A DNA stretch of 64,000 nucleotides, taken from positions 1-64,000 of the forward strand of contig JAKARB010000008.1 in the NCBI GenBank assembly GCA_021819435.1, written 5' to 3'. Position 1 is the stretch's first letter, and each line of letters opens with the position of its first letter. Made by a program: the position numbers and the translations under genes. Positions 1 through 64,000 of the stretch are shown piece after piece. Source of the DNA: Pseudomonadota bacterium (GTDB lineage Bacteria; Pseudomonadota; Gammaproteobacteria; Burkholderiales; Burkholderiaceae_C). The notes under the pieces are model-generated. The model made no database searches. It was given only the letters and a program-made list of their open reading frames with translations, and was not told the origin of the DNA.

Positions 1-65
1 ACGCTCAACGACCAGCTTGACTGCCTCAAGCTTGAACTCTCGGCTGAACAGCCTTCTCGTTGCCA
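1..65 (-). CDS. IS3-family transposase OrfA, 5' end only (runs off the window)
   Basis: Reading leftward from the ATG at 65, the frame gives MATRRLFSREFKLEAVKLVV and one more residue before the window ends. This is the standard start of the small helix-turn-helix OrfA of IS3-family elements, which binds the element's ends and is fused to the DDE integrase OrfB by programmed frameshifting. An AGG/GGAGG-like ribosome binding site lies just upstream on the minus strand (around 70-76). Only 21 codons are visible, so completeness and copy number cannot be judged. Confidence 0.8.
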
Positions 66-133
66 TAAACCACCTCCGGTTTGACTTCACACCTTAACAA
101 GGTGTCCTTCAAACCGGCAGCAGCCCATTCTGT
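1..133 (-). mobile_element. End of an IS3-family insertion sequence
   Basis: The transposase OrfA start (65) implies that the element's left terminus lies a few tens of bases further right. The stretch 66-133 contains the leader and a small palindrome near 92-104 (ACCTT-AAC-AAGGT), then GGTTTGAAGG/CCGGTTTG-like repeats expected near an IS end. The exact terminal inverted repeat cannot be set without the other end, so 133 is an estimate. Confidence 0.5.
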
Positions 134-355
134 TTAGGTTGTCAATCGACGGAAACCGAACCACGTTGCGAGGTGTCCACATGGGCGTACCCAAATCGAA
201 CCTAAGAGCCAGAGCAAAAAACGGTGAAATGTTTCCCCGCGCATTTCGCTGGGCGACCGGGAAAGATTGCGGCTGAGCTGCTGAAGCGCTTCAGCCTGTT
301 CCTTTTGGGGAGCCGGCTTCAAGCTTCAGACATCGCAACTACTTGCTTACACGCC

Positions 356-490
356 ATGAACACCCAAGCCCTCGCTGTAGTCGTTCTGCCGATGCTCCCG
401 GCCATCCTTCAGGCGCTCACCGAGTACCCATTAGGGGCTGCGGTGCTGGTTTTGTTGGCTGCCATCTATGCCTTCCGCAAGCACAAGTGA
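356..490 (+). CDS. Small hydrophobic protein of unknown function (44 aa)
   Basis: An open frame from the ATG at 356 encodes 44 residues: a short N-terminus, then two hydrophobic stretches (about residues 5-20 and 27-39) and a basic tail ending FRKHK. It looks like a one- or two-span membrane peptide, as found among small phage or mobile-element genes, but I recognise no family. The frame stays open upstream to 224, but that extension is compositionally unlike a protein. No clear ribosome binding site precedes the ATG. Its place between an IS end and other accessory ORFs favours a mobile origin. Confidence 0.35.
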   Translation: MNTQALAVVVLPMLPAILQALTEYPLGAAVLVLLAAIYAFRKHK

Positions 491-517
491 CAGCCCACCA
501 TGGGCCCGGGTAGACGT

Positions 518-820
518 TCAATGCAGAGCCTCTGTCTGAGCCCACAGCTTGACCAGGAAGCGGTCAGTGCGGGCGGAGGTCTCAATCTCTAGTGTCCATG
601 AGCCCAGCTCGACCGTGTACCAGCCCTCGCTGATGCGGTAGGCGTGCCGGTAGAGGCCATCATGGGGCATGCGGGCATGGAGGTGCTGGAACAACGCGAA
701 CTTCAGACCCTTACTTCCGAGGCTGCGCGCTGCGAGATTCAGTAGGCCAATCAGCCCATGGAGGGCGATCCCCGTGGTGCGGGTGGAAAGGCTGCTGAGG
801 GTTGCTTGTGCTTGGCTCAT
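518..820 (-). CDS. Hypothetical protein (100 aa)
   Basis: A 100-residue frame starts MSQAQATLSS with a purine-rich GAGAG stretch just upstream of the ATG at 820. The middle is hydrophobic and leucine-rich (about residues 18-45). The C-terminal half is mixed and looks like a small alpha/beta fold (GWYTVELGSWTLEIE around 66-80). I recognise no family. It faces the same way as the BRO-N gene at 1138-1539 and sits in the same accessory segment, so it may belong to the same integrated element. No function can be assigned. Confidence 0.5.
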   Translation of the reverse strand: MSQAQATLSSLSTRTTGIALHGLIGLLNLAARSLGSKGLKFALFQHLHARMPHDGLYRHAYRISEGWYTVELGSWTLEIETSARTDRFLVKLWAQTEALH

Positions 821-1137
821 GTTCTCTCTGCGTTCATCGCGTCAATATCGACGCGGGGCCAATGCTGCCCAGCCTGCACGGGGCTCACCATAGAAAGACC
901 CTGCATCCCGCTCCAGGGATGGTCCCCCTGTGTAGACCGTCCCGGCCTCGCGGGGGCGCTTCTCCTGCGTGGCTCAGGTTGCCTTCTGTGGACTGTTGAT
1001 CGAGGGGGATGGCTGCTGCTGTTGCGCGGGCGCTACCGTGCTGGGGCTTGTGGACAGCGGGAGGGGCCACGGGGGGAAACCGCGTCTGGGCGCAGTCAGA
1101 TACCCCCTCGGAAATTTCTGGTGTTTTATCGGGGTGG
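821..1137. other. Stretch without a convincing gene
   Basis: These 317 bases separate the hypothetical gene from the BRO-N gene. Frames open on both strands, but their products are rich in Arg, Pro and Gly without a start signal, as expected of GC-rich non-coding DNA. I see no RNA gene, repeat or terminator with a T-run. It probably holds the promoter of the 518-820 gene. Confidence 0.4.
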
Positions 1138-1539
1138 TTACTCAGCAGCGGCGGTGGCGGCTTCGGCAGGCCATGCCACGTTGACAGCCTGGAGAGCCTC
1201 TCTGGCGCCATACACCACGGACCAGCTAAAGGGTGCGGTGTCGTGCAGTGTGCGGCCCTCTTGGTCGAACATGCCGCTTCCCAGCAAGAGCGCTGAAGGC
1301 CTGCTGTGTCGCCCTTGCTCTCGTATCCCCAGCAGGCACAACAGGCCTTCAGCGTTGATTGCGCGTGCCTTGCGTCCTGCGTGGTCCTTCACGGTTGCCA
1401 GCATGGAGCCACTGAGCCGCTCAGGCCTGCTCTGCGGTATGCCCAAGGTTTCGCAGACATCGCTGGCGAAGAACCAGACGGAGCCGTTCATCTCGACAGA
1501 ACGAAGCATGACTAATGGGGGTGGCGGCTTGACGGCCAT
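1138..1539 (-). CDS. BRO-N domain (prophage antirepressor-like) protein
   Basis: From the ATG at 1539, preceded by AGGAG eight bases upstream, the product is 133 residues. Residues about 12-90 look like a BRO-N domain: an opening hydrophobic strand (LVMLRSVEMNGSVWFFASDV) with the typical 'W-F-x-x-x-D-V-x-x-x-L-G' pattern, and later INAEGLLCLLG, which matches the domain's closing helix. BRO-N proteins are DNA-binding antirepressors or regulators common in phages and integrative elements. A C-terminal KilA-C or Ant domain is not obvious, so this may be a short or decayed form. Its context next to an IS and a tRNA-like stretch supports a mobile origin. Confidence 0.6.
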   Translation of the reverse strand: MAVKPPPPLVMLRSVEMNGSVWFFASDVCETLGIPQSRPERLSGSMLATVKDHAGRKARAINAEGLLCLLGIREQGRHSRPSALLLGSGMFDQEGRTLHDTAPFSWSVVYGAREALQAVNVAWPAEAATAAAE

Positions 1540-1801
1540 GGTGGGGACTCCTGCGGTTGTTTGAGCCCTAGCATAGCGGCGCGAGTTCTCGCTTAGCAGG
1601 CGCGCGAGCGGTACACTGGCCTCGTCCGTGTGACGCTCAGGTGTGACAGTTGAGAAAGTCGCCAAAGCCGTAAGTCACTGATTTTGCTGGGTCAGTGCAG
1701 GGCAGGCGGTGACTTCGAATCTCACCGCACCCGCCATCTGTGCCGCTCGCAGGGGTTCCCGAAAGCATGCCAACAGTCCGCCCCTCCAGACTGATTCGGC
1801 G
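1540..1801. other. Junction between accessory and core DNA with a tRNA T-arm-like sequence
   Basis: No gene is seen here. At about 1706-1736 the plus strand reads GCGGTGACTTCGAATCTCAC followed by CGCACCCGCCA, which resembles a tRNA T-arm, acceptor 3' strand and CCA. The apparent T-stem has a C-C mismatch at the loop-closing pair, and I could not find a matching 5' half, D-arm or anticodon arm. It is therefore not an intact tRNA, but it could be the copied 3' end left at an integration site. Confidence 0.3.
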
Positions 1802-4237
1802 TCAAACGCCCATTGCGATTTCCATCTCGCCGCGTGACTCAGGCGCAACCCACCCCGTCACCCACTGCGGCAATTGCTCGGCGGGCATGGGCTTGGCGAT
1901 CCAGTAGCCCTGGGCGATGTCGCAGCCGAGTTCGTCCAGCAGCTGCCAGGCGGCGCCTTCTTCCAGGCCTTCGGCCGTCACCTTCAGGCCCAGGGTGTGG
2001 GCCATGTCGATCACCGAGCGCACGATTTTCGCGTCCTGGGCATCGCGGTGCATGTTCATCACGAATGATCGATCGATCTTGAGTTCGTGCACGGGCAGGC
2101 GCTTGAGGTAGGCCAGCGACGAGTAGCCCGTTCCGAAGTCGTCGATCGACAGGCGAAGCCCCATGTCATGGAACTGCGTCAGCGTTTGTTGTGCGCGATT
2201 GGGATCGTCCATGATCGCGCTTTCGGTGATCTCCAGGCACATCGCGCTCGGGGGCACGCTGTGTTGCTGGAGCAGGGCAGCCAGGCGCGCAGGCAGGTCG
2301 GGGTCGACGAGGTCGCGCGCGGAAAGGTTGATCGACATCTGCAACGCCAGTCCCTGCTCGGCGCAGGCCTGCCATGTGCGCATGGACTCGGCCAGCAGCC
2401 AGTTGGTGATCTGGCGGATGAAGCCCGATTGTTCGGCGAAGGGGATGAAGAGCCCTGGGGCGATCAGGCCGCGTGTCGGGTGAGCCCAGCGGATCAGCGC
2501 CTCCGTGCCAACGACTCGGCCGCTGCGCAGGCACACCTTGGGTTGCAGGAAGAGGCGGAATTCGTGTTGCTCGATGGCTTGCCTCAACTCGCCCAGCAAG
2601 GACAGGGCGACGTCTGACTTGACATCCATCTCGGTGCGGAAGATGGCAAGGCCCGTTTGCGCCTGCTTGGCGTGGTGCATGGCCAGCTCGGCGCGGCGCA
2701 TCAGGGTGGCGTCGTCGCTGGCGTGGACAGGGCAGGCGGCGATGCCGATGCCAGCACTGAGGTCGACGGTGTTGCCGTTGAGGTCGAGGGTGGCTTCCAG
2801 CCCTTTTTGCACCTGGCGAGTGAGGTCGAGCGCCTGCTCGATGCCGCCCTCGTGCAGCAGGATGCCGAACTCATCACCACCCAGCCGGGCGACGGTGTGG
2901 CGGGTTTCGCTCAGGCCATTGCTGAGCAGGCGGGCGACGCGTTGCAGCAGTTGGTCGCCCGCGTCGGTGCCCAGCACGTTGTTGACGTGCCTGAAACGGT
3001 CGAGGTTGAGCATGACAACGGCGCAATGGGTGTTCTGTGCGATGGCCGAAGCCACAGCTTCGCGCACGGCGACGGAGAAGCCGGCGCGGTTGGGCAGGCG
3101 GGTGAGCGCGTCGGTCAGGCCGCTGCGGCGGATCTCGTCTTCGCGGGCGTGAACGGCCTGGCGCATCGATTCGAAGGCCTCGGCGAGTTCGCCGATCTCG
3201 TCGTTGCCGTGTGGTGGAATGGGGGCGTCGAAGTCGCCCCGCGCGAGCCGTGCGGCCAGGCGGGTGAGGGTGGTGACGGGCGTGGTGATGCGCTTGGCGG
3301 TTGCAACGCTGCCCAGGGCGAAGGCGACAACCCCGAGGCCGTTGAGAACGAGGATGGCCCATTGCAATTGCTCGAAGGGCGCGACGGCCGAGTCAACGGA
3401 GCGCAGCATCACCGCCTGTATCGGCGCCTCAGGGGCATCTCCCAGCGGCATCTGGCGGGCCACATGGCGTCCATTGGGCAGGTCGAATGACATGCGGTTC
3501 GCGAGGCTGGCCTTCGGAGATGATCCGTTCGGCTTCCACTGAGCCAGCAGCGATTGATCGGTGTTGTCGCCGAGGAGGGAGAGGGCCGTGTGCCACGTGC
3601 CGCCAGGGGTGCGCGTGACGATGAGCAGGTCCATGTCGGTGAGCTGTTTCATGTCCCGGGCCAGGCGGGCGTCGAGTTGAAAGCCCATGACGACCCATCC
3701 GATGGTCAGCGGTGCGCGGATCGGCACGGCCACCAACTGATGCACATGGCCCGACATGGCCACGATGACGCCCGACGCTCCGAGGTCTTCGGTCGACTCG
3801 GCCCGAGTGATCGCTTGTTTCAGCAGGGGTTTGATGGAGGCGAGGTCGGCGCCGGTGCTGGCTTGGACCTGGCCCTGGGCATCGGTGATGATGGAGAAGC
3901 TGGCGCCTGCGCGCTGGCCGTGGTTTTCCAGGGCGGAGACGAGGGTTTCGGTGTCGCCGCTGGAAAGGGCCTCGCGAAAGCCGTAGTCGGCAGCGAGCAG
4001 GCGGGTCGATTCGTTCAGGTGGGTCGCGCTTTGCCGCAGCAGGCGAGTCAGCACTTGCTCGCCCAGGTCCAGCGAGGAGCCAAGCAGTTCGCGCGCGTTG
4101 TGGTCGATGCTGCGTTGCACGAGCGCGAAGGTCACGCCTTGCACCAGCAACAGCAGGCCCAGGAAGAGCGCGACGATGCGAAACGCCAGTCGGCGCCGCA
4201 AAGGGAGTGCTTCGGCCTGGGGCAGGCTGGTGTTCAT
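1802..4237 (-). CDS. Membrane bifunctional GGDEF-EAL protein (diguanylate cyclase/c-di-GMP phosphodiesterase)
   Basis: Read from MNTSLPQ the product is 811 aa. It has a membrane helix at about 16-41, a periplasmic sensor region to about 290, a second helix near 292-314, HAMP near 316-368, GGDEF near 375-535 and EAL near 548-790. The cyclase motif is intact (LGGDEF, 453-458), but the RxxD product-inhibition site is absent. The EAL motif (579-581, GTEALIRW) and DDFGTGYSS (699-707) are intact, so phosphodiesterase activity is likely and cyclase activity possible. The start overlaps the cupredoxin stop by ATGA, indicating translational coupling. Its periplasmic sensor may respond to the partner globin and cupredoxin, which is inference. 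The frame stays open upstream to 4342 (TTG), but that extension lies inside the cupredoxin gene. Confidence 0.9.
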   Translation of the reverse strand: MNTSLPQAEALPLRRRLAFRIVALFLGLLLLVQGVTFALVQRSIDHNARELLGSSLDLGEQVLTRLLRQSATHLNESTRLLAADYGFREALSSGDTETLVSALENHGQRAGASFSIITDAQGQVQASTGADLASIKPLLKQAITRAESTEDLGASGVIVAMSGHVHQLVAVPIRAPLTIGWVVMGFQLDARLARDMKQLTDMDLLIVTRTPGGTWHTALSLLGDNTDQSLLAQWKPNGSSPKASLANRMSFDLPNGRHVARQMPLGDAPEAPIQAVMLRSVDSAVAPFEQLQWAILVLNGLGVVAFALGSVATAKRITTPVTTLTRLAARLARGDFDAPIPPHGNDEIGELAEAFESMRQAVHAREDEIRRSGLTDALTRLPNRAGFSVAVREAVASAIAQNTHCAVVMLNLDRFRHVNNVLGTDAGDQLLQRVARLLSNGLSETRHTVARLGGDEFGILLHEGGIEQALDLTRQVQKGLEATLDLNGNTVDLSAGIGIAACPVHASDDATLMRRAELAMHHAKQAQTGLAIFRTEMDVKSDVALSLLGELRQAIEQHEFRLFLQPKVCLRSGRVVGTEALIRWAHPTRGLIAPGLFIPFAEQSGFIRQITNWLLAESMRTWQACAEQGLALQMSINLSARDLVDPDLPARLAALLQQHSVPPSAMCLEITESAIMDDPNRAQQTLTQFHDMGLRLSIDDFGTGYSSLAYLKRLPVHELKIDRSFVMNMHRDAQDAKIVRSVIDMAHTLGLKVTAEGLEEGAAWQLLDELGCDIAQGYWIAKPMPAEQLPQWVTGWVAPESRGEMEIAMGV

Positions 4238-4854
4238 GTCTGGCCGGGGGCGATGAGGCGGACGGTGACGGCGCCACCCGTGGCTTGCACCTTGATGCCC
4301 TGGCGTTGAGGGGCTTGTTTGTCGCCCATCTGCCTGTGCCAAGTCTGCAGTGTGTGTTCGCCCGCAGGCACGTCGATCGTGGCCACCCCGTCGGGGCGCG
4401 TGATGGCGAAGTGCGGGGTGTTGACCACGTGGATGAATCCAGCCATGCGGTCGTGGATGTTGCAGCCCAGGATGGCCGTGCCCGCCTTGTCGAAGACCAC
4501 CGGTGCAGCAGGCGTGCCGGCGTAGAGCTTGATCTCGAAGGGTTTCGTCGGCGAGAACGAGTAGATGTGGTGGCGGACGGTGTCGAAGTTCGGGAACGCC
4601 ACGGCGGTGCCTGTCTGCACCACGAGCAGGGTGGGCGTGAACGCTCGGTTGCGTTGCCCCATTTCAGCCTGGGTGCCAGGTGGGGCCGCTGGTTTGTTGC
4701 CAGCCACCTCGATCGACACCGCAGCATCGGCCAGCGGCGAGCCGTTGACGTCAAGGACGGTCACGCTCACAGGGACGGCGAAGGTGGGCGCCGCGATCAG
4801 GCACGTTGAGATGATGGCGAGGTGCGGAGGCTGGCGGAACGTCGGCTGCGGCAT
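4234..4854 (-). CDS. Periplasmic cupredoxin-like protein (methylamine utilization protein type)
   Basis: The 206-aa product from MPQPTFRQ has a signal peptide ending near TFA (about residue 26). An Ig-like stretch follows, then a plastocyanin-like fold with probable copper ligands: the His pair in TVRHHIYSF and the Cys-His-Met set in GCNIHDRMAGFIH. The C-terminal part is a carboxypeptidase-regulatory-like beta domain. Proteins of this type are annotated as methylamine utilization proteins without direct biochemical proof. Nothing else for methylamine oxidation is here, so a redox or copper role is more likely. It lies 10 bases after the globin gene and overlaps the GGDEF-EAL gene. Confidence 0.75.
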   Translation of the reverse strand: MPQPTFRQPPHLAIISTCLIAAPTFAVPVSVTVLDVNGSPLADAAVSIEVAGNKPAAPPGTQAEMGQRNRAFTPTLLVVQTGTAVAFPNFDTVRHHIYSFSPTKPFEIKLYAGTPAAPVVFDKAGTAILGCNIHDRMAGFIHVVNTPHFAITRPDGVATIDVPAGEHTLQTWHRQMGDKQAPQRQGIKVQATGGAVTVRLIAPGQT

Positions 4855-4864
4855 GTGTGGTCTC

Positions 4865-5326
4865 TCAGCGATCAGCGGTGACGATGTCGCGTCGGCTGGG
4901 GGCGAGCCTGCGCAGCAGTTCATTCTTTGCCCCTTCGCCGACGCCCGCCCGGTCGAGCTCCTCTCGCAGGATCTGGACGGTGGTGTCGAACTCGGAGCCC
5001 CCCAGCTTCAAGTCAGCGTGTGCGTTGCGCATGGTTTCGCCTTCGTACACGCAGGGGCCGTCGGCCACCTTGCACAGGTAGGCTGCGATGCTGGCCGAGA
5101 TGGTTCGCAGGTTGATGCCATCGAAGGTGCGCCGCGTGCGCGGGTCGGTGGCCATGCGTTGGATCATCGCGCTGCTGATGGATTCGATGCCTTGGACGCC
5201 GCCCAATCGTTCGTGAAGCGGCGCCACCGGTGGCGCGCTGCTGCATGCGGCCGACAGCAGTGCAAGCGCCATGGGCACCAGCGTGAGCTGGCGCCAAGCG
5301 CGTGTGGGCGTTGCTGGTTGGGACAT
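4865..5326 (-). CDS. Group 1 truncated hemoglobin-like lipoprotein
   Basis: From the ATG at 5326, preceded by AAGGAG, the product is 153 aa. Residues 1-28 form a lipoprotein signal peptide (LALLSAAC, acylated Cys28). The remainder is a truncated-globin domain with LHERLGG at its start, RRTFDGIN in the B/C region and the probable proximal His103 in MRNAHADL. Two cysteines (85, 92) flank the region before the F helix. A globin anchored to a membrane by lipid would sense or scavenge O2 or NO in the periplasm, which is unusual since most trHbs are cytoplasmic. It is first in the operon with the cupredoxin and the GGDEF-EAL protein. Confidence 0.75.
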   Translation of the reverse strand: MSQPATPTRAWRQLTLVPMALALLSAACSSAPPVAPLHERLGGVQGIESISSAMIQRMATDPRTRRTFDGINLRTISASIAAYLCKVADGPCVYEGETMRNAHADLKLGGSEFDTTVQILREELDRAGVGEGAKNELLRRLAPSRRDIVTADR

Positions 5327-5492
5327 GCCTTGCCACTCCTTGACCATGGTGCGCAATGTGCCATCCCCGCGCATGCGCATTTTCTTCTGAACAGGCCTTG
5401 GATCGGCGCACTTCCGGCGATCCTCGCGTCGAATCCGCACGAAGATGACGCAATCTGGCGACTGCTTTGCCGCCCTGAAGCCTCATCCATCC

Positions 5493-6386
5493 ATGAACCC
5501 CATGTTTCTTCCTGCGTTGTGTTGTTTGGCGCGATCCGTCTGGCGGGCGGGGCTGTGGCTCGGGCTGGTTGCCTGCACTTCAGCCTGGGCGGGTGACCGG
5601 CTGTTGGCCACCTCGGGGGTGTCGCAAGTGGAGGGAGCTGCCGGCGGCGGCCTCGCGACCTGGGCTGTCATCGGTGGCCATGGCAGCAGCGATCAGGTGG
5701 GCGCGTCGGCTTACGCCACTCACATCCGCACCCAGGGCAAGTTCAACCTTGGCATCCAGGGCGTCGCTGTTGGGGTGAACGATCGGGTCGAGGTCTCGAT
5801 GGCGCGCTGGAGCTTCAAGTTCGGTGACACGGTGCCCGGTGAGAGCGCCCGAATGAACGTGCTGGGCGCCAAGGTGCGCGTGCTCGGCGATGCCGTCTAC
5901 GACCAGGACGTCTGGTGGCCGCAGGTCAGCGTGGGCTTTCAGCACAAGCACAACGAAGACTTCAAGACCGTGCCTACCTTGCTGGGCGCCACTCGGGGCT
6001 CCGACACCGACTGGTACGTGGCCGCCACCAAGGTGTGGCTGGGCGCAGCCTGGGGGCGCAACGTGTTGGGCAACGTGGCCTTGCGAGCCACGCGGGCCAA
6101 CCAGTTCGGCCTCCTCGGCTTCGGGGGTGACCTGGGCAATCGGCATCAACTCATGCCAGAAGCCAGCCTGGCCGTGCTGTTGCGCGATGACTTCGCCCTG
6201 GGCGCCGAGTGGCGTGCCAAGCCGAATCGGCTCAGCGCGTTCAAGGAAGAAAACGCGTGGGATATTTTTGCGGCCTGGTTCCCTCACCGCAACCTGAGCC
6301 TGACCGTGGCTTGGCTGGAGTTGGGCAACATCGCCGACAAGCCGGCGCAGCGCAGCGTGTACCTCTCCGCACAAGCGGGTTTCTGA
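5493..6386 (+). CDS. DUF3034 family outer-membrane protein
   Basis: From MNPMFLPA the product is 297 aa with a signal peptide ending near TSAWA (about residue 33). The rest alternates polar and hydrophobic residues and ends in an aromatic beta-strand (SVYLSAQAGF), as expected for a beta-barrel exported to the outer membrane. The sequence matches my recollection of the DUF3034 family, whose function is unknown. It is transcribed away from the globin operon; the 166-base gap 5327-5492 probably holds both promoters. Repeated association would suggest it supplies the same pathway, but that is inference. Confidence 0.7.
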   Translation: MNPMFLPALCCLARSVWRAGLWLGLVACTSAWAGDRLLATSGVSQVEGAAGGGLATWAVIGGHGSSDQVGASAYATHIRTQGKFNLGIQGVAVGVNDRVEVSMARWSFKFGDTVPGESARMNVLGAKVRVLGDAVYDQDVWWPQVSVGFQHKHNEDFKTVPTLLGATRGSDTDWYVAATKVWLGAAWGRNVLGNVALRATRANQFGLLGFGGDLGNRHQLMPEASLAVLLRDDFALGAEWRAKPNRLSAFKEENAWDIFAAWFPHRNLSLTVAWLELGNIADKPAQRSVYLSAQAGF

Positions 6387-6438
6387 ACGACTGGCTGTGC
6401 GCATGCCTGAGAGCCAGGAAACACAAATCTGAACGGGC

Positions 6439-6475
6439 AAAAAAACAGCCCGGACGCTCAAGGCGACGCGGGCTG
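6439..6475 (-). terminator. Rho-independent terminator on the minus strand
   Basis: Arms CAGCCCG (6446-6452) and CGGGCTG (6469-6475) form a 7-bp stem. On the minus strand they are followed by seven T (6439-6445); on the plus strand there is no T-run. No minus-strand protein gene precedes it within 300 bases, so it would end a transcript arising from the intergenic region. Confidence 0.65.
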
Positions 6476-6674
6476 CGCTTCGGCCGCTCACAATTCGGAG
6501 GGCCTGGACCGGTGGGGCGATCCCCGATCCTGTGCCCCTTGCGGGGAGCCACCTCACCGGTGGCGTGGTGCAGCCGGATCGCCCGGCCGACCTGAGTGGA
6601 GCAGGTCTGGCACCCATTGACCTCCGTCACCCGGAGGATTCACGGTTGACGAACACCTCGTCGATCACCGTGAA
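6439..6674 (-). ncRNA. Candidate structured non-coding RNA
   Basis: The 400-base gap between the DUF3034 gene and nnr holds a series of stems in minus-strand order. SL1: 6639-6646 pairs with 6667-6674 (8 bp), with an inner 5-bp stem 6648-6652/6658-6662. SL2: CCTCCG/CGGAGG (6621-6637). SL3: ACCTG/CAGGT (about 6590-6606). A 9-bp helix 6515-6523/6576-6584 encloses GCCACC/GGTGGC (6548-6564) and CCCC-GCAA-GGGG (6535-6546). The GCAA loop is a GNRA tetraloop only on the minus strand, and the terminator at 6439-6475 also works only on the minus strand. Loops read GGTGA twice and GGTGT once. It matches no RNA family I can recall, and the 5' end is undefined. Confidence 0.45.
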
Positions 6675-6787
6675 GCCATTGTGCGTGAGTGCGTTGCGCG
6701 TGTCTGTGCGTTTTCTCACGACTTGTTTGAGGTTCGCTCTGAGCAAGGCTTGGCTGTGCGAAAGTTGGCGTTAGGAAGGTTGAACCC

Positions 6788-8338
6788 ATGCCCAACGAAG
6801 TCCTGACCACCACCCAGATGGCGAGCGCGGATGCCGCCACCATCGCCCGGGGCATGCCCGGCATCGTGCTGATGCGCTCGGCCGGCGAGGCCGTTGCACG
6901 GGCCATCGTGCAGCGCTGGTCGCCGAGGCCGGTGACCGTGCTCTGCGGGCCTGGCAACAACGGGGGTGACGGCTGGGTGGCGGCGAGGGCCTTGCATCAG
7001 CAAGGCTGGCCGGTTCGTGTGCACACCTTGGTGCCGCCCGACGCTTTGCGCGGCGATGCTGCGCAGGCCGCACGTGAGTGGCTGATGGCGATGGCAGCAC
7101 CGGGCGCAGCCGGATCAGGCCGCCCTGGCTGCCATCCTTTGGCCGAGGCCAATCCCCAGCCTGGAGAGTTGGTGATCGACGCGCTGTTCGGCGCCGGCCT
7201 GAGCCGACCACTCGACGAGCCCGTGCGCCAGTTGCTCGAGCGGATCGCGATGCGCCAGGTGCCCATCGTGGCGGTCGATGTGCCAAGCGGGCTCATGGGG
7301 GACACCGGCCGGGATCAAGGCGCCGTGGCGTGTGCCTTGACAGTGACCTTCTGCCGCCTCAAGCCCGCGCATTTGCTGATGCCGGGCCGAGCCTTGTGCG
7401 GCGAGTTGGTGTTGGCCGACATCGGCATCCCCGATGCCGTGGTTCGAGAGCTTGGGGTGCGGGCTTGGGAGAACCAGCCTGGCTTGTGGTCTGACACCTG
7501 GCCTTCGGTCGATGTGGCCGGGCACAAGTACCACCGGGGCCATGCGCTGGTGTGGGGCGGCGGTGTCATGACCGGGGCGGCCAGGTTGTCTGCGAGGGCT
7601 GCGGCGCGCGTGGGTGCGGGGCTCACCACGGTGTGTGTGCCGCAGTCCGCGTGGGCGGTCTATGCCACGGCGCTGACCTGCATCATGGTGCACCCGGTGG
7701 GCGGTGAAGGCGCTGCCCAGTGGCAGGCCGGTTTGAACTCGCTGCTTGCCGATGATCGGCTTAGCGCTGCCCTGATCGGTCCGGGTGCGCTGGGCGGCAC
7801 ACAGCCTGGCGGCTTGCGGGCGCTCGTGTTGACCCTGCTGGCCTGCCGTCGTCCGGTGGTGCTCGATGCCGACGCACTCACGGTGTTCGCCGAAGACCCG
7901 TCGTTGTTGTTCGCCGCCATCGCAGGGCACAGCCGGCCGGTGGTGCTGACGCCGCACGATGGCGAGTTCAATCGACTCTTTCGCGCACCGCATGTCGACG
8001 GGGCGGCCAGCAAGCTGGAGCGGGCCCGCGAGGCCGCTCGCCTCAGCGGCGCGGTGGTGCTGCTCAAGGGCGCCGACACCGTGGTGGCAGCGCCGGACGG
8101 CCGCGCGAGCCTCAACCGCAACGCGCCCAGCGAGCTCGCCACCGCTGGTTCGGGTGATGTGCTGGCTGGCTTGGTGCTGGGCCTGCTCGCACAGGGCATG
8201 CCGGCCTGGCAGGCCGCTTCGGCGGCGGTGTGGCTGCATGGCGAGGCGGCGTCGGCATTCGGGCCGGGCTTGATTGCTGACGATTTGCCTGAACTGGTGC
8301 CACGGGCTCTGCGTCGCTTGCATCTGGTGCAGCCGTGA
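6788..8338 (+). CDS. nnr: Bifunctional NAD(P)H-hydrate epimerase/dehydratase
   Basis: The 516-aa protein repairs hydrated NAD(P)H. The N-terminal YjeF_N epimerase domain (about 1-215) shows the CGPGNNGGDGWVAAR nucleotide-binding motif. The C-terminal ADP/ATP-dependent dehydratase (about 235-510) shows LTPHDGEFNRL, VVLLKGADTVV and the ribokinase-like closing motif TAGSGDVLAG. The fusion and length are the usual bacterial form. The start lies after a weak AGGAAGG stretch. It is monocistronic as far as can be seen, ending 62 bases before the convergent diguanylate cyclase gene. Confidence 0.93.
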   Translation: MPNEVLTTTQMASADAATIARGMPGIVLMRSAGEAVARAIVQRWSPRPVTVLCGPGNNGGDGWVAARALHQQGWPVRVHTLVPPDALRGDAAQAAREWLMAMAAPGAAGSGRPGCHPLAEANPQPGELVIDALFGAGLSRPLDEPVRQLLERIAMRQVPIVAVDVPSGLMGDTGRDQGAVACALTVTFCRLKPAHLLMPGRALCGELVLADIGIPDAVVRELGVRAWENQPGLWSDTWPSVDVAGHKYHRGHALVWGGGVMTGAARLSARAAARVGAGLTTVCVPQSAWAVYATALTCIMVHPVGGEGAAQWQAGLNSLLADDRLSAALIGPGALGGTQPGGLRALVLTLLACRRPVVLDADALTVFAEDPSLLFAAIAGHSRPVVLTPHDGEFNRLFRAPHVDGAASKLERAREAARLSGAVVLLKGADTVVAAPDGRASLNRNAPSELATAGSGDVLAGLVLGLLAQGMPAWQAASAAVWLHGEAASAFGPGLIADDLPELVPRALRRLHLVQP

Positions 8339-8400
8339 TGGGCAAGCCTGCCTGCGGACACTGAGAACACCAAGCTTTCGGCGTGTCTGGGGCTCGCGAC

Positions 8401-10107
8401 TCAGTTCACGCAAGTCCGGTTCTTGCCTGTTCGCTTGGCTTCGTAGAGACCGATGTCGGCGCGCTCCAGCGCGGCCTCCAGGGGTTCGCCCGGTCGATAG
8501 GCCGTCACCCCCGCTGAGAAGGTGATGAACACCTTGTTCTCGTCGTGCGTGAAGAATTCGGCGCTGAGCGTGCGCTGCAAGCGTGTCAGGATCTGCTGGC
8601 CTTCGTCGGCCGGCGTGTCGGGCAGCATGACCACGAATTCCTCGCCGCCATAGCGGGCCACCACGTCGACCGGGCGCAGGCATTCGCTGACGCGGCGCGC
8701 GAGGAACTTCAAGGCCTCGTCGCCGGTCTGGTGGCCGAGCTGGTCGTTGAGTTTCTTGAAATTGTCGACATCGAGCAGGCCGATGGCCAGCGAGGAGCCT
8801 TGGCGCTCCACGCGCGCTTGTTCGGCTTCGAAGGCCCGTGTCAGGCCGCGTCGGTTGGCGATCTGGGTCAGTGGGTCGGTCGAGACTTCGTCGGAGAGCT
8901 TGCGGATCTCGTCTTCGAGCGTGCGCACCCGCTCACCGAGGGAGAGCGCTTTGCTGTGTTCTTCCTGAAGCTTGACCTGGGTCTGGGCGACGACCGATTG
9001 CACCGAGCGGCTCTCGGCCACCATTTCGCGCACCACGCCGGTCAGGCTTTCGAGGGAGTCGGCCTGGTCGATGGTGTTGGCATAGCGGCCCAGGTTCGAC
9101 TGGAAGCGGTCGGTGGTGCTGCCCAACTCGCCGATCTCCTGGAGCATTTGCTGGATGAGCTGCTTGAGTGCCTCGCGCGCGTTTTCGCGTTCGAGTTTGA
9201 GCTGCCGTTGCTTGATGCGGGCGTCGTCGAGCAGTTGCTGCACGTGGCGCAGGCCACGGCTGTCGGCGCCGGATTCGAGTTGGTGGCGCATGGCCTGCAC
9301 TTGGCCCTGGGTCCAGCTCTCGTCTTCGGCCAGGTCAATGAGGCTGTCGGTCAGCGATTGGCACAGGCCCATCAACTGGTCGAGCAGGCGGTGGCGTTGC
9401 TCGATGAGGCCGCGCGCCTGCACGCAGGCATCGTTGACGCTGGTTTGCGCCTGCGCGGCAGTGGCGAGCGCGTGGGCCGCTTCTTCCGCACGGGGGCTCA
9501 CGGTGGCGGGCGGCAGGGCCGTGCACACCGTGCGCACGAGTTCGTCCACGGCGGCGCGCGCGGTGACCGGCCAGCCCGATGCCTGGGGCTGTGCCGCAGC
9601 CTCGGTCTGGCGGTTCACCGGGGGCGTCGGGTTGATGGCGGTGAGGTGCGCCGACGCCGAGGTGGCATCTGGCGTTGCGTGGGTTGGGGACGTGCCCGGT
9701 TCGGTTGTGCCGTCGTCTTCGAGCGGGGCATTGTCCAGGGTGTCGCTGTCCCAGCTTTGCACGAGCTGGCTCAGGCGTTGGTGCAGCCGCTGGCCCGAGC
9801 TCTTGCTGCCCTCCAGCACGCGTTGCAGGCTGTCCTTCTTGCGGGCGGCTGTCCACTGCCGCCCGCCGCGCTCGGCGCCTCGGAGGATGCGGCTGATCAG
9901 TTTCGACCAGCGCTCGCCTTCTTCTGCCTGGCTGGCGGCATCGGCGTGCAAGGCCTTGTCCTGAGCCCTGTCTGCAATCGCCTCGGGCGGCGCCACACCG
10001 GCTTCCGCGTCGTAGGCCTTGCGGTAATTCTCGGGCGTGGGTTCGAGCCTTTGCTCGGCCAGTCGCCGCAGGGCAGCCTTGGCCAGGTTCGCGGGGGTCT
10101 GGGACAT
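8401..10107 (-). CDS. Diguanylate cyclase with long coiled-coil N-terminus
   Basis: The 568-aa product makes c-di-GMP. The C-terminal GGDEF domain (about 410-568) has the active GGEEF variant at 487-491 and an RPVD product-inhibition site five residues before it, so it should be active and feedback-regulated. The N-terminal 400 residues have no membrane helix; they are rich in Ala, Gln, Glu and Leu and predict coiled coil (about 270-400), suggesting oligomerization-dependent activation. It starts MSQTPANLAK five bases after the stop of the REC-GGDEF-EAL gene, so it is third in an operon with the hybrid kinase. Confidence 0.9.
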   Translation of the reverse strand: MSQTPANLAKAALRRLAEQRLEPTPENYRKAYDAEAGVAPPEAIADRAQDKALHADAASQAEEGERWSKLISRILRGAERGGRQWTAARKKDSLQRVLEGSKSSGQRLHQRLSQLVQSWDSDTLDNAPLEDDGTTEPGTSPTHATPDATSASAHLTAINPTPPVNRQTEAAAQPQASGWPVTARAAVDELVRTVCTALPPATVSPRAEEAAHALATAAQAQTSVNDACVQARGLIEQRHRLLDQLMGLCQSLTDSLIDLAEDESWTQGQVQAMRHQLESGADSRGLRHVQQLLDDARIKQRQLKLERENAREALKQLIQQMLQEIGELGSTTDRFQSNLGRYANTIDQADSLESLTGVVREMVAESRSVQSVVAQTQVKLQEEHSKALSLGERVRTLEDEIRKLSDEVSTDPLTQIANRRGLTRAFEAEQARVERQGSSLAIGLLDVDNFKKLNDQLGHQTGDEALKFLARRVSECLRPVDVVARYGGEEFVVMLPDTPADEGQQILTRLQRTLSAEFFTHDENKVFITFSAGVTAYRPGEPLEAALERADIGLYEAKRTGKNRTCVN

Positions 10108-10111
10108 GGTT

Positions 10112-12333
10112 TCAGCGGGGCGCGCTCACCAAGCGCGCGGGGGGCTCGTTCGTCAGGTTGCCCAGGCGGGGCAGGGTCTGCCCTTGCTGGGTGTCTCGCA
10201 GCCAGCGTTCGACATCGGCTGGAGACATGGGACGAGCGTACAGGAAGCCCTGGCAGATGTGGCATCCCAGGTTGTAGAGCACTTCCATCTGCGAGAGCTT
10301 TTCCACGCCTTCGGCGACCACGCGCAGCCCGAGGGCCCGCGCCAGCGCGATGATGGCCGACACGACGGCCGAGCTTTGCGGTGTGTCGCCCAGGTCGCGC
10401 ACGAAGGATCGGTCGATCTTGAGCTCGCTGATCGGCAGCGATGTCAGGTAGGCGAGCGATGAATAACCTGTGCCGAAATCGTCGATCGAGATCTCGGTGC
10501 CCAGTTGGTTGAGGCGATGCAGCGAGGGCACGACGCCTTGCAGGTCCTTCATCAGGCCGGTCTCGGTGATTTCCAGTTCGATGGCGCGCGGTGGCACCTG
10601 GCGGTGGCGCAAGATGGCTTCGATCTTCTCGACCAGGTCGCTCTGCTCGAACAGACGCGAAGGCAGGTTGACAGCGATGGAGGCGTCGAAGCCGAAGTGC
10701 CGTTGCCATTCGGCGGCCTGGCGGGCGGCTTCGTCGATGGCCCACAGGCTCATGTGGTTGATCAGGCCGGTGGCCTCGGCCAGCGGGATGAAATCGCTGG
10801 GCGGCACCAACTGGCCATTGCGGTTCCAGCGCATCAGGGCTTCGGCGCCGACCATGCGGTTGGTGCGCACGTCGATCTTGGGCTGGTAATGCAGCACCAG
10901 CTCCTTGCGCTCGAGCGCCTTGTGCAGGGCGGTGTCGAGGTCGAGCCGCACGCGGCCTTTCGAGGCCAGTTGCGGATCGTGCAACTGCGCGGTGTTGCGG
11001 CCTTGGCTCTTGGCCAGGTCCATGGCCACGTCGGCGTTGCGCAGCAGGTCGGCCACGTTGAGGCCATGCTGCGGGAACACCGCCACGCCCACCGAGGCCG
11101 TGATGAAGCACTCCTGGCCGGCCACCATCATCGGCTCGCGCAGCGCGTCGAGGATGACGTAGGCGGTGGCCATGGCTTCGCGCTCGTTGCCCACCTCAGG
11201 CAGCAGCACGACGAATTCGTCGGCGCCCAGGCGGCCCACGGCTTCCAGCGTGCGGTGCGCGCGTTGGCCGTGAACGTCCAGGTTGCCCTCGATGATCTGA
11301 TCGGAGTGGCGCACGCAGTTGCGCAGCCGCCGCGAGACCTCGATGAGCAACTCGTCGCCCGCGTGGTGGCCAAGGTTCTCGTTGATGATCTTGAAGCGGT
11401 CGAGGCCCACCTGCAGCAGTGCCACCCGGTGGTTCATGCGCTTGGCGTACTCGATGGCCCGTTCGCTGCGCCAGAAGACTTGGCGGCGGTTTGGCAGGCC
11501 GGTGAGGGTGTCGAAGTTGGCGAGGTGCTTGATCTTGTCCTCGGCCACGCGGCGGTCTGTCACGTCCTGCACGATGCCGGTGTAGCCAATCAGGTTGGCC
11601 AGCTCGTTGAACTCGGGCTCGGCCTCGATGTGCAGGATGCGGCGGCGGCCATCGGCCAGGCTGATCTGCACGTCGTTGCAGAGGATGGTGCCGTGGTCAA
11701 CCACCTCGTGCAGGATGCGAGCGAAGCCCCGGCGCTCTTCGTCGGGCAGCATGCGCAAGATGGTTTTCAGGCCCAGGTGGTCGTGCGCGCCCATGCCGAA
11801 TACGCGCAGGCCTTCGACCGAGAAGGACAGGTCGCCTGCGCCCTTGCGCCAGTCGAAGCTGCCCATGCGGGCGAGGTCTTGCGCCCGGGCCAGCTTGGTC
11901 TTGCTGCGCTCGAGCTCATCGCGCGTGCGGGCGGCGCGCAGCAGGTAGCGCAGTCGCCCGGCCAGCAGGCTCCACTGTGTGCTTTTGACGAAAAAGTCGG
12001 TGGCGCCGGCCTCGTAGGCGCGGGTGATGGAGGCGTCGTCGTCCAGGCCGGTGAGCATGAGCACGGGCACGGACTCGTAACCCGGCATCTGGCGCAGTTC
12101 GCGGCAGGTGGCGAAGCCATCGAGGCCGGGCATGACGGCGTCGAGCACGATCACGTCGGGCAGCCAGTCGGCCATCATCTGCAGGGCCTGCTCGCCGGAG
12201 CTGGCCTCGGTGATCGCGAAGCCGCGTTCGCGCAAGGCGATGGAGGTCAGCAGCAGATTCACCTCGTCGTCATCGACCAGCAGCACCTTGGGCTGCTCCA
12301 TGCCGTCGTCGAAGGCGAAATCCGAGGTGACCG

Positions 12334-12337
<4 letters not shown>
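10112..12337 (-). CDS. Response regulator with REC, PAS, degenerate GGDEF and EAL domains
   Basis: The 741-aa protein has a receiver domain (about 16-135, phospho-acceptor Asp66 in VIVLDAVMP), a PAS-like segment (about 150-265), a GGDEF domain (about 275-440) and an EAL domain (about 460-720). The cyclase signature reads GADEF (371-375), not GGDEF, and its inhibition site reads RTLE; this domain may be weak or regulatory. The EAL motif (GAEALMRW, 499-501) and DDFGTGYSS are intact, so it is probably a phosphodiesterase. Its start overlaps the hybrid kinase stop by ATGA, making that kinase the obvious phosphodonor. Confidence 0.9.
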
Positions 12338-16437
<4,100 letters not shown>

Positions 16438-16606
16438 GGTCGCGGTCAAAATCGGGGTGCGAATCTGGCGAAAACAGGGGTGAGCCCGGAAATCATCCAG
16501 GCAGCAATCAGGTGACAATCGTCAAAAATCTCACGAACTTTAGCTTGGTTGAAAAGTTTCAGGCCAGCAGAAGAAACCCCTTTCGGTCCTCCTTACAATC
16601 GTTTGA

Positions 16607-17713
16607 ATGCGGATTCACAACGGACCGTCGCAAGAGCCTGGGGCTGGTAAGCCCGATGTGAAGGCGCTGATCCCTGCTTGGGGTTTCGTGGGCCTTTGTA
16701 TGGCCCTTGGCCTGCTGATCACCGGCGCGCCGGCCTGGGCCTGGGTGCTGGCCGCATCTTTTTGGCTTTCTGTGGCGGTGGTGGTGCGCTTGTTGCGCCA
16801 GTTGTTGCCGGCCGCGATGCCCGCTGGCAGGGCTGCCATTTCTCCAGCGGATTCCACCGCGCATGCCTCACCGGTTGCTGACGCGAGGGCATTGCCCCCT
16901 GCTGTGTCGGCTGCGCACGTGCATGCTGTGAACGAGCTGCCACAGCATGCCGCCTCCGTTCTGTCCTCGCCCGATGAGCCGGCCTTCGCGCAGCAACCTG
17001 ATCTTGCCCGCGAGGCGGAGCAGGAGGCCTTGCGTTACGCCCTCTCGCACGACCTGCGAGCTCCCTTGCGGGTGATCGATGGCTTCACGCGCATCGTTCA
17101 GGAGGATTACGGTCGGCACCTCGACAAACTGGGGCAGGATCACCTAGAGCGTGTGCTCGCCGCCTCGGCCCGCATGAGCGGCATGATCGATGCCATCCTG
17201 GACCAGGCCCAATTGGCCTCGGAGCCGCTGGGGCGCCAGGAAATCGACCTGTCTGGCCTGGTGCGCGAGGTGGCTGAAGAGCAATCAGCGGTGCGCGCCA
17301 CGGCCACGCCGGTCGAATGGGTGATCCAGCCTGGTTTGTGCGCACGGGCCGACACGACCCTGCTGCGGCGGGTGGTCGAAAACCTGATCGGCAACGCATT
17401 GAAATACAGCGCCAAGGTTGCGTCGCCCCGCATTGAATTCGGTTGCATGCCCGCCACGAATCCCCCCGTGTATTTCGTGCGCGACAACGGTGCGGGGTTT
17501 GACATGCAGCATGCCGACAAACTGTTCGGCATGTTTCAGCGTCTGCACAGCGCCAAAGATTTTGAAGGCACCGGCGTGGGCCTGGCGGGGGTTCGCCACA
17601 TCATCCGTCGCCACGGGGGGCGAATCTGGGCCGAAGCCCAATTGGGGCAGGGTGCGTGTTTCTATTTCACGCTGACAGATCGCCTCGACAGCGCCACCCA
17701 GCCAGCTTGCTGA
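16607..17713 (+). CDS. Membrane histidine kinase (phytochrome-type kinase core)
   Basis: The 368-aa product has two membrane helices (about 22-62) with almost no loop between them, a variable linker, HisKA with His148 (ALSHDLRAPLRVIDGF), and HATPase with NLIGNALKYS and VRDNGAGFD. The glycine box is GTGVGLAG. The core resembles kinases of the bacteriophytochrome type. No periplasmic sensing domain exists, so the signal is probably membrane-borne or comes from a partner. No response regulator is adjacent in the same direction, so it is orphan or works with the neighbours. Confidence 0.85.
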   Translation: MRIHNGPSQEPGAGKPDVKALIPAWGFVGLCMALGLLITGAPAWAWVLAASFWLSVAVVVRLLRQLLPAAMPAGRAAISPADSTAHASPVADARALPPAVSAAHVHAVNELPQHAASVLSSPDEPAFAQQPDLAREAEQEALRYALSHDLRAPLRVIDGFTRIVQEDYGRHLDKLGQDHLERVLAASARMSGMIDAILDQAQLASEPLGRQEIDLSGLVREVAEEQSAVRATATPVEWVIQPGLCARADTTLLRRVVENLIGNALKYSAKVASPRIEFGCMPATNPPVYFVRDNGAGFDMQHADKLFGMFQRLHSAKDFEGTGVGLAGVRHIIRRHGGRIWAEAQLGQGACFYFTLTDRLDSATQPAC

Positions 17714-17808
17714 AGGCTGATTGGTTTCTGCGGAGCGTGGTGCATCCCACTTGCTGAATCAGGCGGGGACAATGCAGGGTGGCCAACGCCATCACCCAGT
17801 TTGGACGT

Positions 17809-18432
17809 TCAGATCGAGCCCAGGCCGGCCAGCACTTCCTGCGCGTTGATGAGGCGTTCGCCCAGGGCGGCGACGGTGCTGCCCTCTTGTTTGGCTTGCT
17901 GCTGCAGGCGCTCGAAGGCCTGTCGGCGCGTGAGCGAATAACGATGCATGACGATGCCCACGGCGAGCGCGATGGTGTCGGTGAGCGGGTCTGCTGCAAC
18001 TGTGGTGGCCGCAGCAGGCGCCTCCACGGCCGGGGCCATCGACTGTGCGGCGGCTGCCTGGCTGGGCCGATTGGCGAAGGCCGCCTCAACCGCTGGCACG
18101 ATCTGCTGGATGTCCAGCGGCTTGACGAGGTAGGTCAGGGCGCCGAGCGCTTTAACCTGCTTGATGGTCGCATCGTCGGCAAATGCCGAGAGGAACATGA
18201 AGGGGATCTGGCAGTACTCACGCAGGTAGGCTGCCACGTCGAAGCCTGACTTGCCTTCCATGCGGATGTCGAGCAGGGCCAGCTCAGGCTTGTGCTCGCG
18301 CGCCAGCAAGATGGCGTCGTCACCGTTGTCTGCGTCGATGACTTCGTAGCCCGCCTGCGAGAGGCCGTGGGTGAGCGTGGCCAGCACCAGCCGGTCATCG
18401 TCCACAACCAGGATCTTGCCTTTTTGATTCAC
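17809..18432 (-). CDS. Response regulator with ANTAR RNA-binding domain (AmiR/NasT type)
   Basis: From a GTG at 18432, preceded by GAGAGG, the product is 207 aa. A receiver domain (about 5-120, Asp55 in LALLDIRMEG, closing Lys in LVKPLD) is followed by a linker rich in Ala, then an ANTAR domain (about 150-205, ALAVGIVMHRYSLTRRQAFE). ANTAR regulators act by binding tandem hairpins in mRNA leaders to prevent termination. The upstream gene at 18527-21145 is a HisKA_2 kinase, the usual partner of ANTAR regulators. A start at 18495 is also possible. Confidence 0.88.
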   Translation of the reverse strand: MNQKGKILVVDDDRLVLATLTHGLSQAGYEVIDADNGDDAILLAREHKPELALLDIRMEGKSGFDVAAYLREYCQIPFMFLSAFADDATIKQVKALGALTYLVKPLDIQQIVPAVEAAFANRPSQAAAAQSMAPAVEAPAAATTVAADPLTDTIALAVGIVMHRYSLTRRQAFERLQQQAKQEGSTVAALGERLINAQEVLAGLGSI

Positions 18433-18526
18433 GCGCAGCCTCTCGAGCGCACCAGCGATCTTCTGCCCACCAGGGGGCCAGCGCCCCTGGAACATGGGCC
18501 AAGTCTACCGCGTGGCGCACCCTCAC

Positions 18527-21145
18527 TCATTGTGGCCACAGCGCGATCTGATGGCCAGCGGGTTCTCCTGCGATCAGCGGGGGCGGTTGCACGACGAGGA
18601 GGATGCCTGGCGGGGTGAGATCCAGCCGAGTCAGGACCCCACCCTGGTCATGCCCCAGCGAGAGCTTGGCGCTGCGGCGCGGCAGCAGCGCCCGCACGAG
18701 GCCCAGCCCGGACACCCCACCTGGCACGCGGTCGATGTTGAAACCCTCGGGCAACTGGCCCGGGCTGCGGATGTCGATGCGCACGCCCGATTCGCTCGAC
18801 AGCATCTGGCAGCGAATGGCTTCTTGCCCTGGGCCGTGTTTGTGGGCATTGGTCAGCAGCTCGTTGAGGCTTAGCGCGATGGGGATGGATTCGGCCTCGG
18901 GCAGTTGCCAGTCGCCGACATTGGGGCCATCGAGCTCAAGCTGGATGGGGCGGCCGAAGGTGCGCTGCACCGACTGGGCAATGGCTTCGACCACGGCTTT
19001 CAGCCGCAGCGGACCGCCCGTGCCGACCTGCAAGCCGTAGACCTGGGCGATGGCCTGCACCTGCCCGACCACCTCCGAAATGGCCGAGGCCACCTCGGGC
19101 TTGCGCGCGGCAATCTGCTGCAGCAGTCCGGCCACACCCTGGAGGTTGTTCTTGATTCGGTGGTGGACTTCCTTGACCAGCATCTCGCGCTGGGCGATGG
19201 CGGCTTCGAGTCGGGCCTGTTCTGCCGCGCGCTGCTCGGTGATGTCGGAGGCCACCAGCAGGATCTGGTCGGCAATTTCGCCATCGGTGTTGAGCGGCAG
19301 GTAGTTGACGTCCCAGATCTGGTTGCCGTGGCGGCCGGCCACCGTGTGTTCCTTGTGGCTGGACTTGCCACTGTCGAGCGCAGCCTGCACCTCGATGCGC
19401 AACTGGCGTCCGCGATCGGCGGGGAAGGTCGCCTCCAGCGGCTGGCCAATCGCCTTGGAGGGCTCCTGGCCCATGAACTGCGCGCTGGCCTGGTTGGCTT
19501 GCAGCAGCGTCAGGTTGTGCGCGTCGATCAACTGGATGGCCATGGGCGCCATCGCGATGATGCGTTGCAGTGTGGCCTGGGCCTCGACCGTTTCTGCTTC
19601 GGCCTGGCGGCGGCGGTCGATGTCGAGCAGCGCATAGGTGGCTTGGCGCTGGCCCATTTCGTCGAGCGTGACCACCGCGTTGCCCACCACCCAGAACACG
19701 CGGCCATCGCGCCCCATCACCTGGCATTCGAAGGTGTGTGATTGGCCGTCTTCCAGCGCATCGAGGTAGTCGGTCAGGCGGAAGGGGTGGTCGAGGTCGG
19801 GGGTGGCGACGGTGCTCAGCGGCTGCCCGACGAAATCGGCGAGGTCGCCAGCGAACATGCGCCGCGCGGAGCGGTTCATCCAGGCGATGCCGTGGGTGTC
19901 GATGGTGACGATGCCGACGAACACCGAATCGAGGATGGCGCGGGTGCGGTCGGCCTGAAGTGTGAGGTTCCACTCGGCGCGGTGCCGGGCGTCGACATTC
20001 ACGAACGAGGCGATGAAGCCTTCTTCAGGGTGCTGCGGGTTGACCAGGCGCATGGCGACCTCGGCCCACAGCGCCTGGCCAGGCGTGCGCACGCGCAGGG
20101 CTCGCTCACCCTGCCAGTGGCCCAGGCTGCGCAGCACGCTGCTGACATCGGACTCGGTGTTGAGGTCGAGTTCGGGTGCGTAGAGGGTTTGCAAGGGCCG
20201 GCCGGTGAGGTCGGCGTCGGGCTCGCCGATGAGGTCCGACAGGGCCGGGTTGGCACGCTGGATTTGACCGTCGCGCACGAATGCGATGCCCACGCCCGAG
20301 AGCGTGAACATCAGGTCGCGGTCGCGCCCCAGCGATTCGAGCTGGGCCTGCTGCTGGCGCGAGCGGGTGATGTCGGAGAGCACGACGATGAGCTCCAGCG
20401 GCTCGATCGACTCGCCGATGCGCCGCACCGAAAGCGCGTACCAGCGGGTGATGTGCCCGGGCAGGACGATCTCGATGTCGGTCTCATGCTGGCCGTGTGT
20501 CTGCACCTGGCGGGCGGCCTCGGTGACAGCGCGCTCGATGCGCGGGTCAGCTCCCAGCAGCATGGCCAGGCCCTGACCGGTGACGGAGCCGGGTGGCAGG
20601 CCCAGCATGCGCTCGAAACGGCGGTTGCAACGCACCAGCACATCGTCCTTGAGGTAGGCGATGCCGGCCGGCGTGCTTTCGAGGATGGTGCTGAGCTCGT
20701 GCAGCAGCACGGCCTGATCAGGCAGCGGGTCGGCATCGGCATCGGAGGCGATGCGCGTGCCATGCGTGTCAAGGTGTTCGGTGCTGGGCGCCTCTCGGAT
20801 GGCGCAAAGGAACTGGCGCGGTTGCTCCGAATCTGGATGGGCCACGGTCCAGACCTGACTGTGCAAACCGACCATGCCCGCCTGGCCGCGCGATTGGTGC
20901 ACGCGAGATTGCAATGGCGGGTCTTCAGGCCCGAGGGCGAGCAGGGTCAGGGGCGAATCCCAGCCGCACAGGCGCTGCAGGGCCGATGGACCTTCTGCCA
21001 AGTTGCTACCAGGCAGGGTGGCGTAGCCGAGCAAGGCACTGAGCGCGGAGTTGGCACGCAGCACCCGGCCATGTTCGTTGAACTCGATCAGGGCCAGGGG
21101 AACCAGGTCGAACCAGGCGTCGTCAGCGGACAGCATCGAGGCCAT
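18527..21145 (-). CDS. Soluble multi-PAS histidine kinase of the HisKA_2 class
   Basis: The 872-aa protein has five PAS-like segments (about 12-125, 145-265, 275-395, 400-515, 520-640), then HisKA_2 with His661 (EVHHRIKNNLQG) and a HATPase with NELLTNAHKHG (761-771). There is no membrane helix, so it senses something in the cytoplasm or via bound cofactors. It lies 95 bases upstream of the ANTAR regulator, which is its likely substrate. The start follows the Mrp stop by nine bases, so it is likely cotranscribed with that gene by proximity only. Confidence 0.9.
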   Translation of the reverse strand: MASMLSADDAWFDLVPLALIEFNEHGRVLRANSALSALLGYATLPGSNLAEGPSALQRLCGWDSPLTLLALGPEDPPLQSRVHQSRGQAGMVGLHSQVWTVAHPDSEQPRQFLCAIREAPSTEHLDTHGTRIASDADADPLPDQAVLLHELSTILESTPAGIAYLKDDVLVRCNRRFERMLGLPPGSVTGQGLAMLLGADPRIERAVTEAARQVQTHGQHETDIEIVLPGHITRWYALSVRRIGESIEPLELIVVLSDITRSRQQQAQLESLGRDRDLMFTLSGVGIAFVRDGQIQRANPALSDLIGEPDADLTGRPLQTLYAPELDLNTESDVSSVLRSLGHWQGERALRVRTPGQALWAEVAMRLVNPQHPEEGFIASFVNVDARHRAEWNLTLQADRTRAILDSVFVGIVTIDTHGIAWMNRSARRMFAGDLADFVGQPLSTVATPDLDHPFRLTDYLDALEDGQSHTFECQVMGRDGRVFWVVGNAVVTLDEMGQRQATYALLDIDRRRQAEAETVEAQATLQRIIAMAPMAIQLIDAHNLTLLQANQASAQFMGQEPSKAIGQPLEATFPADRGRQLRIEVQAALDSGKSSHKEHTVAGRHGNQIWDVNYLPLNTDGEIADQILLVASDITEQRAAEQARLEAAIAQREMLVKEVHHRIKNNLQGVAGLLQQIAARKPEVASAISEVVGQVQAIAQVYGLQVGTGGPLRLKAVVEAIAQSVQRTFGRPIQLELDGPNVGDWQLPEAESIPIALSLNELLTNAHKHGPGQEAIRCQMLSSESGVRIDIRSPGQLPEGFNIDRVPGGVSGLGLVRALLPRRSAKLSLGHDQGGVLTRLDLTPPGILLVVQPPPLIAGEPAGHQIALWPQ

Positions 21146-21154
21146 GGCTGTCTC

Positions 21155-22261
21155 TCACTCGACGCTGACGCCAGGCAGCTTGCCGCTGTAGTCTTTGGGC
21201 AGCTTCGACAGGCCGGCAGCCATCTGCCGGGCCATGGCTTTGTAGAGTCCTGACACCTTGCCCTCGGGGTCAGCAACCAGCGTCGGCCGCCCGCTGTCGG
21301 CCTGCTCGCGGATGCCCAGGTCCAGCGGCATGGAGCCCAGCAGGGGCACGCCGCAGGTCTCGGCGAGGCGCTTGCCGCCGTCCTGTCCGAAGATGTGCGC
21401 TTCGTGGCCGCAATTCGGGCAGCAGTAGGTGGCCATGTTCTCGACAATGCCCAGCACGGGCACCGTCACCTTCTCAAACATCTGCAACCCTTTCTTGGCG
21501 TCGAGCAGGGCGATGTCCTGAGGCGTGGTGACGATGATGGCGGCGGTGATCGGGGCACGCTGGCTCAGGCTGAGGTGGATGTCTCCGGTGCCGGGAGGCA
21601 TGTCGACGATGAGGTAGTCGAGCGGCTCGCCCGGGGCGCCCCAGTTGCTCAGGCGCAGCATCTGATCGAAGGCCTGGGTGGCCATGGGGCCGCGCCAGAT
21701 GGCCGGGGCCTGGCCCTCGATCAGCAGGCCGATGGACATGGTCTGCAAGCCGTGGTTGACAGGCGGGGTGATGGTCTTGCCGTCGGGGCTGTCGGGTTTG
21801 CCAGAGAGGCCCAGCATCAAGGGTTGGCTGGGGCCGTAGATGTCTGCATCGAGCATGCCGACGCGGGCGCCCTCTGCCGCCAGCGCCAGCGCCAGGTTGA
21901 CCGCCGTGGTGCTCTTGCCGACGCCGCCCTTGCCAGATGCCACGGCCACCAGGTTCTTCACGCCGGGCAACAGGGCCTGGCCGCGCATCGCCTGGTGGGC
22001 GATGACCTCGGTGGACCAGTTGACGGCGACTTCGCGGATGCCTTCGACGCGCAGCAGAGCTTCTTCGACCAGGCGGGTGTAGGCCGGCCACTGCGAGCGC
22101 GCCGGGTAACCCAGGGCGATGTCGAGCACGGCCCGGCCTTGCGCGACCTGGAGTTGGCGCACACGCCGGGTGGACACCCAATCCTGGCCGGTGAGCGGGT
22201 CGGGCAACTGACGCAGGGCGTCGAGGGCGTTGGCTTCGAGGGGCGAGGGGACGGCGGTCAT
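21155..22261 (-). CDS. mrp: Mrp/NBP35-family iron-sulfur cluster carrier ATPase
   Basis: The 368-aa product (from MTAVPSPL) has a MIP18-like N-terminal domain (about 20-95) and a P-loop domain with the deviant Walker A GKGGVGKSTT and DADIYGPSQP. A CPNC pair (CPNCGHEAHIFG) bridges clusters in this family. It carries or transfers Fe-S clusters in the cytoplasm. It is divergent from metG, from which it is separated by 253 bases; that arrangement is common in proteobacteria. Confidence 0.92.
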   Translation of the reverse strand: MTAVPSPLEANALDALRQLPDPLTGQDWVSTRRVRQLQVAQGRAVLDIALGYPARSQWPAYTRLVEEALLRVEGIREVAVNWSTEVIAHQAMRGQALLPGVKNLVAVASGKGGVGKSTTAVNLALALAAEGARVGMLDADIYGPSQPLMLGLSGKPDSPDGKTITPPVNHGLQTMSIGLLIEGQAPAIWRGPMATQAFDQMLRLSNWGAPGEPLDYLIVDMPPGTGDIHLSLSQRAPITAAIIVTTPQDIALLDAKKGLQMFEKVTVPVLGIVENMATYCCPNCGHEAHIFGQDGGKRLAETCGVPLLGSMPLDLGIREQADSGRPTLVADPEGKVSGLYKAMARQMAAGLSKLPKDYSGKLPGVSVE

Positions 22262-22514
22262 GCGATGGAAACAGACAAACAGGCGAGGGAAAAGACGGCG
22301 CGAGTTGCGAGCGGGGCGTTTTGCCCGCAACGTGTGCGACGGGCATGCCATGGATGAACTCACGGGGGAGCTCACTGAGGAGCTCATTGGGCGTTCAGTC
22401 TAGCCGGGAACGCCTCCGGGACGCCGACTGGGGCCAAGCCTTCAGTCATGTTGGCTAGCTGTTCGACCCTGGCAGCCTAAAATCCTCCCCTTGCGATCGC
22501 CATCCCACAAAACC

Positions 22515-24677
22515 ATGCCCCGCCAGCTCTTCGTCACCACCGCGCTGCCCTACGCCAACGGTCACTTCCACATCGGCCACATCATGGAATACATCCAGGC
22601 CGACATCTGGGTTCGCTTCCAGCGCATGCAGGGCAACCAGGTGCACTTCGTGGGGGCGGATGACGCCCATGGCGCGCCGATCATGATCGCGGCCCAGAAG
22701 GTGAACAAGACGCCGCAGCAGTTCGTCGCCGACATCGCTGCGGGCCGCAAGCCCTACCTGGACGGCTTCCACATCGGCTTCGACCACTGGTCGAGCACCG
22801 ACAGCCCCGAGAACCACGAGCTGGCCCAGGCCATCTATCGCGAGCTCAAGGCCCAGGGCCTGATCGACGTGCGCCCGGTCGAGCAATTCTTTGATCCCGA
22901 AAAGGGCATGTTCCTGGCCGACCGTTTCATCAAGGGCGAGTGCCCGAAGTGCGGTGCCAAGGACCAGTACGGCGATTCTTGCGAGGTGTGTGGCGCCGTC
23001 TACGCGCCCACCGAACTGAAGAACCCGTACTCGGCGCTCTCGGGCGCGACGCCGGTGCTCAAAACCTCCGACCACTACTTCTTCAAGCTCTCCGACCCGC
23101 GCTGTCTGAGCTTCCTGGAGCAATGGACGCAGGACGGCAAGCTTCAGCCGGCGGTGAGCAAGAAGATCAAGGAATGGTTCACCAAAGATGAAAACGGCGA
23201 AGGTGGCCTGGGGGACTGGGACATCAGCCGCGACGCGCCTTACTTTGGCATCGAGATCCCCGACGCTCCGGGCAAGTACTTCTACGTCTGGCTGGACGCG
23301 CCCATCGGCTACCTGGCTTCGCTCAAGGGCTACTTCGCGGCCGGCGGCCCCAAGGCCAAGTACGGCGAGTCCCGCTCCTTCGACGAATTCATGGCCGATC
23401 CCGCCGTGGAACAGGTCCACTTCATCGGCAAGGACATCACCTATTTCCACACCCTGTTCTGGCCGGCGATGCTGAAGTTCAGCGGCCGCAAGCTGCCGAA
23501 TCAGGTCAACGTGCACGGCTTCATGACCGTCAACAACGGCGAGAAGATGTCCAAGAGCCGTGGCACCGGCCTCGATCCGCTCAAGTACCTCAAGCTGGGC
23601 ATGAACCCCGAGTGGTTGCGCTACTACATCGCGGCCAAGCTCAACGCCAACGTCGAGGACATCGACTTCAACAAGGACGACTTCATGGCCCGGGTCAACT
23701 CTGACCTGGTGGGCAAGTTCGTCAACATCGCCAGCCGCGCCGCCGGCTTCATCGCCAAACGCTTCGATGGCCGCCTGTGCCAAGTGGGCGGCACGCTCAA
23801 CGACACGCCCGAGACGATGCAGGCGCTGGAGATGCTGCGCGCCCTGCAGGCTCGACAGGGCACGATCGTCGAACTGTATGAGCAACGTGAGTTCGGCAAG
23901 GCGCTGCGCGAGATCATGCTGCTGGCTGATCGCATCAACGAGTATGTGGACGCCAACAAGCCGTGGGACTTGGCCAAACAGGAAGGCGCCGACGCTCGGC
24001 TGCACGAGGTCTGCACCGTGTGCATCGAAGCCTTCCGCATCCTGGCGATTTATCTCAAGCCTGTTCTGCCGGCGTTGGCCGAGAAGGTCGAGGCCTTCCT
24101 CAACGTGCCGCCCATGTTCATGGCCAAGAGCCAGGAGTTGCTGGGCGTGCACTCCATCGGGACCTACCAGCACCTCATGCAGCGCGTGGACGTGAAGATG
24201 CTGGACGCGCTGTTCGAGCCGCCTGCCGCCGTGCCTGAGCCTGCTGCCGTGCCAGTCGGTGAAAACGGTCGAGCCCCGGCGCCCGCTGAAGGGGCGACTG
24301 CTGTCGCAGTGCAACCAGGTGGCGAAGCGATCGCCCCGACCATCACCATCGACGACTTTGTCAAGGTGGATTTGCGCATCGCCAAGATCGTCAATGCCGA
24401 GCATGTCGAGGGCAGCACCAAGCTGCTGCGCCTGACGCTCGATGTGGGCGAGGGGCGCCACCGCAATGTCTTCAGCGGCATCAAAGAGGCCTACCAGCCC
24501 GAGCAACTGATTGGCAAGCTCACCGTGCTGGTCGCCAACCTGGCGCCGCGCAAGATGAAGTTCGGCGTCAGCGAAGGCATGGTGCTGGCCGCCTCGCACG
24601 CTGACGAGAAGGCCAACCCGGGCGTGTACGTGCTCGAGCCTTTCCCGGGTGCCGAGCCGGGCATGCGCATTCGCTGA
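22515..24677 (+). CDS. metG: Methionyl-tRNA synthetase
   Basis: The 720-aa enzyme charges tRNA-Met. It starts [16 protein letters not shown], with the HIGH motif (HIGH in [10 protein letters not shown]), a zinc knuckle pair (CPKCGAK and CEVCG), and KMSKS in the active site loop. The C-terminal OB-fold tRNA-binding domain (about 605-720, VDLRIAKIV) follows a proline/alanine linker of about 30 residues. Length and layout are those of dimeric bacterial MetRS. Confidence 0.97.
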
Positions 24678-24684
24678 AGCTGGC

Positions 24685-26238
24685 TCACCACGGCGCCTGG
24701 CAGCGCGCCCACCGACGCAGGGCGCGGCGGGCCTGAGCCCGGGTGTGCAAGCGCCTGCCCAGCAGCCAGCCGGCGGCGAACAGGGCGCGGGGGTCGAGGG
24801 CCGATGCGGCCTGGTAGCGCATTCGGGCGACTGTTTCATCCTGCAAGCGCCCCAGCACGGCGATGGCCTCGTCCAGTGTTTTTTCGAAGGTCGATGGGGA
24901 CCGGGCAGCTTCGAACAACTGCACCACATCGCGCAGGTTGCGCAGACGCCGGCGCAGGCGATGTGCGTTTTCCTCGCTGAGACGCTGGTGCTCGCGCACA
25001 TGCCGACGCAGCACGCGGTGCTGGCGATGCAGGTGGGTGTGCAGCCAGGGGACGAAAGGAAGGCGAGTCTCGCCATCGTCCTCGCTGGAGCGGACCAGGG
25101 CGGTGAGCAGGCACAGGCACAGCTCGGTGGCTTGCGCGCCGCGAGCGAGGTCGGCGGCCGATGCCGGCAGGTCGGTGGGGCGAGGCGCTGAGGGAACCGG
25201 CACGCTGGGGCCGCCAGCCTCCAGCAATTGCGAGGGGATCCAGCTCAGCGCTTCGTCGTCGCGCCAGTGGCCCAACTGGCGGATCAGCGAATTGGCGCGC
25301 GAGACGACCTCCACCGGCCAGGTCTGTGAGGTGTGCGCCATCAGCCGTGCGAAAGCCTTGAGTCGGCGCAGGCCCCGGCGCCATTCGTAGGCCAGATCGC
25401 TGCCTTCGCCCGATGGCAGGGTGGCCAGTTCGCTCATGTTTGCGCTGAGGTGGGCCAGGCAGGCCTCCAGGCCGGCGCGCCAGGCTTGGTCGACGCTGAC
25501 GCCAGCGGGCACCTTGGCAGGGCGTGCCAAGGTCACCTGCCGTGGGGCTTGGGCGGCTTCATGCTCGCCAGGCGCCTCGGTGGCGGCCAGGCGCGCCAAG
25601 CGGTCGCCCCGGTGCGCCTTGGTCTGGGTGTCGAGCCAGAGGCCGAAGCGGTGCACCCAGTCGAGCCCCGCCAGGATGACGGCCTGTGGGTGACCGCTCA
25701 GGAGTTCGATCTCGAGTTCGCGCACGGGCTCTCGCAGGGCGCCCGCGAGGATGGCGCCTTCGTCCAGAGCCAGCTCTACAACGCCGGCATGCGGGGTGCC
25801 TTCAGCCACCTTGAGCCGGGCGCGGGTGCGGCGCATGTCGGTGCGGTAGAGCTCGACGAGGCCGCATCGCTCGCCGCTGGGGTCGGCCTGGGGCTGCCAG
25901 CCTAGGCTGTGGGTCAGTGCTTGCCGGGCGGCCTCGCCATGGCGACTCAGGTCGGGGCGCAGGGCCTGGCCTTCGCCCGGGGGCAGGGCGGGCTGGTTGT
26001 CTTCCACCCGCACCATGGTGTGGCTGCCGGCTGCCTTGAGCGTCTGCACCCATTCGTCTCCCTCGCGGCGCACGCGCAGGGCCGAGCGGGCTTGCGCCAG
26101 TTTGCGGTCGGCGGTGTCGAAATAGGCGGCCTGCAGGATCAGGGGCGCGGAGAGGTCGGCGCCCAGGCAGCCGAGCTCTGTGCGCACGGCGGCCAGTCGT
26201 TCAGCTGGGATCTGGAATTTGAGCTCGATTTCGTGCAT
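24685..26238 (-). CDS. CYTH and CHAD domain protein (inorganic triphosphatase-like)
   Basis: From MHEIELKF the product is 517 aa. The N-terminal CYTH domain (about 1-200) opens with the ExExK signature (EIELK) that binds triphosphate and metal; members include triphosphatases. The C-terminal CHAD domain (about 240-515) is helical with conserved His and Arg that bind polyphosphate. A tripolyphosphatase or polyphosphate-linked role is likely. It converges on metG with seven bases between stops. An ATG nine bases further upstream is also possible. Confidence 0.88.
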   Translation of the reverse strand: MHEIELKFQIPAERLAAVRTELGCLGADLSAPLILQAAYFDTADRKLAQARSALRVRREGDEWVQTLKAAGSHTMVRVEDNQPALPPGEGQALRPDLSRHGEAARQALTHSLGWQPQADPSGERCGLVELYRTDMRRTRARLKVAEGTPHAGVVELALDEGAILAGALREPVRELEIELLSGHPQAVILAGLDWVHRFGLWLDTQTKAHRGDRLARLAATEAPGEHEAAQAPRQVTLARPAKVPAGVSVDQAWRAGLEACLAHLSANMSELATLPSGEGSDLAYEWRRGLRRLKAFARLMAHTSQTWPVEVVSRANSLIRQLGHWRDDEALSWIPSQLLEAGGPSVPVPSAPRPTDLPASAADLARGAQATELCLCLLTALVRSSEDDGETRLPFVPWLHTHLHRQHRVLRRHVREHQRLSEENAHRLRRRLRNLRDVVQLFEAARSPSTFEKTLDEAIAVLGRLQDETVARMRYQAASALDPRALFAAGWLLGRRLHTRAQARRALRRWARCQAPW

Positions 26239-26326
26239 GGCCCGCATTGTCCAGCGCCAAGGGGGCCGGGATGGGTCGGCGTCCCTTAAAATGGCGGGCT
26301 GTTCCCCCTCCGATGTGACGTCCACC

Positions 26327-26527
26327 ATGCCGCTCTTCTGGAAGCCCTACAAGTCCGACGCGACCCAGTTCATCGACAGCCTCAAGCAGCGCGACCCGCA
26401 GCTCGAAGAGCGCCAGCGCCAGGGCCGCAACCTGCTGTGGGACCGCCCGCAAGACCGCCAGGCCCAACAGGACTTCAATGAGTCCCGCGTGGCGCAGCAG
26501 GGCTACGTCTACCACACCAAGGGCTGA
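26327..26527 (+). CDS. DUF3460 family protein
   Basis: The 66-aa product starts MPLFWKPYKSDATQFIDSLK and is rich in Gln, Arg and Asp, ending YVYHTKG. This is the compact DUF3460 pattern, which I recall as conserved in betaproteobacteria with unknown function. It is soluble and likely helical. It ends eight bases before scpA, so the two are probably cotranscribed. Confidence 0.8.
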   Translation: MPLFWKPYKSDATQFIDSLKQRDPQLEERQRQGRNLLWDRPQDRQAQQDFNESRVAQQGYVYHTKG

Positions 26528-26535
26528 GACGCTTC

Positions 26536-27405
26536 ATGCAGGTCGCCGAGGCTGACGAGGCGGGTGCCGAGCCTTCGGTCGCCCTCGACGAGCACGGCCA
26601 GCCGCAGGTCGTCGACCATGTGGCTGTGGCGCGCCTCTATGGCGAGCCCCTGTTCGACCTGCCCAATGACCTCTACATCCCACCGGATGCGCTGGAGGTC
26701 TTCCTGGAGGCCTTCCAGGGCCCGCTGGACTTGCTGCTCTACCTGATCCGCAAGCAGAACTTCAACATCCTCGACATCCCGCTGGCCGACCTCACGCGCC
26801 AGTACCTGGCCTACGTCGAGCAGATCCGCAAGAGCAACCTCGAGCTCGCCTCGGAGTACCTGCTGATGGCTGCGATGCTCATCGAGATCAAGTCGCGCAT
26901 GCTGCTGCCGCCCAAGAAGGTGGAGGGCAGCGACGAGCCGGAAGACCCGCGTGCCGAGCTGGTGCGCCGCCTCATCGAATACGAGCAGATGAAGCTGGCC
27001 GGGGCGCGGCTCGATCAACTGCCTCTGCTGGGGCGAGACTTCCTGCGCGTGCAGGTGCACTCCGATCCGTCCATCGTCGTGCGCCACCCAGATGTGACCC
27101 TGGTTGATTTGCGCGAGGCCTGGCTGGACATCCTCAAGCGCGCCAAGCTTCACACCCACCACACCATCACGCGCGAAGAACTGTCGGTGCGCGAGCACAT
27201 GAGCATCGTGCTGCGTGGCCTGCAGGGTAAGCGCTTCGTCGAGTTCGAGCACCTGTTCGACGTCACGCGCGGCCCGCCTGTCATGGTGGTGACCTTCATC
27301 GCCATGCTCGAACTCGCGCGCGAACGCCTCATCGAGATCACGCAGGCCGAGGCCTTTGCACCCATCTACGTGCGCCTGGCCTACGAGCCGGCTGTGGCGG
27401 CTTGA
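26536..27405 (+). CDS. scpA: Segregation and condensation protein A
   Basis: The 289-aa protein is the kleisin of the Smc-ScpAB condensin. The N-terminal part that binds the Smc neck includes FQGPLDLLLYLIRKQ, and the C-terminal winged helix that binds the Smc cap is around residues 200-285. ScpB and Smc are not in the window, so they are encoded elsewhere. The N-terminus carries about 40 extra residues before the family core; the start at 26536 is the first in-frame ATG after the DUF3460 stop. Confidence 0.93.
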   Translation: MQVAEADEAGAEPSVALDEHGQPQVVDHVAVARLYGEPLFDLPNDLYIPPDALEVFLEAFQGPLDLLLYLIRKQNFNILDIPLADLTRQYLAYVEQIRKSNLELASEYLLMAAMLIEIKSRMLLPPKKVEGSDEPEDPRAELVRRLIEYEQMKLAGARLDQLPLLGRDFLRVQVHSDPSIVVRHPDVTLVDLREAWLDILKRAKLHTHHTITREELSVREHMSIVLRGLQGKRFVEFEHLFDVTRGPPVMVVTFIAMLELARERLIEITQAEAFAPIYVRLAYEPAVAA

Positions 27406-27475
27406 GGTGCGGGCGCGGGCCTGGCAACACGCAAGGCCCTTCGTTCCAGGCGCTCGGCAGGGCGTCCTTTCGCAT

Positions 27476-28675
27476 TCACATCTCGAGCCTCAGGATGCGG
27501 CCATTGGTTTCGTCGGTGAGCAGGTAGAGCCAGCCATCGCGGCCTTGCCGCACATCTCGGATGCGGCCCAGACGGTTGACGAACATGGCGGTGCGGCTGG
27601 TGACTGTGTTGCCGCTCAATGTCAGGCGCCACAGCGCTTCTCCGGCCAATGCGCCCACGAAGAGTTGGCCCGTCCACGAGGGGTAACGGCTGCCTGTGTA
27701 GAAGGCCATGCCGCTGGGCGCGGTGGAGGTGGGTGTCCAGGTCGTCAGGGGTTCGACGTAGTTGGGCGCGTGGGTGCCGCCGTTGACCCAGCAGGCGTTG
27801 CCGACCGGCGAGCCGTAAGGGCAGCCGTAGCTGACCAGGGGCCAGCCGTGGTTGTCGCCAGCCTGGATCACGTTGATCTCGTCGCCGCCCTGCGGGCCGT
27901 GATCGGCCACCCACAACTCGCCGGTGCTGGGGTGAATGGCTGCGCCCTGCGGATTGCGCAGGCCGAAGCTGAAGAGCTCGGGCAGCGCGCCGCCACCCAG
28001 GTTGGGGTTGTCCGGCGGGATGTTGCCGTCGCGCTCCAGCCGCACCACCTTGCCCAGGCTGTTGCCGAGGTTCTGCGCGTACAAGGTGCCTGGCGCGGCC
28101 GGGTCTTCCAACATGCGTTCGCCCAGGGTGATGAGGAGCCGGCCATCGGGCGCGAAGGCCAGGCGCCCACCGAAATGCCCGTCGCCCGTCACCTTGGGAA
28201 TTTGGCGGTACAGCACGGTCACGCCAGTCATGGTGTTGCCCACGAGCTGGCCCCGGGCCACGGCCGTGCCTGCGGTGCTCGCGCCACCCGACTCGACGTA
28301 GCTCCAGTAGATCCAGGGCGTGTTGGCGAAATCCGGGTCGAGCGCGACATCGAGCAGGCCACCCTGGCCCGCCACCACCACTGCGGGCAACCCCGCGATG
28401 GGCGAACTCAAGCCCGAGCCATCGGGCTGGACGGTGCGCATGGTGCCCGCCCGTTCGGTGAACAGCAGGCGACCATCCGGCAGGAAGGCCAAGCCCCATG
28501 GGTGTTGCAGGCCTTCGGCGACGGTCACCACCCGCATGCCCTCGATGAGCTCGCCATCGGGCGCAGGGGGTGTGCTGCTCCTGCCGCCGCCTCCGCAGCC
28601 GAGCAGGGTGGTGGTGCCGGCCACGAGATGCAACAAGCATTGCCGACGGGTCAGGGGGGGATGGTGTGCAGGCAT
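27476..28675 (-). CDS. PQQ-dependent sugar dehydrogenase-like lipoprotein (first of two)
   Basis: The 399-aa product starts MPAHHPPLTR and has a twin-arginine-like RR before a hydrophobic segment, then a lipobox (TLLGC near residue 27). The rest is a six-bladed beta-propeller of the glucose/sorbosone dehydrogenase (Asd/YliI) type: HPWGLAFLPDGRLLFTER, GLLDVALDPDF, and HGPQGGDEIN. These enzymes are periplasmic aldose oxidizers needing PQQ. No PQQ synthesis gene is visible. The neighbouring gene at 28800 is a paralog with the same order of motifs, so this is a tandem pair. Confidence 0.88.
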   Translation of the reverse strand: MPAHHPPLTRRQCLLHLVAGTTTLLGCGGGGRSSTPPAPDGELIEGMRVVTVAEGLQHPWGLAFLPDGRLLFTERAGTMRTVQPDGSGLSSPIAGLPAVVVAGQGGLLDVALDPDFANTPWIYWSYVESGGASTAGTAVARGQLVGNTMTGVTVLYRQIPKVTGDGHFGGRLAFAPDGRLLITLGERMLEDPAAPGTLYAQNLGNSLGKVVRLERDGNIPPDNPNLGGGALPELFSFGLRNPQGAAIHPSTGELWVADHGPQGGDEINVIQAGDNHGWPLVSYGCPYGSPVGNACWVNGGTHAPNYVEPLTTWTPTSTAPSGMAFYTGSRYPSWTGQLFVGALAGEALWRLTLSGNTVTSRTAMFVNRLGRIRDVRQGRDGWLYLLTDETNGRILRLEM

Positions 28676-28799
28676 GGCTGGCTCCTTTGGGAAATCCTGC
28701 CTGCGCAGAAACGCGAGGTTGTAAAAGGATGCACCCACCCTCGCGGCATGAGGGTTGTGGCAATGTGGGGGCTTGGCCTGCGAGCCGCTGCAGCCGACC

Positions 28800-29999
28800 T
28801 CAGCGCTCCAGCCGGATCAGCCGGCCGCCATCGCCATCGGTGAGCAGGTAGAGCCAGCCATCAGGCCCCAGGCGGACATCGCGGATGCGGCCAAGGCGAT
28901 CTTTCAGCAGAGCTTCGCGGTCAACGACGCGGTTGCCATCCAGGCGCAGGCGCCAGAGCGCTTCTCCCTTGAGCGCGCCGCTGAACAACTGGCCTTCCCA
29001 GCCCGGGTAGCGCTTGCCTGTGTTGAATGCCAACCCGCTGGGCGCGATCGACCAGGGCACCCAGGTGGTCAGCGGGGCCTCGAAGTCAGGGGCGTGGCGT
29101 CCGCCGTTGACGCGGCATGATTCCGTCGGCAGGCTGCCGTAGGGGCAGCCATCGCTCGCCAGCGGCCAGCCGTAGTTGCGGCCGGGCAGCACGCGGTTGA
29201 TTTCGTCGCCACCTTGCGGGCCGTGTTCGGAGATCCAGAGCTCGCCCGTGCCCGGGTGCAAGGCGGCGCCTTGCGGATTGCGGTGACCGATGCTCCAGAG
29301 TTCCGGCAGCGCACCCGAGCCCGGGAAGCGCGGGTTGTCCGACGGGATGCTGCCATCGCGCTGGATGCGCACGACCTTGCCGAGCGCCGACGCCACGTTC
29401 TGGGCGTTGTCGCGGCCTGGGTTGGAGGGCTGGTCTTTCTGCCGCTCGCCCAGGGTGATGAACAGCGTCTTGTCCCGCGCGAACACCAATCGTGAGCCGA
29501 AGTGCCCGCTGCCCTCGACCTTGGGCCGCTGGCGGTAGATCACCTCCACCTGCGCCATGCGCTCGCCTTGCAGCCGCCCACGCGCCACGGCCGTGCCGCT
29601 GAGTTTCGTCTCGGGGCCGGTGCCAGGCTCGCTGTAGCTCCAGTAGATCCACGGCTGGCTGGCATAGTCCGGGTCGATGGCGATGTCGAGCAGGCCGCCC
29701 TGGCCTTCATCGCGCACGGGCGGCAAGCCTTCGATCACCTTCGGCGCCTGCGGAGCGGCCGGGTCGATCAGGCGGATGCGGCCTGGTTTTTCGGTCACCA
29801 GCATCCTGCCATCTGGCAAAAAGGCCAGGGCCCAGGGATGGTCCAAGCCGCGAGCGATGGTGACCACCTTGAGTCCGTCCACGAAGCGCGCCTGCACTTG
29901 CGAGACGCTGTCGCAGCTACCGGTGATCGCGCAGCCCGTGGCACCGGCGAGCAAGGCGGTGGTGAGGACCAGCGGGAAGGTGATGAAGCGTCGGACCAT
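28800..29999 (-). CDS. PQQ-dependent sugar dehydrogenase-like lipoprotein (second of two)
   Basis: The 399-aa product starts MVRRFITFPLV, with a lipobox ending GATGC near residue 23, so it is probably anchored in a membrane. Propeller motifs match the paralog: HPWALAFLPDGRMLVTEK, GLLDIAIDPDYASQPWIYWS, HGPQGGDEIN and AFNTGKRYPGWEGQLFSGAL. The two proteins probably share ancestry by duplication, with possible substrate divergence. No ribosome binding site is clear before this ATG, so the start is less certain than the domain call. Confidence 0.86.
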   Translation of the reverse strand: MVRRFITFPLVLTTALLAGATGCAITGSCDSVSQVQARFVDGLKVVTIARGLDHPWALAFLPDGRMLVTEKPGRIRLIDPAAPQAPKVIEGLPPVRDEGQGGLLDIAIDPDYASQPWIYWSYSEPGTGPETKLSGTAVARGRLQGERMAQVEVIYRQRPKVEGSGHFGSRLVFARDKTLFITLGERQKDQPSNPGRDNAQNVASALGKVVRIQRDGSIPSDNPRFPGSGALPELWSIGHRNPQGAALHPGTGELWISEHGPQGGDEINRVLPGRNYGWPLASDGCPYGSLPTESCRVNGGRHAPDFEAPLTTWVPWSIAPSGLAFNTGKRYPGWEGQLFSGALKGEALWRLRLDGNRVVDREALLKDRLGRIRDVRLGPDGWLYLLTDGDGGRLIRLER

Positions 30000-30174
30000 T
30001 GGGGGAGGGTGCGGGCCAGTGAAGGCATCGAGGGGCATCAGCGAGGACACCGGAGGCATCGACTGCGACCTGATGCCGGCCACATGATAGGCCGAGCGCG
30101 CATTGACGCAGGCGTCAGTGTGGTGACGTTCGCCACCTTAGAATCCCGCCACCCCGCCCGAGGAGACACATGAG

Positions 30175-30999
30175 ATGAACGCCGCTGTCGAGTCCGCCCG
30201 CAAGCCCATCACGCTGCACCGCCTGCGCGAGATGCACGCCAAGGGCGAGAAGATCACCATGCTCACGGCTTACGACGCCACCTTCGCGCGCCTGGTCGAC
30301 GAGGCGGGGGTTGACTGCATCCTGGTGGGCGACTCGCTGGGCATGCTCGTGCAGGGCCACACCAGCACCGTGCCGGTGTCGATCGACGAGATGGCCTACC
30401 ACACGCGCTGCGTGGTGCGCGGCAACCGCACGGCCTGGGTCATCGGCGACCTGCCGTTCGGCAGCTACCAAGAAAACCGGGAGCAAGCCCTGCGCAGCAG
30501 CGTTGCATTGATGCAGGCCGGCGCCCAGATGGTCAAGCTCGAAGGCGGTGGCTGGACGGCCGACACCGTGCACTTCCTGACCGAGCGCGGCATCCCTGTC
30601 TGTGCCCACCTCGGCCTGACCCCGCAGAGCGTGCACGCGCTGGGCGGCTACCGCATCCAGGGCCGTGATCAGGCCGGTGCCGACACGATGCGCCGCCACG
30701 CCAAGGAACTGGCCGATGCGGGCGCCGCCATGATGGTGCTGGAACTGATGCCTTCGGCCGTGGCCGCGCAGGTGCAGGCCGATAACCCCGGCGTGATGAC
30801 GATCGGCATCGGCGCGGGCAGCGCCACGGCGGGCCAGGTGCTGGTGCTGCACGACATGCTGCACTTCACGCGGGGCAAGCTGCCGCGCTTCGTGCGCAAC
30901 TTCTCGGCGGAAGGCGGCACGGCCGACGACGCCGTGCGCCGCTATGTGGCTGCGGTCAAGGACGGCAGCTTTCCAGATGAGTCCGTGCACAGCTACTGA
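30175..30999 (+). CDS. panB: 3-methyl-2-oxobutanoate hydroxymethyltransferase
   Basis: The 274-aa enzyme makes ketopantoate from alpha-ketoisovalerate and methylenetetrahydrofolate, the first step to pantothenate. It has [27 protein letters not shown] and later [17 protein letters not shown], the expected TIM-barrel motifs. A GAGGAG ribosome binding site precedes the ATG. It ends 15 bases before panC, so the two steps are cotranscribed. Confidence 0.96.
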
Positions 31000-31890
<891 letters not shown>

Positions 31891-32006
31891 TCATCGAGTC
31901 GCGATGTGCTTGCTGGCTTGAATGAGCTTGAGCGAGTCTGCGCAACAAGGCGGTGTGCGAAGTGTTCGTCTTTGTGCGGGCGCGCTGGCGGTGATCGCCG
32001 CAATGC

Positions 32007-34202
32007 TCACAGCGTCTGCAAGAAGGCGACCACGTCGGCTTCGGCGCGTGTGCGCTTCATCGGTGGCAGGCTTTGCCAGATGCGGCGGCCGTAGGGCTTG
32101 TCGATCAGGCGCGTGTCGCAGATCATGAGCACGCCCCGGTCGGTCTCGGAGCGGATGAGGCGGCCAGCCCCCTGCTTGAGCGCGATGATCGCCTGCGGCA
32201 CCTGGTGCGACATGAAGGCGTTGCCGCCGGCCTGCGTGAGCATCTCCAGGCGCTTGGCCAGCACCGGGTCGTCAGGGGGCGCGAAGGGCAGCTTGTCGAT
32301 GACGACGAGCGTGAGCGCGTCGCCCTTCACGTCGATGCCTTCCCAGAAACTGTGGCTGCCGACCAGCACGGCGTTGCCGGCTCGGCGGAAGTCGTCGAGC
32401 AGGGTGGGGCGCGGCGCTTCGCCTTGCTGCAGCACGGGGAAGGGGTCGCCAGCCGCCTGAAAGGCCTGCTTGAGCCGCTCGGCCGCGCGGGCGACCGCGC
32501 GCAGGCTGGTGCACAGCACGAAGGCGCGGCCCCGGTTGGCGCGGATGAGCGGCAAGGCGGCGTCCACCACGGCATCGGTGTGCGTGGGGTCGTTGGGCAG
32601 CGGCAGGCCAGCGGGCACGTACAGCATGGCTTGCGATGGGTAATCGTAGGGGCTGGCCCACGATGCGCAAGCTGCGTCTTCAAGGCCGAGCGCCTCGGTG
32701 AAGTGGCGGAAGTCGTTCTTGACCGCGAGGGTGGCCGAGGTGAAAACCCAGGCACGGCGCGGTGGTGGTGAAGCGCTGGTCTCAGCGGGCTCCTTGGCTG
32801 GATCGATGCCAGCCATCGGGTCGGCGCGGCCTGCCATCAGGGCTTGGAGGTCGTCGTCTTCGCCTTCATCTGCGAGCTCGGGGACGCCCGCCGCATCGGC
32901 CGAGGATGCTCGGGCGAAGGCATCCACCAGTTCGGCTTCGTGGCGAGCGTCTGTTGCGGCGGAGCCGGGTGACGCGTCATGGCCGTCTTCTTCGTCGGAC
33001 TGGCTTTCGTTACCCAGGCCGAGCCGCTGGCGGCGGAACACATCGGCCACCGAAATCGGCGTGCGGTGCAATTGGACGCCGTGGCTGGCCACGTCGACCC
33101 AGCACAGTTCGGGCTCGTGGGCGCGTTCAGGCGCGCCCCAAGCCTTCAGGCGTTGCATCAGGTCGTTGCAGCGGCGGTGCAGGTTCGCAAGGTCGGGGCC
33201 GCGCTGGGCGGCTTCTTGGAGCACCTCGCGCAGGGCCAGCAGCTTTTCTTGCAGTTCGCCCAGCGTGGGCAGCAGCAGGTTGTCGGCGCCGAGCTGTTGC
33301 AGCGACATGCGTTGCAATTGGGGGCCGAAGCACAGGCGCAGGTCGCGCGCGGCGCGCTCGACGGGGGACAGAATGTCGTTCCACTTCGCCGCGTCGCGAG
33401 CCTGGGCCTGGCCGATGGCGAGAGTGTCGCGCACCAGGTCGAGCACCTGCGCGGTCGACACCGTCTCGCCGAAGAACAGCGTGGCCGTGTCGGGCAACTG
33501 GTGGGCTTCGTCGAAGACGATGGTCTGGGCGTTGGGCAGCAGCTCGGGCACGCCTTCCTCGCGCAGCATCAGGTCGGCGAAGAACAGGTGGTGGTTGACG
33601 ACGACCACGTCGGCGTCCTGCGCTTCGCGGCGGGCCTTGACGACGAAGCAGTCGGCGTAGCGGGGGCAGTCGCTGCCCAGGCAGTTCTCGCGCGTGGAGG
33701 TGACGCGCGACCAGATCGGCGCGTGCTCGGGCACGCTGGTGCATTCGGCCTTGTCGCCGGTGGCGCTGAGGGGCGCAAAGCGGTTGATGGCAGAGAGGTC
33801 GCGCACCTCTTGCTTGCTGCCCAGCAGGGTGGCGTCCTGGTTGGCGCGGTCGAGGTGGTGCCAGCACAGGTAGTTGCTGCGCCCTTTGAGCAGCGCCACC
33901 TTGACGGGGATGCCGAGGGCGTCGCGCACGGCGGGCAGGTCGCGGTGAAAGAGCTGGTCTTGCAGCGCCTTGGTGCCCGTCGAGACGATGACCTTGCCGC
34001 CCTCGACCAGGGCCGGCACGAGGTAGGCCGCCGTCTTGCCGACACCCGTTCCGGCTTCGAGCACGACCGTGCTGGCTTCGCGGATGGCGGTCTGCACGGC
34101 TTGAGCCATCTCGATCTGCTCGCGGCGTTCGCAATAGCCGTCAAACGCCCGGGCCAGGGGGCCGGTGGCTGAGAATAGGTGAGGGAGTTCGTTGGGATCC
34201 AT
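32007..34202 (-). CDS. ATP-dependent DNA helicase of the DinG/YoaA type
   Basis: The 731-aa superfamily 2 helicase has Walker A in EAGTGVGKTAAY, DEAH box FDEAHQLPDTA, and an iron-sulfur cysteine cluster (NCLGSDCPRYADC plus an earlier Cys). The C-terminal motifs GSHSFWEGIDVKG and QGAGRLIRSETDRG follow. Such XPD-like helicases unwind DNA 5'-3' during repair or at R-loops. An acidic insert (about residues 390-470) rich in Asp, Glu and Ala is unusual. The length exceeds E. coli YoaA by about 95 residues, partly through that insert. Confidence 0.9.
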   Translation of the reverse strand: MDPNELPHLFSATGPLARAFDGYCERREQIEMAQAVQTAIREASTVVLEAGTGVGKTAAYLVPALVEGGKVIVSTGTKALQDQLFHRDLPAVRDALGIPVKVALLKGRSNYLCWHHLDRANQDATLLGSKQEVRDLSAINRFAPLSATGDKAECTSVPEHAPIWSRVTSTRENCLGSDCPRYADCFVVKARREAQDADVVVVNHHLFFADLMLREEGVPELLPNAQTIVFDEAHQLPDTATLFFGETVSTAQVLDLVRDTLAIGQAQARDAAKWNDILSPVERAARDLRLCFGPQLQRMSLQQLGADNLLLPTLGELQEKLLALREVLQEAAQRGPDLANLHRRCNDLMQRLKAWGAPERAHEPELCWVDVASHGVQLHRTPISVADVFRRQRLGLGNESQSDEEDGHDASPGSAATDARHEAELVDAFARASSADAAGVPELADEGEDDDLQALMAGRADPMAGIDPAKEPAETSASPPPRRAWVFTSATLAVKNDFRHFTEALGLEDAACASWASPYDYPSQAMLYVPAGLPLPNDPTHTDAVVDAALPLIRANRGRAFVLCTSLRAVARAAERLKQAFQAAGDPFPVLQQGEAPRPTLLDDFRRAGNAVLVGSHSFWEGIDVKGDALTLVVIDKLPFAPPDDPVLAKRLEMLTQAGGNAFMSHQVPQAIIALKQGAGRLIRSETDRGVLMICDTRLIDKPYGRRIWQSLPPMKRTRAEADVVAFLQTL

Positions 34203-34317
34203 GGTCGTGCGCTCAGCCAGACATTGTCAGGCCAATGTCGGTCGATGAGAACGCTGACGCAGGTGCGGTTCGCACTTCCCTAGTCAAGGTGCCCTCGGGG
34301 TGGGGGCGTGCCGCTGG

Positions 34318-37041
34318 TCAGAGCCCCTGCTGCACCATCGGGGCCGCGAGGGCGTTGCGCAAGGTTTCCAGGCAGGCTTGGCGGTGTGCGCGTTCGTCGC
34401 TGGTGCGGCCGGGGTCGCGTTGCAGCAGGCCAAGCAACTGACGCGCTGCGGCGCGTTGAGCCGCTCGCACGTCGGCACGCGTGCTGCCCGGCTTCAGCAC
34501 CATGGCAGCCAGGCGCTGGGTGTGTTCGCGCTGCAGGTTGCGCTGCCAGCCCGATGCTTGGTCTTGCGCGTCGGCGCCCGATGGGTTTGACCAGATGCTG
34601 TCTTGCAGGCGCTGCAGCAGCTCGGGTGGCAGCAGGGGCTGCTTGTCGCGGTCTTGAGTGCGGTCACGGTTGTCCAGCAGCCGGTCTGCCAGGCCATCGG
34701 CCATCAACTGGTTCAACACCGAGCGTTGGATCTGCAGCTGTTGCTCGGCGATGGACACATCTGGCTTGCCAATCGTGCTGAAGTCGCTCGGGCTCCAGTC
34801 GAGCGTGTCCGGGCCGAGCCGCCGCATCAAAGCTGGCGGAACGCGCAGCGGCTGTGGGCGCAACCATGTCTGCTGCAGCAGCGCGAGCGCCGCGCGTTGC
34901 TGCTCGGCAGGCAATGGGTCGATGGCATCGAGCCGGGCTTCGGGCCCCTGGCGCCGGATCACCACGCCGCCCACTTGCCGAATCAGCACCTGCGCGCCCC
35001 GGGCCGATTCACGCAAGGCATGCGCCAAGGCACGGCGCGGCTGGTCCACATCGTCCAGCGGCGTGGGCGTGCGCCGGCTGACGCGGTCAATGAGGTCTTG
35101 CGCCAGCGCGAACCGGTTGCGAGCGAAAGCGACCGGGTCGTTGCCGAGGTCGAAGGTCAGCGCTTGCGGGTCGATGCCCAGGGCCTCGTCCTCGTCGCTG
35201 CCATAGGCGAGTGCCTCGGCCCAGAGAGGGTCTGCGCTGCGCCGCGCGATGTCACGCAAGCGGCGCTCGGCTTCGGCTGGTGCTTCGGGCAGGTCGCCGT
35301 AACCGTATTCGATGGCCCACAGGTCATAAGGCCCCAACGTGGTCTGAAAGGGCGCGCCACCGGCCTGCCCGGGTGGCGGCAGGTTGACGGCTGCGTAGTC
35401 CATCACCGAGGCGCTGTTGCCTTCGCGCGTGGTGAGCGCTCTGTCCATGAGTTGGGCCGGGCTGTGCCAGCGCGAGGCGCGGAAGTTGTGCCGCAAGCCC
35501 AGCGCATGGCCCACCTCATGCATGACGACGTCTTTCAGGTAGGCCAGCACGAAGGCTTGCACCTCGGGGCTGTCCGGACCGACAGGGTGATCGGCCTCGA
35601 TCAGGCTGAACCAGGTGCCCAACTGCTCAGCCGCGTGCAAAGCGTGCTCGCAGCTTTCCCCGAGGTGCCGACCATCCAGCGTGGCCAATGTCGTCGAATC
35701 GGCCTCACCATCGGTCATGAACTGGCTGCGCAATTGGCGCATGCCTCGCACGGTCAGGCTTTCGATGGCGATCTGGGCGGCGAGGATTTCGCCGCTGCGC
35801 GGGTCGACATGACTGGGTCCGATGGCGCCGAATTGAGCCTGGGCATTGGTCATCCAACGGATCGATGTGCGCCCGGTGGCCAGGCCGTCGGCCGATTGCT
35901 CCGGGGTGGCCTGTCGCACCTCGATCGCGTCTTGGTACCCGATCGCATCAAAAGCCTGGTTCCAAGCCAGCACGCCGTCACGGATGGTCGCGCGATAGGC
36001 CTCGGGGATGTTCGCGTCCAGCCAGAACACGATGGGCGTGACGGGCTTTGATCGGGGCGCGGTGGGGTCTTGCTTTTGCAGGCGCCAGCGGTTGATGAAC
36101 TGACGGCGCGGCGTGCGCGACAAGTCATCCGTGAAGTCCACCAACGTGGTTGAGAAGTAACCTACCCGGGCGTCGGCCGGCCGTGCACGCATGGGCTGCT
36201 CGGGCAGCGCACTGAGGCTGTGGTGGACCTGCACGAACAGGCTGCGCGGATCGGGCAGCGTGCGAGGCACCGACGGCGCGGGCAAGCCCGGGGCGAGGGG
36301 AGCTGATGGCGGGGTGATCGTTGCCGCTGCGAAATGCTGCTGCACTTCGAACACCGTCGTGGATCCCACCTGCCGGGCTTGTACAAGCTGCGACTGCCTG
36401 ACATCAAGCACATGGCCCTGCCGATATTGCCGTTGCAGTTGCGCGCCGATGCCCAGCCAGTCGTGGAGCCACAGCGCCGTGGCGTCGACGAGCAAGGCCC
36501 CGGTGGTCGGATCTGGCGCACTGGCGAGTGGCACGGCGACGATCAGGCTGGGCGAATAAGCGGCCTCAACGGCACGGGCCTGCGGTGTGCCAGCAGCGGC
36601 CGTGTAGGTCGCGTTCACCGCCAGCAATTGCACCTGTTGCTGCACTCGGCGGAAGGTCACCCATTGCGGGCGGCCCACCAGGGCCCAGCGGCTCTGCATG
36701 AGCCCCCCGAGCACACTTCCTTCGCCAATGCCACTGGCGATCTTGGGCGATAAGAACAGCGGCTGACCCATCAGCTTGGCGGGGATTTCGACCCACACCT
36801 TGTCTTGCTTGCGCCAGATCGGCAGCAAGCCCTCGCTTCGCTGCGCACCAGCAAGGACTTGTGCGAAGGGCGGTGCAGCGGTCGCCTGCGTCGATGCAGT
36901 CGGCCCCTGCGGCATTCCCGCAGCCGAGGCCGCCAAGGCTGGCGAGGCGGGAGGTGACGCCGCGCCGCTGCCGGGTGGCACAGCGCCGCAAGCGCTCAAC
37001 AGCACGCTCAACGATGTGCTCACGCTCAGCAAGGTCCGCAT
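34318..37041 (-). CDS. Zinc metalloprotease lipoprotein of the DUF5117/DUF5118 type
   Basis: From MRTLLSVST the product is 907 aa with a lipobox (LLSAC near residue 18), then a Pro/Ala-rich stretch. The metzincin motif HEVGHALGLRHN sits at about residues 508-519, supplying three zinc ligands and the catalytic Glu. The flanks match the two conserved domains found in large secreted zinc-dependent metalloproteases; natural substrates of the family are unknown to me. It is not in an obvious operon. An upstream Met at 37116 is possible, but the signal peptide favours the start used here. Confidence 0.85.
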   Translation of the reverse strand: MRTLLSVSTSLSVLLSACGAVPPGSGAASPPASPALAASAAGMPQGPTASTQATAAPPFAQVLAGAQRSEGLLPIWRKQDKVWVEIPAKLMGQPLFLSPKIASGIGEGSVLGGLMQSRWALVGRPQWVTFRRVQQQVQLLAVNATYTAAAGTPQARAVEAAYSPSLIVAVPLASAPDPTTGALLVDATALWLHDWLGIGAQLQRQYRQGHVLDVRQSQLVQARQVGSTTVFEVQQHFAAATITPPSAPLAPGLPAPSVPRTLPDPRSLFVQVHHSLSALPEQPMRARPADARVGYFSTTLVDFTDDLSRTPRRQFINRWRLQKQDPTAPRSKPVTPIVFWLDANIPEAYRATIRDGVLAWNQAFDAIGYQDAIEVRQATPEQSADGLATGRTSIRWMTNAQAQFGAIGPSHVDPRSGEILAAQIAIESLTVRGMRQLRSQFMTDGEADSTTLATLDGRHLGESCEHALHAAEQLGTWFSLIEADHPVGPDSPEVQAFVLAYLKDVVMHEVGHALGLRHNFRASRWHSPAQLMDRALTTREGNSASVMDYAAVNLPPPGQAGGAPFQTTLGPYDLWAIEYGYGDLPEAPAEAERRLRDIARRSADPLWAEALAYGSDEDEALGIDPQALTFDLGNDPVAFARNRFALAQDLIDRVSRRTPTPLDDVDQPRRALAHALRESARGAQVLIRQVGGVVIRRQGPEARLDAIDPLPAEQQRAALALLQQTWLRPQPLRVPPALMRRLGPDTLDWSPSDFSTIGKPDVSIAEQQLQIQRSVLNQLMADGLADRLLDNRDRTQDRDKQPLLPPELLQRLQDSIWSNPSGADAQDQASGWQRNLQREHTQRLAAMVLKPGSTRADVRAAQRAAARQLLGLLQRDPGRTSDERAHRQACLETLRNALAAPMVQQGL

Positions 37042-37162
37042 GGGCAAAAGGGGCAACTTGGGCCGATGCCAGTGCGAGGGCAGGGCACGTCGGTGAAGGC
37101 GTTCGGTTCGCGGCATGGTCTGGCAGCTTAGATGCAAGCGCATCACCGTGGCAGGCCAGGCG

Positions 37163-37195
37163 AAAAAAAACCGGCTTGTCGTTTGGACAAGCCGG
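37163..37195 (-). terminator. Terminator after the TRAP permease
   Basis: A 10-bp stem, CCGGCTTGTC (37171-37180) with GACAAGCCGG (37186-37195), is followed on the minus strand by eight T. It lies about 50 bases past the TRAP permease stop and separates it from the metalloprotease gene. Confidence 0.88.
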
Positions 37196-37243
37196 CATCT
37201 CGGGGTGGACCGGGTTCGGTCCACCTTCTTCTGGCAGAAACGA

Positions 37244-39406
37244 TCAGTGCGGGACGGGCGGGAACCAGTCGGCCATGAACTTCAACTGCGGGAAGTCGTG
37301 CACCGCCAGCGGCGCATAAGCAACCACCACCAACCCCACGGCCATCACCGCCAGCGGCAGGATCCAGCGCTCGTAGCGACGGTAGAAGCCCATTTGCTTG
37401 ACTTCCTGGTCGGCGGTGTTGACTTCTTCCTCGCCGATCACCTGACGCGTCAGCAACTGGTTGATGGCCACCGGAGGCAGCAGGTACCCCAGCTCGAAGG
37501 CCACCAGCACCATCATCCAGAAGTGCAGCGGATCGATGTTGTTGGCGTAGGCGATCGGTGCCAGCGTGCCCGAGACCAGCACCACGGCGCCGAACGGGTC
37601 CATGATCATCCCCAGCAGCACCTTGGTCACGACCAGGAAGCTCATGGCGATCCAGTGGTTCTCGAACACCTTGGGGAAGAAGCCCATGACCTCGGAGCGC
37701 TCGATCACGCCACCCATGGCCAGCGACAGCGTCATCAGGCTCAGCAGGGCGCCGATGTGGCCGATGGTCTCGTTGGTCGCGAAGCGGATGGACTTCTCGA
37801 CGCCTTCCTGGCGGTGGCTCGCGTAGTCAGGCGTGAGCTCCGTCTTGCCCTTGTTGCTGATCTTGTCGTAGATGAGCGTGATCAGCAGGATGACCGGCAT
37901 GATCGTCGGGGCGGTGATCTCGTTGAGCTTGGTGTCCAGCACGGCCTCGTACAGCCACACCACGGTGACGACCACGATGATGTAGGGGATCGTCGGGATC
38001 ACCTGACGCAGCATGGCAGGAATGGCCTTTTGAGGCGATTCGATCGCGGCGCGCTCGGTGCGCAGCAGTTGCGATGCCAGGAAGAACAGCGTGGACGTCA
38101 GCAGGAAGACGTAGAAGCCCCAGTGATAAAGGCCAGCGGTCGTGACCTGCTTGTTCAAGGCGGCGATCAGCACCACCAGCAGGCAGGGACGCAGCACCAC
38201 GCCCAGCGAGCCGGACATGGCGGTGGCGGCCAGCGCGAACTGACGCGTACCGCCTGCGGCGCGCACCTCGTGGTAAATGATGCCGCCCGCGGCGATCACG
38301 AACACACCCGAGGCACCCGTGTAGGCCGTCGCGTAAGAGGCCGCCAGCAGGACGATGTAGGTCAGCAACTGAGGCGACAGGCTCCAGGGACGCAGGATGT
38401 TCATGAACAGGTCGACCAGGCGGCTCTGCTTGAGCAGCATGCCCGACCAGATGAACAGGCCCAGGTTCATGAAGATGCTGGGCAGTTCCATCAACTGGTT
38501 GATGTAGATGGCCAGCCCGGCGTCATGCCCTTTGATCAGGAAGTACACGCCTGCGACCGTGGCCATGTGCGCATACAGCGGGATCGACAGGAACGCGCCC
38601 GACCATTCGCCTTCGCCATGCGGAGACTTCACGGGCATGACCACCCGCTTCAAATTGATGAGCAGCAAGATGGTGAACAAGCCCATCCAGATGTAGTGCA
38701 GCAGCGGGTGCTCGATCGGCACGCCAGAATCCCCGAGGATCTCGTAGTAGCGCCAGCACGAGTAAAGCAGCAGGCCCGTTGCCAGCAACTGAGAGGCCGA
38801 CTGCAGCAGGTAGTCCTTGCTGTAGTGCCCGGGGCGGATGCCGATGTGGTGGAAGCCAATCGTTGTGGTGATGGCGGAGATGGCCACCATCAGCAGCAGG
38901 ATCAGCGAGCGGTTGTCGGTGCCTAGCTGGAACAGGCCGTGGAAGCTGGTCTCGACGGTCCGATAGAGCTTGAGCTGCGGTGTCTGGTGCTGCACGACCT
39001 TCTTGTACAGGTCGTGCTTGAGTCGACAGATTTCCTGCGCCTGCAGCACCGACTTGCGCACCACGGCTGGATCGACCGCCGTTGGCGCGCCACCAAACAG
39101 GTTGTCGATGTCATCGTCGGCGGCGCCACCGGCCGCCTTGCCACCCGCAGACTGGCGGGCCACTTCGGCATCGACGTTGATGTCCGGATTGCATTCAGGC
39201 TTGACCGGGTCGGCGCGCAGCATGAAGTACTGCACCTGAGCGGTGTGGTCGCCGAACATGGATTCGCCCAGTTTGAGCAACTGGCCGTGGACCATTTCGC
39301 CGGTGCCGATGATCAATGTCAACAGCAGCAAGGCAAAAACCGGGAGACTGAAGAACCACTCGGTGAGGGTTCTGCCCAGCACGGTGCGGGAGGGGGTGGT
39401 GTTCAT
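37244..39406 (-). CDS. TRAP transporter large permease, probably fused to the small subunit
   Basis: The 720-aa inner-membrane protein has many hydrophobic helices, including ESPQKAIPAMLRQVIPTIPY regions, and is about 290 residues longer than a standard DctM. The N-terminal part has one helix (about 18-36), a soluble insert with Gly/Ala/Asp (about 45-150) and further helices, consistent with fusion of a DctQ-like small subunit to DctM. TRAP systems import organic acids or similar solutes using a sodium gradient. The solute-binding protein gene precedes it by 109 bases. The ATG has no good ribosome binding site, and a strong hairpin lies just upstream. Confidence 0.85.
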   Translation of the reverse strand: MNTTPSRTVLGRTLTEWFFSLPVFALLLLTLIIGTGEMVHGQLLKLGESMFGDHTAQVQYFMLRADPVKPECNPDINVDAEVARQSAGGKAAGGAADDDIDNLFGGAPTAVDPAVVRKSVLQAQEICRLKHDLYKKVVQHQTPQLKLYRTVETSFHGLFQLGTDNRSLILLLMVAISAITTTIGFHHIGIRPGHYSKDYLLQSASQLLATGLLLYSCWRYYEILGDSGVPIEHPLLHYIWMGLFTILLLINLKRVVMPVKSPHGEGEWSGAFLSIPLYAHMATVAGVYFLIKGHDAGLAIYINQLMELPSIFMNLGLFIWSGMLLKQSRLVDLFMNILRPWSLSPQLLTYIVLLAASYATAYTGASGVFVIAAGGIIYHEVRAAGGTRQFALAATAMSGSLGVVLRPCLLVVLIAALNKQVTTAGLYHWGFYVFLLTSTLFFLASQLLRTERAAIESPQKAIPAMLRQVIPTIPYIIVVVTVVWLYEAVLDTKLNEITAPTIMPVILLITLIYDKISNKGKTELTPDYASHRQEGVEKSIRFATNETIGHIGALLSLMTLSLAMGGVIERSEVMGFFPKVFENHWIAMSFLVVTKVLLGMIMDPFGAVVLVSGTLAPIAYANNIDPLHFWMMVLVAFELGYLLPPVAINQLLTRQVIGEEEVNTADQEVKQMGFYRRYERWILPLAVMAVGLVVVAYAPLAVHDFPQLKFMADWFPPVPH

Positions 39407-39418
39407 GATGATGCAATG

Positions 39419-39444
39419 AGAGGGCCTGCGTGGGCAGGCCCTCT
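39419..39444 (-). promoter_or_regulatory. Strong hairpin in the solute-binding protein/permease spacer
   Basis: Arms AGAGGGCCTGC (39419-39429) and GCAGGCCCTCT (39434-39444) form 11 bp around a 4-base loop. On the minus strand it is followed by CATTGCATC, not a T-run, so it is a stabilizing or partially terminating structure rather than a full terminator. It sits 12 bases before the permease ATG and could lower permease yield relative to the binding protein. Confidence 0.6.
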
Positions 39445-39515
39445 TGTGTCAGTCGTCGCCCTCAGGCGACCAGGTCGGTTCGAGCATGCGCGCGCAGCGC
39501 ATCAGGCGCCGAGGC

Positions 39516-40568
39516 TCACTTCCAGTCTTCTTCGGAGCGGGTCGAGCACTCGGGGTCACCCGGGTTCACGTTGCAGCGGATCTTCTTGATGACCTTCAGT
39601 CCGCGCTTGTCGTAGAGACCCTTCTCGGCGATGTCGATGCGCGACTCGCGCAGCATCAGCGTGTACTTGTAGGAGTTCTCGGGGCTGAGGTCCATCCAGG
39701 TGCCCGGCGGGATGGTGGCGTCGGCTTGCTTGATGAGCTGCAGCGCGCGGTCGAACTGGCCGAGCCAGTATTGGCGCGATTGCAGGCCGAAACCTTCGGG
39801 GAACTTGGCCTTGTTGAGGATGACCTGGTAGGTGAGGATCAGGATCGGGAAACGAGCGATGGCGCCGTTCTTGCCAATGCCCTTGTACAACTCGAGCGGC
39901 TTGTACGCCATCGACGGCGCAGCGATCATGTCCACCGAGCCGTTGTTGAACTTGGTGGAGAAGTTCGTGATGTCAGCCGACACCGGCTGGGCGCCGATGC
40001 GCTGGATCATCACGGCCTGGGCCTTGTCGTAGTCGAACGAGGCGATGCGCTTGCCAGCCAGGGCTTCGACTGTGTTGATCTTGCGGTCGTTGACCACCGG
40101 GTAGGCGGCGCCCAGAGGGATGATGCCGCCGACTTCGTAGTTGCCTTCGACCATCAGCTTGCTGGCCTGCGGGGAGCTGTAAGTCTGGATGACCTTGCGC
40201 ACCACTTCGTAGCTGTCGGCGATGTTGATCTTGCCGTCGCGAACGATGGTGGTCGCACCCAGCGTGTCGATGGCGCCAGCCACGGTGTTGAACTGGCGGG
40301 TGCGGAAGGCGGTGGCGATCACAGCGTCGCACTGGCCGGTGCGGAAGTCTTCGGATGCCACGCGCTCATCGGTGTAGCCCTTGAGCTCGATGGTCGCGCC
40401 CTGCTTTTGCATGGCCACGGTGTAGTCCTTGGCCATGTTGAACAGGTCGCCGGACGTGCCCAGCAAATCGTACACACAGACCTTTTGACCCGCCTGGGCC
40501 GGTGCGGCCACGGCCGACGCCAACAGCGCGGCCATGCCCATCTTGCTCATCGTATTGACCAACTTCAT
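39516..40568 (-). CDS. Putative solute-binding protein of the TRAP system
   Basis: The 350-aa product from MKLVNTMSKM has a signal peptide ending near AQAG (about residue 26), so it is periplasmic. It has the two-lobed pattern of extracytoplasmic solute receptors (KVCVYDLLGTSGDLFNMAKD at the start and a later YDKAQAVMIQRIGAQ helix). It resembles proteins annotated only as putative solute-binding protein, so the ligand is unknown. Its ATG is preceded by GAGGAG. It sits between the lipoprotein and the permease, in the same direction. Confidence 0.8.
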   Translation of the reverse strand: MKLVNTMSKMGMAALLASAVAAPAQAGQKVCVYDLLGTSGDLFNMAKDYTVAMQKQGATIELKGYTDERVASEDFRTGQCDAVIATAFRTRQFNTVAGAIDTLGATTIVRDGKINIADSYEVVRKVIQTYSSPQASKLMVEGNYEVGGIIPLGAAYPVVNDRKINTVEALAGKRIASFDYDKAQAVMIQRIGAQPVSADITNFSTKFNNGSVDMIAAPSMAYKPLELYKGIGKNGAIARFPILILTYQVILNKAKFPEGFGLQSRQYWLGQFDRALQLIKQADATIPPGTWMDLSPENSYKYTLMLRESRIDIAEKGLYDKRGLKVIKKIRCNVNPGDPECSTRSEEDWK

Positions 40569-40584
40569 GAAGTCTCCTCGGTGC

Positions 40585-40617
40585 AAAAAACAGAGGGCCT
40601 CCTCAATGAGGGCCCTC
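40585..40617 (-). terminator. Terminator or attenuator directly before the solute-binding protein gene
   Basis: Arms GAGGGCC (40593-40599) and GGCCCTC (40611-40617) form a 7-bp stem with an 11-base loop, followed on the minus strand by TG and six T (40585-40590). The ribosome binding site of the next gene (40574-40579) begins five bases later, leaving no room for a promoter after the terminator. Transcription of the binding protein and permease must therefore pass through it. Confidence 0.65.
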
Positions 40618-40772
40618 GGCTGTGTGCCTGCGCATCAGGCTGTGTCATGACCGCCGTGGCAGCCTGACATCTTGTTTTGTAACTATATCGGGTGGGAGGT
40701 TTCCTGAGGTAAACCCTGCCCCGCTTGAGCGAGGGAAGGGATTACCCGGATCTGACGCGTCAACCAGTCAGA

Positions 40773-41798
40773 TCATTTCAGGAAGCTGTCGGCATCGATG
40801 TCGCCACCGGCCTTGTCGTCCCAGAACTTGCCCAACGAAGCAATCGGGGTGCGGGTGCCGGTGTTCTGCGTCCACATGCGATCCGAGATGTTCTGGATCT
40901 GGGACTCGGCGATGGCGTCGAGCAGGCGGTAGTCCTTGTTCGGGGTGAAACCCTGCACGCTGGAGAAGCGCTTGATGATCTCGCGCAGGCGGGCGCTGTC
41001 ATCGGTCGATTGCGCTGCCACGGCGGCCATCACATGCGACAGGCGCACGCCCTTGGCTTCGCCGAGCTTCATGCTCGACTCGAACGTGCCCTTGACGTCC
41101 TTGCCTTCAGCTCCACCTGGGATGATGCTCCAGACCACGGCACGAGCGGCTTGCGGAACGCCCCACCACTTGTTGTTGTCCAGGCAACCCATGGCGCGCT
41201 CGACGATGGGAGCGGTGTCGGTGGGCACGCCCACCGATTGCTGGGCGGCGATGTCATTCTGCATGGCCTGCAAGCCTGCGACAGAGCCGAGCAGGTAGAC
41301 CAGTTCGTCGAAGTCGCGCTTGAAGGCGGGGCAGTTGCTGCCGTACTTGAAGAAGTACTTCTGCTCGAGCTTGTCGCGCATGCGGGTGTAGGCGGCGTAC
41401 TGGCGGTGAGCAGCGATGGTGAGGTGGCGCTTCTGTGCGATGCGGGCGTCCAGGGCCTCGTCGGCGCGCTTGTCACGCGAGGCACGCAGGTAGCGCATCT
41501 CATCGGTCATGGCCTGGTTCTCGGAGCACACGCCAGCCGAAGACAGCATGACGGTTTCGATCAGGGACGGGTCACCATAGAAGTTGCGGGCCGCGCCCAC
41601 CAGCGGGGTGTTGACCACCGAGAAGTTGCAGGCCATTTCCACATCGCCCATCTTCAGGGTGGGCGGCGTGAAGCCATCTTCGATGATGGACAGCGTGGTG
41701 CTGCTGACGTTCGATTCGATCAGGGCGCAGCCGCCCATCGTGAGGGCCGTGATGGCCAGGGCGGTGGTGGTCAGCAGGCGGGTGATCCGTGCGGTCAT
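40773..41798 (-). CDS. Lipoprotein of unknown function in the TRAP cassette
   Basis: The 341-aa product starts MTARITRLL, preceded by GGAG, with lipobox TMGGC near residue 23. The mature part is soluble, mostly helical, with several cysteines (for example GVCSEN and GSNCPAF) and short Asp/Lys-rich segments. I do not recognise a family. It faces the same way as the solute-binding protein (205 bases away) and TRAP permease; the gap contains a terminator-like hairpin. A role as an accessory to the transporter is inference from position only. Confidence 0.7.
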   Translation of the reverse strand: MTARITRLLTTTALAITALTMGGCALIESNVSSTTLSIIEDGFTPPTLKMGDVEMACNFSVVNTPLVGAARNFYGDPSLIETVMLSSAGVCSENQAMTDEMRYLRASRDKRADEALDARIAQKRHLTIAAHRQYAAYTRMRDKLEQKYFFKYGSNCPAFKRDFDELVYLLGSVAGLQAMQNDIAAQQSVGVPTDTAPIVERAMGCLDNNKWWGVPQAARAVVWSIIPGGAEGKDVKGTFESSMKLGEAKGVRLSHVMAAVAAQSTDDSARLREIIKRFSSVQGFTPNKDYRLLDAIAESQIQNISDRMWTQNTGTRTPIASLGKFWDDKAGGDIDADSFLK

Positions 41799-42006
41799 CT
41801 GGTGTCTCCAGCAAGATTCGTCGTGATGGCGGCCCGCGTTCGAGGTTGGTGCGCGGACGCATTGCCATGATCTCGCGGGTTGGCGGCAGGTGCCAAAAAA
41901 GTCCTTGGAAATTCTATCTGTGCAACTTGTCTCGGCTGGCCTCGTCCCATCAGGGAAAGCCCCCGATCTCCCTTGGGGTGTGTGGTCGGTGTTTCCATGC
42001 GGGCAC

Positions 42007-42030
42007 AAAAAAGCCCGCATGAGCGGGCTT
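42007..42030 (-). terminator. Terminator after ettA
   Basis: Stem AAGCCCGC (42011-42018) with GCGGGCTT (42023-42030) and loop ATGA, followed on the minus strand by a run of T. It lies 27 bases beyond the ettA stop and ends that transcript. Confidence 0.88.
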
Positions 42031-42056
42031 GATGCGCGGAAGAACCCAGGCGAGGC

Positions 42057-43721
<1,665 letters not shown>

Positions 43722-43723
43722 GG

Positions 43724-43801
43724 TTACAGGGCCTTCCGTGAACAGCGTGAACGGGACACGCGCAACGCGCGCAGGGGTTTCGTCAAAACGTACTGGGCCA
43801 T
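43724..43801 (-). CDS. Candidate leader peptide duplicating the start of EttA
   Basis: An ATG at 43801 opens a 25-residue frame, beginning MAQYV like EttA itself, and ending at a TAA two bases before the EttA ATG. The DNA around the two starts is almost the same: AACGTACTGGGCCATGG occurs at both 43706-43722 and 43786-43802. After five residues the sequences diverge into LTKPLRALRVSRSRCSRKAL, basic and Arg-rich. No strong ribosome binding site precedes it. Coupling of its stop to the EttA start is likely if it is translated. Confidence 0.4.
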   Translation of the reverse strand: MAQYVLTKPLRALRVSRSRCSRKAL

Positions 43802-43874
43802 GGCAGGCTCGCTCGAGGCGAGTGTCTTTCGTCAAACCGTGTAGCTTAAGGCATCCACGGGATTCCACGAATGA

Positions 43875-43898
43875 GAACGCGCCTCGGAAGGCGCGTTC
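43875..43898 (-). terminator. Hairpin after the 63-aa gene
   Basis: Arms GAACGCGCC (43875-43883) and GGCGCGTTC (43890-43898) form 9 bp around a 6-base loop. On the minus strand the following bases are T-poor, so termination is plausible but weaker than at 42007. Confidence 0.5.
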
Positions 43899-43997
43899 GG
43901 GGAAGGGGCTCAGTGGGAACTTGAGCAGCGGGGCCGGAGCCCGCTGGGGGCGGCGGTCGGCGCGACTGGGTGTGGGCGGAGGCCGGGGAAAGCAGGC

Positions 43998-44189
43998 TCA
44001 GGCGCGCAGGCGATTGAGCAGGGCTTCGGTTTCGGCTGCGGCGAAGCGCTGACCGCCTTCGTCGGTCATCTCGGCGAGCTCCAGCAGCGACATCTTCAGG
44101 CGCATCAGGCCATCGCGCAGGCTGAAGAGTGCTTCCTGCATCTCGGTCACCTGGGCAGGGCTGGGCTCGAAATGGTGCTCGCTCGACAT
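43998..44189 (-). CDS. Small acidic protein of unknown function (63 aa)
   Basis: From MSSEHHFEPS, preceded by AGGAG, the product is 63 residues with a helical core (about 18-60, VTEMQEALFSLRDGLMRLK and LLELAEMTDEG). It is likely soluble and coiled. I do not recognise a family. It lies between ettA and the DUF167 gene and appears monocistronic, with a hairpin beyond its stop. Confidence 0.6.
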   Translation of the reverse strand: MSSEHHFEPSPAQVTEMQEALFSLRDGLMRLKMSLLELAEMTDEGGQRFAAAETEALLNRLRA

Positions 44190-44316
44190 GGTACTTCTCC
44201 TGTTGTCGTGGCCTTCCATCGACCACGGTTTGATTCTGGAGATGCCTGGGCGGAGAAGGTAGCGCCTGATTGAGGGGTTCTTGATGCGCTGCGCACACCC
44301 TTGCGGAATGTGGGGC

Positions 44317-44661
44317 TCAGTTTTGCAATGCGGGCAGGGAGGCCAGCCAGTGGCATGCCGCGCTTTCGTCGGTGTCTATCGCCCATTGCTTGCGCCGCGA
44401 TGTCTGCCCGCGCAGCAGTTCAACCTGCGACTGCGGCACGCCCAGTTGCTGGGCCAGCCATTTGCGCAATGCATCGTTGGCCGCTCCGTCCACGGGGGGA
44501 GCGGCCAGCCTCACCCGCAGGGCGCCGTCGTGCCAGCCGGTCACCTCGTTGCGCGGTGCGTTCGGCGAGACACTGATGTCGATGATGACGCGCGTGCGGG
44601 CCTGTTTGCCTTTGCCGGATGTCTCGACGCGAAGGCAGGGCCAGCGACTGGGTTCGCTCAT
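44317..44661 (-). CDS. DUF167/YggU family protein
   Basis: The 114-aa product begins MSEPSRWPCL. The pattern VSPNAPRNEVTGWHDGALRV, VDGAANDALRKWLAQ and QVELLRGQTSRRK is diagnostic of the DUF167 family, whose function is not established. Its length is close to the usual 95-120 residues. The gene comes just after the histone-like gene's terminator in the transcription direction. Confidence 0.85.
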   Translation of the reverse strand: MSEPSRWPCLRVETSGKGKQARTRVIIDISVSPNAPRNEVTGWHDGALRVRLAAPPVDGAANDALRKWLAQQLGVPQSQVELLRGQTSRRKQWAIDTDESAACHWLASLPALQN

Positions 44662-44689
44662 GTGCGGGACGCGGGGTGGGTGATGGTGC

Positions 44690-44716
44690 AAAAAAAAGCC
44701 CGGCCGAAGCCGGGCT
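44690..44716 (-). terminator. Terminator after the histone H1-like gene
   Basis: Stem AGCCCGGC (44697-44704) with GCCGGGCT (44709-44716) closes on a TTCG tetraloop on the minus strand and is followed by eight T. It lies about 45 bases past the histone gene stop. Confidence 0.9.
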
Positions 44717-44760
44717 CTCATCGGACAAGGCTCCCAGATTCATCTGGGAGCCACCCTTCA

Positions 44761-45240
44761 TCAGGGCTTGTTGCCGGTGGGGAAAGGCCAAGCGGCTTGA
44801 GGGCTCAGCGTGGTCTTGGCAGCAGGCGCTGCAGCGGCCTTTTTCGCAGGGGCAGGCTTGGCGGCAGGCTTCTTGGCAGCAGCCTTCTTGGCTGCCGGCT
44901 TTGCAGCAGGCTTGGCGGCTGCCTTTTTGGGCGCTGCGGCCTTCTTGACGGCTGCCTTCTTCACTGCGGCCTTCTTGGGGGCGGCTGCCTTTTTGGGCGC
45001 TGCGGCCTTCTTCACTGCGGCCTTTTTTGCTGCCGGCTTCTTGGCGGCTGCCTTCTTGACCGCTGCCTTCTTCACTGCAGCCTTCTTGACCGCGACCTTC
45101 TTGGCGGGTGCGGCCTTCTTCACTGCAGCCTTCTTGGCGGGGGCCTTCTTCACAGCGGCCTTCTTGGCGGGGGCCTTTTTCACAGCGGCCTTCTTGGGGG
45201 CGGCAGCCTTCTTGGTTGCCACTTTCTTCGCAGTTGCCAT
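44761..45240 (-). CDS. Histone H1-like, lysine/alanine repeat protein
   Basis: The 159-aa protein starts MATAKKVATKKAAAPKKAAV after an AAGGAG ribosome binding site. It is almost entirely KKAA/KKAP-type repeats, like the C-terminal tails of eukaryotic histone H1 and of bacterial HctB/AlgP-type proteins. It should bind DNA non-specifically and compact the nucleoid. It is highly basic. The repeated coding region (44838-45220) is prone to length variation. A terminator at 44690 ends the unit. Confidence 0.87.
   Translation of the reverse strand: MATAKKVATKKAAAPKKAAVKKAPAKKAAVKKAPAKKAAVKKAAPAKKVAVKKAAVKKAAVKKAAAKKPAAKKAAVKKAAAPKKAAAPKKAAVKKAAVKKAAAPKKAAAKPAAKPAAKKAAAKKPAAKPAPAKKAAAAPAAKTTLSPQAAWPFPTGNKP
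44838..45220 (-). repeat. Degenerate coding repeat for Lys-Ala motifs
   Basis: The coding strand repeats AAGAAGGC(A/C)GC units, with variations of 9-24 bases (KKA, KKAAVKKA, AKKAP). The plus strand shows the mirror GCCTTCTT series. This is a source of slippage and polymorphism. Confidence 0.75.
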
Positions 45241-45402
45241 ACGTATCTCCTTGATCAAGTTGCAAAGAGCACTGGGCCGCAGGAGTGCGGCTCAGGCATC
45301 CATCACCCGACGCCCCCTAGGATCTGGACGCGGTGTGATGAACGGGGTACGCCGGGTCGGCTTGCCCTTGGACTTTCGTCTGCTCTTTGCGGCAGATCGA
45401 GG

Positions 45403-46587
45403 TCAGTCCCAGGACAGTGCGCCTCCCGACTGGTATTCGATGACGCGGGTTTCGAAGAAGTTGCGTTCCTTCTTCAGGTCGATCATTTCGCTCATCCAGG
45501 GGAAGGGGTTCTCTTCGTTGGGGAAGAGCTCCTCCAGTCCGATCTGGGTGGCACGGCGGTTGGCGATGTAGCGCAGGTATCCCTTGAACATCGATGCGTT
45601 GAGGCCAAGCACGCCGCGGGGCATGGTGTCTTCAGCGTAGCGATATTCGAGTTCGACTGCCTTGAGGAAAAGCGCCTTGATTTCGGCCTTGAATTCGGCC
45701 GTCCACAGGTGCGGGTTCTCGAGTTTGAGCTGGTTGATGAGGTCGATGCCGAAATTGCAGTGCATCGACTCGTCGCGCAAGATGTATTGGTACTGCTCGG
45801 CTGCGCCGGTCATCTTGTTCTGGCGACCGAGTGCCAGGATCTGCGTGAAGCCGACGTAGAAGAACAGGCCTTCCATCAGGCAGGCGAAGACAATCAGCGA
45901 CTTCAGCAGCGTCTGGTCGTTCTCGGTGGTGCCGGTCTTGAAGTTCGGGTCCATGATCGCGTCGATGAACGGGATCAGGAACTCGTCCTTGTCGCGGATG
46001 GAGCTGACTTCGTTGTAAGCGTTGAAGATCTCGCCTTCGTCCAGGCCCAGGCTTTCAACGATGTATTGATAGGCGTGGGTGTGGATGGCTTCTTCGAAAG
46101 CCTGGCGCAGCAGGAACTGGCGGCACTCGGGCGCCGTGATGTGGCGGTAGGTGCCCAGCGTGATGTTGTTGGCGGCCAGCGAGTCGGCGGTCACGAAGAA
46201 GCCGAGGTTGCGCTTGATGATGCGGCGCTCGTCTTCGCTCAGGCCGTTGGGATCTTTCCAGAGGGCGATGTCGCGAGACATGTTGACCTCTTGGGGCATC
46301 CAGTGGTTGGCGCAGGTGGCGAGGTACTTTTCCCAGGCCCACTTGTACTTGAACGGCACCAACTGGTTCACGTCGGTCTGGCCGTTGATGATGCGCTTGT
46401 CGGCGACGTTGACGCGGCGTGTGGTGCCGGCAGCCGACGCGGTGGATGCGCTGGTGGCCTGGGTCACGCTGTTCATCGAAGAAGCGAGAGGCGACGAGGC
46501 CATGTCCCGTGCTGCGCCGGAGGCGTTCGACACGGAAGCAGGAGACTTGGAGGAGGAGTTGGACGAATCGTCTTCCCAGACCAGCAT
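45403..46587 (-). CDS. nrdB: Ribonucleotide reductase class Ia, beta subunit
   Basis: The 394-aa product (from [10 protein letters not shown], preceded by AGGAAG) holds the diiron-tyrosyl radical. Metal and radical residues are visible: EEAIHTHAY fits EExxH with the radical Tyr, and the second half has DESMHCNFG. The N-terminal 55 residues are rich in Ser/Ala and beyond the family core. It lies 216 bases downstream of nrdA in transcription direction. No NrdR box was seen in that gap. Confidence 0.95.
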
Positions 46588-46803
46588 GGTTGACTTCCTA
46601 TGGGATCGGATTATGGAAGGGTGTTGTGAAAAACACCAAGCACTTCTTGACATCGACGCGTCATGTGACCTCATGTTTGTTGCGGGTTCGCATCGAATGA
46701 GGTCCATCTCGTGATGTCGCAAGCAAGGGGCATCCCTCATGTCATCGCCTTGAAGGGCCGATGACATGGGGCTTTGCGGCCCCATCCCTCTGTCATGACG
46801 GCA

Positions 46804-49716
<2,913 letters not shown>

Positions 49717-49817
49717 GGAATTCCCTTCGGTGGGCACAGGGCCGAAGCCCCTGGTGATGGGGTTGTCGGACCTGAAGATGGGAGGCGCCACGGGGTGTCC
49801 GGGCGCCGACTGCTGGA

Positions 49818-49864
49818 ACACTAGATCTGGTGTCTGGTGTGTTTTTGAGCACTACCTGTAGTGT
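49818..49864 (-). promoter_or_regulatory. Two NrdR boxes in the nrdA promoter
   Basis: Box 1 is ACACTAGATCTGGTGT (49818-49833) and box 2 is GCACTACCTGTAGTGT (49849-49864). Both match the palindromic NrdR pattern. Their centres are 31 bases apart, the spacing expected for cooperative NrdR binding. A TATAGT -10 candidate lies at 49874-49879 just upstream, so bound NrdR would cover the start region and repress nrdA when dATP is high. Confidence 0.85.
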
Positions 49865-49934
49865 TCGGAGTCGACTATAACGCCTTTTTGCCGGTGCGAA
49901 TCAGGGTGTGGTCAAAACTGGGGAAAGCGCTGAT

Positions 49935-50567
49935 TCAGCTCAGATTTCGTGGCAGTGCGAGTGGTGGCAAAAGCGCTTCGGTCCAGCCTGTGAGAGAGGC
50001 CAGCAGGGGCCAGTCGAAAGCTCGCCCTGGGTCCTCTTTGCGGCCTGGCGCCACGTGTTCGTGGCCCACGGCGTGGCGGATCGGCCATGTGGCCCGCAGG
50101 TCTAGAAGCAGGCGCGCGAGGGTGGCGTACTGAGCCTGTTCAAAGGGGTGGTGTTCGAGTCCTTCGAGTTCGATGCCGACACTGTGGTCATTGCAGTTGT
50201 CGCGGCCCTGCCACGAGGATTTGCCCGCATGCCATGCGCGGTCTTCGACGGAGACGAATTGCAGCAGTTCCCCGTCTCGGCGGATGAAAAAATGAGATGA
50301 GACTTCGAGGCCCCGGATCTGCTCGAAGTAAGGGTGGGCATCCCAGTCAAGGGTGTTGGTGAAGAGTCGCTCGACCTCGTCCCCGCCATAAACGCCAGGC
50401 GGCAGACTGATCGAATGAACGATGGCCAAGTCGATGTTGGTGCCAGTTGGGCGAGGCCCGAAATTGGGTGACGGCAAGTGGCGTGCCCGGCGGAGCCAGC
50501 CTTGATGCCAGACGGGGTCTGACATGGCGGGCTGGGCAGGTGCGGGAGGACTTGAATGGCGCTTCAT
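49935..50567 (-). CDS. ampD: 1,6-anhydro-N-acetylmuramyl-L-alanine amidase
   Basis: The 210-aa cytoplasmic enzyme recycles peptidoglycan by cutting anhydro-muropeptides. Zinc-site residues fit: AIVHSISLPPG near the start, WHAGKSSW and HEHVAPGRKEDPGRAFDW near the end. It lies nine bases after the pilR stop in transcription direction. A shorter start at MSDPVWHQ (50525) is possible. AmpD also limits AmpR-dependent beta-lactamase induction in other bacteria; no ampR/ampC is here. Confidence 0.93.
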   Translation of the reverse strand: MKRHSSPPAPAQPAMSDPVWHQGWLRRARHLPSPNFGPRPTGTNIDLAIVHSISLPPGVYGGDEVERLFTNTLDWDAHPYFEQIRGLEVSSHFFIRRDGELLQFVSVEDRAWHAGKSSWQGRDNCNDHSVGIELEGLEHHPFEQAQYATLARLLLDLRATWPIRHAVGHEHVAPGRKEDPGRAFDWPLLASLTGWTEALLPPLALPRNLS

Positions 50568-50576
50568 CGCCTTCGC

Positions 50577-52145
50577 TCACTCGCCCTCGGCTTCGGGGTC
50601 GAAGCGCTCGCCGAGCAGCACGCCCTGGTCGGTCACCTGCACGCCCAGACGGGCCATGCGATAGCGCATCTGGCGCAGCGAAAGGCCGAGGCTGGCGCCC
50701 GCAGCGGTGCGGTTGAGCCGGTGTTTTTCGAGGGCCTGCACGAGGATCTGGCGCTCGACTTGATCGAGGTGGGTGGCCAGGTCGCTGGGCAAGGGGCGCG
50801 CGGCGGCGCTGGTGTCGACTGCAGTGGTGGCATCAAGGCCATCGTGCGAGGCCGGTGTGGCCTCAGGGGATTGCGGGTGGAGCGGGTGGCGCTGGTGGGT
50901 AGGCGATGATGGCGATGTTGGCGATAGGCCGAGGTCATCCGGCTCCAGCGTGGCCACGTTGCTCAGCGCCACGGCGCGATGCAGCATGTTCTCCAGCTCG
51001 CGCACGTTGCCCGGGAAAGGATGGGCCCACAGGGCTGCCATCGCATCGGTACTGAGCTTGGGGGCGGTGGCAAGGTTTGACTCTTGGCCAATGCGGTCAA
51101 GGATGCGCTGGCACAGGATGGGCAGGTCTTCCAGGCGCTCGCGCAGCGGCGGCAGCGCAATGCGGATGACGTTGAGTCGGTAGAAGAGGTCTTGCCGGAA
51201 GCGCTGGGTCTGCACTTCCTGGGCGAGGTCCTTGTGCGAGGCACTGATGATGCGCACGTCCACCGGCAACTCCTGCGTGGCGCCGACGGGGCGCACGGCG
51301 CGTTCTTGGATGGCGCGCAGCAGTTTGGACTGCATGGCAAGCGGCAGGTCGCCGATCTCATCGAGGAAGAGGGTGCCGCCATGCGCGGCCTGGAAGAAGC
51401 CTGTGCGGTCTTCGGTGGCGCCGGTGAAAGCGCCTTTGCGGAAGCCAAAGAACTCGGCCTCCAGCAGTTGTTCGGGGATGGCGCCGCAGTTGACGGCGAT
51501 GAAGGGCGCCGCGCAGCGGCTGCTGCAATCGTGGATGGCGCGGGCGACCAGTTCTTTGCCCGTGCCCGATTCGCCCCACAACAGCACGGGCGCCATGCTG
51601 CGCGCCACCTTGTCGACGAGCACACGCACTTGTTGCATGGCCGTGCTGTGGCCAGCGAGGCGAGCCAGTGCCGTGGTCGGGGCGGCTACCTGAGGGCGGG
51701 CAGGGGCCTGTGCGAGATGGTTTGCTCGCTCGCTCGCGTGGTCGACTGAAGGGGCGTTGGTGGCGTCGGCGCTGGCCTGCAGGGCCGACGCCACCACACT
51801 GCGGAACTGCTTGAGATCGACCGGCTTGGTGAGGTAGTCGTACGCGCCAGCCTTGAGGGCGCTCACGGCGTTCTCGGCGGATCCGTAGGCGGTGATGACG
51901 ATGCTTTTCTCGGGTCGGCCCGCCGCGTCGAGCCGGCGGATGAGGTCGAGGCCTTCGCCATCGGGCAGGCGCATGTCGGTGATGACGGCGCTGAAGGCTT
52001 GTTCGCTGAGCATTTGCCATGCGTCTTCGACGCAGCCAGCGGTCTCGATGTGGTAGCCCTCGCGCAGAAGCGTGAGCTCATAGAGTGTGCGCAGGTCGGG
52101 CTCGTCGTCGACGACCAGCAGGCGGTGGCGGGTTGGGGCGCTCAT
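50577..52145 (-). CDS. pilR: Sigma-54-dependent response regulator, PilR type
   Basis: The 522-aa product has a receiver (1-125, Asp57 in VITDMRLPDG), an AAA+ domain (about 165-400) with GESGTGKELVARAIH and the sigma-54-contacting GAFTGA, and a Fis-type HTH (about 455-500, TAAGASLGLSLRQMRYRM). It lies just downstream of pilS, its cognate kinase, and controls type IV pilus genes in relatives. No pil structural genes are in the window. Function by family and context rather than direct data. Confidence 0.9.
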   Translation of the reverse strand: MSAPTRHRLLVVDDEPDLRTLYELTLLREGYHIETAGCVEDAWQMLSEQAFSAVITDMRLPDGEGLDLIRRLDAAGRPEKSIVITAYGSAENAVSALKAGAYDYLTKPVDLKQFRSVVASALQASADATNAPSVDHASERANHLAQAPARPQVAAPTTALARLAGHSTAMQQVRVLVDKVARSMAPVLLWGESGTGKELVARAIHDCSSRCAAPFIAVNCGAIPEQLLEAEFFGFRKGAFTGATEDRTGFFQAAHGGTLFLDEIGDLPLAMQSKLLRAIQERAVRPVGATQELPVDVRIISASHKDLAQEVQTQRFRQDLFYRLNVIRIALPPLRERLEDLPILCQRILDRIGQESNLATAPKLSTDAMAALWAHPFPGNVRELENMLHRAVALSNVATLEPDDLGLSPTSPSSPTHQRHPLHPQSPEATPASHDGLDATTAVDTSAAARPLPSDLATHLDQVERQILVQALEKHRLNRTAAGASLGLSLRQMRYRMARLGVQVTDQGVLLGERFDPEAEGE

Positions 52146-52191
52146 GCTAGGCAGTTCGCGAGGAGGGTCGCGGGGCGGGTTGCAAGAAAGA

Positions 52192-54039
52192 TCATGCAGG
52201 CAAGGTGGGGGGCGCTGGCGAGTCGACCGGCATCGTGATGAAGAACTCGTTGCGGTGTCGCACGGTGGGCGGGTGCTGGCGGTAGTCGATGCTCGCGCTG
52301 TGCCGCTCACACAATTCTCGGGAAATGTACAGGCCCAGTCCAGTGCCCCGGCTGCTGGTCGAGAAGAAGGGTTCAAACAACGCGCGCTCGGTGTCGGGCT
52401 GGATGGGGTCGCCATCGTTGGCCACTGACAGCATGAGCATGCCTTCTTGGGTGACCGCAGGCAACCAGCGCAAGCTCAGCAGGATGGCACCCGGCTCACC
52501 ACTGTTGTAGCGCAAGGCGTTGTCGAGCAGGTTGACCAGCACGCGCTGCAGGTGTTCTGGCTCGAAGCGCACGCGCGGTGCCACCTGGCCGGGAGTGGGC
52601 TGGCAGCCGCTGAAATCCGTTTCGAGGAGGCCTTCTTCGCCGCCACTGACCCGATGGGTGGCGCGCCATTCATTGCAGATCGCCATCACCGTTTCGACGG
52701 GGTCGATGGCGGGGGCCGGCGGGCGCACCCCGGGCGCAACGGTCAGGATGTCATCGACGATGTGCTTGAGGCGGTCAACGTTGGCACCGATCATCTGCGT
52801 GAGCTTCTGCTGGGCAGGTTGATGGACATCTTCGGCCAGCAATGCGTTGGCCTGGGCGATGGCGGCCAGCGGGTTGCGGATCTCGTGCGCGATGCCGGCC
52901 GACATGCGGCCCATCGAAGCGAGCTTGTCCTGGCGCTGCCGGGCGCGCACGGTGCGCAGGTCTTCGAGCAGCATCACGCACATGTCTTCACGGGGGGCAT
53001 CGGGCTGGCGCAGTGCAGGGCTGAGGGTGAAGCGCACCCGCAGCCGCAATTCGCGCTGCGAGTGGTCGTCGAAGCGCAGCCGCACCTCCTGCCCACCTTC
53101 CGCCTGCAAGGGCTGGCTCAGGGCGCGTTCCACGGCCTCGACGAGGGGCAGCCAAGCCGGCACGCCGCGCAGTTGAAAGGGCGCTGTTGACGCGATGCCG
53201 TGCGCTGAAAGCAGGCGGCGCGCGGCCGGGTTGGCTGTGCGCACGCGGCCCCGGCGGTCGACCACCATCACGCCTTCGGCCATCTCTTCGAGCACCAGCC
53301 GGTTGAGCTCGGCCTGTTGCCGCGCCAGCTCCAGGCTGCCCCGGGCGCTGCGTTCTTCGCGGGCGAGCCGGGTGGCCAGCTCGTTGGACAAGATCGCGAT
53401 GGCGAACAGCCCGATGCCGGTAAGGCCGGCCTGGGTCATCAACTGGGTGAGCTGGACCTGGCCTTCCACACTTTGCAAGGCCGCAGCACCCAGCAGGTTG
53501 AGTGTGGCCACCGCCGCCGTGCCCAAGGCCATGATGCGTGGCATCAGCACGCCGGCCATCAGCGCGGGCAGGACAAGCAGGGCTTGCGAATTGACGGATG
53601 AACCGGTCAGGTAGTGCAGGGCCGAGAAGAAAATGAGGTCGACGCCGATGCTGCCAAGCGCCTGGCGAGGGCGCAGCGTGGCCTGCAAGGCTGCTGCGGG
53701 ACGCCGCTGGCTGGGCCACCACCAAGCCATGCAAGCCAAGGCGGCGTAACACAGCGTCATCAGCTTCACCCAGTCTGGCGCTTCCGTGCCTGCGATGTGC
53801 AGCACACCGATGAGCGCCAGCAGGGTCAGGGCCAGGATCGCGCGGGCGTTGAGGAAGGCCCGGTAAATCCGGAAGAAGTAAGGCGCGGCTGCGGGCTCCT
53901 CGCTCGGCCGAGCAGATGTCGCCCGGCGTCGGCGACCGGAAACCTCCTGGATCAGGCTGCTGTCGCCCTTGTCTGGTGGACCGAACCAGGAGTTCTGTGG
54001 CGCCGCATCGGCCTGTGCTTTCGGAGGCATGTGAGCCAT
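52192..54039 (-). CDS. pilS: Sensor histidine kinase, PilS type
   Basis: The 615-aa product has six membrane helices (about 60-220), a PAS-like stretch (about 250-360), HisKA with His in GIAHEIRNPLAAIAQA, and HATPase with VNLLDNALRYNSG and GTGLGLYIS. The gap to the pilR start is 46 bases. The N-terminus carries an extra 50-residue cytoplasmic stretch rich in Arg and Ser. In relatives PilS responds to pilin level in the membrane. Confidence 0.9.
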   Translation of the reverse strand: MAHMPPKAQADAAPQNSWFGPPDKGDSSLIQEVSGRRRRATSARPSEEPAAAPYFFRIYRAFLNARAILALTLLALIGVLHIAGTEAPDWVKLMTLCYAALACMAWWWPSQRRPAAALQATLRPRQALGSIGVDLIFFSALHYLTGSSVNSQALLVLPALMAGVLMPRIMALGTAAVATLNLLGAAALQSVEGQVQLTQLMTQAGLTGIGLFAIAILSNELATRLAREERSARGSLELARQQAELNRLVLEEMAEGVMVVDRRGRVRTANPAARRLLSAHGIASTAPFQLRGVPAWLPLVEAVERALSQPLQAEGGQEVRLRFDDHSQRELRLRVRFTLSPALRQPDAPREDMCVMLLEDLRTVRARQRQDKLASMGRMSAGIAHEIRNPLAAIAQANALLAEDVHQPAQQKLTQMIGANVDRLKHIVDDILTVAPGVRPPAPAIDPVETVMAICNEWRATHRVSGGEEGLLETDFSGCQPTPGQVAPRVRFEPEHLQRVLVNLLDNALRYNSGEPGAILLSLRWLPAVTQEGMLMLSVANDGDPIQPDTERALFEPFFSTSSRGTGLGLYISRELCERHSASIDYRQHPPTVRHRNEFFITMPVDSPAPPTLPA

Positions 54040-54054
54040 GGCTGAACGATGCGC

Positions 54055-54324
54055 TCAGGACTGGCGGGGGCCAGCGCGGCGATGGGCCTCGCTGCAAAAC
54101 GGCCTCCCGGCATCGTCAACCAGTGCCTCGCTGCTTGGCAGGTGGATCCCGCATCGCGCACAGGGCACCATGGTCAGCGGCTGGGGCGGTGCGGGCGCTC
54201 GTCTGGTTGGCGCAGGTGCGTCTGAGTCGGGCTCATCGGCGCGCAAGCCGCGCACCAGCCTGCGGACTCCGGGCGAGTACAGCAGCCACAGCACCAACAC
54301 GGCAAGCAGCAGGAACTTCAGCAT
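54055..54324 (-). CDS. PP0621-like small membrane zinc-ribbon protein
   Basis: The 89-aa product has one N-terminal helix (about 2-18), a Pro/Ala linker, and a CARCG...C zinc-ribbon-like tail (residues 55-80). Proteins like PP0621 commonly lie near pilS in this order. Function is unknown. It lies 15 bases before pilS in transcription order and nine after the cytochrome assembly gene. Confidence 0.7.
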   Translation of the reverse strand: MLKFLLLAVLVLWLLYSPGVRRLVRGLRADEPDSDAPAPTRRAPAPPQPLTMVPCARCGIHLPSSEALVDDAGRPFCSEAHRRAGPRQS

Positions 54325-54333
54325 GTTCTGCTC

Positions 54334-55182
54334 TCAGGCGACAGGGCGGTGAAGCAGGATTTCGAGCACGAAGCGCGAGCCCACATAGGCCAGCAGCAGC
54401 AACAGCGAGCCCGCGATCAGCCAGCGGATCGCCTGCCGGCCGCGCCAGCCGAAGCGGGCCCGCCCGATCAGCAGGATGGCGAAGACGATCCAGGACAGGA
54501 TCGAGAAGATGGTCTTGTGGTCCCACCTCCAGGGTGAGGCGAAGAATGCGCCCAGCAGCAGCGTGAGGCTCAGCATCACGAAACCGGCCGCCACGAACTT
54601 CAGCGTGAGGGATTCCAGGCGCAGCAGGGGCATGCCCAGCGCTTGGCCAGCCGGCCGGCCAGGTGACGGAATCTGGCCCGAGCCTGCGGTGCCCGAGCGC
54701 AGCCGTCGTTCGGCATGCGTCAGCAAGGCGGCGTGCAACAACGCAGCCCCGATGAGCCCGTAGGAAGCGAAGCCCGTGACCCAGTGCAGGGGCGCCCATG
54801 TGCCGACCTGATCTGCCGTGTAGGCCCGCCCGGGGAAGACCCAGGCCAGCACCACGGTGGCTGCGGCCAGCAGGGCCAGGGTCTGGCGCACGGCGGGCAG
54901 GCCAAGGCGGCGGCTTTCCAGCGCATAGACACCCAGCACCAGCCAGGACGTGACCGACAGCGCGGGGGCGAAGCCGAAACGGGCGCCAGCTCCGGGGGCA
55001 TCAAGCGCCAGCACGTCCACCCCGATGGCGACGGCCTGGGTAACCCAGGCCAGCAGGCAAAAGGCCGCCAGCACGGTCGGCACACGGTGGCCGGTCTGCT
55101 CGGCGCGCTGCGGCCAAGCGATGGCCACGGCGTAGCCGATGACGGCCAGCAGGCTGGGCCAGAAGGTGGGCGATAAAATCAT
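54334..55182 (-). CDS. Cytochrome c assembly (CcsA/YpjD-like) membrane protein
   Basis: The 282-aa product has about eight membrane helices. The WAPLHWVTGFASYG segment and the SPWRWDHKTIFSILSW segment, each with the WxH-type His, match the heme-handling core of the CcsA/YpjD superfamily. A pairing with ffh and pilS is common in Burkholderiales. Direct involvement in cytochrome c maturation is likely but not certain, since the YpjD branch is little studied. Confidence 0.82.
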   Translation of the reverse strand: MILSPTFWPSLLAVIGYAVAIAWPQRAEQTGHRVPTVLAAFCLLAWVTQAVAIGVDVLALDAPGAGARFGFAPALSVTSWLVLGVYALESRRLGLPAVRQTLALLAAATVVLAWVFPGRAYTADQVGTWAPLHWVTGFASYGLIGAALLHAALLTHAERRLRSGTAGSGQIPSPGRPAGQALGMPLLRLESLTLKFVAAGFVMLSLTLLLGAFFASPWRWDHKTIFSILSWIVFAILLIGRARFGWRGRQAIRWLIAGSLLLLLAYVGSRFVLEILLHRPVA

Positions 55183-55214
55183 GCGATCAGTTTACGAGAG
55201 CAAAGCGCTTCTTC

Positions 55215-56594
55215 ATGGCTTCCAACCTCACCGAACGCCTCAGTCGCCTGGTCAAGACCATGCGCGGGCAGGCCCGCATCACCGAATCGAATGTGCAGGA
55301 CATGCTGCGCGAGGTGCGCATGGCCCTGCTGGAAGCCGACGTGGCCCTGCCCGTGGTGCGCGATTTCATCGCCCGCGTCAAGGACAAGGCCCTGGGGCAG
55401 GAGGTCGTCGCCTCGCTGACGCCGGGGCAGGTGCTGGTCAGCATCGTCCAGAAAGAGCTCGCCGCGACGATGGGCGAGGGCATCGCCGACATCAACCTCG
55501 CCACCCAGCCGCCCGCCATCATCCTCATGGCCGGCTTGCAGGGCGCCGGCAAGACGACGACCACTGCCAAGCTGGCCAAGCACCTGATCGAAAAGCGCAA
55601 GAAGAAGGTGCTGACGGTCTCGGCCGACGTCTACCGGCCCGCTGCCATCGAGCAGCTCAAGACCGTGACGGCCCAGGCCGGCGCCGAGTGGTTCCCCTCC
55701 GCACCAGACCAGAAGCCCGCCGACATCGCTGCTGCTGCGGTCGATCACGCACGTCGCCACTACTTTGACGTGCTGCTGGTTGACACCGCCGGCCGCCTGG
55801 CCATCGACGAAGCGCTGATGGCCGAAATCAAGGCCCTGCACGCTCAGCTCAACCCGGTCGAAACCCTGTTCGTGGTCGACGCCATGCAGGGCCAGGACGC
55901 TGTCAACACCGCCAAGGCCTTCAAGGAGGCATTGCCGCTCACTGGCGTCGTGCTCACCAAGCTCGATGGCGATTCGCGGGGTGGCGCGGCGCTTTCCGTG
56001 CGCCAGGTCACCGGGGTGCCGATCAAGTTCGCCGGTGTGTCTGAAAAGATCGATGGCCTGGAGGTGTTTGATGCCGATCGCCACGCCGGCCGCGTGCTCG
56101 GCATGGGTGACATCGTCGCCCTGGTCGAAGAGGTGCAAAAGGGCGTCGACATCGAGGCGGCGCAGAAGCTGGCCGAGAAATTCAAGTCCGGTGTCGATTT
56201 CGATTTCAATGACTTCCTGTCGCAGCTCAGCCAGATGAAGAAGATGGGCGGGCTCTCCGGCCTCATCGACAAGCTGCCCACCGAGATCGCCGCCAAGGCA
56301 GGGCAGGCCGACATGGGCAAGGCCGAGCGCGACATGCGCCGCATGGAGGGCATCATCAACGCGATGACCGCGAAAGAACGCGCCCAGCCTTCGCTGCTGA
56401 TGGATGGCAAGAGCAAGGCCAGCCGCAAGCGCCGCATCGCCGCTGGTGCGGGCGTGCAGATCCAGGACGTCAACCGCCTGCTCAACCAGTTCGACCAGAT
56501 GCAGGGGATGATGAAGAAGATGAAGGGCGGCGGCCTGTTCAAGATGATGAAGCGCATGGGCGGCATGAAGGGCCTGCCTGGCATGGGACGCTGA
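55215..56594 (+). CDS. ffh: Signal recognition particle GTPase Ffh
   Basis: The 459-aa protein binds 4.5S RNA and signal peptides. It has an N domain, a G domain with GLQGAGKTTTTAKL, DTAGRLAID and TKLDGDSRGG, and a methionine-rich M domain (about 300-459, ending in a Gly/Met-rich tail). It is 33 bases from the divergent cytochrome assembly gene. FtsY, its receptor, is encoded 1 kb away on the other strand. Confidence 0.97.
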   Translation: MASNLTERLSRLVKTMRGQARITESNVQDMLREVRMALLEADVALPVVRDFIARVKDKALGQEVVASLTPGQVLVSIVQKELAATMGEGIADINLATQPPAIILMAGLQGAGKTTTTAKLAKHLIEKRKKKVLTVSADVYRPAAIEQLKTVTAQAGAEWFPSAPDQKPADIAAAAVDHARRHYFDVLLVDTAGRLAIDEALMAEIKALHAQLNPVETLFVVDAMQGQDAVNTAKAFKEALPLTGVVLTKLDGDSRGGAALSVRQVTGVPIKFAGVSEKIDGLEVFDADRHAGRVLGMGDIVALVEEVQKGVDIEAAQKLAEKFKSGVDFDFNDFLSQLSQMKKMGGLSGLIDKLPTEIAAKAGQADMGKAERDMRRMEGIINAMTAKERAQPSLLMDGKSKASRKRRIAAGAGVQIQDVNRLLNQFDQMQGMMKKMKGGGLFKMMKRMGGMKGLPGMGR

Positions 56595-56774
56595 ACGTTG
56601 CTGAAGCCTGGTAGACCGACCATGCCTGACGACCTTTGAACACCTGTTAAAGGATGTGAGGTCTGTACCGCTTGGTTGAACCGAGGATCAGTCCTGACCC
56701 AAACCTCACCCAAACAGCCGATGATCCGGTTGATGCGGGCGCCTCGGCCCGTGGCCGAGTTGGAAAGGTTGGGT

Positions 56775-57596
56775 ATGGATGTTGTTTCGATGTGGCCTCT
56801 GTGGCTGGTGGGCTTGTTTACCGCTGGCCTCGTGGGTGCGTGGTGGGCGTTGCGTCAACGCACAACGGGGCGTGGCCGTGGCGCGGAGCGCGCGGCCGAC
56901 CAACTCGACACCCTGATCGACTGGGGCCCCACGGCCACCCGCGTGCTGACCTCCAACGAGAGAGAGGCTTGGCACGTGCTGCGCAAGGCCTTGCCCGATC
57001 ACATGGTGCTGGGGCAGGTGCCCGTGGCCCGCTTCATCAAGGTGCCCACGCGCAACCCTTATTCCGAATGGCTGCGCCGAGTCGGCTCGTTGTGCGCTGA
57101 CCTGGTGGTCTGCGACGCACAGTCACAGGTGATCGCCGTGGTCGAGGTGCGGCAACCCATCACGAAGGAGAACGAGCGCGCCCGCCGTCGTCACGATCGA
57201 ATGGACCGCGTGCTCAAAGGCGCCAACATTCCCGTGCATGTGTGGCTGGAAGGTGCCTTGCCCGGGCCGGTGGTGGCGCGTGAAGCCATCCTCGGTAGGA
57301 CAACTGCCAGCACAGACTCTCAGGCCTGGGCGGGCACAGAACAGGTTCGACGCGATGAGGCGGTTGCTGCAGTCGTGGCCTCGCCGCAAGGCGGCAACTC
57401 AGAGGGCCTCTCACAGCAAGATCGGGCCGTCGACATCGTCGCCGACAAGTCCGTGAACGATTTGGAAGCCAGCAGCGGTGAGGATGGCGAGCGCAAGGAG
57501 CCCCCTCCATCGACCTGGTTCGACGACATGGAACTCGATTCAGGGCGCGTGCCGCTCGATGCGGACAACGCGTCCCGAGTCGCCGAAAAGGCCTGA
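56775..57596 (+). CDS. Membrane-anchored DUF2726 protein
   Basis: From the ATG at 56775, preceded by GGAAAGG, the product is 273 aa. It has one N-terminal helix (about 5-25) and a DUF2726 domain (about 60-175, LTSNEREAWHVLRKALPDH, then VARFIKV, and an RRRHDRMDRVLKGANIP helix). The family is related to nuclease-like folds but has no proven activity. The C-terminal 90 residues are low-complexity and acidic. It ends four bases before the convergent ftsY stop. Confidence 0.75.
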   Translation: MDVVSMWPLWLVGLFTAGLVGAWWALRQRTTGRGRGAERAADQLDTLIDWGPTATRVLTSNEREAWHVLRKALPDHMVLGQVPVARFIKVPTRNPYSEWLRRVGSLCADLVVCDAQSQVIAVVEVRQPITKENERARRRHDRMDRVLKGANIPVHVWLEGALPGPVVAREAILGRTTASTDSQAWAGTEQVRRDEAVAAVVASPQGGNSEGLSQQDRAVDIVADKSVNDLEASSGEDGERKEPPPSTWFDDMELDSGRVPLDADNASRVAEKA

Positions 57597-57600
57597 TCGC

Positions 57601-58773
57601 TCAGCTCAGCAGCGCTTGCGCGAATTCACGCGCCTGGAATGTCTGCAAGTCTTCGAGTTTTTCGCCCACACCGATGAAGTACACCGGCACCGGCGACTGC
57701 CGCTCGCGCGACCACAGCGCAATGGCCGCCAGCACGCCGCCCTTGGCCGTGCCGTCGAGCTTGGTGATGATCACGCCGGTCAGGCCCAACGCCTGGTCGA
57801 AGGCCTTGACCTGCGACAGCGCGTTCTGGCCCGTGTTGCCGTCGACCACCAGCAGCACCTCATGCGGCGCGCCCTCCATGGCCTTGCCGATCACGCGCTT
57901 GACCTTGCTGAGCTCTTCCATCAGGTGCAGCTGCGTGGCCAGGCGGCCGGCGGTGTCGGCGATGACCACGTCGCAGCCGCGCGCCTTGCCTGCCTGCACC
58001 GCGTCGAAGGTCACGGCGGCCGGATCACCGCCATCCTGACTGACGATGTCGACGCGGTTGCGATCAGCCCAGACCAGCAGTTGCTCGCGCGCGGCTGCCC
58101 GGAAGGTGTCGGCCGCAGCCAGCAGCACGCGCTGTCCGGCGTCCGATAGGTGGCGTGTCAGCTTGCCGATGGTCGTGGTCTTGCCCGCGCCATTGACGCC
58201 CGCCACCATGATCACCGTGGGGGTGTGCTCGCCCACGACCAGGCCTTTTTCGAGCGGCTGCAGCAACGCGGTGATGGCGTCGATCAAAAGGCCCTTGACC
58301 TGAGCCGGGTCGGTGGCCTTGGCCTCCTTGACGCGGCGTTTGAGGTCTTGCAACAGGTGCTCGGTGGCCGCCACACCGGCGTCGGCCATCAGCAGTGCGG
58401 CTTCCAGCTCTTCATACAGAGCGTCGTCGATCTGCGTGCCGGTGAACACTTGCGCGATGCTCGAGCCCGTTTTGCGCAGGCCATTGCGCAGCTTGTCGAG
58501 CCACGAGCGGCGAGTCGGTTCCGCGCCGGCTTGCGTGGCCCCAGAGGGGGCGGACGCAGACTGGCCAGAGGCACCCTGGGGCGTCGACGCTGGCGAATGG
58601 GCCGGCGAATGGGCTGGCGACTGAATGGCCGCTGGCGAGGATGGCCGAGCCGTCGCGGGGGATGCCACCTGCTCCTTGCCTGCCTCGGCAACGGCGTCCG
58701 CAGGTTCGTTGGCTGGCGAGGCTTCGGGCGCAGCCGTGCCCCATCCCAGCTTTTTCTTGATGAAACTGAACAT
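57601..58773 (-). CDS. ftsY: Signal recognition particle receptor FtsY
   Basis: The 390-aa product from MFSFIKKKLGW has a basic N-terminus, a low-complexity Ala/Ser/Pro stretch, then N and G domains with GVNGAGKTTTIGKL, DTAGRLATQ and TKLDGTAKGG. It docks the SRP at the inner membrane. It is divergent from rsmD (56 bases between starts), a frequent pairing. The frame remains open upstream to 59121, but that part overlaps rsmD and is a shadow. Confidence 0.97.
   Translation of the reverse strand: MFSFIKKKLGWGTAAPEASPANEPADAVAEAGKEQVASPATARPSSPAAIQSPAHSPAHSPASTPQGASGQSASAPSGATQAGAEPTRRSWLDKLRNGLRKTGSSIAQVFTGTQIDDALYEELEAALLMADAGVAATEHLLQDLKRRVKEAKATDPAQVKGLLIDAITALLQPLEKGLVVGEHTPTVIMVAGVNGAGKTTTIGKLTRHLSDAGQRVLLAAADTFRAAAREQLLVWADRNRVDIVSQDGGDPAAVTFDAVQAGKARGCDVVIADTAGRLATQLHLMEELSKVKRVIGKAMEGAPHEVLLVVDGNTGQNALSQVKAFDQALGLTGVIITKLDGTAKGGVLAAIALWSRERQSPVPVYFIGVGEKLEDLQTFQAREFAQALLS
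58591..58623 (-). repeat. Short tandem repeat inside ftsY
   Basis: About 2.7 copies of a 12-base unit (plus strand TGGCGAATGGGC/CGGCGAATGGGC) encode SPAH-SPAH-SPAS in the linker of FtsY. In-frame length makes copy-number change tolerable. Confidence 0.75.
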
Positions 58774-58828
58774 GCCGGGGATTGTAGAGGGCGGCTTCTC
58801 TACAATGCGCGCTCCTGCACGACACGCC

Positions 58829-59632
58829 ATGCCTCCTCGCTCTCCACGCCCTGACTCGCCTAGCTCGGCTTCCGACTCGATCGCTCGTTCGAGTAGCCGT
58901 GCGGGCACCCGTTCGACGGGGCAATCGGCCGGGCGCCCGAGTGCCGGCGCGTCGCATGCCGACCTCCGCGAGCAGCAGACCCGTGTTGCGCAGCGCGTGG
59001 CCGGCGGTGCGGCCCAGGAAGTACGCCTCATCGGCGGCCGCTGGAAGCGCACCCCCTTGCCCGTGCCGGTGTCCGCCGGCTTGCGCCCCACGCCCGCTCG
59101 CGTGCGCGAAACCCTCTTCAACTGGCTCGGCCAGGACCTGTCCGGCTGGCGCGTGCTCGATGCCTTCTCCGGCTCGGGGGCTTTGGGCCTGGAGGCCGCA
59201 TCGCGGGGCGCTGATCAGGTGACCCTGCTCGAACGCGACGCGGTGCTGGCGCGTTCGCTGAAAGCTGTTGTGCAGCGTCTGACGCAAGGCGCCTCGGCCC
59301 TGCCAGGCCAGCGCATCGAGGTGCTGCAAACCGATGCCCTGGCCTGGATGCCGAACTCGCGTGTGGCTTTTGATCTCGTGCTGCTGGATCCTCCGTTTGA
59401 TGAAGGCCTGTTCGATGCCGCGATGGATGCAGCCTGCGCTTGCGTGCCCGATGGCGGCTGGGTCTACGTCGAGGCGCCCCATGAGTTGCCGGACACCGCA
59501 TTGGCAGGCGAGGGCGGTCAGGCATGGCTGGCGCGACTGAGCCGACACCGCCACGGCCAAGCCGGGGCAGTGCACTTTCACCTGTTTCAGCGCGTGGCCT
59601 CCCTGCCGGGGCGGCCCACGCCACTCGGCTGA
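58829..59632 (+). CDS. rsmD: 16S rRNA (guanine-966-N2)-methyltransferase
   Basis: The 267-aa product has a Rossmann SAM-binding fold: VLDAFSGSGALGLEA, then the catalytic LLDPPF motif. It methylates G966 of 16S rRNA. The first 60 residues are Ser/Arg/Ala low complexity and beyond the family core, which starts near VRLIGGRWKR. The start may be later or at 58805. It is divergent from ftsY and 45 bases before coaD. Confidence 0.9.
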   Translation: MPPRSPRPDSPSSASDSIARSSSRAGTRSTGQSAGRPSAGASHADLREQQTRVAQRVAGGAAQEVRLIGGRWKRTPLPVPVSAGLRPTPARVRETLFNWLGQDLSGWRVLDAFSGSGALGLEAASRGADQVTLLERDAVLARSLKAVVQRLTQGASALPGQRIEVLQTDALAWMPNSRVAFDLVLLDPPFDEGLFDAAMDAACACVPDGGWVYVEAPHELPDTALAGEGGQAWLARLSRHRHGQAGAVHFHLFQRVASLPGRPTPLG

Positions 59633-59677
59633 GCTTTACACTGGCGCCGCCATCCGGCGCATCCTGCGGAGCACCGA

Positions 59678-61067
<1,390 letters not shown>

Positions 61068-61107
61068 GGCGAGGTTTTCCCGGCAGGGGGCGCTGGTGTG
61101 GCGGATG

Positions 61108-61731
61108 TCAGTCGCTCGCCTCACCCGAAGGCGGGTCTTTTCGCGGCGGTTTAGGCCGTTGCGGCCCGGCGTGGATGATCTTGGTGGCCTCGTTCATCTC
61201 GCCCTTGAGGAAGGCCTCGGTGGCATCGAGCGACTGGTCGATGCATTTGAAGATGGCTTCACGCTCAGCCTGAGGTGGTTTGCGCAGCACGAAGGCCGCG
61301 ACCTCATGCTTGACGCCAGGGTGGCCGATGCCCAGGCGCAAGCGCCAGTAGTCGGGGGTGCCCAGTTGGGCGTGGATGTCGCGCAGGCCGTTGTGGCCTG
61401 CGTGGCCGCCGCCTTTTTTCAGCTTGACCTGCCCGGGCAGAAGATCGAGCTCGTCATGGGCGACCAGCACTTCGTCGGGATTGACCTTGAAGAAGCGCGC
61501 CAGCGCTGCCACAGATTTGCCCGAGAGGTTCATGTAAGTCTGTGGCTGCAGCAGCCACACGGGGCCTTGCTGCGTGTTCGCACGCGCCACCAGGCCGTGG
61601 TAGGCCCGGTCGGGTTGCAGGTGCACACCCAGGCGCCGGGCCAGGCCGTCGACGTACCAGAAGCCGGCGTTGTGGCGGGTGTCTTCGTACTCGGGGCCCG
61701 GGTTGCCCAGGCCGACAAACAGTCGAATCAT
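61108..61731 (-). CDS. pth: Peptidyl-tRNA hydrolase
   Basis: The 207-aa enzyme releases peptide from stalled peptidyl-tRNA. It starts [20 protein letters not shown], with the catalytic His in DTRHNAGF and the Asp in AHDELDL. Residues 180-207 extend beyond the core with basic Lys/Pro. It lies after rplY in transcription order; a terminator in between suggests partial separation. Confidence 0.96.
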
Positions 61732-61762
61732 GATGGCGGCGATTGTTCGCGATCGGATCAAC

Positions 61763-61791
61763 AAAAGAAAAGCCCCGCCAAAGCGGGGCTT
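61763..61791 (-). terminator. Terminator after rplY
   Basis: Stem AAGCCCCGC (61770-61778) with GCGGGGCTT (61783-61791), loop CAAA, followed on the minus strand by CTTTTCTTTTG-type T-rich sequence. It separates rplY from pth. Confidence 0.85.
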
Positions 61792-61838
61792 GACTCAAAG
61801 CGCATGGCTTTGGAGGCCTTGTCAGGCAGTGAAGAAGA

Positions 61839-62459
61839 TCACTTCTTCTTCTTGCCCTTGGCGGGTTCGGCGGCGGCCACGGGGGCGGCAATCACCTCTT
61901 CCACCGGCTCGACCACGGTGGCCAGCGTCGGGGCCTTGCGGCCATGGGTGATCACCTTGATGTGGGCAGCCAGGCCCAGGTCTTCCACGCCGAAGACTTG
62001 ACCCTTGACGGCCTTGCTCAGGTCCAGCGTCAGGAATTCGGGCAGCTGTTCAGCCAGGCATTCGATTTCCAGTTCGGTGGTGACGTGGTTGATCAGGCAC
62101 TTGTCCAGCTTGACGGCAGGCGCGTCGGCCTCGCCCACGAAGTGCACGGGCACCTTCTTGTGGATGCGGGTGGTGGCGTCAACGCGTTGGAAGTCCACGT
62201 GCAGCACGAGTTGCTTGTACGGGTGCTTCTGGTAGTCGCGCAGCAGGACCTTTTCGACCTGGCCACCCAATTCCATCTCGAGGATGGAAGAGTGGAAGGC
62301 CTCTTTGCGCATGGCGTGGTACAGCGCGTTGTGGTCCAGCTCGATGACGACGGGGGCCTTGCCGGCGCCGTAGACGATGCCGGGGGTCTTGCCAGCGTCA
62401 CGCAGGCGGCGGCTCGCTCCGGTCCCCTGCACATTGCGCTCGAAAGCGGTGAATTTCAT
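61839..62459 (-). CDS. rplY: 50S ribosomal protein L25 (long, Ctc/TL5 form)
   Basis: The 206-aa product binds 5S rRNA. It begins [20 protein letters not shown], the L25 fold (about 1-90), followed by the CTC C-terminal beta domain and a Lys-rich tail. A GGAG ribosome binding site precedes the ATG. The long form is typical for betaproteobacteria. It follows prs by 87 bases, which hold two hairpins. Confidence 0.95.
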
Positions 62460-62480
62460 GGAAGTACTCCAGTTGAGTGA

Positions 62481-62532
62481 AGCGCCCGCGACCAGGCGCT
62501 GAGGAAAAGACCGCCGCGTTGCCGTTGCGGTC
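62481..62532 (-). terminator. Two hairpins between prs and rplY
   Basis: AGCGCC (62481-62486) pairs with GGCGCT (62495-62500) and GACCGC (62509-62514) with GCGGTC (62527-62532). Neither is followed by a strong T-run on the minus strand, so they are probable attenuating or stabilizing structures rather than a full stop. Confidence 0.4.
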
Positions 62533-62546
62533 AGGGACTTTCGAAA

Positions 62547-63509
62547 TCAGAAGTTGTTGTTCTGTTCCGAAAAGAGGGAGGTCACCGAGTCGCCGTCGGT
62601 GATGCGGCGGATGGTTTCGGCGAACAGGAAGGCGGTGCTGAGCTGGCGGATCTTGGAGGTACCCTTGGCGGCCTCGCTCAGCGGGATGGTGTTGGTGATG
62701 ACGACTTCGTCGAGGTGCGAAGACTTGATGCGTTCGATGGCAGGCCCCGAGAACACGGCGTGGGTGCAGTAGGCGTAGACGCTCTTGGCGCCACGTTCCT
62801 TGAGCACCTCGGCGGCTTTCACCAGCGTGCCGGCGGTGTCGATCATGTCGTCCATGATCACGCAGTTGCGGCCTTCGATCTCGCCAATGACGTGCATCAC
62901 TTCGGACACGTTGGCCTTGGGGCGACGCTTGTCGATGATGGCCAGGTCGCAGCCAAGCTGCTTGGCCAGGGCGCGTGCACGCACCACACCGCCGACGTCG
63001 GGCGACACGACCACGAGGTCTTCGTACTTCTTTGCCTGGAGGTCGGACAGCAGCACCGGCGAGGCGTAGATGTTGTCGACCGGGATGTTGAAGAAGCCCT
63101 GGATCTGGTCAGCGTGCAGGTCCATGGTCAGCACGCGGGAAACGCCCACGGCTTCGAGCATGTTGGCGACCACGCGGGCCGAGATGGGCACGCGGGTGGA
63201 GCGCGGACGGCGGTCCTGGCGGGCGTAACCGAAGTAGGGGATGACGGCCGTGATGCGCTGGGCCGATGCGCGCTTGAGCGCGTCGACCATGATCAGCAGT
63301 TCCATCAGGTTGTCGTTGGTGGGCGCGCAGGTGGACTGCACGACGAACACGTCGCGGCCGCGCACGTTCTGCTGGATCTCGACGGTGGTTTCGCCATCGG
63401 AGAAACGGCCCACAGAGGCCTTGCCGAGCGAAACGCCGAGTTGGGTGGCGATTTCCTGGCTGAGGGCCGGGTTGGCGTTGCCAGTGAACAGAACGGTGTC
63501 GGAAAGCAT
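62547..63509 (-). CDS. prs: Ribose-phosphate diphosphokinase
   Basis: The 320-aa enzyme makes PRPP for nucleotide, His and Trp synthesis. It starts [19 protein letters not shown], has the pyrophosphate-binding [11 protein letters not shown], and the PRPP motif [13 protein letters not shown]. The start lacks a clear ribosome binding site. It lies downstream of tRNA-Gln in transcription order, as in many betaproteobacteria. 209 bases between start and tRNA-Gln hold nothing I recognise. Confidence 0.96.
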
Positions 63510-63718
63510 GGCGGGCGTGACGGTTGTGGCTGCGAAAAACGTCTGCCCTTCACTTGCCCGTCGAGGAAGCCTGGCATGCGCGACCGGTGTGCTAGCCAGC
63601 GGGTGCCATGGGCCATCGCCAAGCATCACCCATTCCAGACATCACCCACTCGATGGCGGCAGGCTTGGGGCAAGTCGATGATCAGCTCGGTGCGACGCGG
63701 CTGCTCATCTGGAAAGTT

Positions 63719-63795
63719 TGGCAGGGGAAGAAGGATTCGAACCCTCGTATGTCGGAATCAAAATCCGATGCCTTAACCAACTTGGCGATTCCCCT
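63719..63795 (-). tRNA. tRNA-Gln (UUG)
   Basis: A 77-base cloverleaf reads AGGGGAATCGCCAAGTTGGT at its 5' end, has anticodon TTG in loop TTTTGAT between TCGGA and TCCGA arms, T-loop GGTTCGAATCC, and acceptor TTCCCCT-G-CCA with CCA encoded. The acceptor 5' AGGGGAA pairs fully with TTCCCCT. The position before prs is conserved. Confidence 0.95.
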
Positions 63796-63874
63796 ACACA
63801 GGTCTCAAGTCATTGGGGCCGAAGCCTTTGTGTCTTGCAACCTTGTAATTTGCTCTCTTGGATGAGAGACTCAC

Positions 63875-63904
63875 ATTCTAGCCCGTTTTTGACTGCGATG
63901 GCAA
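63875..63904 (-). promoter_or_regulatory. Probable sigma-70 promoter of tRNA-Gln and prs
   Basis: On the minus strand TTGCCA (63899-63904) is followed after 18 bases by TAGAAT (63875-63880), upstream of tRNA-Gln by about 80 bases. Spacing and both boxes fit a good housekeeping promoter; it overlaps the sequence just past the ispE tail. Confidence 0.6.
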
Positions 63905-63926
63905 GTTGTTGTGTTTTCGCTTCGCT

Positions 63927-64000
63927 TCAAAGCTGGGGGCTGTTTTCGCCCTCAAGCAGGTGAAGCAAAGGGTGACACGGCAACACGCGGCAGACGCGAC
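63927..64000 (-). CDS. ispE: C-terminal tail of a CDS, probably ispE (runs off the window)
   Basis: The minus-strand frame from the window edge reads RVCRVLPCHPLLHLLEGENS, then PQL and a TGA at 63927. A short hydrophobic tail with 'HPL' resembles IspE C-termini, and the order ispE, tRNA-Gln, prs, rplY, pth is usual in betaproteobacteria. IspE phosphorylates the methylerythritol-phosphate pathway intermediate. The evidence is mainly synteny and about 24 residues. Confidence 0.4.
   Translation of the reverse strand, partial: RVCRVLPCHPLLHLLEGENSPQL

Follow-up and report, generated by a model that had tools for sequence, protein, structure and literature searches.

Between the convergent DUF3034 gene and nnr, the minus strand of the window (the whole stretch of DNA that was analysed, 64,000 nucleotides in length) carries a structured RNA gene of about 234 nt, which extends from 6439 to about 6672 and has an intrinsic terminator at its 3′ end. 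The features of the locus are listed below by position, with the helix pairs in which both bases have changed among homologous sequences.

5445..6386, plus strand: DUF3034 gene (Pfam), the convergent neighbour in the window; its position beside the RNA is not conserved (synteny)
6439..6672, minus strand: predicted mature RNA, about 234 nt; the minimum-energy fold shows the comparative helices, and relatives occur in 26 of 42 genus genomes
6439..6475, minus strand: terminator, stem CAGCCCG/CGGGCUG followed by seven T; three pairs changed on both sides in one of nine sequences
6482..6504, minus strand: hairpin P6, CGAAUUGU in the window; most relatives have a GRU-type loop; 6 of 7 pairs changed on both sides
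6506..6530, minus strand: hairpin P5; 8 of 9 stem pairs changed on both sides, 77.3% of cells paired
6535..6546, minus strand: hairpin P4; 2 of 4 pairs changed on both sides, 80.6% of cells paired, GCAA loop in only 4 of 27 sequences
6548..6564, minus strand: hairpin P3, GCCACC-GGUGA-GGUGGC; 3 of 6 pairs changed on both sides
6565..6615, minus strand: three-way junction P2 (GGUGC/GCACC), which encloses P2a and P2b; 5 of 6 pairs changed on both sides
6572..6588, minus strand: hairpin P2b; 3 of 6 stem pairs changed on both sides; its loop at 6578-6582 (GCGAU) pairs with 6517-6521
6589..6607, minus strand: hairpin P2a; 5 of 5 pairs changed on both sides
6621..6637, minus strand: hairpin H1, CCUCCG-GGUGA-CGGAGG; 2 of 5 pairs changed on both sides
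6641..6672, minus strand: 5′ hairpin H0, loop GGUGU; the inner-stem strands co-change among relatives, outside the pair counts
6677..6683, minus strand: promoter-like box CACAATG, conserved, with CACACTG, CACATTG or GATACTG in relatives (alignments of 23 loci)
6788..8338, plus strand: nnr, NAD(P)HX epimerase/dehydratase (Pfam YjeF_N and Carb_kinase); divergent neighbour at 22 loci

Read from 5′ to 3′, the order is the box CACAATG, H0, H1, P2 (with P2a and P2b inside), P3, P4, P5, P6 and the terminator. The stem of H0 consists of CACGGU/ACCGUG, which has eight pairs when two extra bases per end are included, and GACGA/UCGUC. It corresponds to the 8+5 bp stem-loop described in the initial annotation, where the two 6-bp stems with GGUGA loops (H1 and P3), the GCAA tetraloop stem (P4) and the minus-strand terminator with its seven T had been recognised as well. 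A 9-bp closing helix from the same source could not be pinned to one helix, the candidates being P5 (7+2 pairs) and the terminator stem. P1, in which CCGG/CCGG pairs closed the core in our first model, was dropped because H1 and P6 covary while the CCGG pairs did not; the wider alignment puts these bases in H1 and P6.

The conserved CACANTG/GATACTG box stops 4 nt short of H0, and the 5′ end of the RNA was placed by reference to it; it is situated some 105 bp upstream of nnr and is directed away from that gene. No sigma-70 promoter was found at the locus with a consensus promoter scanner. The terminator at 6439-6475 was also left unreported by this scanner, which allows loops of up to 8 nt, probably because its loop exceeds that length. 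The minimum-energy fold of 6439-6672 on the minus strand has a z of -2.89, with none of 200 shuffles equally stable, and its helices are those of the comparative structure. When 6430-6690 is folded, the plus strand reaches a z of -3.10 against -3.04 for the minus strand, so that folding energy proves neither strand nor function. The minus strand was chosen because of the terminator, the loop pattern and the conserved box; the orientation of the GNRA loop, which had been put forward for the same strand, is a weak argument given how rarely P4 carries GCAA.

In the window a 129-codon minus-strand frame (6241-6630) overlaps the RNA, and conservation explained by such a frame had been named beforehand as a possible refutation, the region then being protein-coding or an attenuator instead of an RNA gene. 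None of the six frames stays open in all 23 homologous sequences, and the window's frame is therefore not conserved; the lengths of these sequences differ by single bases, and their changes are compensatory. A coding explanation of the conservation is largely ruled out on these grounds, and a coding or attenuator region is extremely improbable. A separate stretch at 6655-6697 on the minus strand shows 85-92% identity over 26-42 bases of the box and H0 region to the coding DNA of one protein, which we take to be SapC-like, in six other genomes. An origin of the RNA from this coding DNA was rejected, as the similarity does not extend beyond the box and a part of H0 and was seen only in close kin of the window.

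Covariation of the helices and the P2b-P5 kissing loop

Eight helices covary. In the 27-sequence alignment, 34 of 48 pairs have changed on both sides, and 89.2% of 1291 cells are paired as against 35-45% with the partners slid; this alignment was fitted to the structure and hence leans toward it. In a MAFFT alignment of 23 sequences, 87.1% of 1095 cells are paired and 29 of the 48 pairs have changed on both sides. The covariation score on this alignment is 0.392, compared with 0.195 for shuffled controls, which ignore kinship (0 of 500 reach it), and with 0.112 at most for slid versions, which retain it. The lower pairing of P4 and P5 is partly due to variable loop lengths and to the L058 clade being out of register. 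Since homologous loci preserve the helices through compensatory changes, the locus stands beyond chance, and the stem covariation whose lack had been set beforehand as a possible refutation is present.

A tertiary contact between the loops of P2b and P5, which the initial annotation had missed, is shown by covariation in the aligned sequences. The P5 loop segment at 6517-6521 (AUCGC) kisses the P2b loop through five pairs, and 133 of 135 cells are paired in the 27-sequence alignment, which was fitted without that pairing. The covariation of the kissing loop is 0.500 against 0.227 in shuffled controls (0 of 500), and the best slid version pairs 65.1% of cells. On the MAFFT alignment six pairs are formed, with 92.0% of 137 cells paired. 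Kissing pairs changed on both sides number three in the 27-sequence alignment (matched by 89 of 500 shuffles) and four in the MAFFT alignment (matched by 26 of 500); shuffles often match these counts because few pairs vary. Across the sequences, the five central pairs occur in eight fully matched combinations, including GCGAU/AUCGC, GUGGU/ACCGC, GGUGA/UCACC and GAUGG/CCAUC. In L149 (157-321) and L152 (2968-3132), an 8-base pairing is possible between the P5 loop, GGAUCACC, and the P2b loop, GGUGAUCC.

On this comparative evidence the locus almost certainly encodes a conserved structured RNA, apparently from a stand-alone small RNA gene with a putative promoter and predicted transcription of its own. 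The initial observation of a structured minus-strand RNA at 6439..6672 with its own terminator is confirmed by the comparative helices, their covariation and the terminator itself.

Relation to known RNA families

The size and terminator of the RNA, which are of a kind usual for small RNAs, would suit a highly divergent representative of a family already known, such as 6S. No match to the RNA was obtained when the whole window was searched against Rfam 15 at the gathering score (cmscan). At E up to 10 the region gave five chance-level matches, and 6S, SRP, tmRNA and RNase P were not among them, which bears out the earlier view that the RNA lies outside 6S, 4.5S, tmRNA and RNase P. Nor was any credible Rfam match found over the RNA at 19 relatives' loci (15 plus 6, of which L132 and L141 repeat genomes). 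At one of these loci a weak minus-strand match to the sRNA sX4 (26.8 bits, cut-off 70) overlaps a tRNA gene (L057, 2644-2784, equal to L141, 2902-3042).

The RNA resembles 6S RNA (RF00013) in length class and in being a stand-alone gene; it differs in that RF00013, at E up to 10, has no match at the RNA locus, and a separate 6S-like RNA is present in the genome. The sole 6S match of the genome lies on another contig (G000:C6:188667-188849, L038), with 34 bits against a cut-off of 46.4, so the Rfam model covers the 6S RNA of this group poorly. Because no Rfam family reached or approached its threshold over this RNA, either in the window or at those relatives' loci that were searched, and because the genome's own 6S-like RNA is located elsewhere, a divergent known family is very unlikely.

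The ornate RNAs GOLLD, ROOL and OLE have sizes far above about 234 nt and form loop contacts. They share a complex fold with the present RNA, which is far smaller and whose pairing, to the extent that covariation can show, is intramolecular; a paper on these RNAs discusses kissing loops (PMC12286853). A candidate Burkholderiales-1 motif is named in a table, with no Rfam accession beside it (PMC2864571). The two share an order-level host group; as for range, the RNA described here was found in one genus only, which makes identity with that motif unlikely. Among the listed matches of literature searches, covered as titles and the beginnings of abstracts, no description of the RNA was seen. By sequence comparison, the RNA is a genuine structured family that occurs in a single genus and has no entry in Rfam 15; its function can be proposed as set out below.

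Occurrence in the genus and genomic context

When 61 genomes were searched with blastn, eight clear matches (L009-L016) came up in addition to the window itself, all in the same genus; the exact core pattern is present in five named contigs, three of which are Aquabacterium, and this is the basis of the genus name. A contig of the laboratory strain Aquabacterium parvum B6 also has the exact core pattern. A core covariance model (R1) found the RNA in 19 of 42 genus genomes, and inspection upstream of nnr in further genus genomes yielded three more copies. R2 (23 sequences) and R3 (27 sequences) each list 27 of the 42 genomes; the match in G018 (22-23 bits, E 0.0056 and 0.0217) was discarded, which brings the count to 26. 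Among these carriers, 22 have the RNA beside nnr and divergent from it, and four have it at a second place. The 27 sequences represent 26 genomes, G014 being counted twice, with the gene context of its second copy cut off. The G014 copies (L058 and L064, on contigs C44 and C22) are slightly different, either through a real duplication or through a mixed assembly.

At the second place (G007, G013, G455 and G458) the RNA has, by eye, the same box and a terminator. An outer-membrane efflux (OEP) gene precedes it in G007 and G013 (Pfam); by eye, G455 has a matching frame, and in G458 only the 3′ end of the gene is seen before the contig edge. The downstream neighbours of the RNA vary between species.

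With R2 and R3, 16 of the 42 genus genomes are without a credible match. Twelve of these have nnr with an empty upstream region (the nnr of G012 being a distant one), and no complete nnr was found in the other four. In L118, L119 and L148 (from G011, G027 and G009), the gene order of the window, with nnr, DUF3034 and the genes that follow, is retained, and the RNA is missing between nnr and DUF3034.

Given that the RNA is kept just upstream of nnr in 22 genomes, it might be a cis element or an antisense regulator of that gene. This explanation is quite unlikely: the RNA reads away from nnr, and 14 genus genomes have nnr without the RNA in the upstream stretch read. Cis control of nnr was rejected because four copies lie elsewhere.

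In a tree built from 34 nnr proteins, of which 21 come from loci with the RNA and 13 from loci without it (G013 and G458 being counted among the latter), presence of the RNA requires 5 changes; the shuffled mean is 10.6, and none of 500 shuffles needs so few. The RNA is found on both sides of the midpoint root, which is arbitrary. We read these patterns as those of an old RNA of the genus that has probably been lost or moved several times. Its lack in 16 of 42 genomes and the at least five changes of presence on the nnr tree suggest that it is hardly essential.

No credible copy was found outside the genus in samples of 399 family genomes each with R1 and R2 and of 230 family genomes with R3, nor in an order sample of 399 genomes with R2; as only 7-12 candidates were scored per genome, weak relatives may be missed. 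All 24 weak matches outside the genus, 2 from the family search with R1, 13 from that with R2 and 9 from the order search, were inspected and rejected. Open frames of at least 290 codons enclose 22 of them, and L113 lies in a 169-codon frame; such frames are common in GC-rich DNA, so the overlap is a pointer and no proof. The match in L109 lies outside a long frame and is a hairpin followed by T, not this RNA. Plasmid and phage records gave no match, and viral contigs gave none for one exact pattern.

The GRUNN loops and a proposed function

The GGUGA loops of H1 and P3 belong to a wider pattern, GRUNN, which is common to H0, H1, P3 and P6; that H0 and the 3′ hairpin P6 fall within it had gone unnoticed initially. 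In 23 sequences these four hairpins supply 92 loops, of which 87 begin with G, 91 have a purine as the second base and 90 have U as the third. Mainly these first three bases are kept, positions 4-5 are free, and the closing stems below change pair by pair. Among the 27 sequences, GRU is found in H1 in 24, in P3 in 23 and in P6 in 23, compared with 9 for the control loop P2a and 5 for P4; in these RNAs at large, a GRU begins at 312 of 5929 positions (5.3%). The motif was picked after inspection, and the counts are not independent, because the copies are related and kinship inflates them. There are exceptions: the P6 loop of the window is GAAUU, H1 departs from the pattern in L126, L149 and L152, and H0 does so in L057, L072 and L074 and, by eye, in L149 and L152. 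Of the 27 sequences, four have AGUGA in P3 and three have AGU in P6.

A base-pairing antisense sRNA, perhaps acting with Hfq, would use the GRU loops, including the Shine-Dalgarno-like GGUGA, to contact mRNAs or the 16S tail. The terminator with its U tract and the free loops would suit such an RNA, and GGUGA and UCACC are complementary. The P5 loop of two copies, L149 and L152, is GGAUCACC, which we take to be also part of the 16S rRNA 3′ end. Against this, the same hairpins that carry GGUGA have GAUCU, GAUUU, GGUAA, GAUGU or AGUGA in relatives, with positions 4-5 free, so that the initial proposal of pairing between GGUGA and the 16S anti-Shine-Dalgarno tail is poorly supported. The rest of the RNA is mostly paired in the predicted fold, and no long conserved single-stranded seed was seen. 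We regard antisense action as conceivable, if rather unlikely.

The RNA might also be structural or assembling, if the GRU loops and the complementary P5 loop swapped partners and so formed a switch or multimers. P2b itself starts with GRU (columns 66-68) in 17 of 27 sequences and kisses P5, and the GGUGA loops of H1 and P3 in the window could pair with UCGCC of P5 with one wobble. In nearly every sequence, though, P5 pairs with P2b and the other loops do not track P5; L045 and L050, for example, have GAUCU in P3 alongside ACCGC in P5. Partner swapping is accordingly unlikely.

CsrB and RsmZ are decoy RNAs. Like them, the RNA described here stands alone and has several hairpins with one short loop motif, shared with the exceptions given above, and no evident base-pairing seed. 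Unlike them, its repeated motif is GRU and not GGA, and its core is a junction with a kissing loop. The sites of CsrA lie in hairpin loops and have GGA at their centre, with ANGGAN for RsmE (PMC7652899). Between H1 and P6, each sequence here has 0-2 copies of ANGGA, whereas CsrB and RsmZ have GGA in most loops; with GGA not the repeated motif, the RNA is no member of the CsrB family by that test and may still work in a similar way.

Binding of a regulator, the other guess made initially, is the reading we favour; the initial interpretation as a whole is partly supported. The gene would be read from the promoter-like box, away from nnr, and would end at the intrinsic terminator. Covariation shows the RNA as a row of hairpins round the three-way junction, locked by the P2b-P5 kissing loop. 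Its own box and terminator, the second genomic place and the varying downstream neighbours point to action in trans, and the four similar loops carried by the folded core hint at a single protein with multiple sites on the RNA, on the pattern of CsrB. We therefore put forward, tentatively and by analogy, that it is a stand-alone, trans-acting, multivalent protein-binding RNA, CsrB-like without GGA, whose folded core would display four GRUNN hairpins, each a site for the same putative RNA-binding protein. One RNA could then sequester or scaffold several protein copies, as CsrB does for CsrA. Alternatively, the GRU loops may have a role in base pairing or in stabilising the loop. A more specific form of the proposal is that the RNA constitutes a new family which titrates a putative GRU-loop-binding protein by means of four GRUNN hairpins on a kissing-loop-locked scaffold, as a decoy parallel to Csr/Rsm with its own recognition code that arose, or was retained, in Aquabacterium only; this is a speculative and doubtful suggestion.

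The RNA adds to the known families one that is well supported, that Rfam 15 lacks and whose tertiary contact is documented by covariation. Should the repeated GRU loops prove to be protein sites, a bacterial RNA-binding regulator awaits discovery, and the four-loop design would make it easy to fish for that protein and to test it by point mutation.
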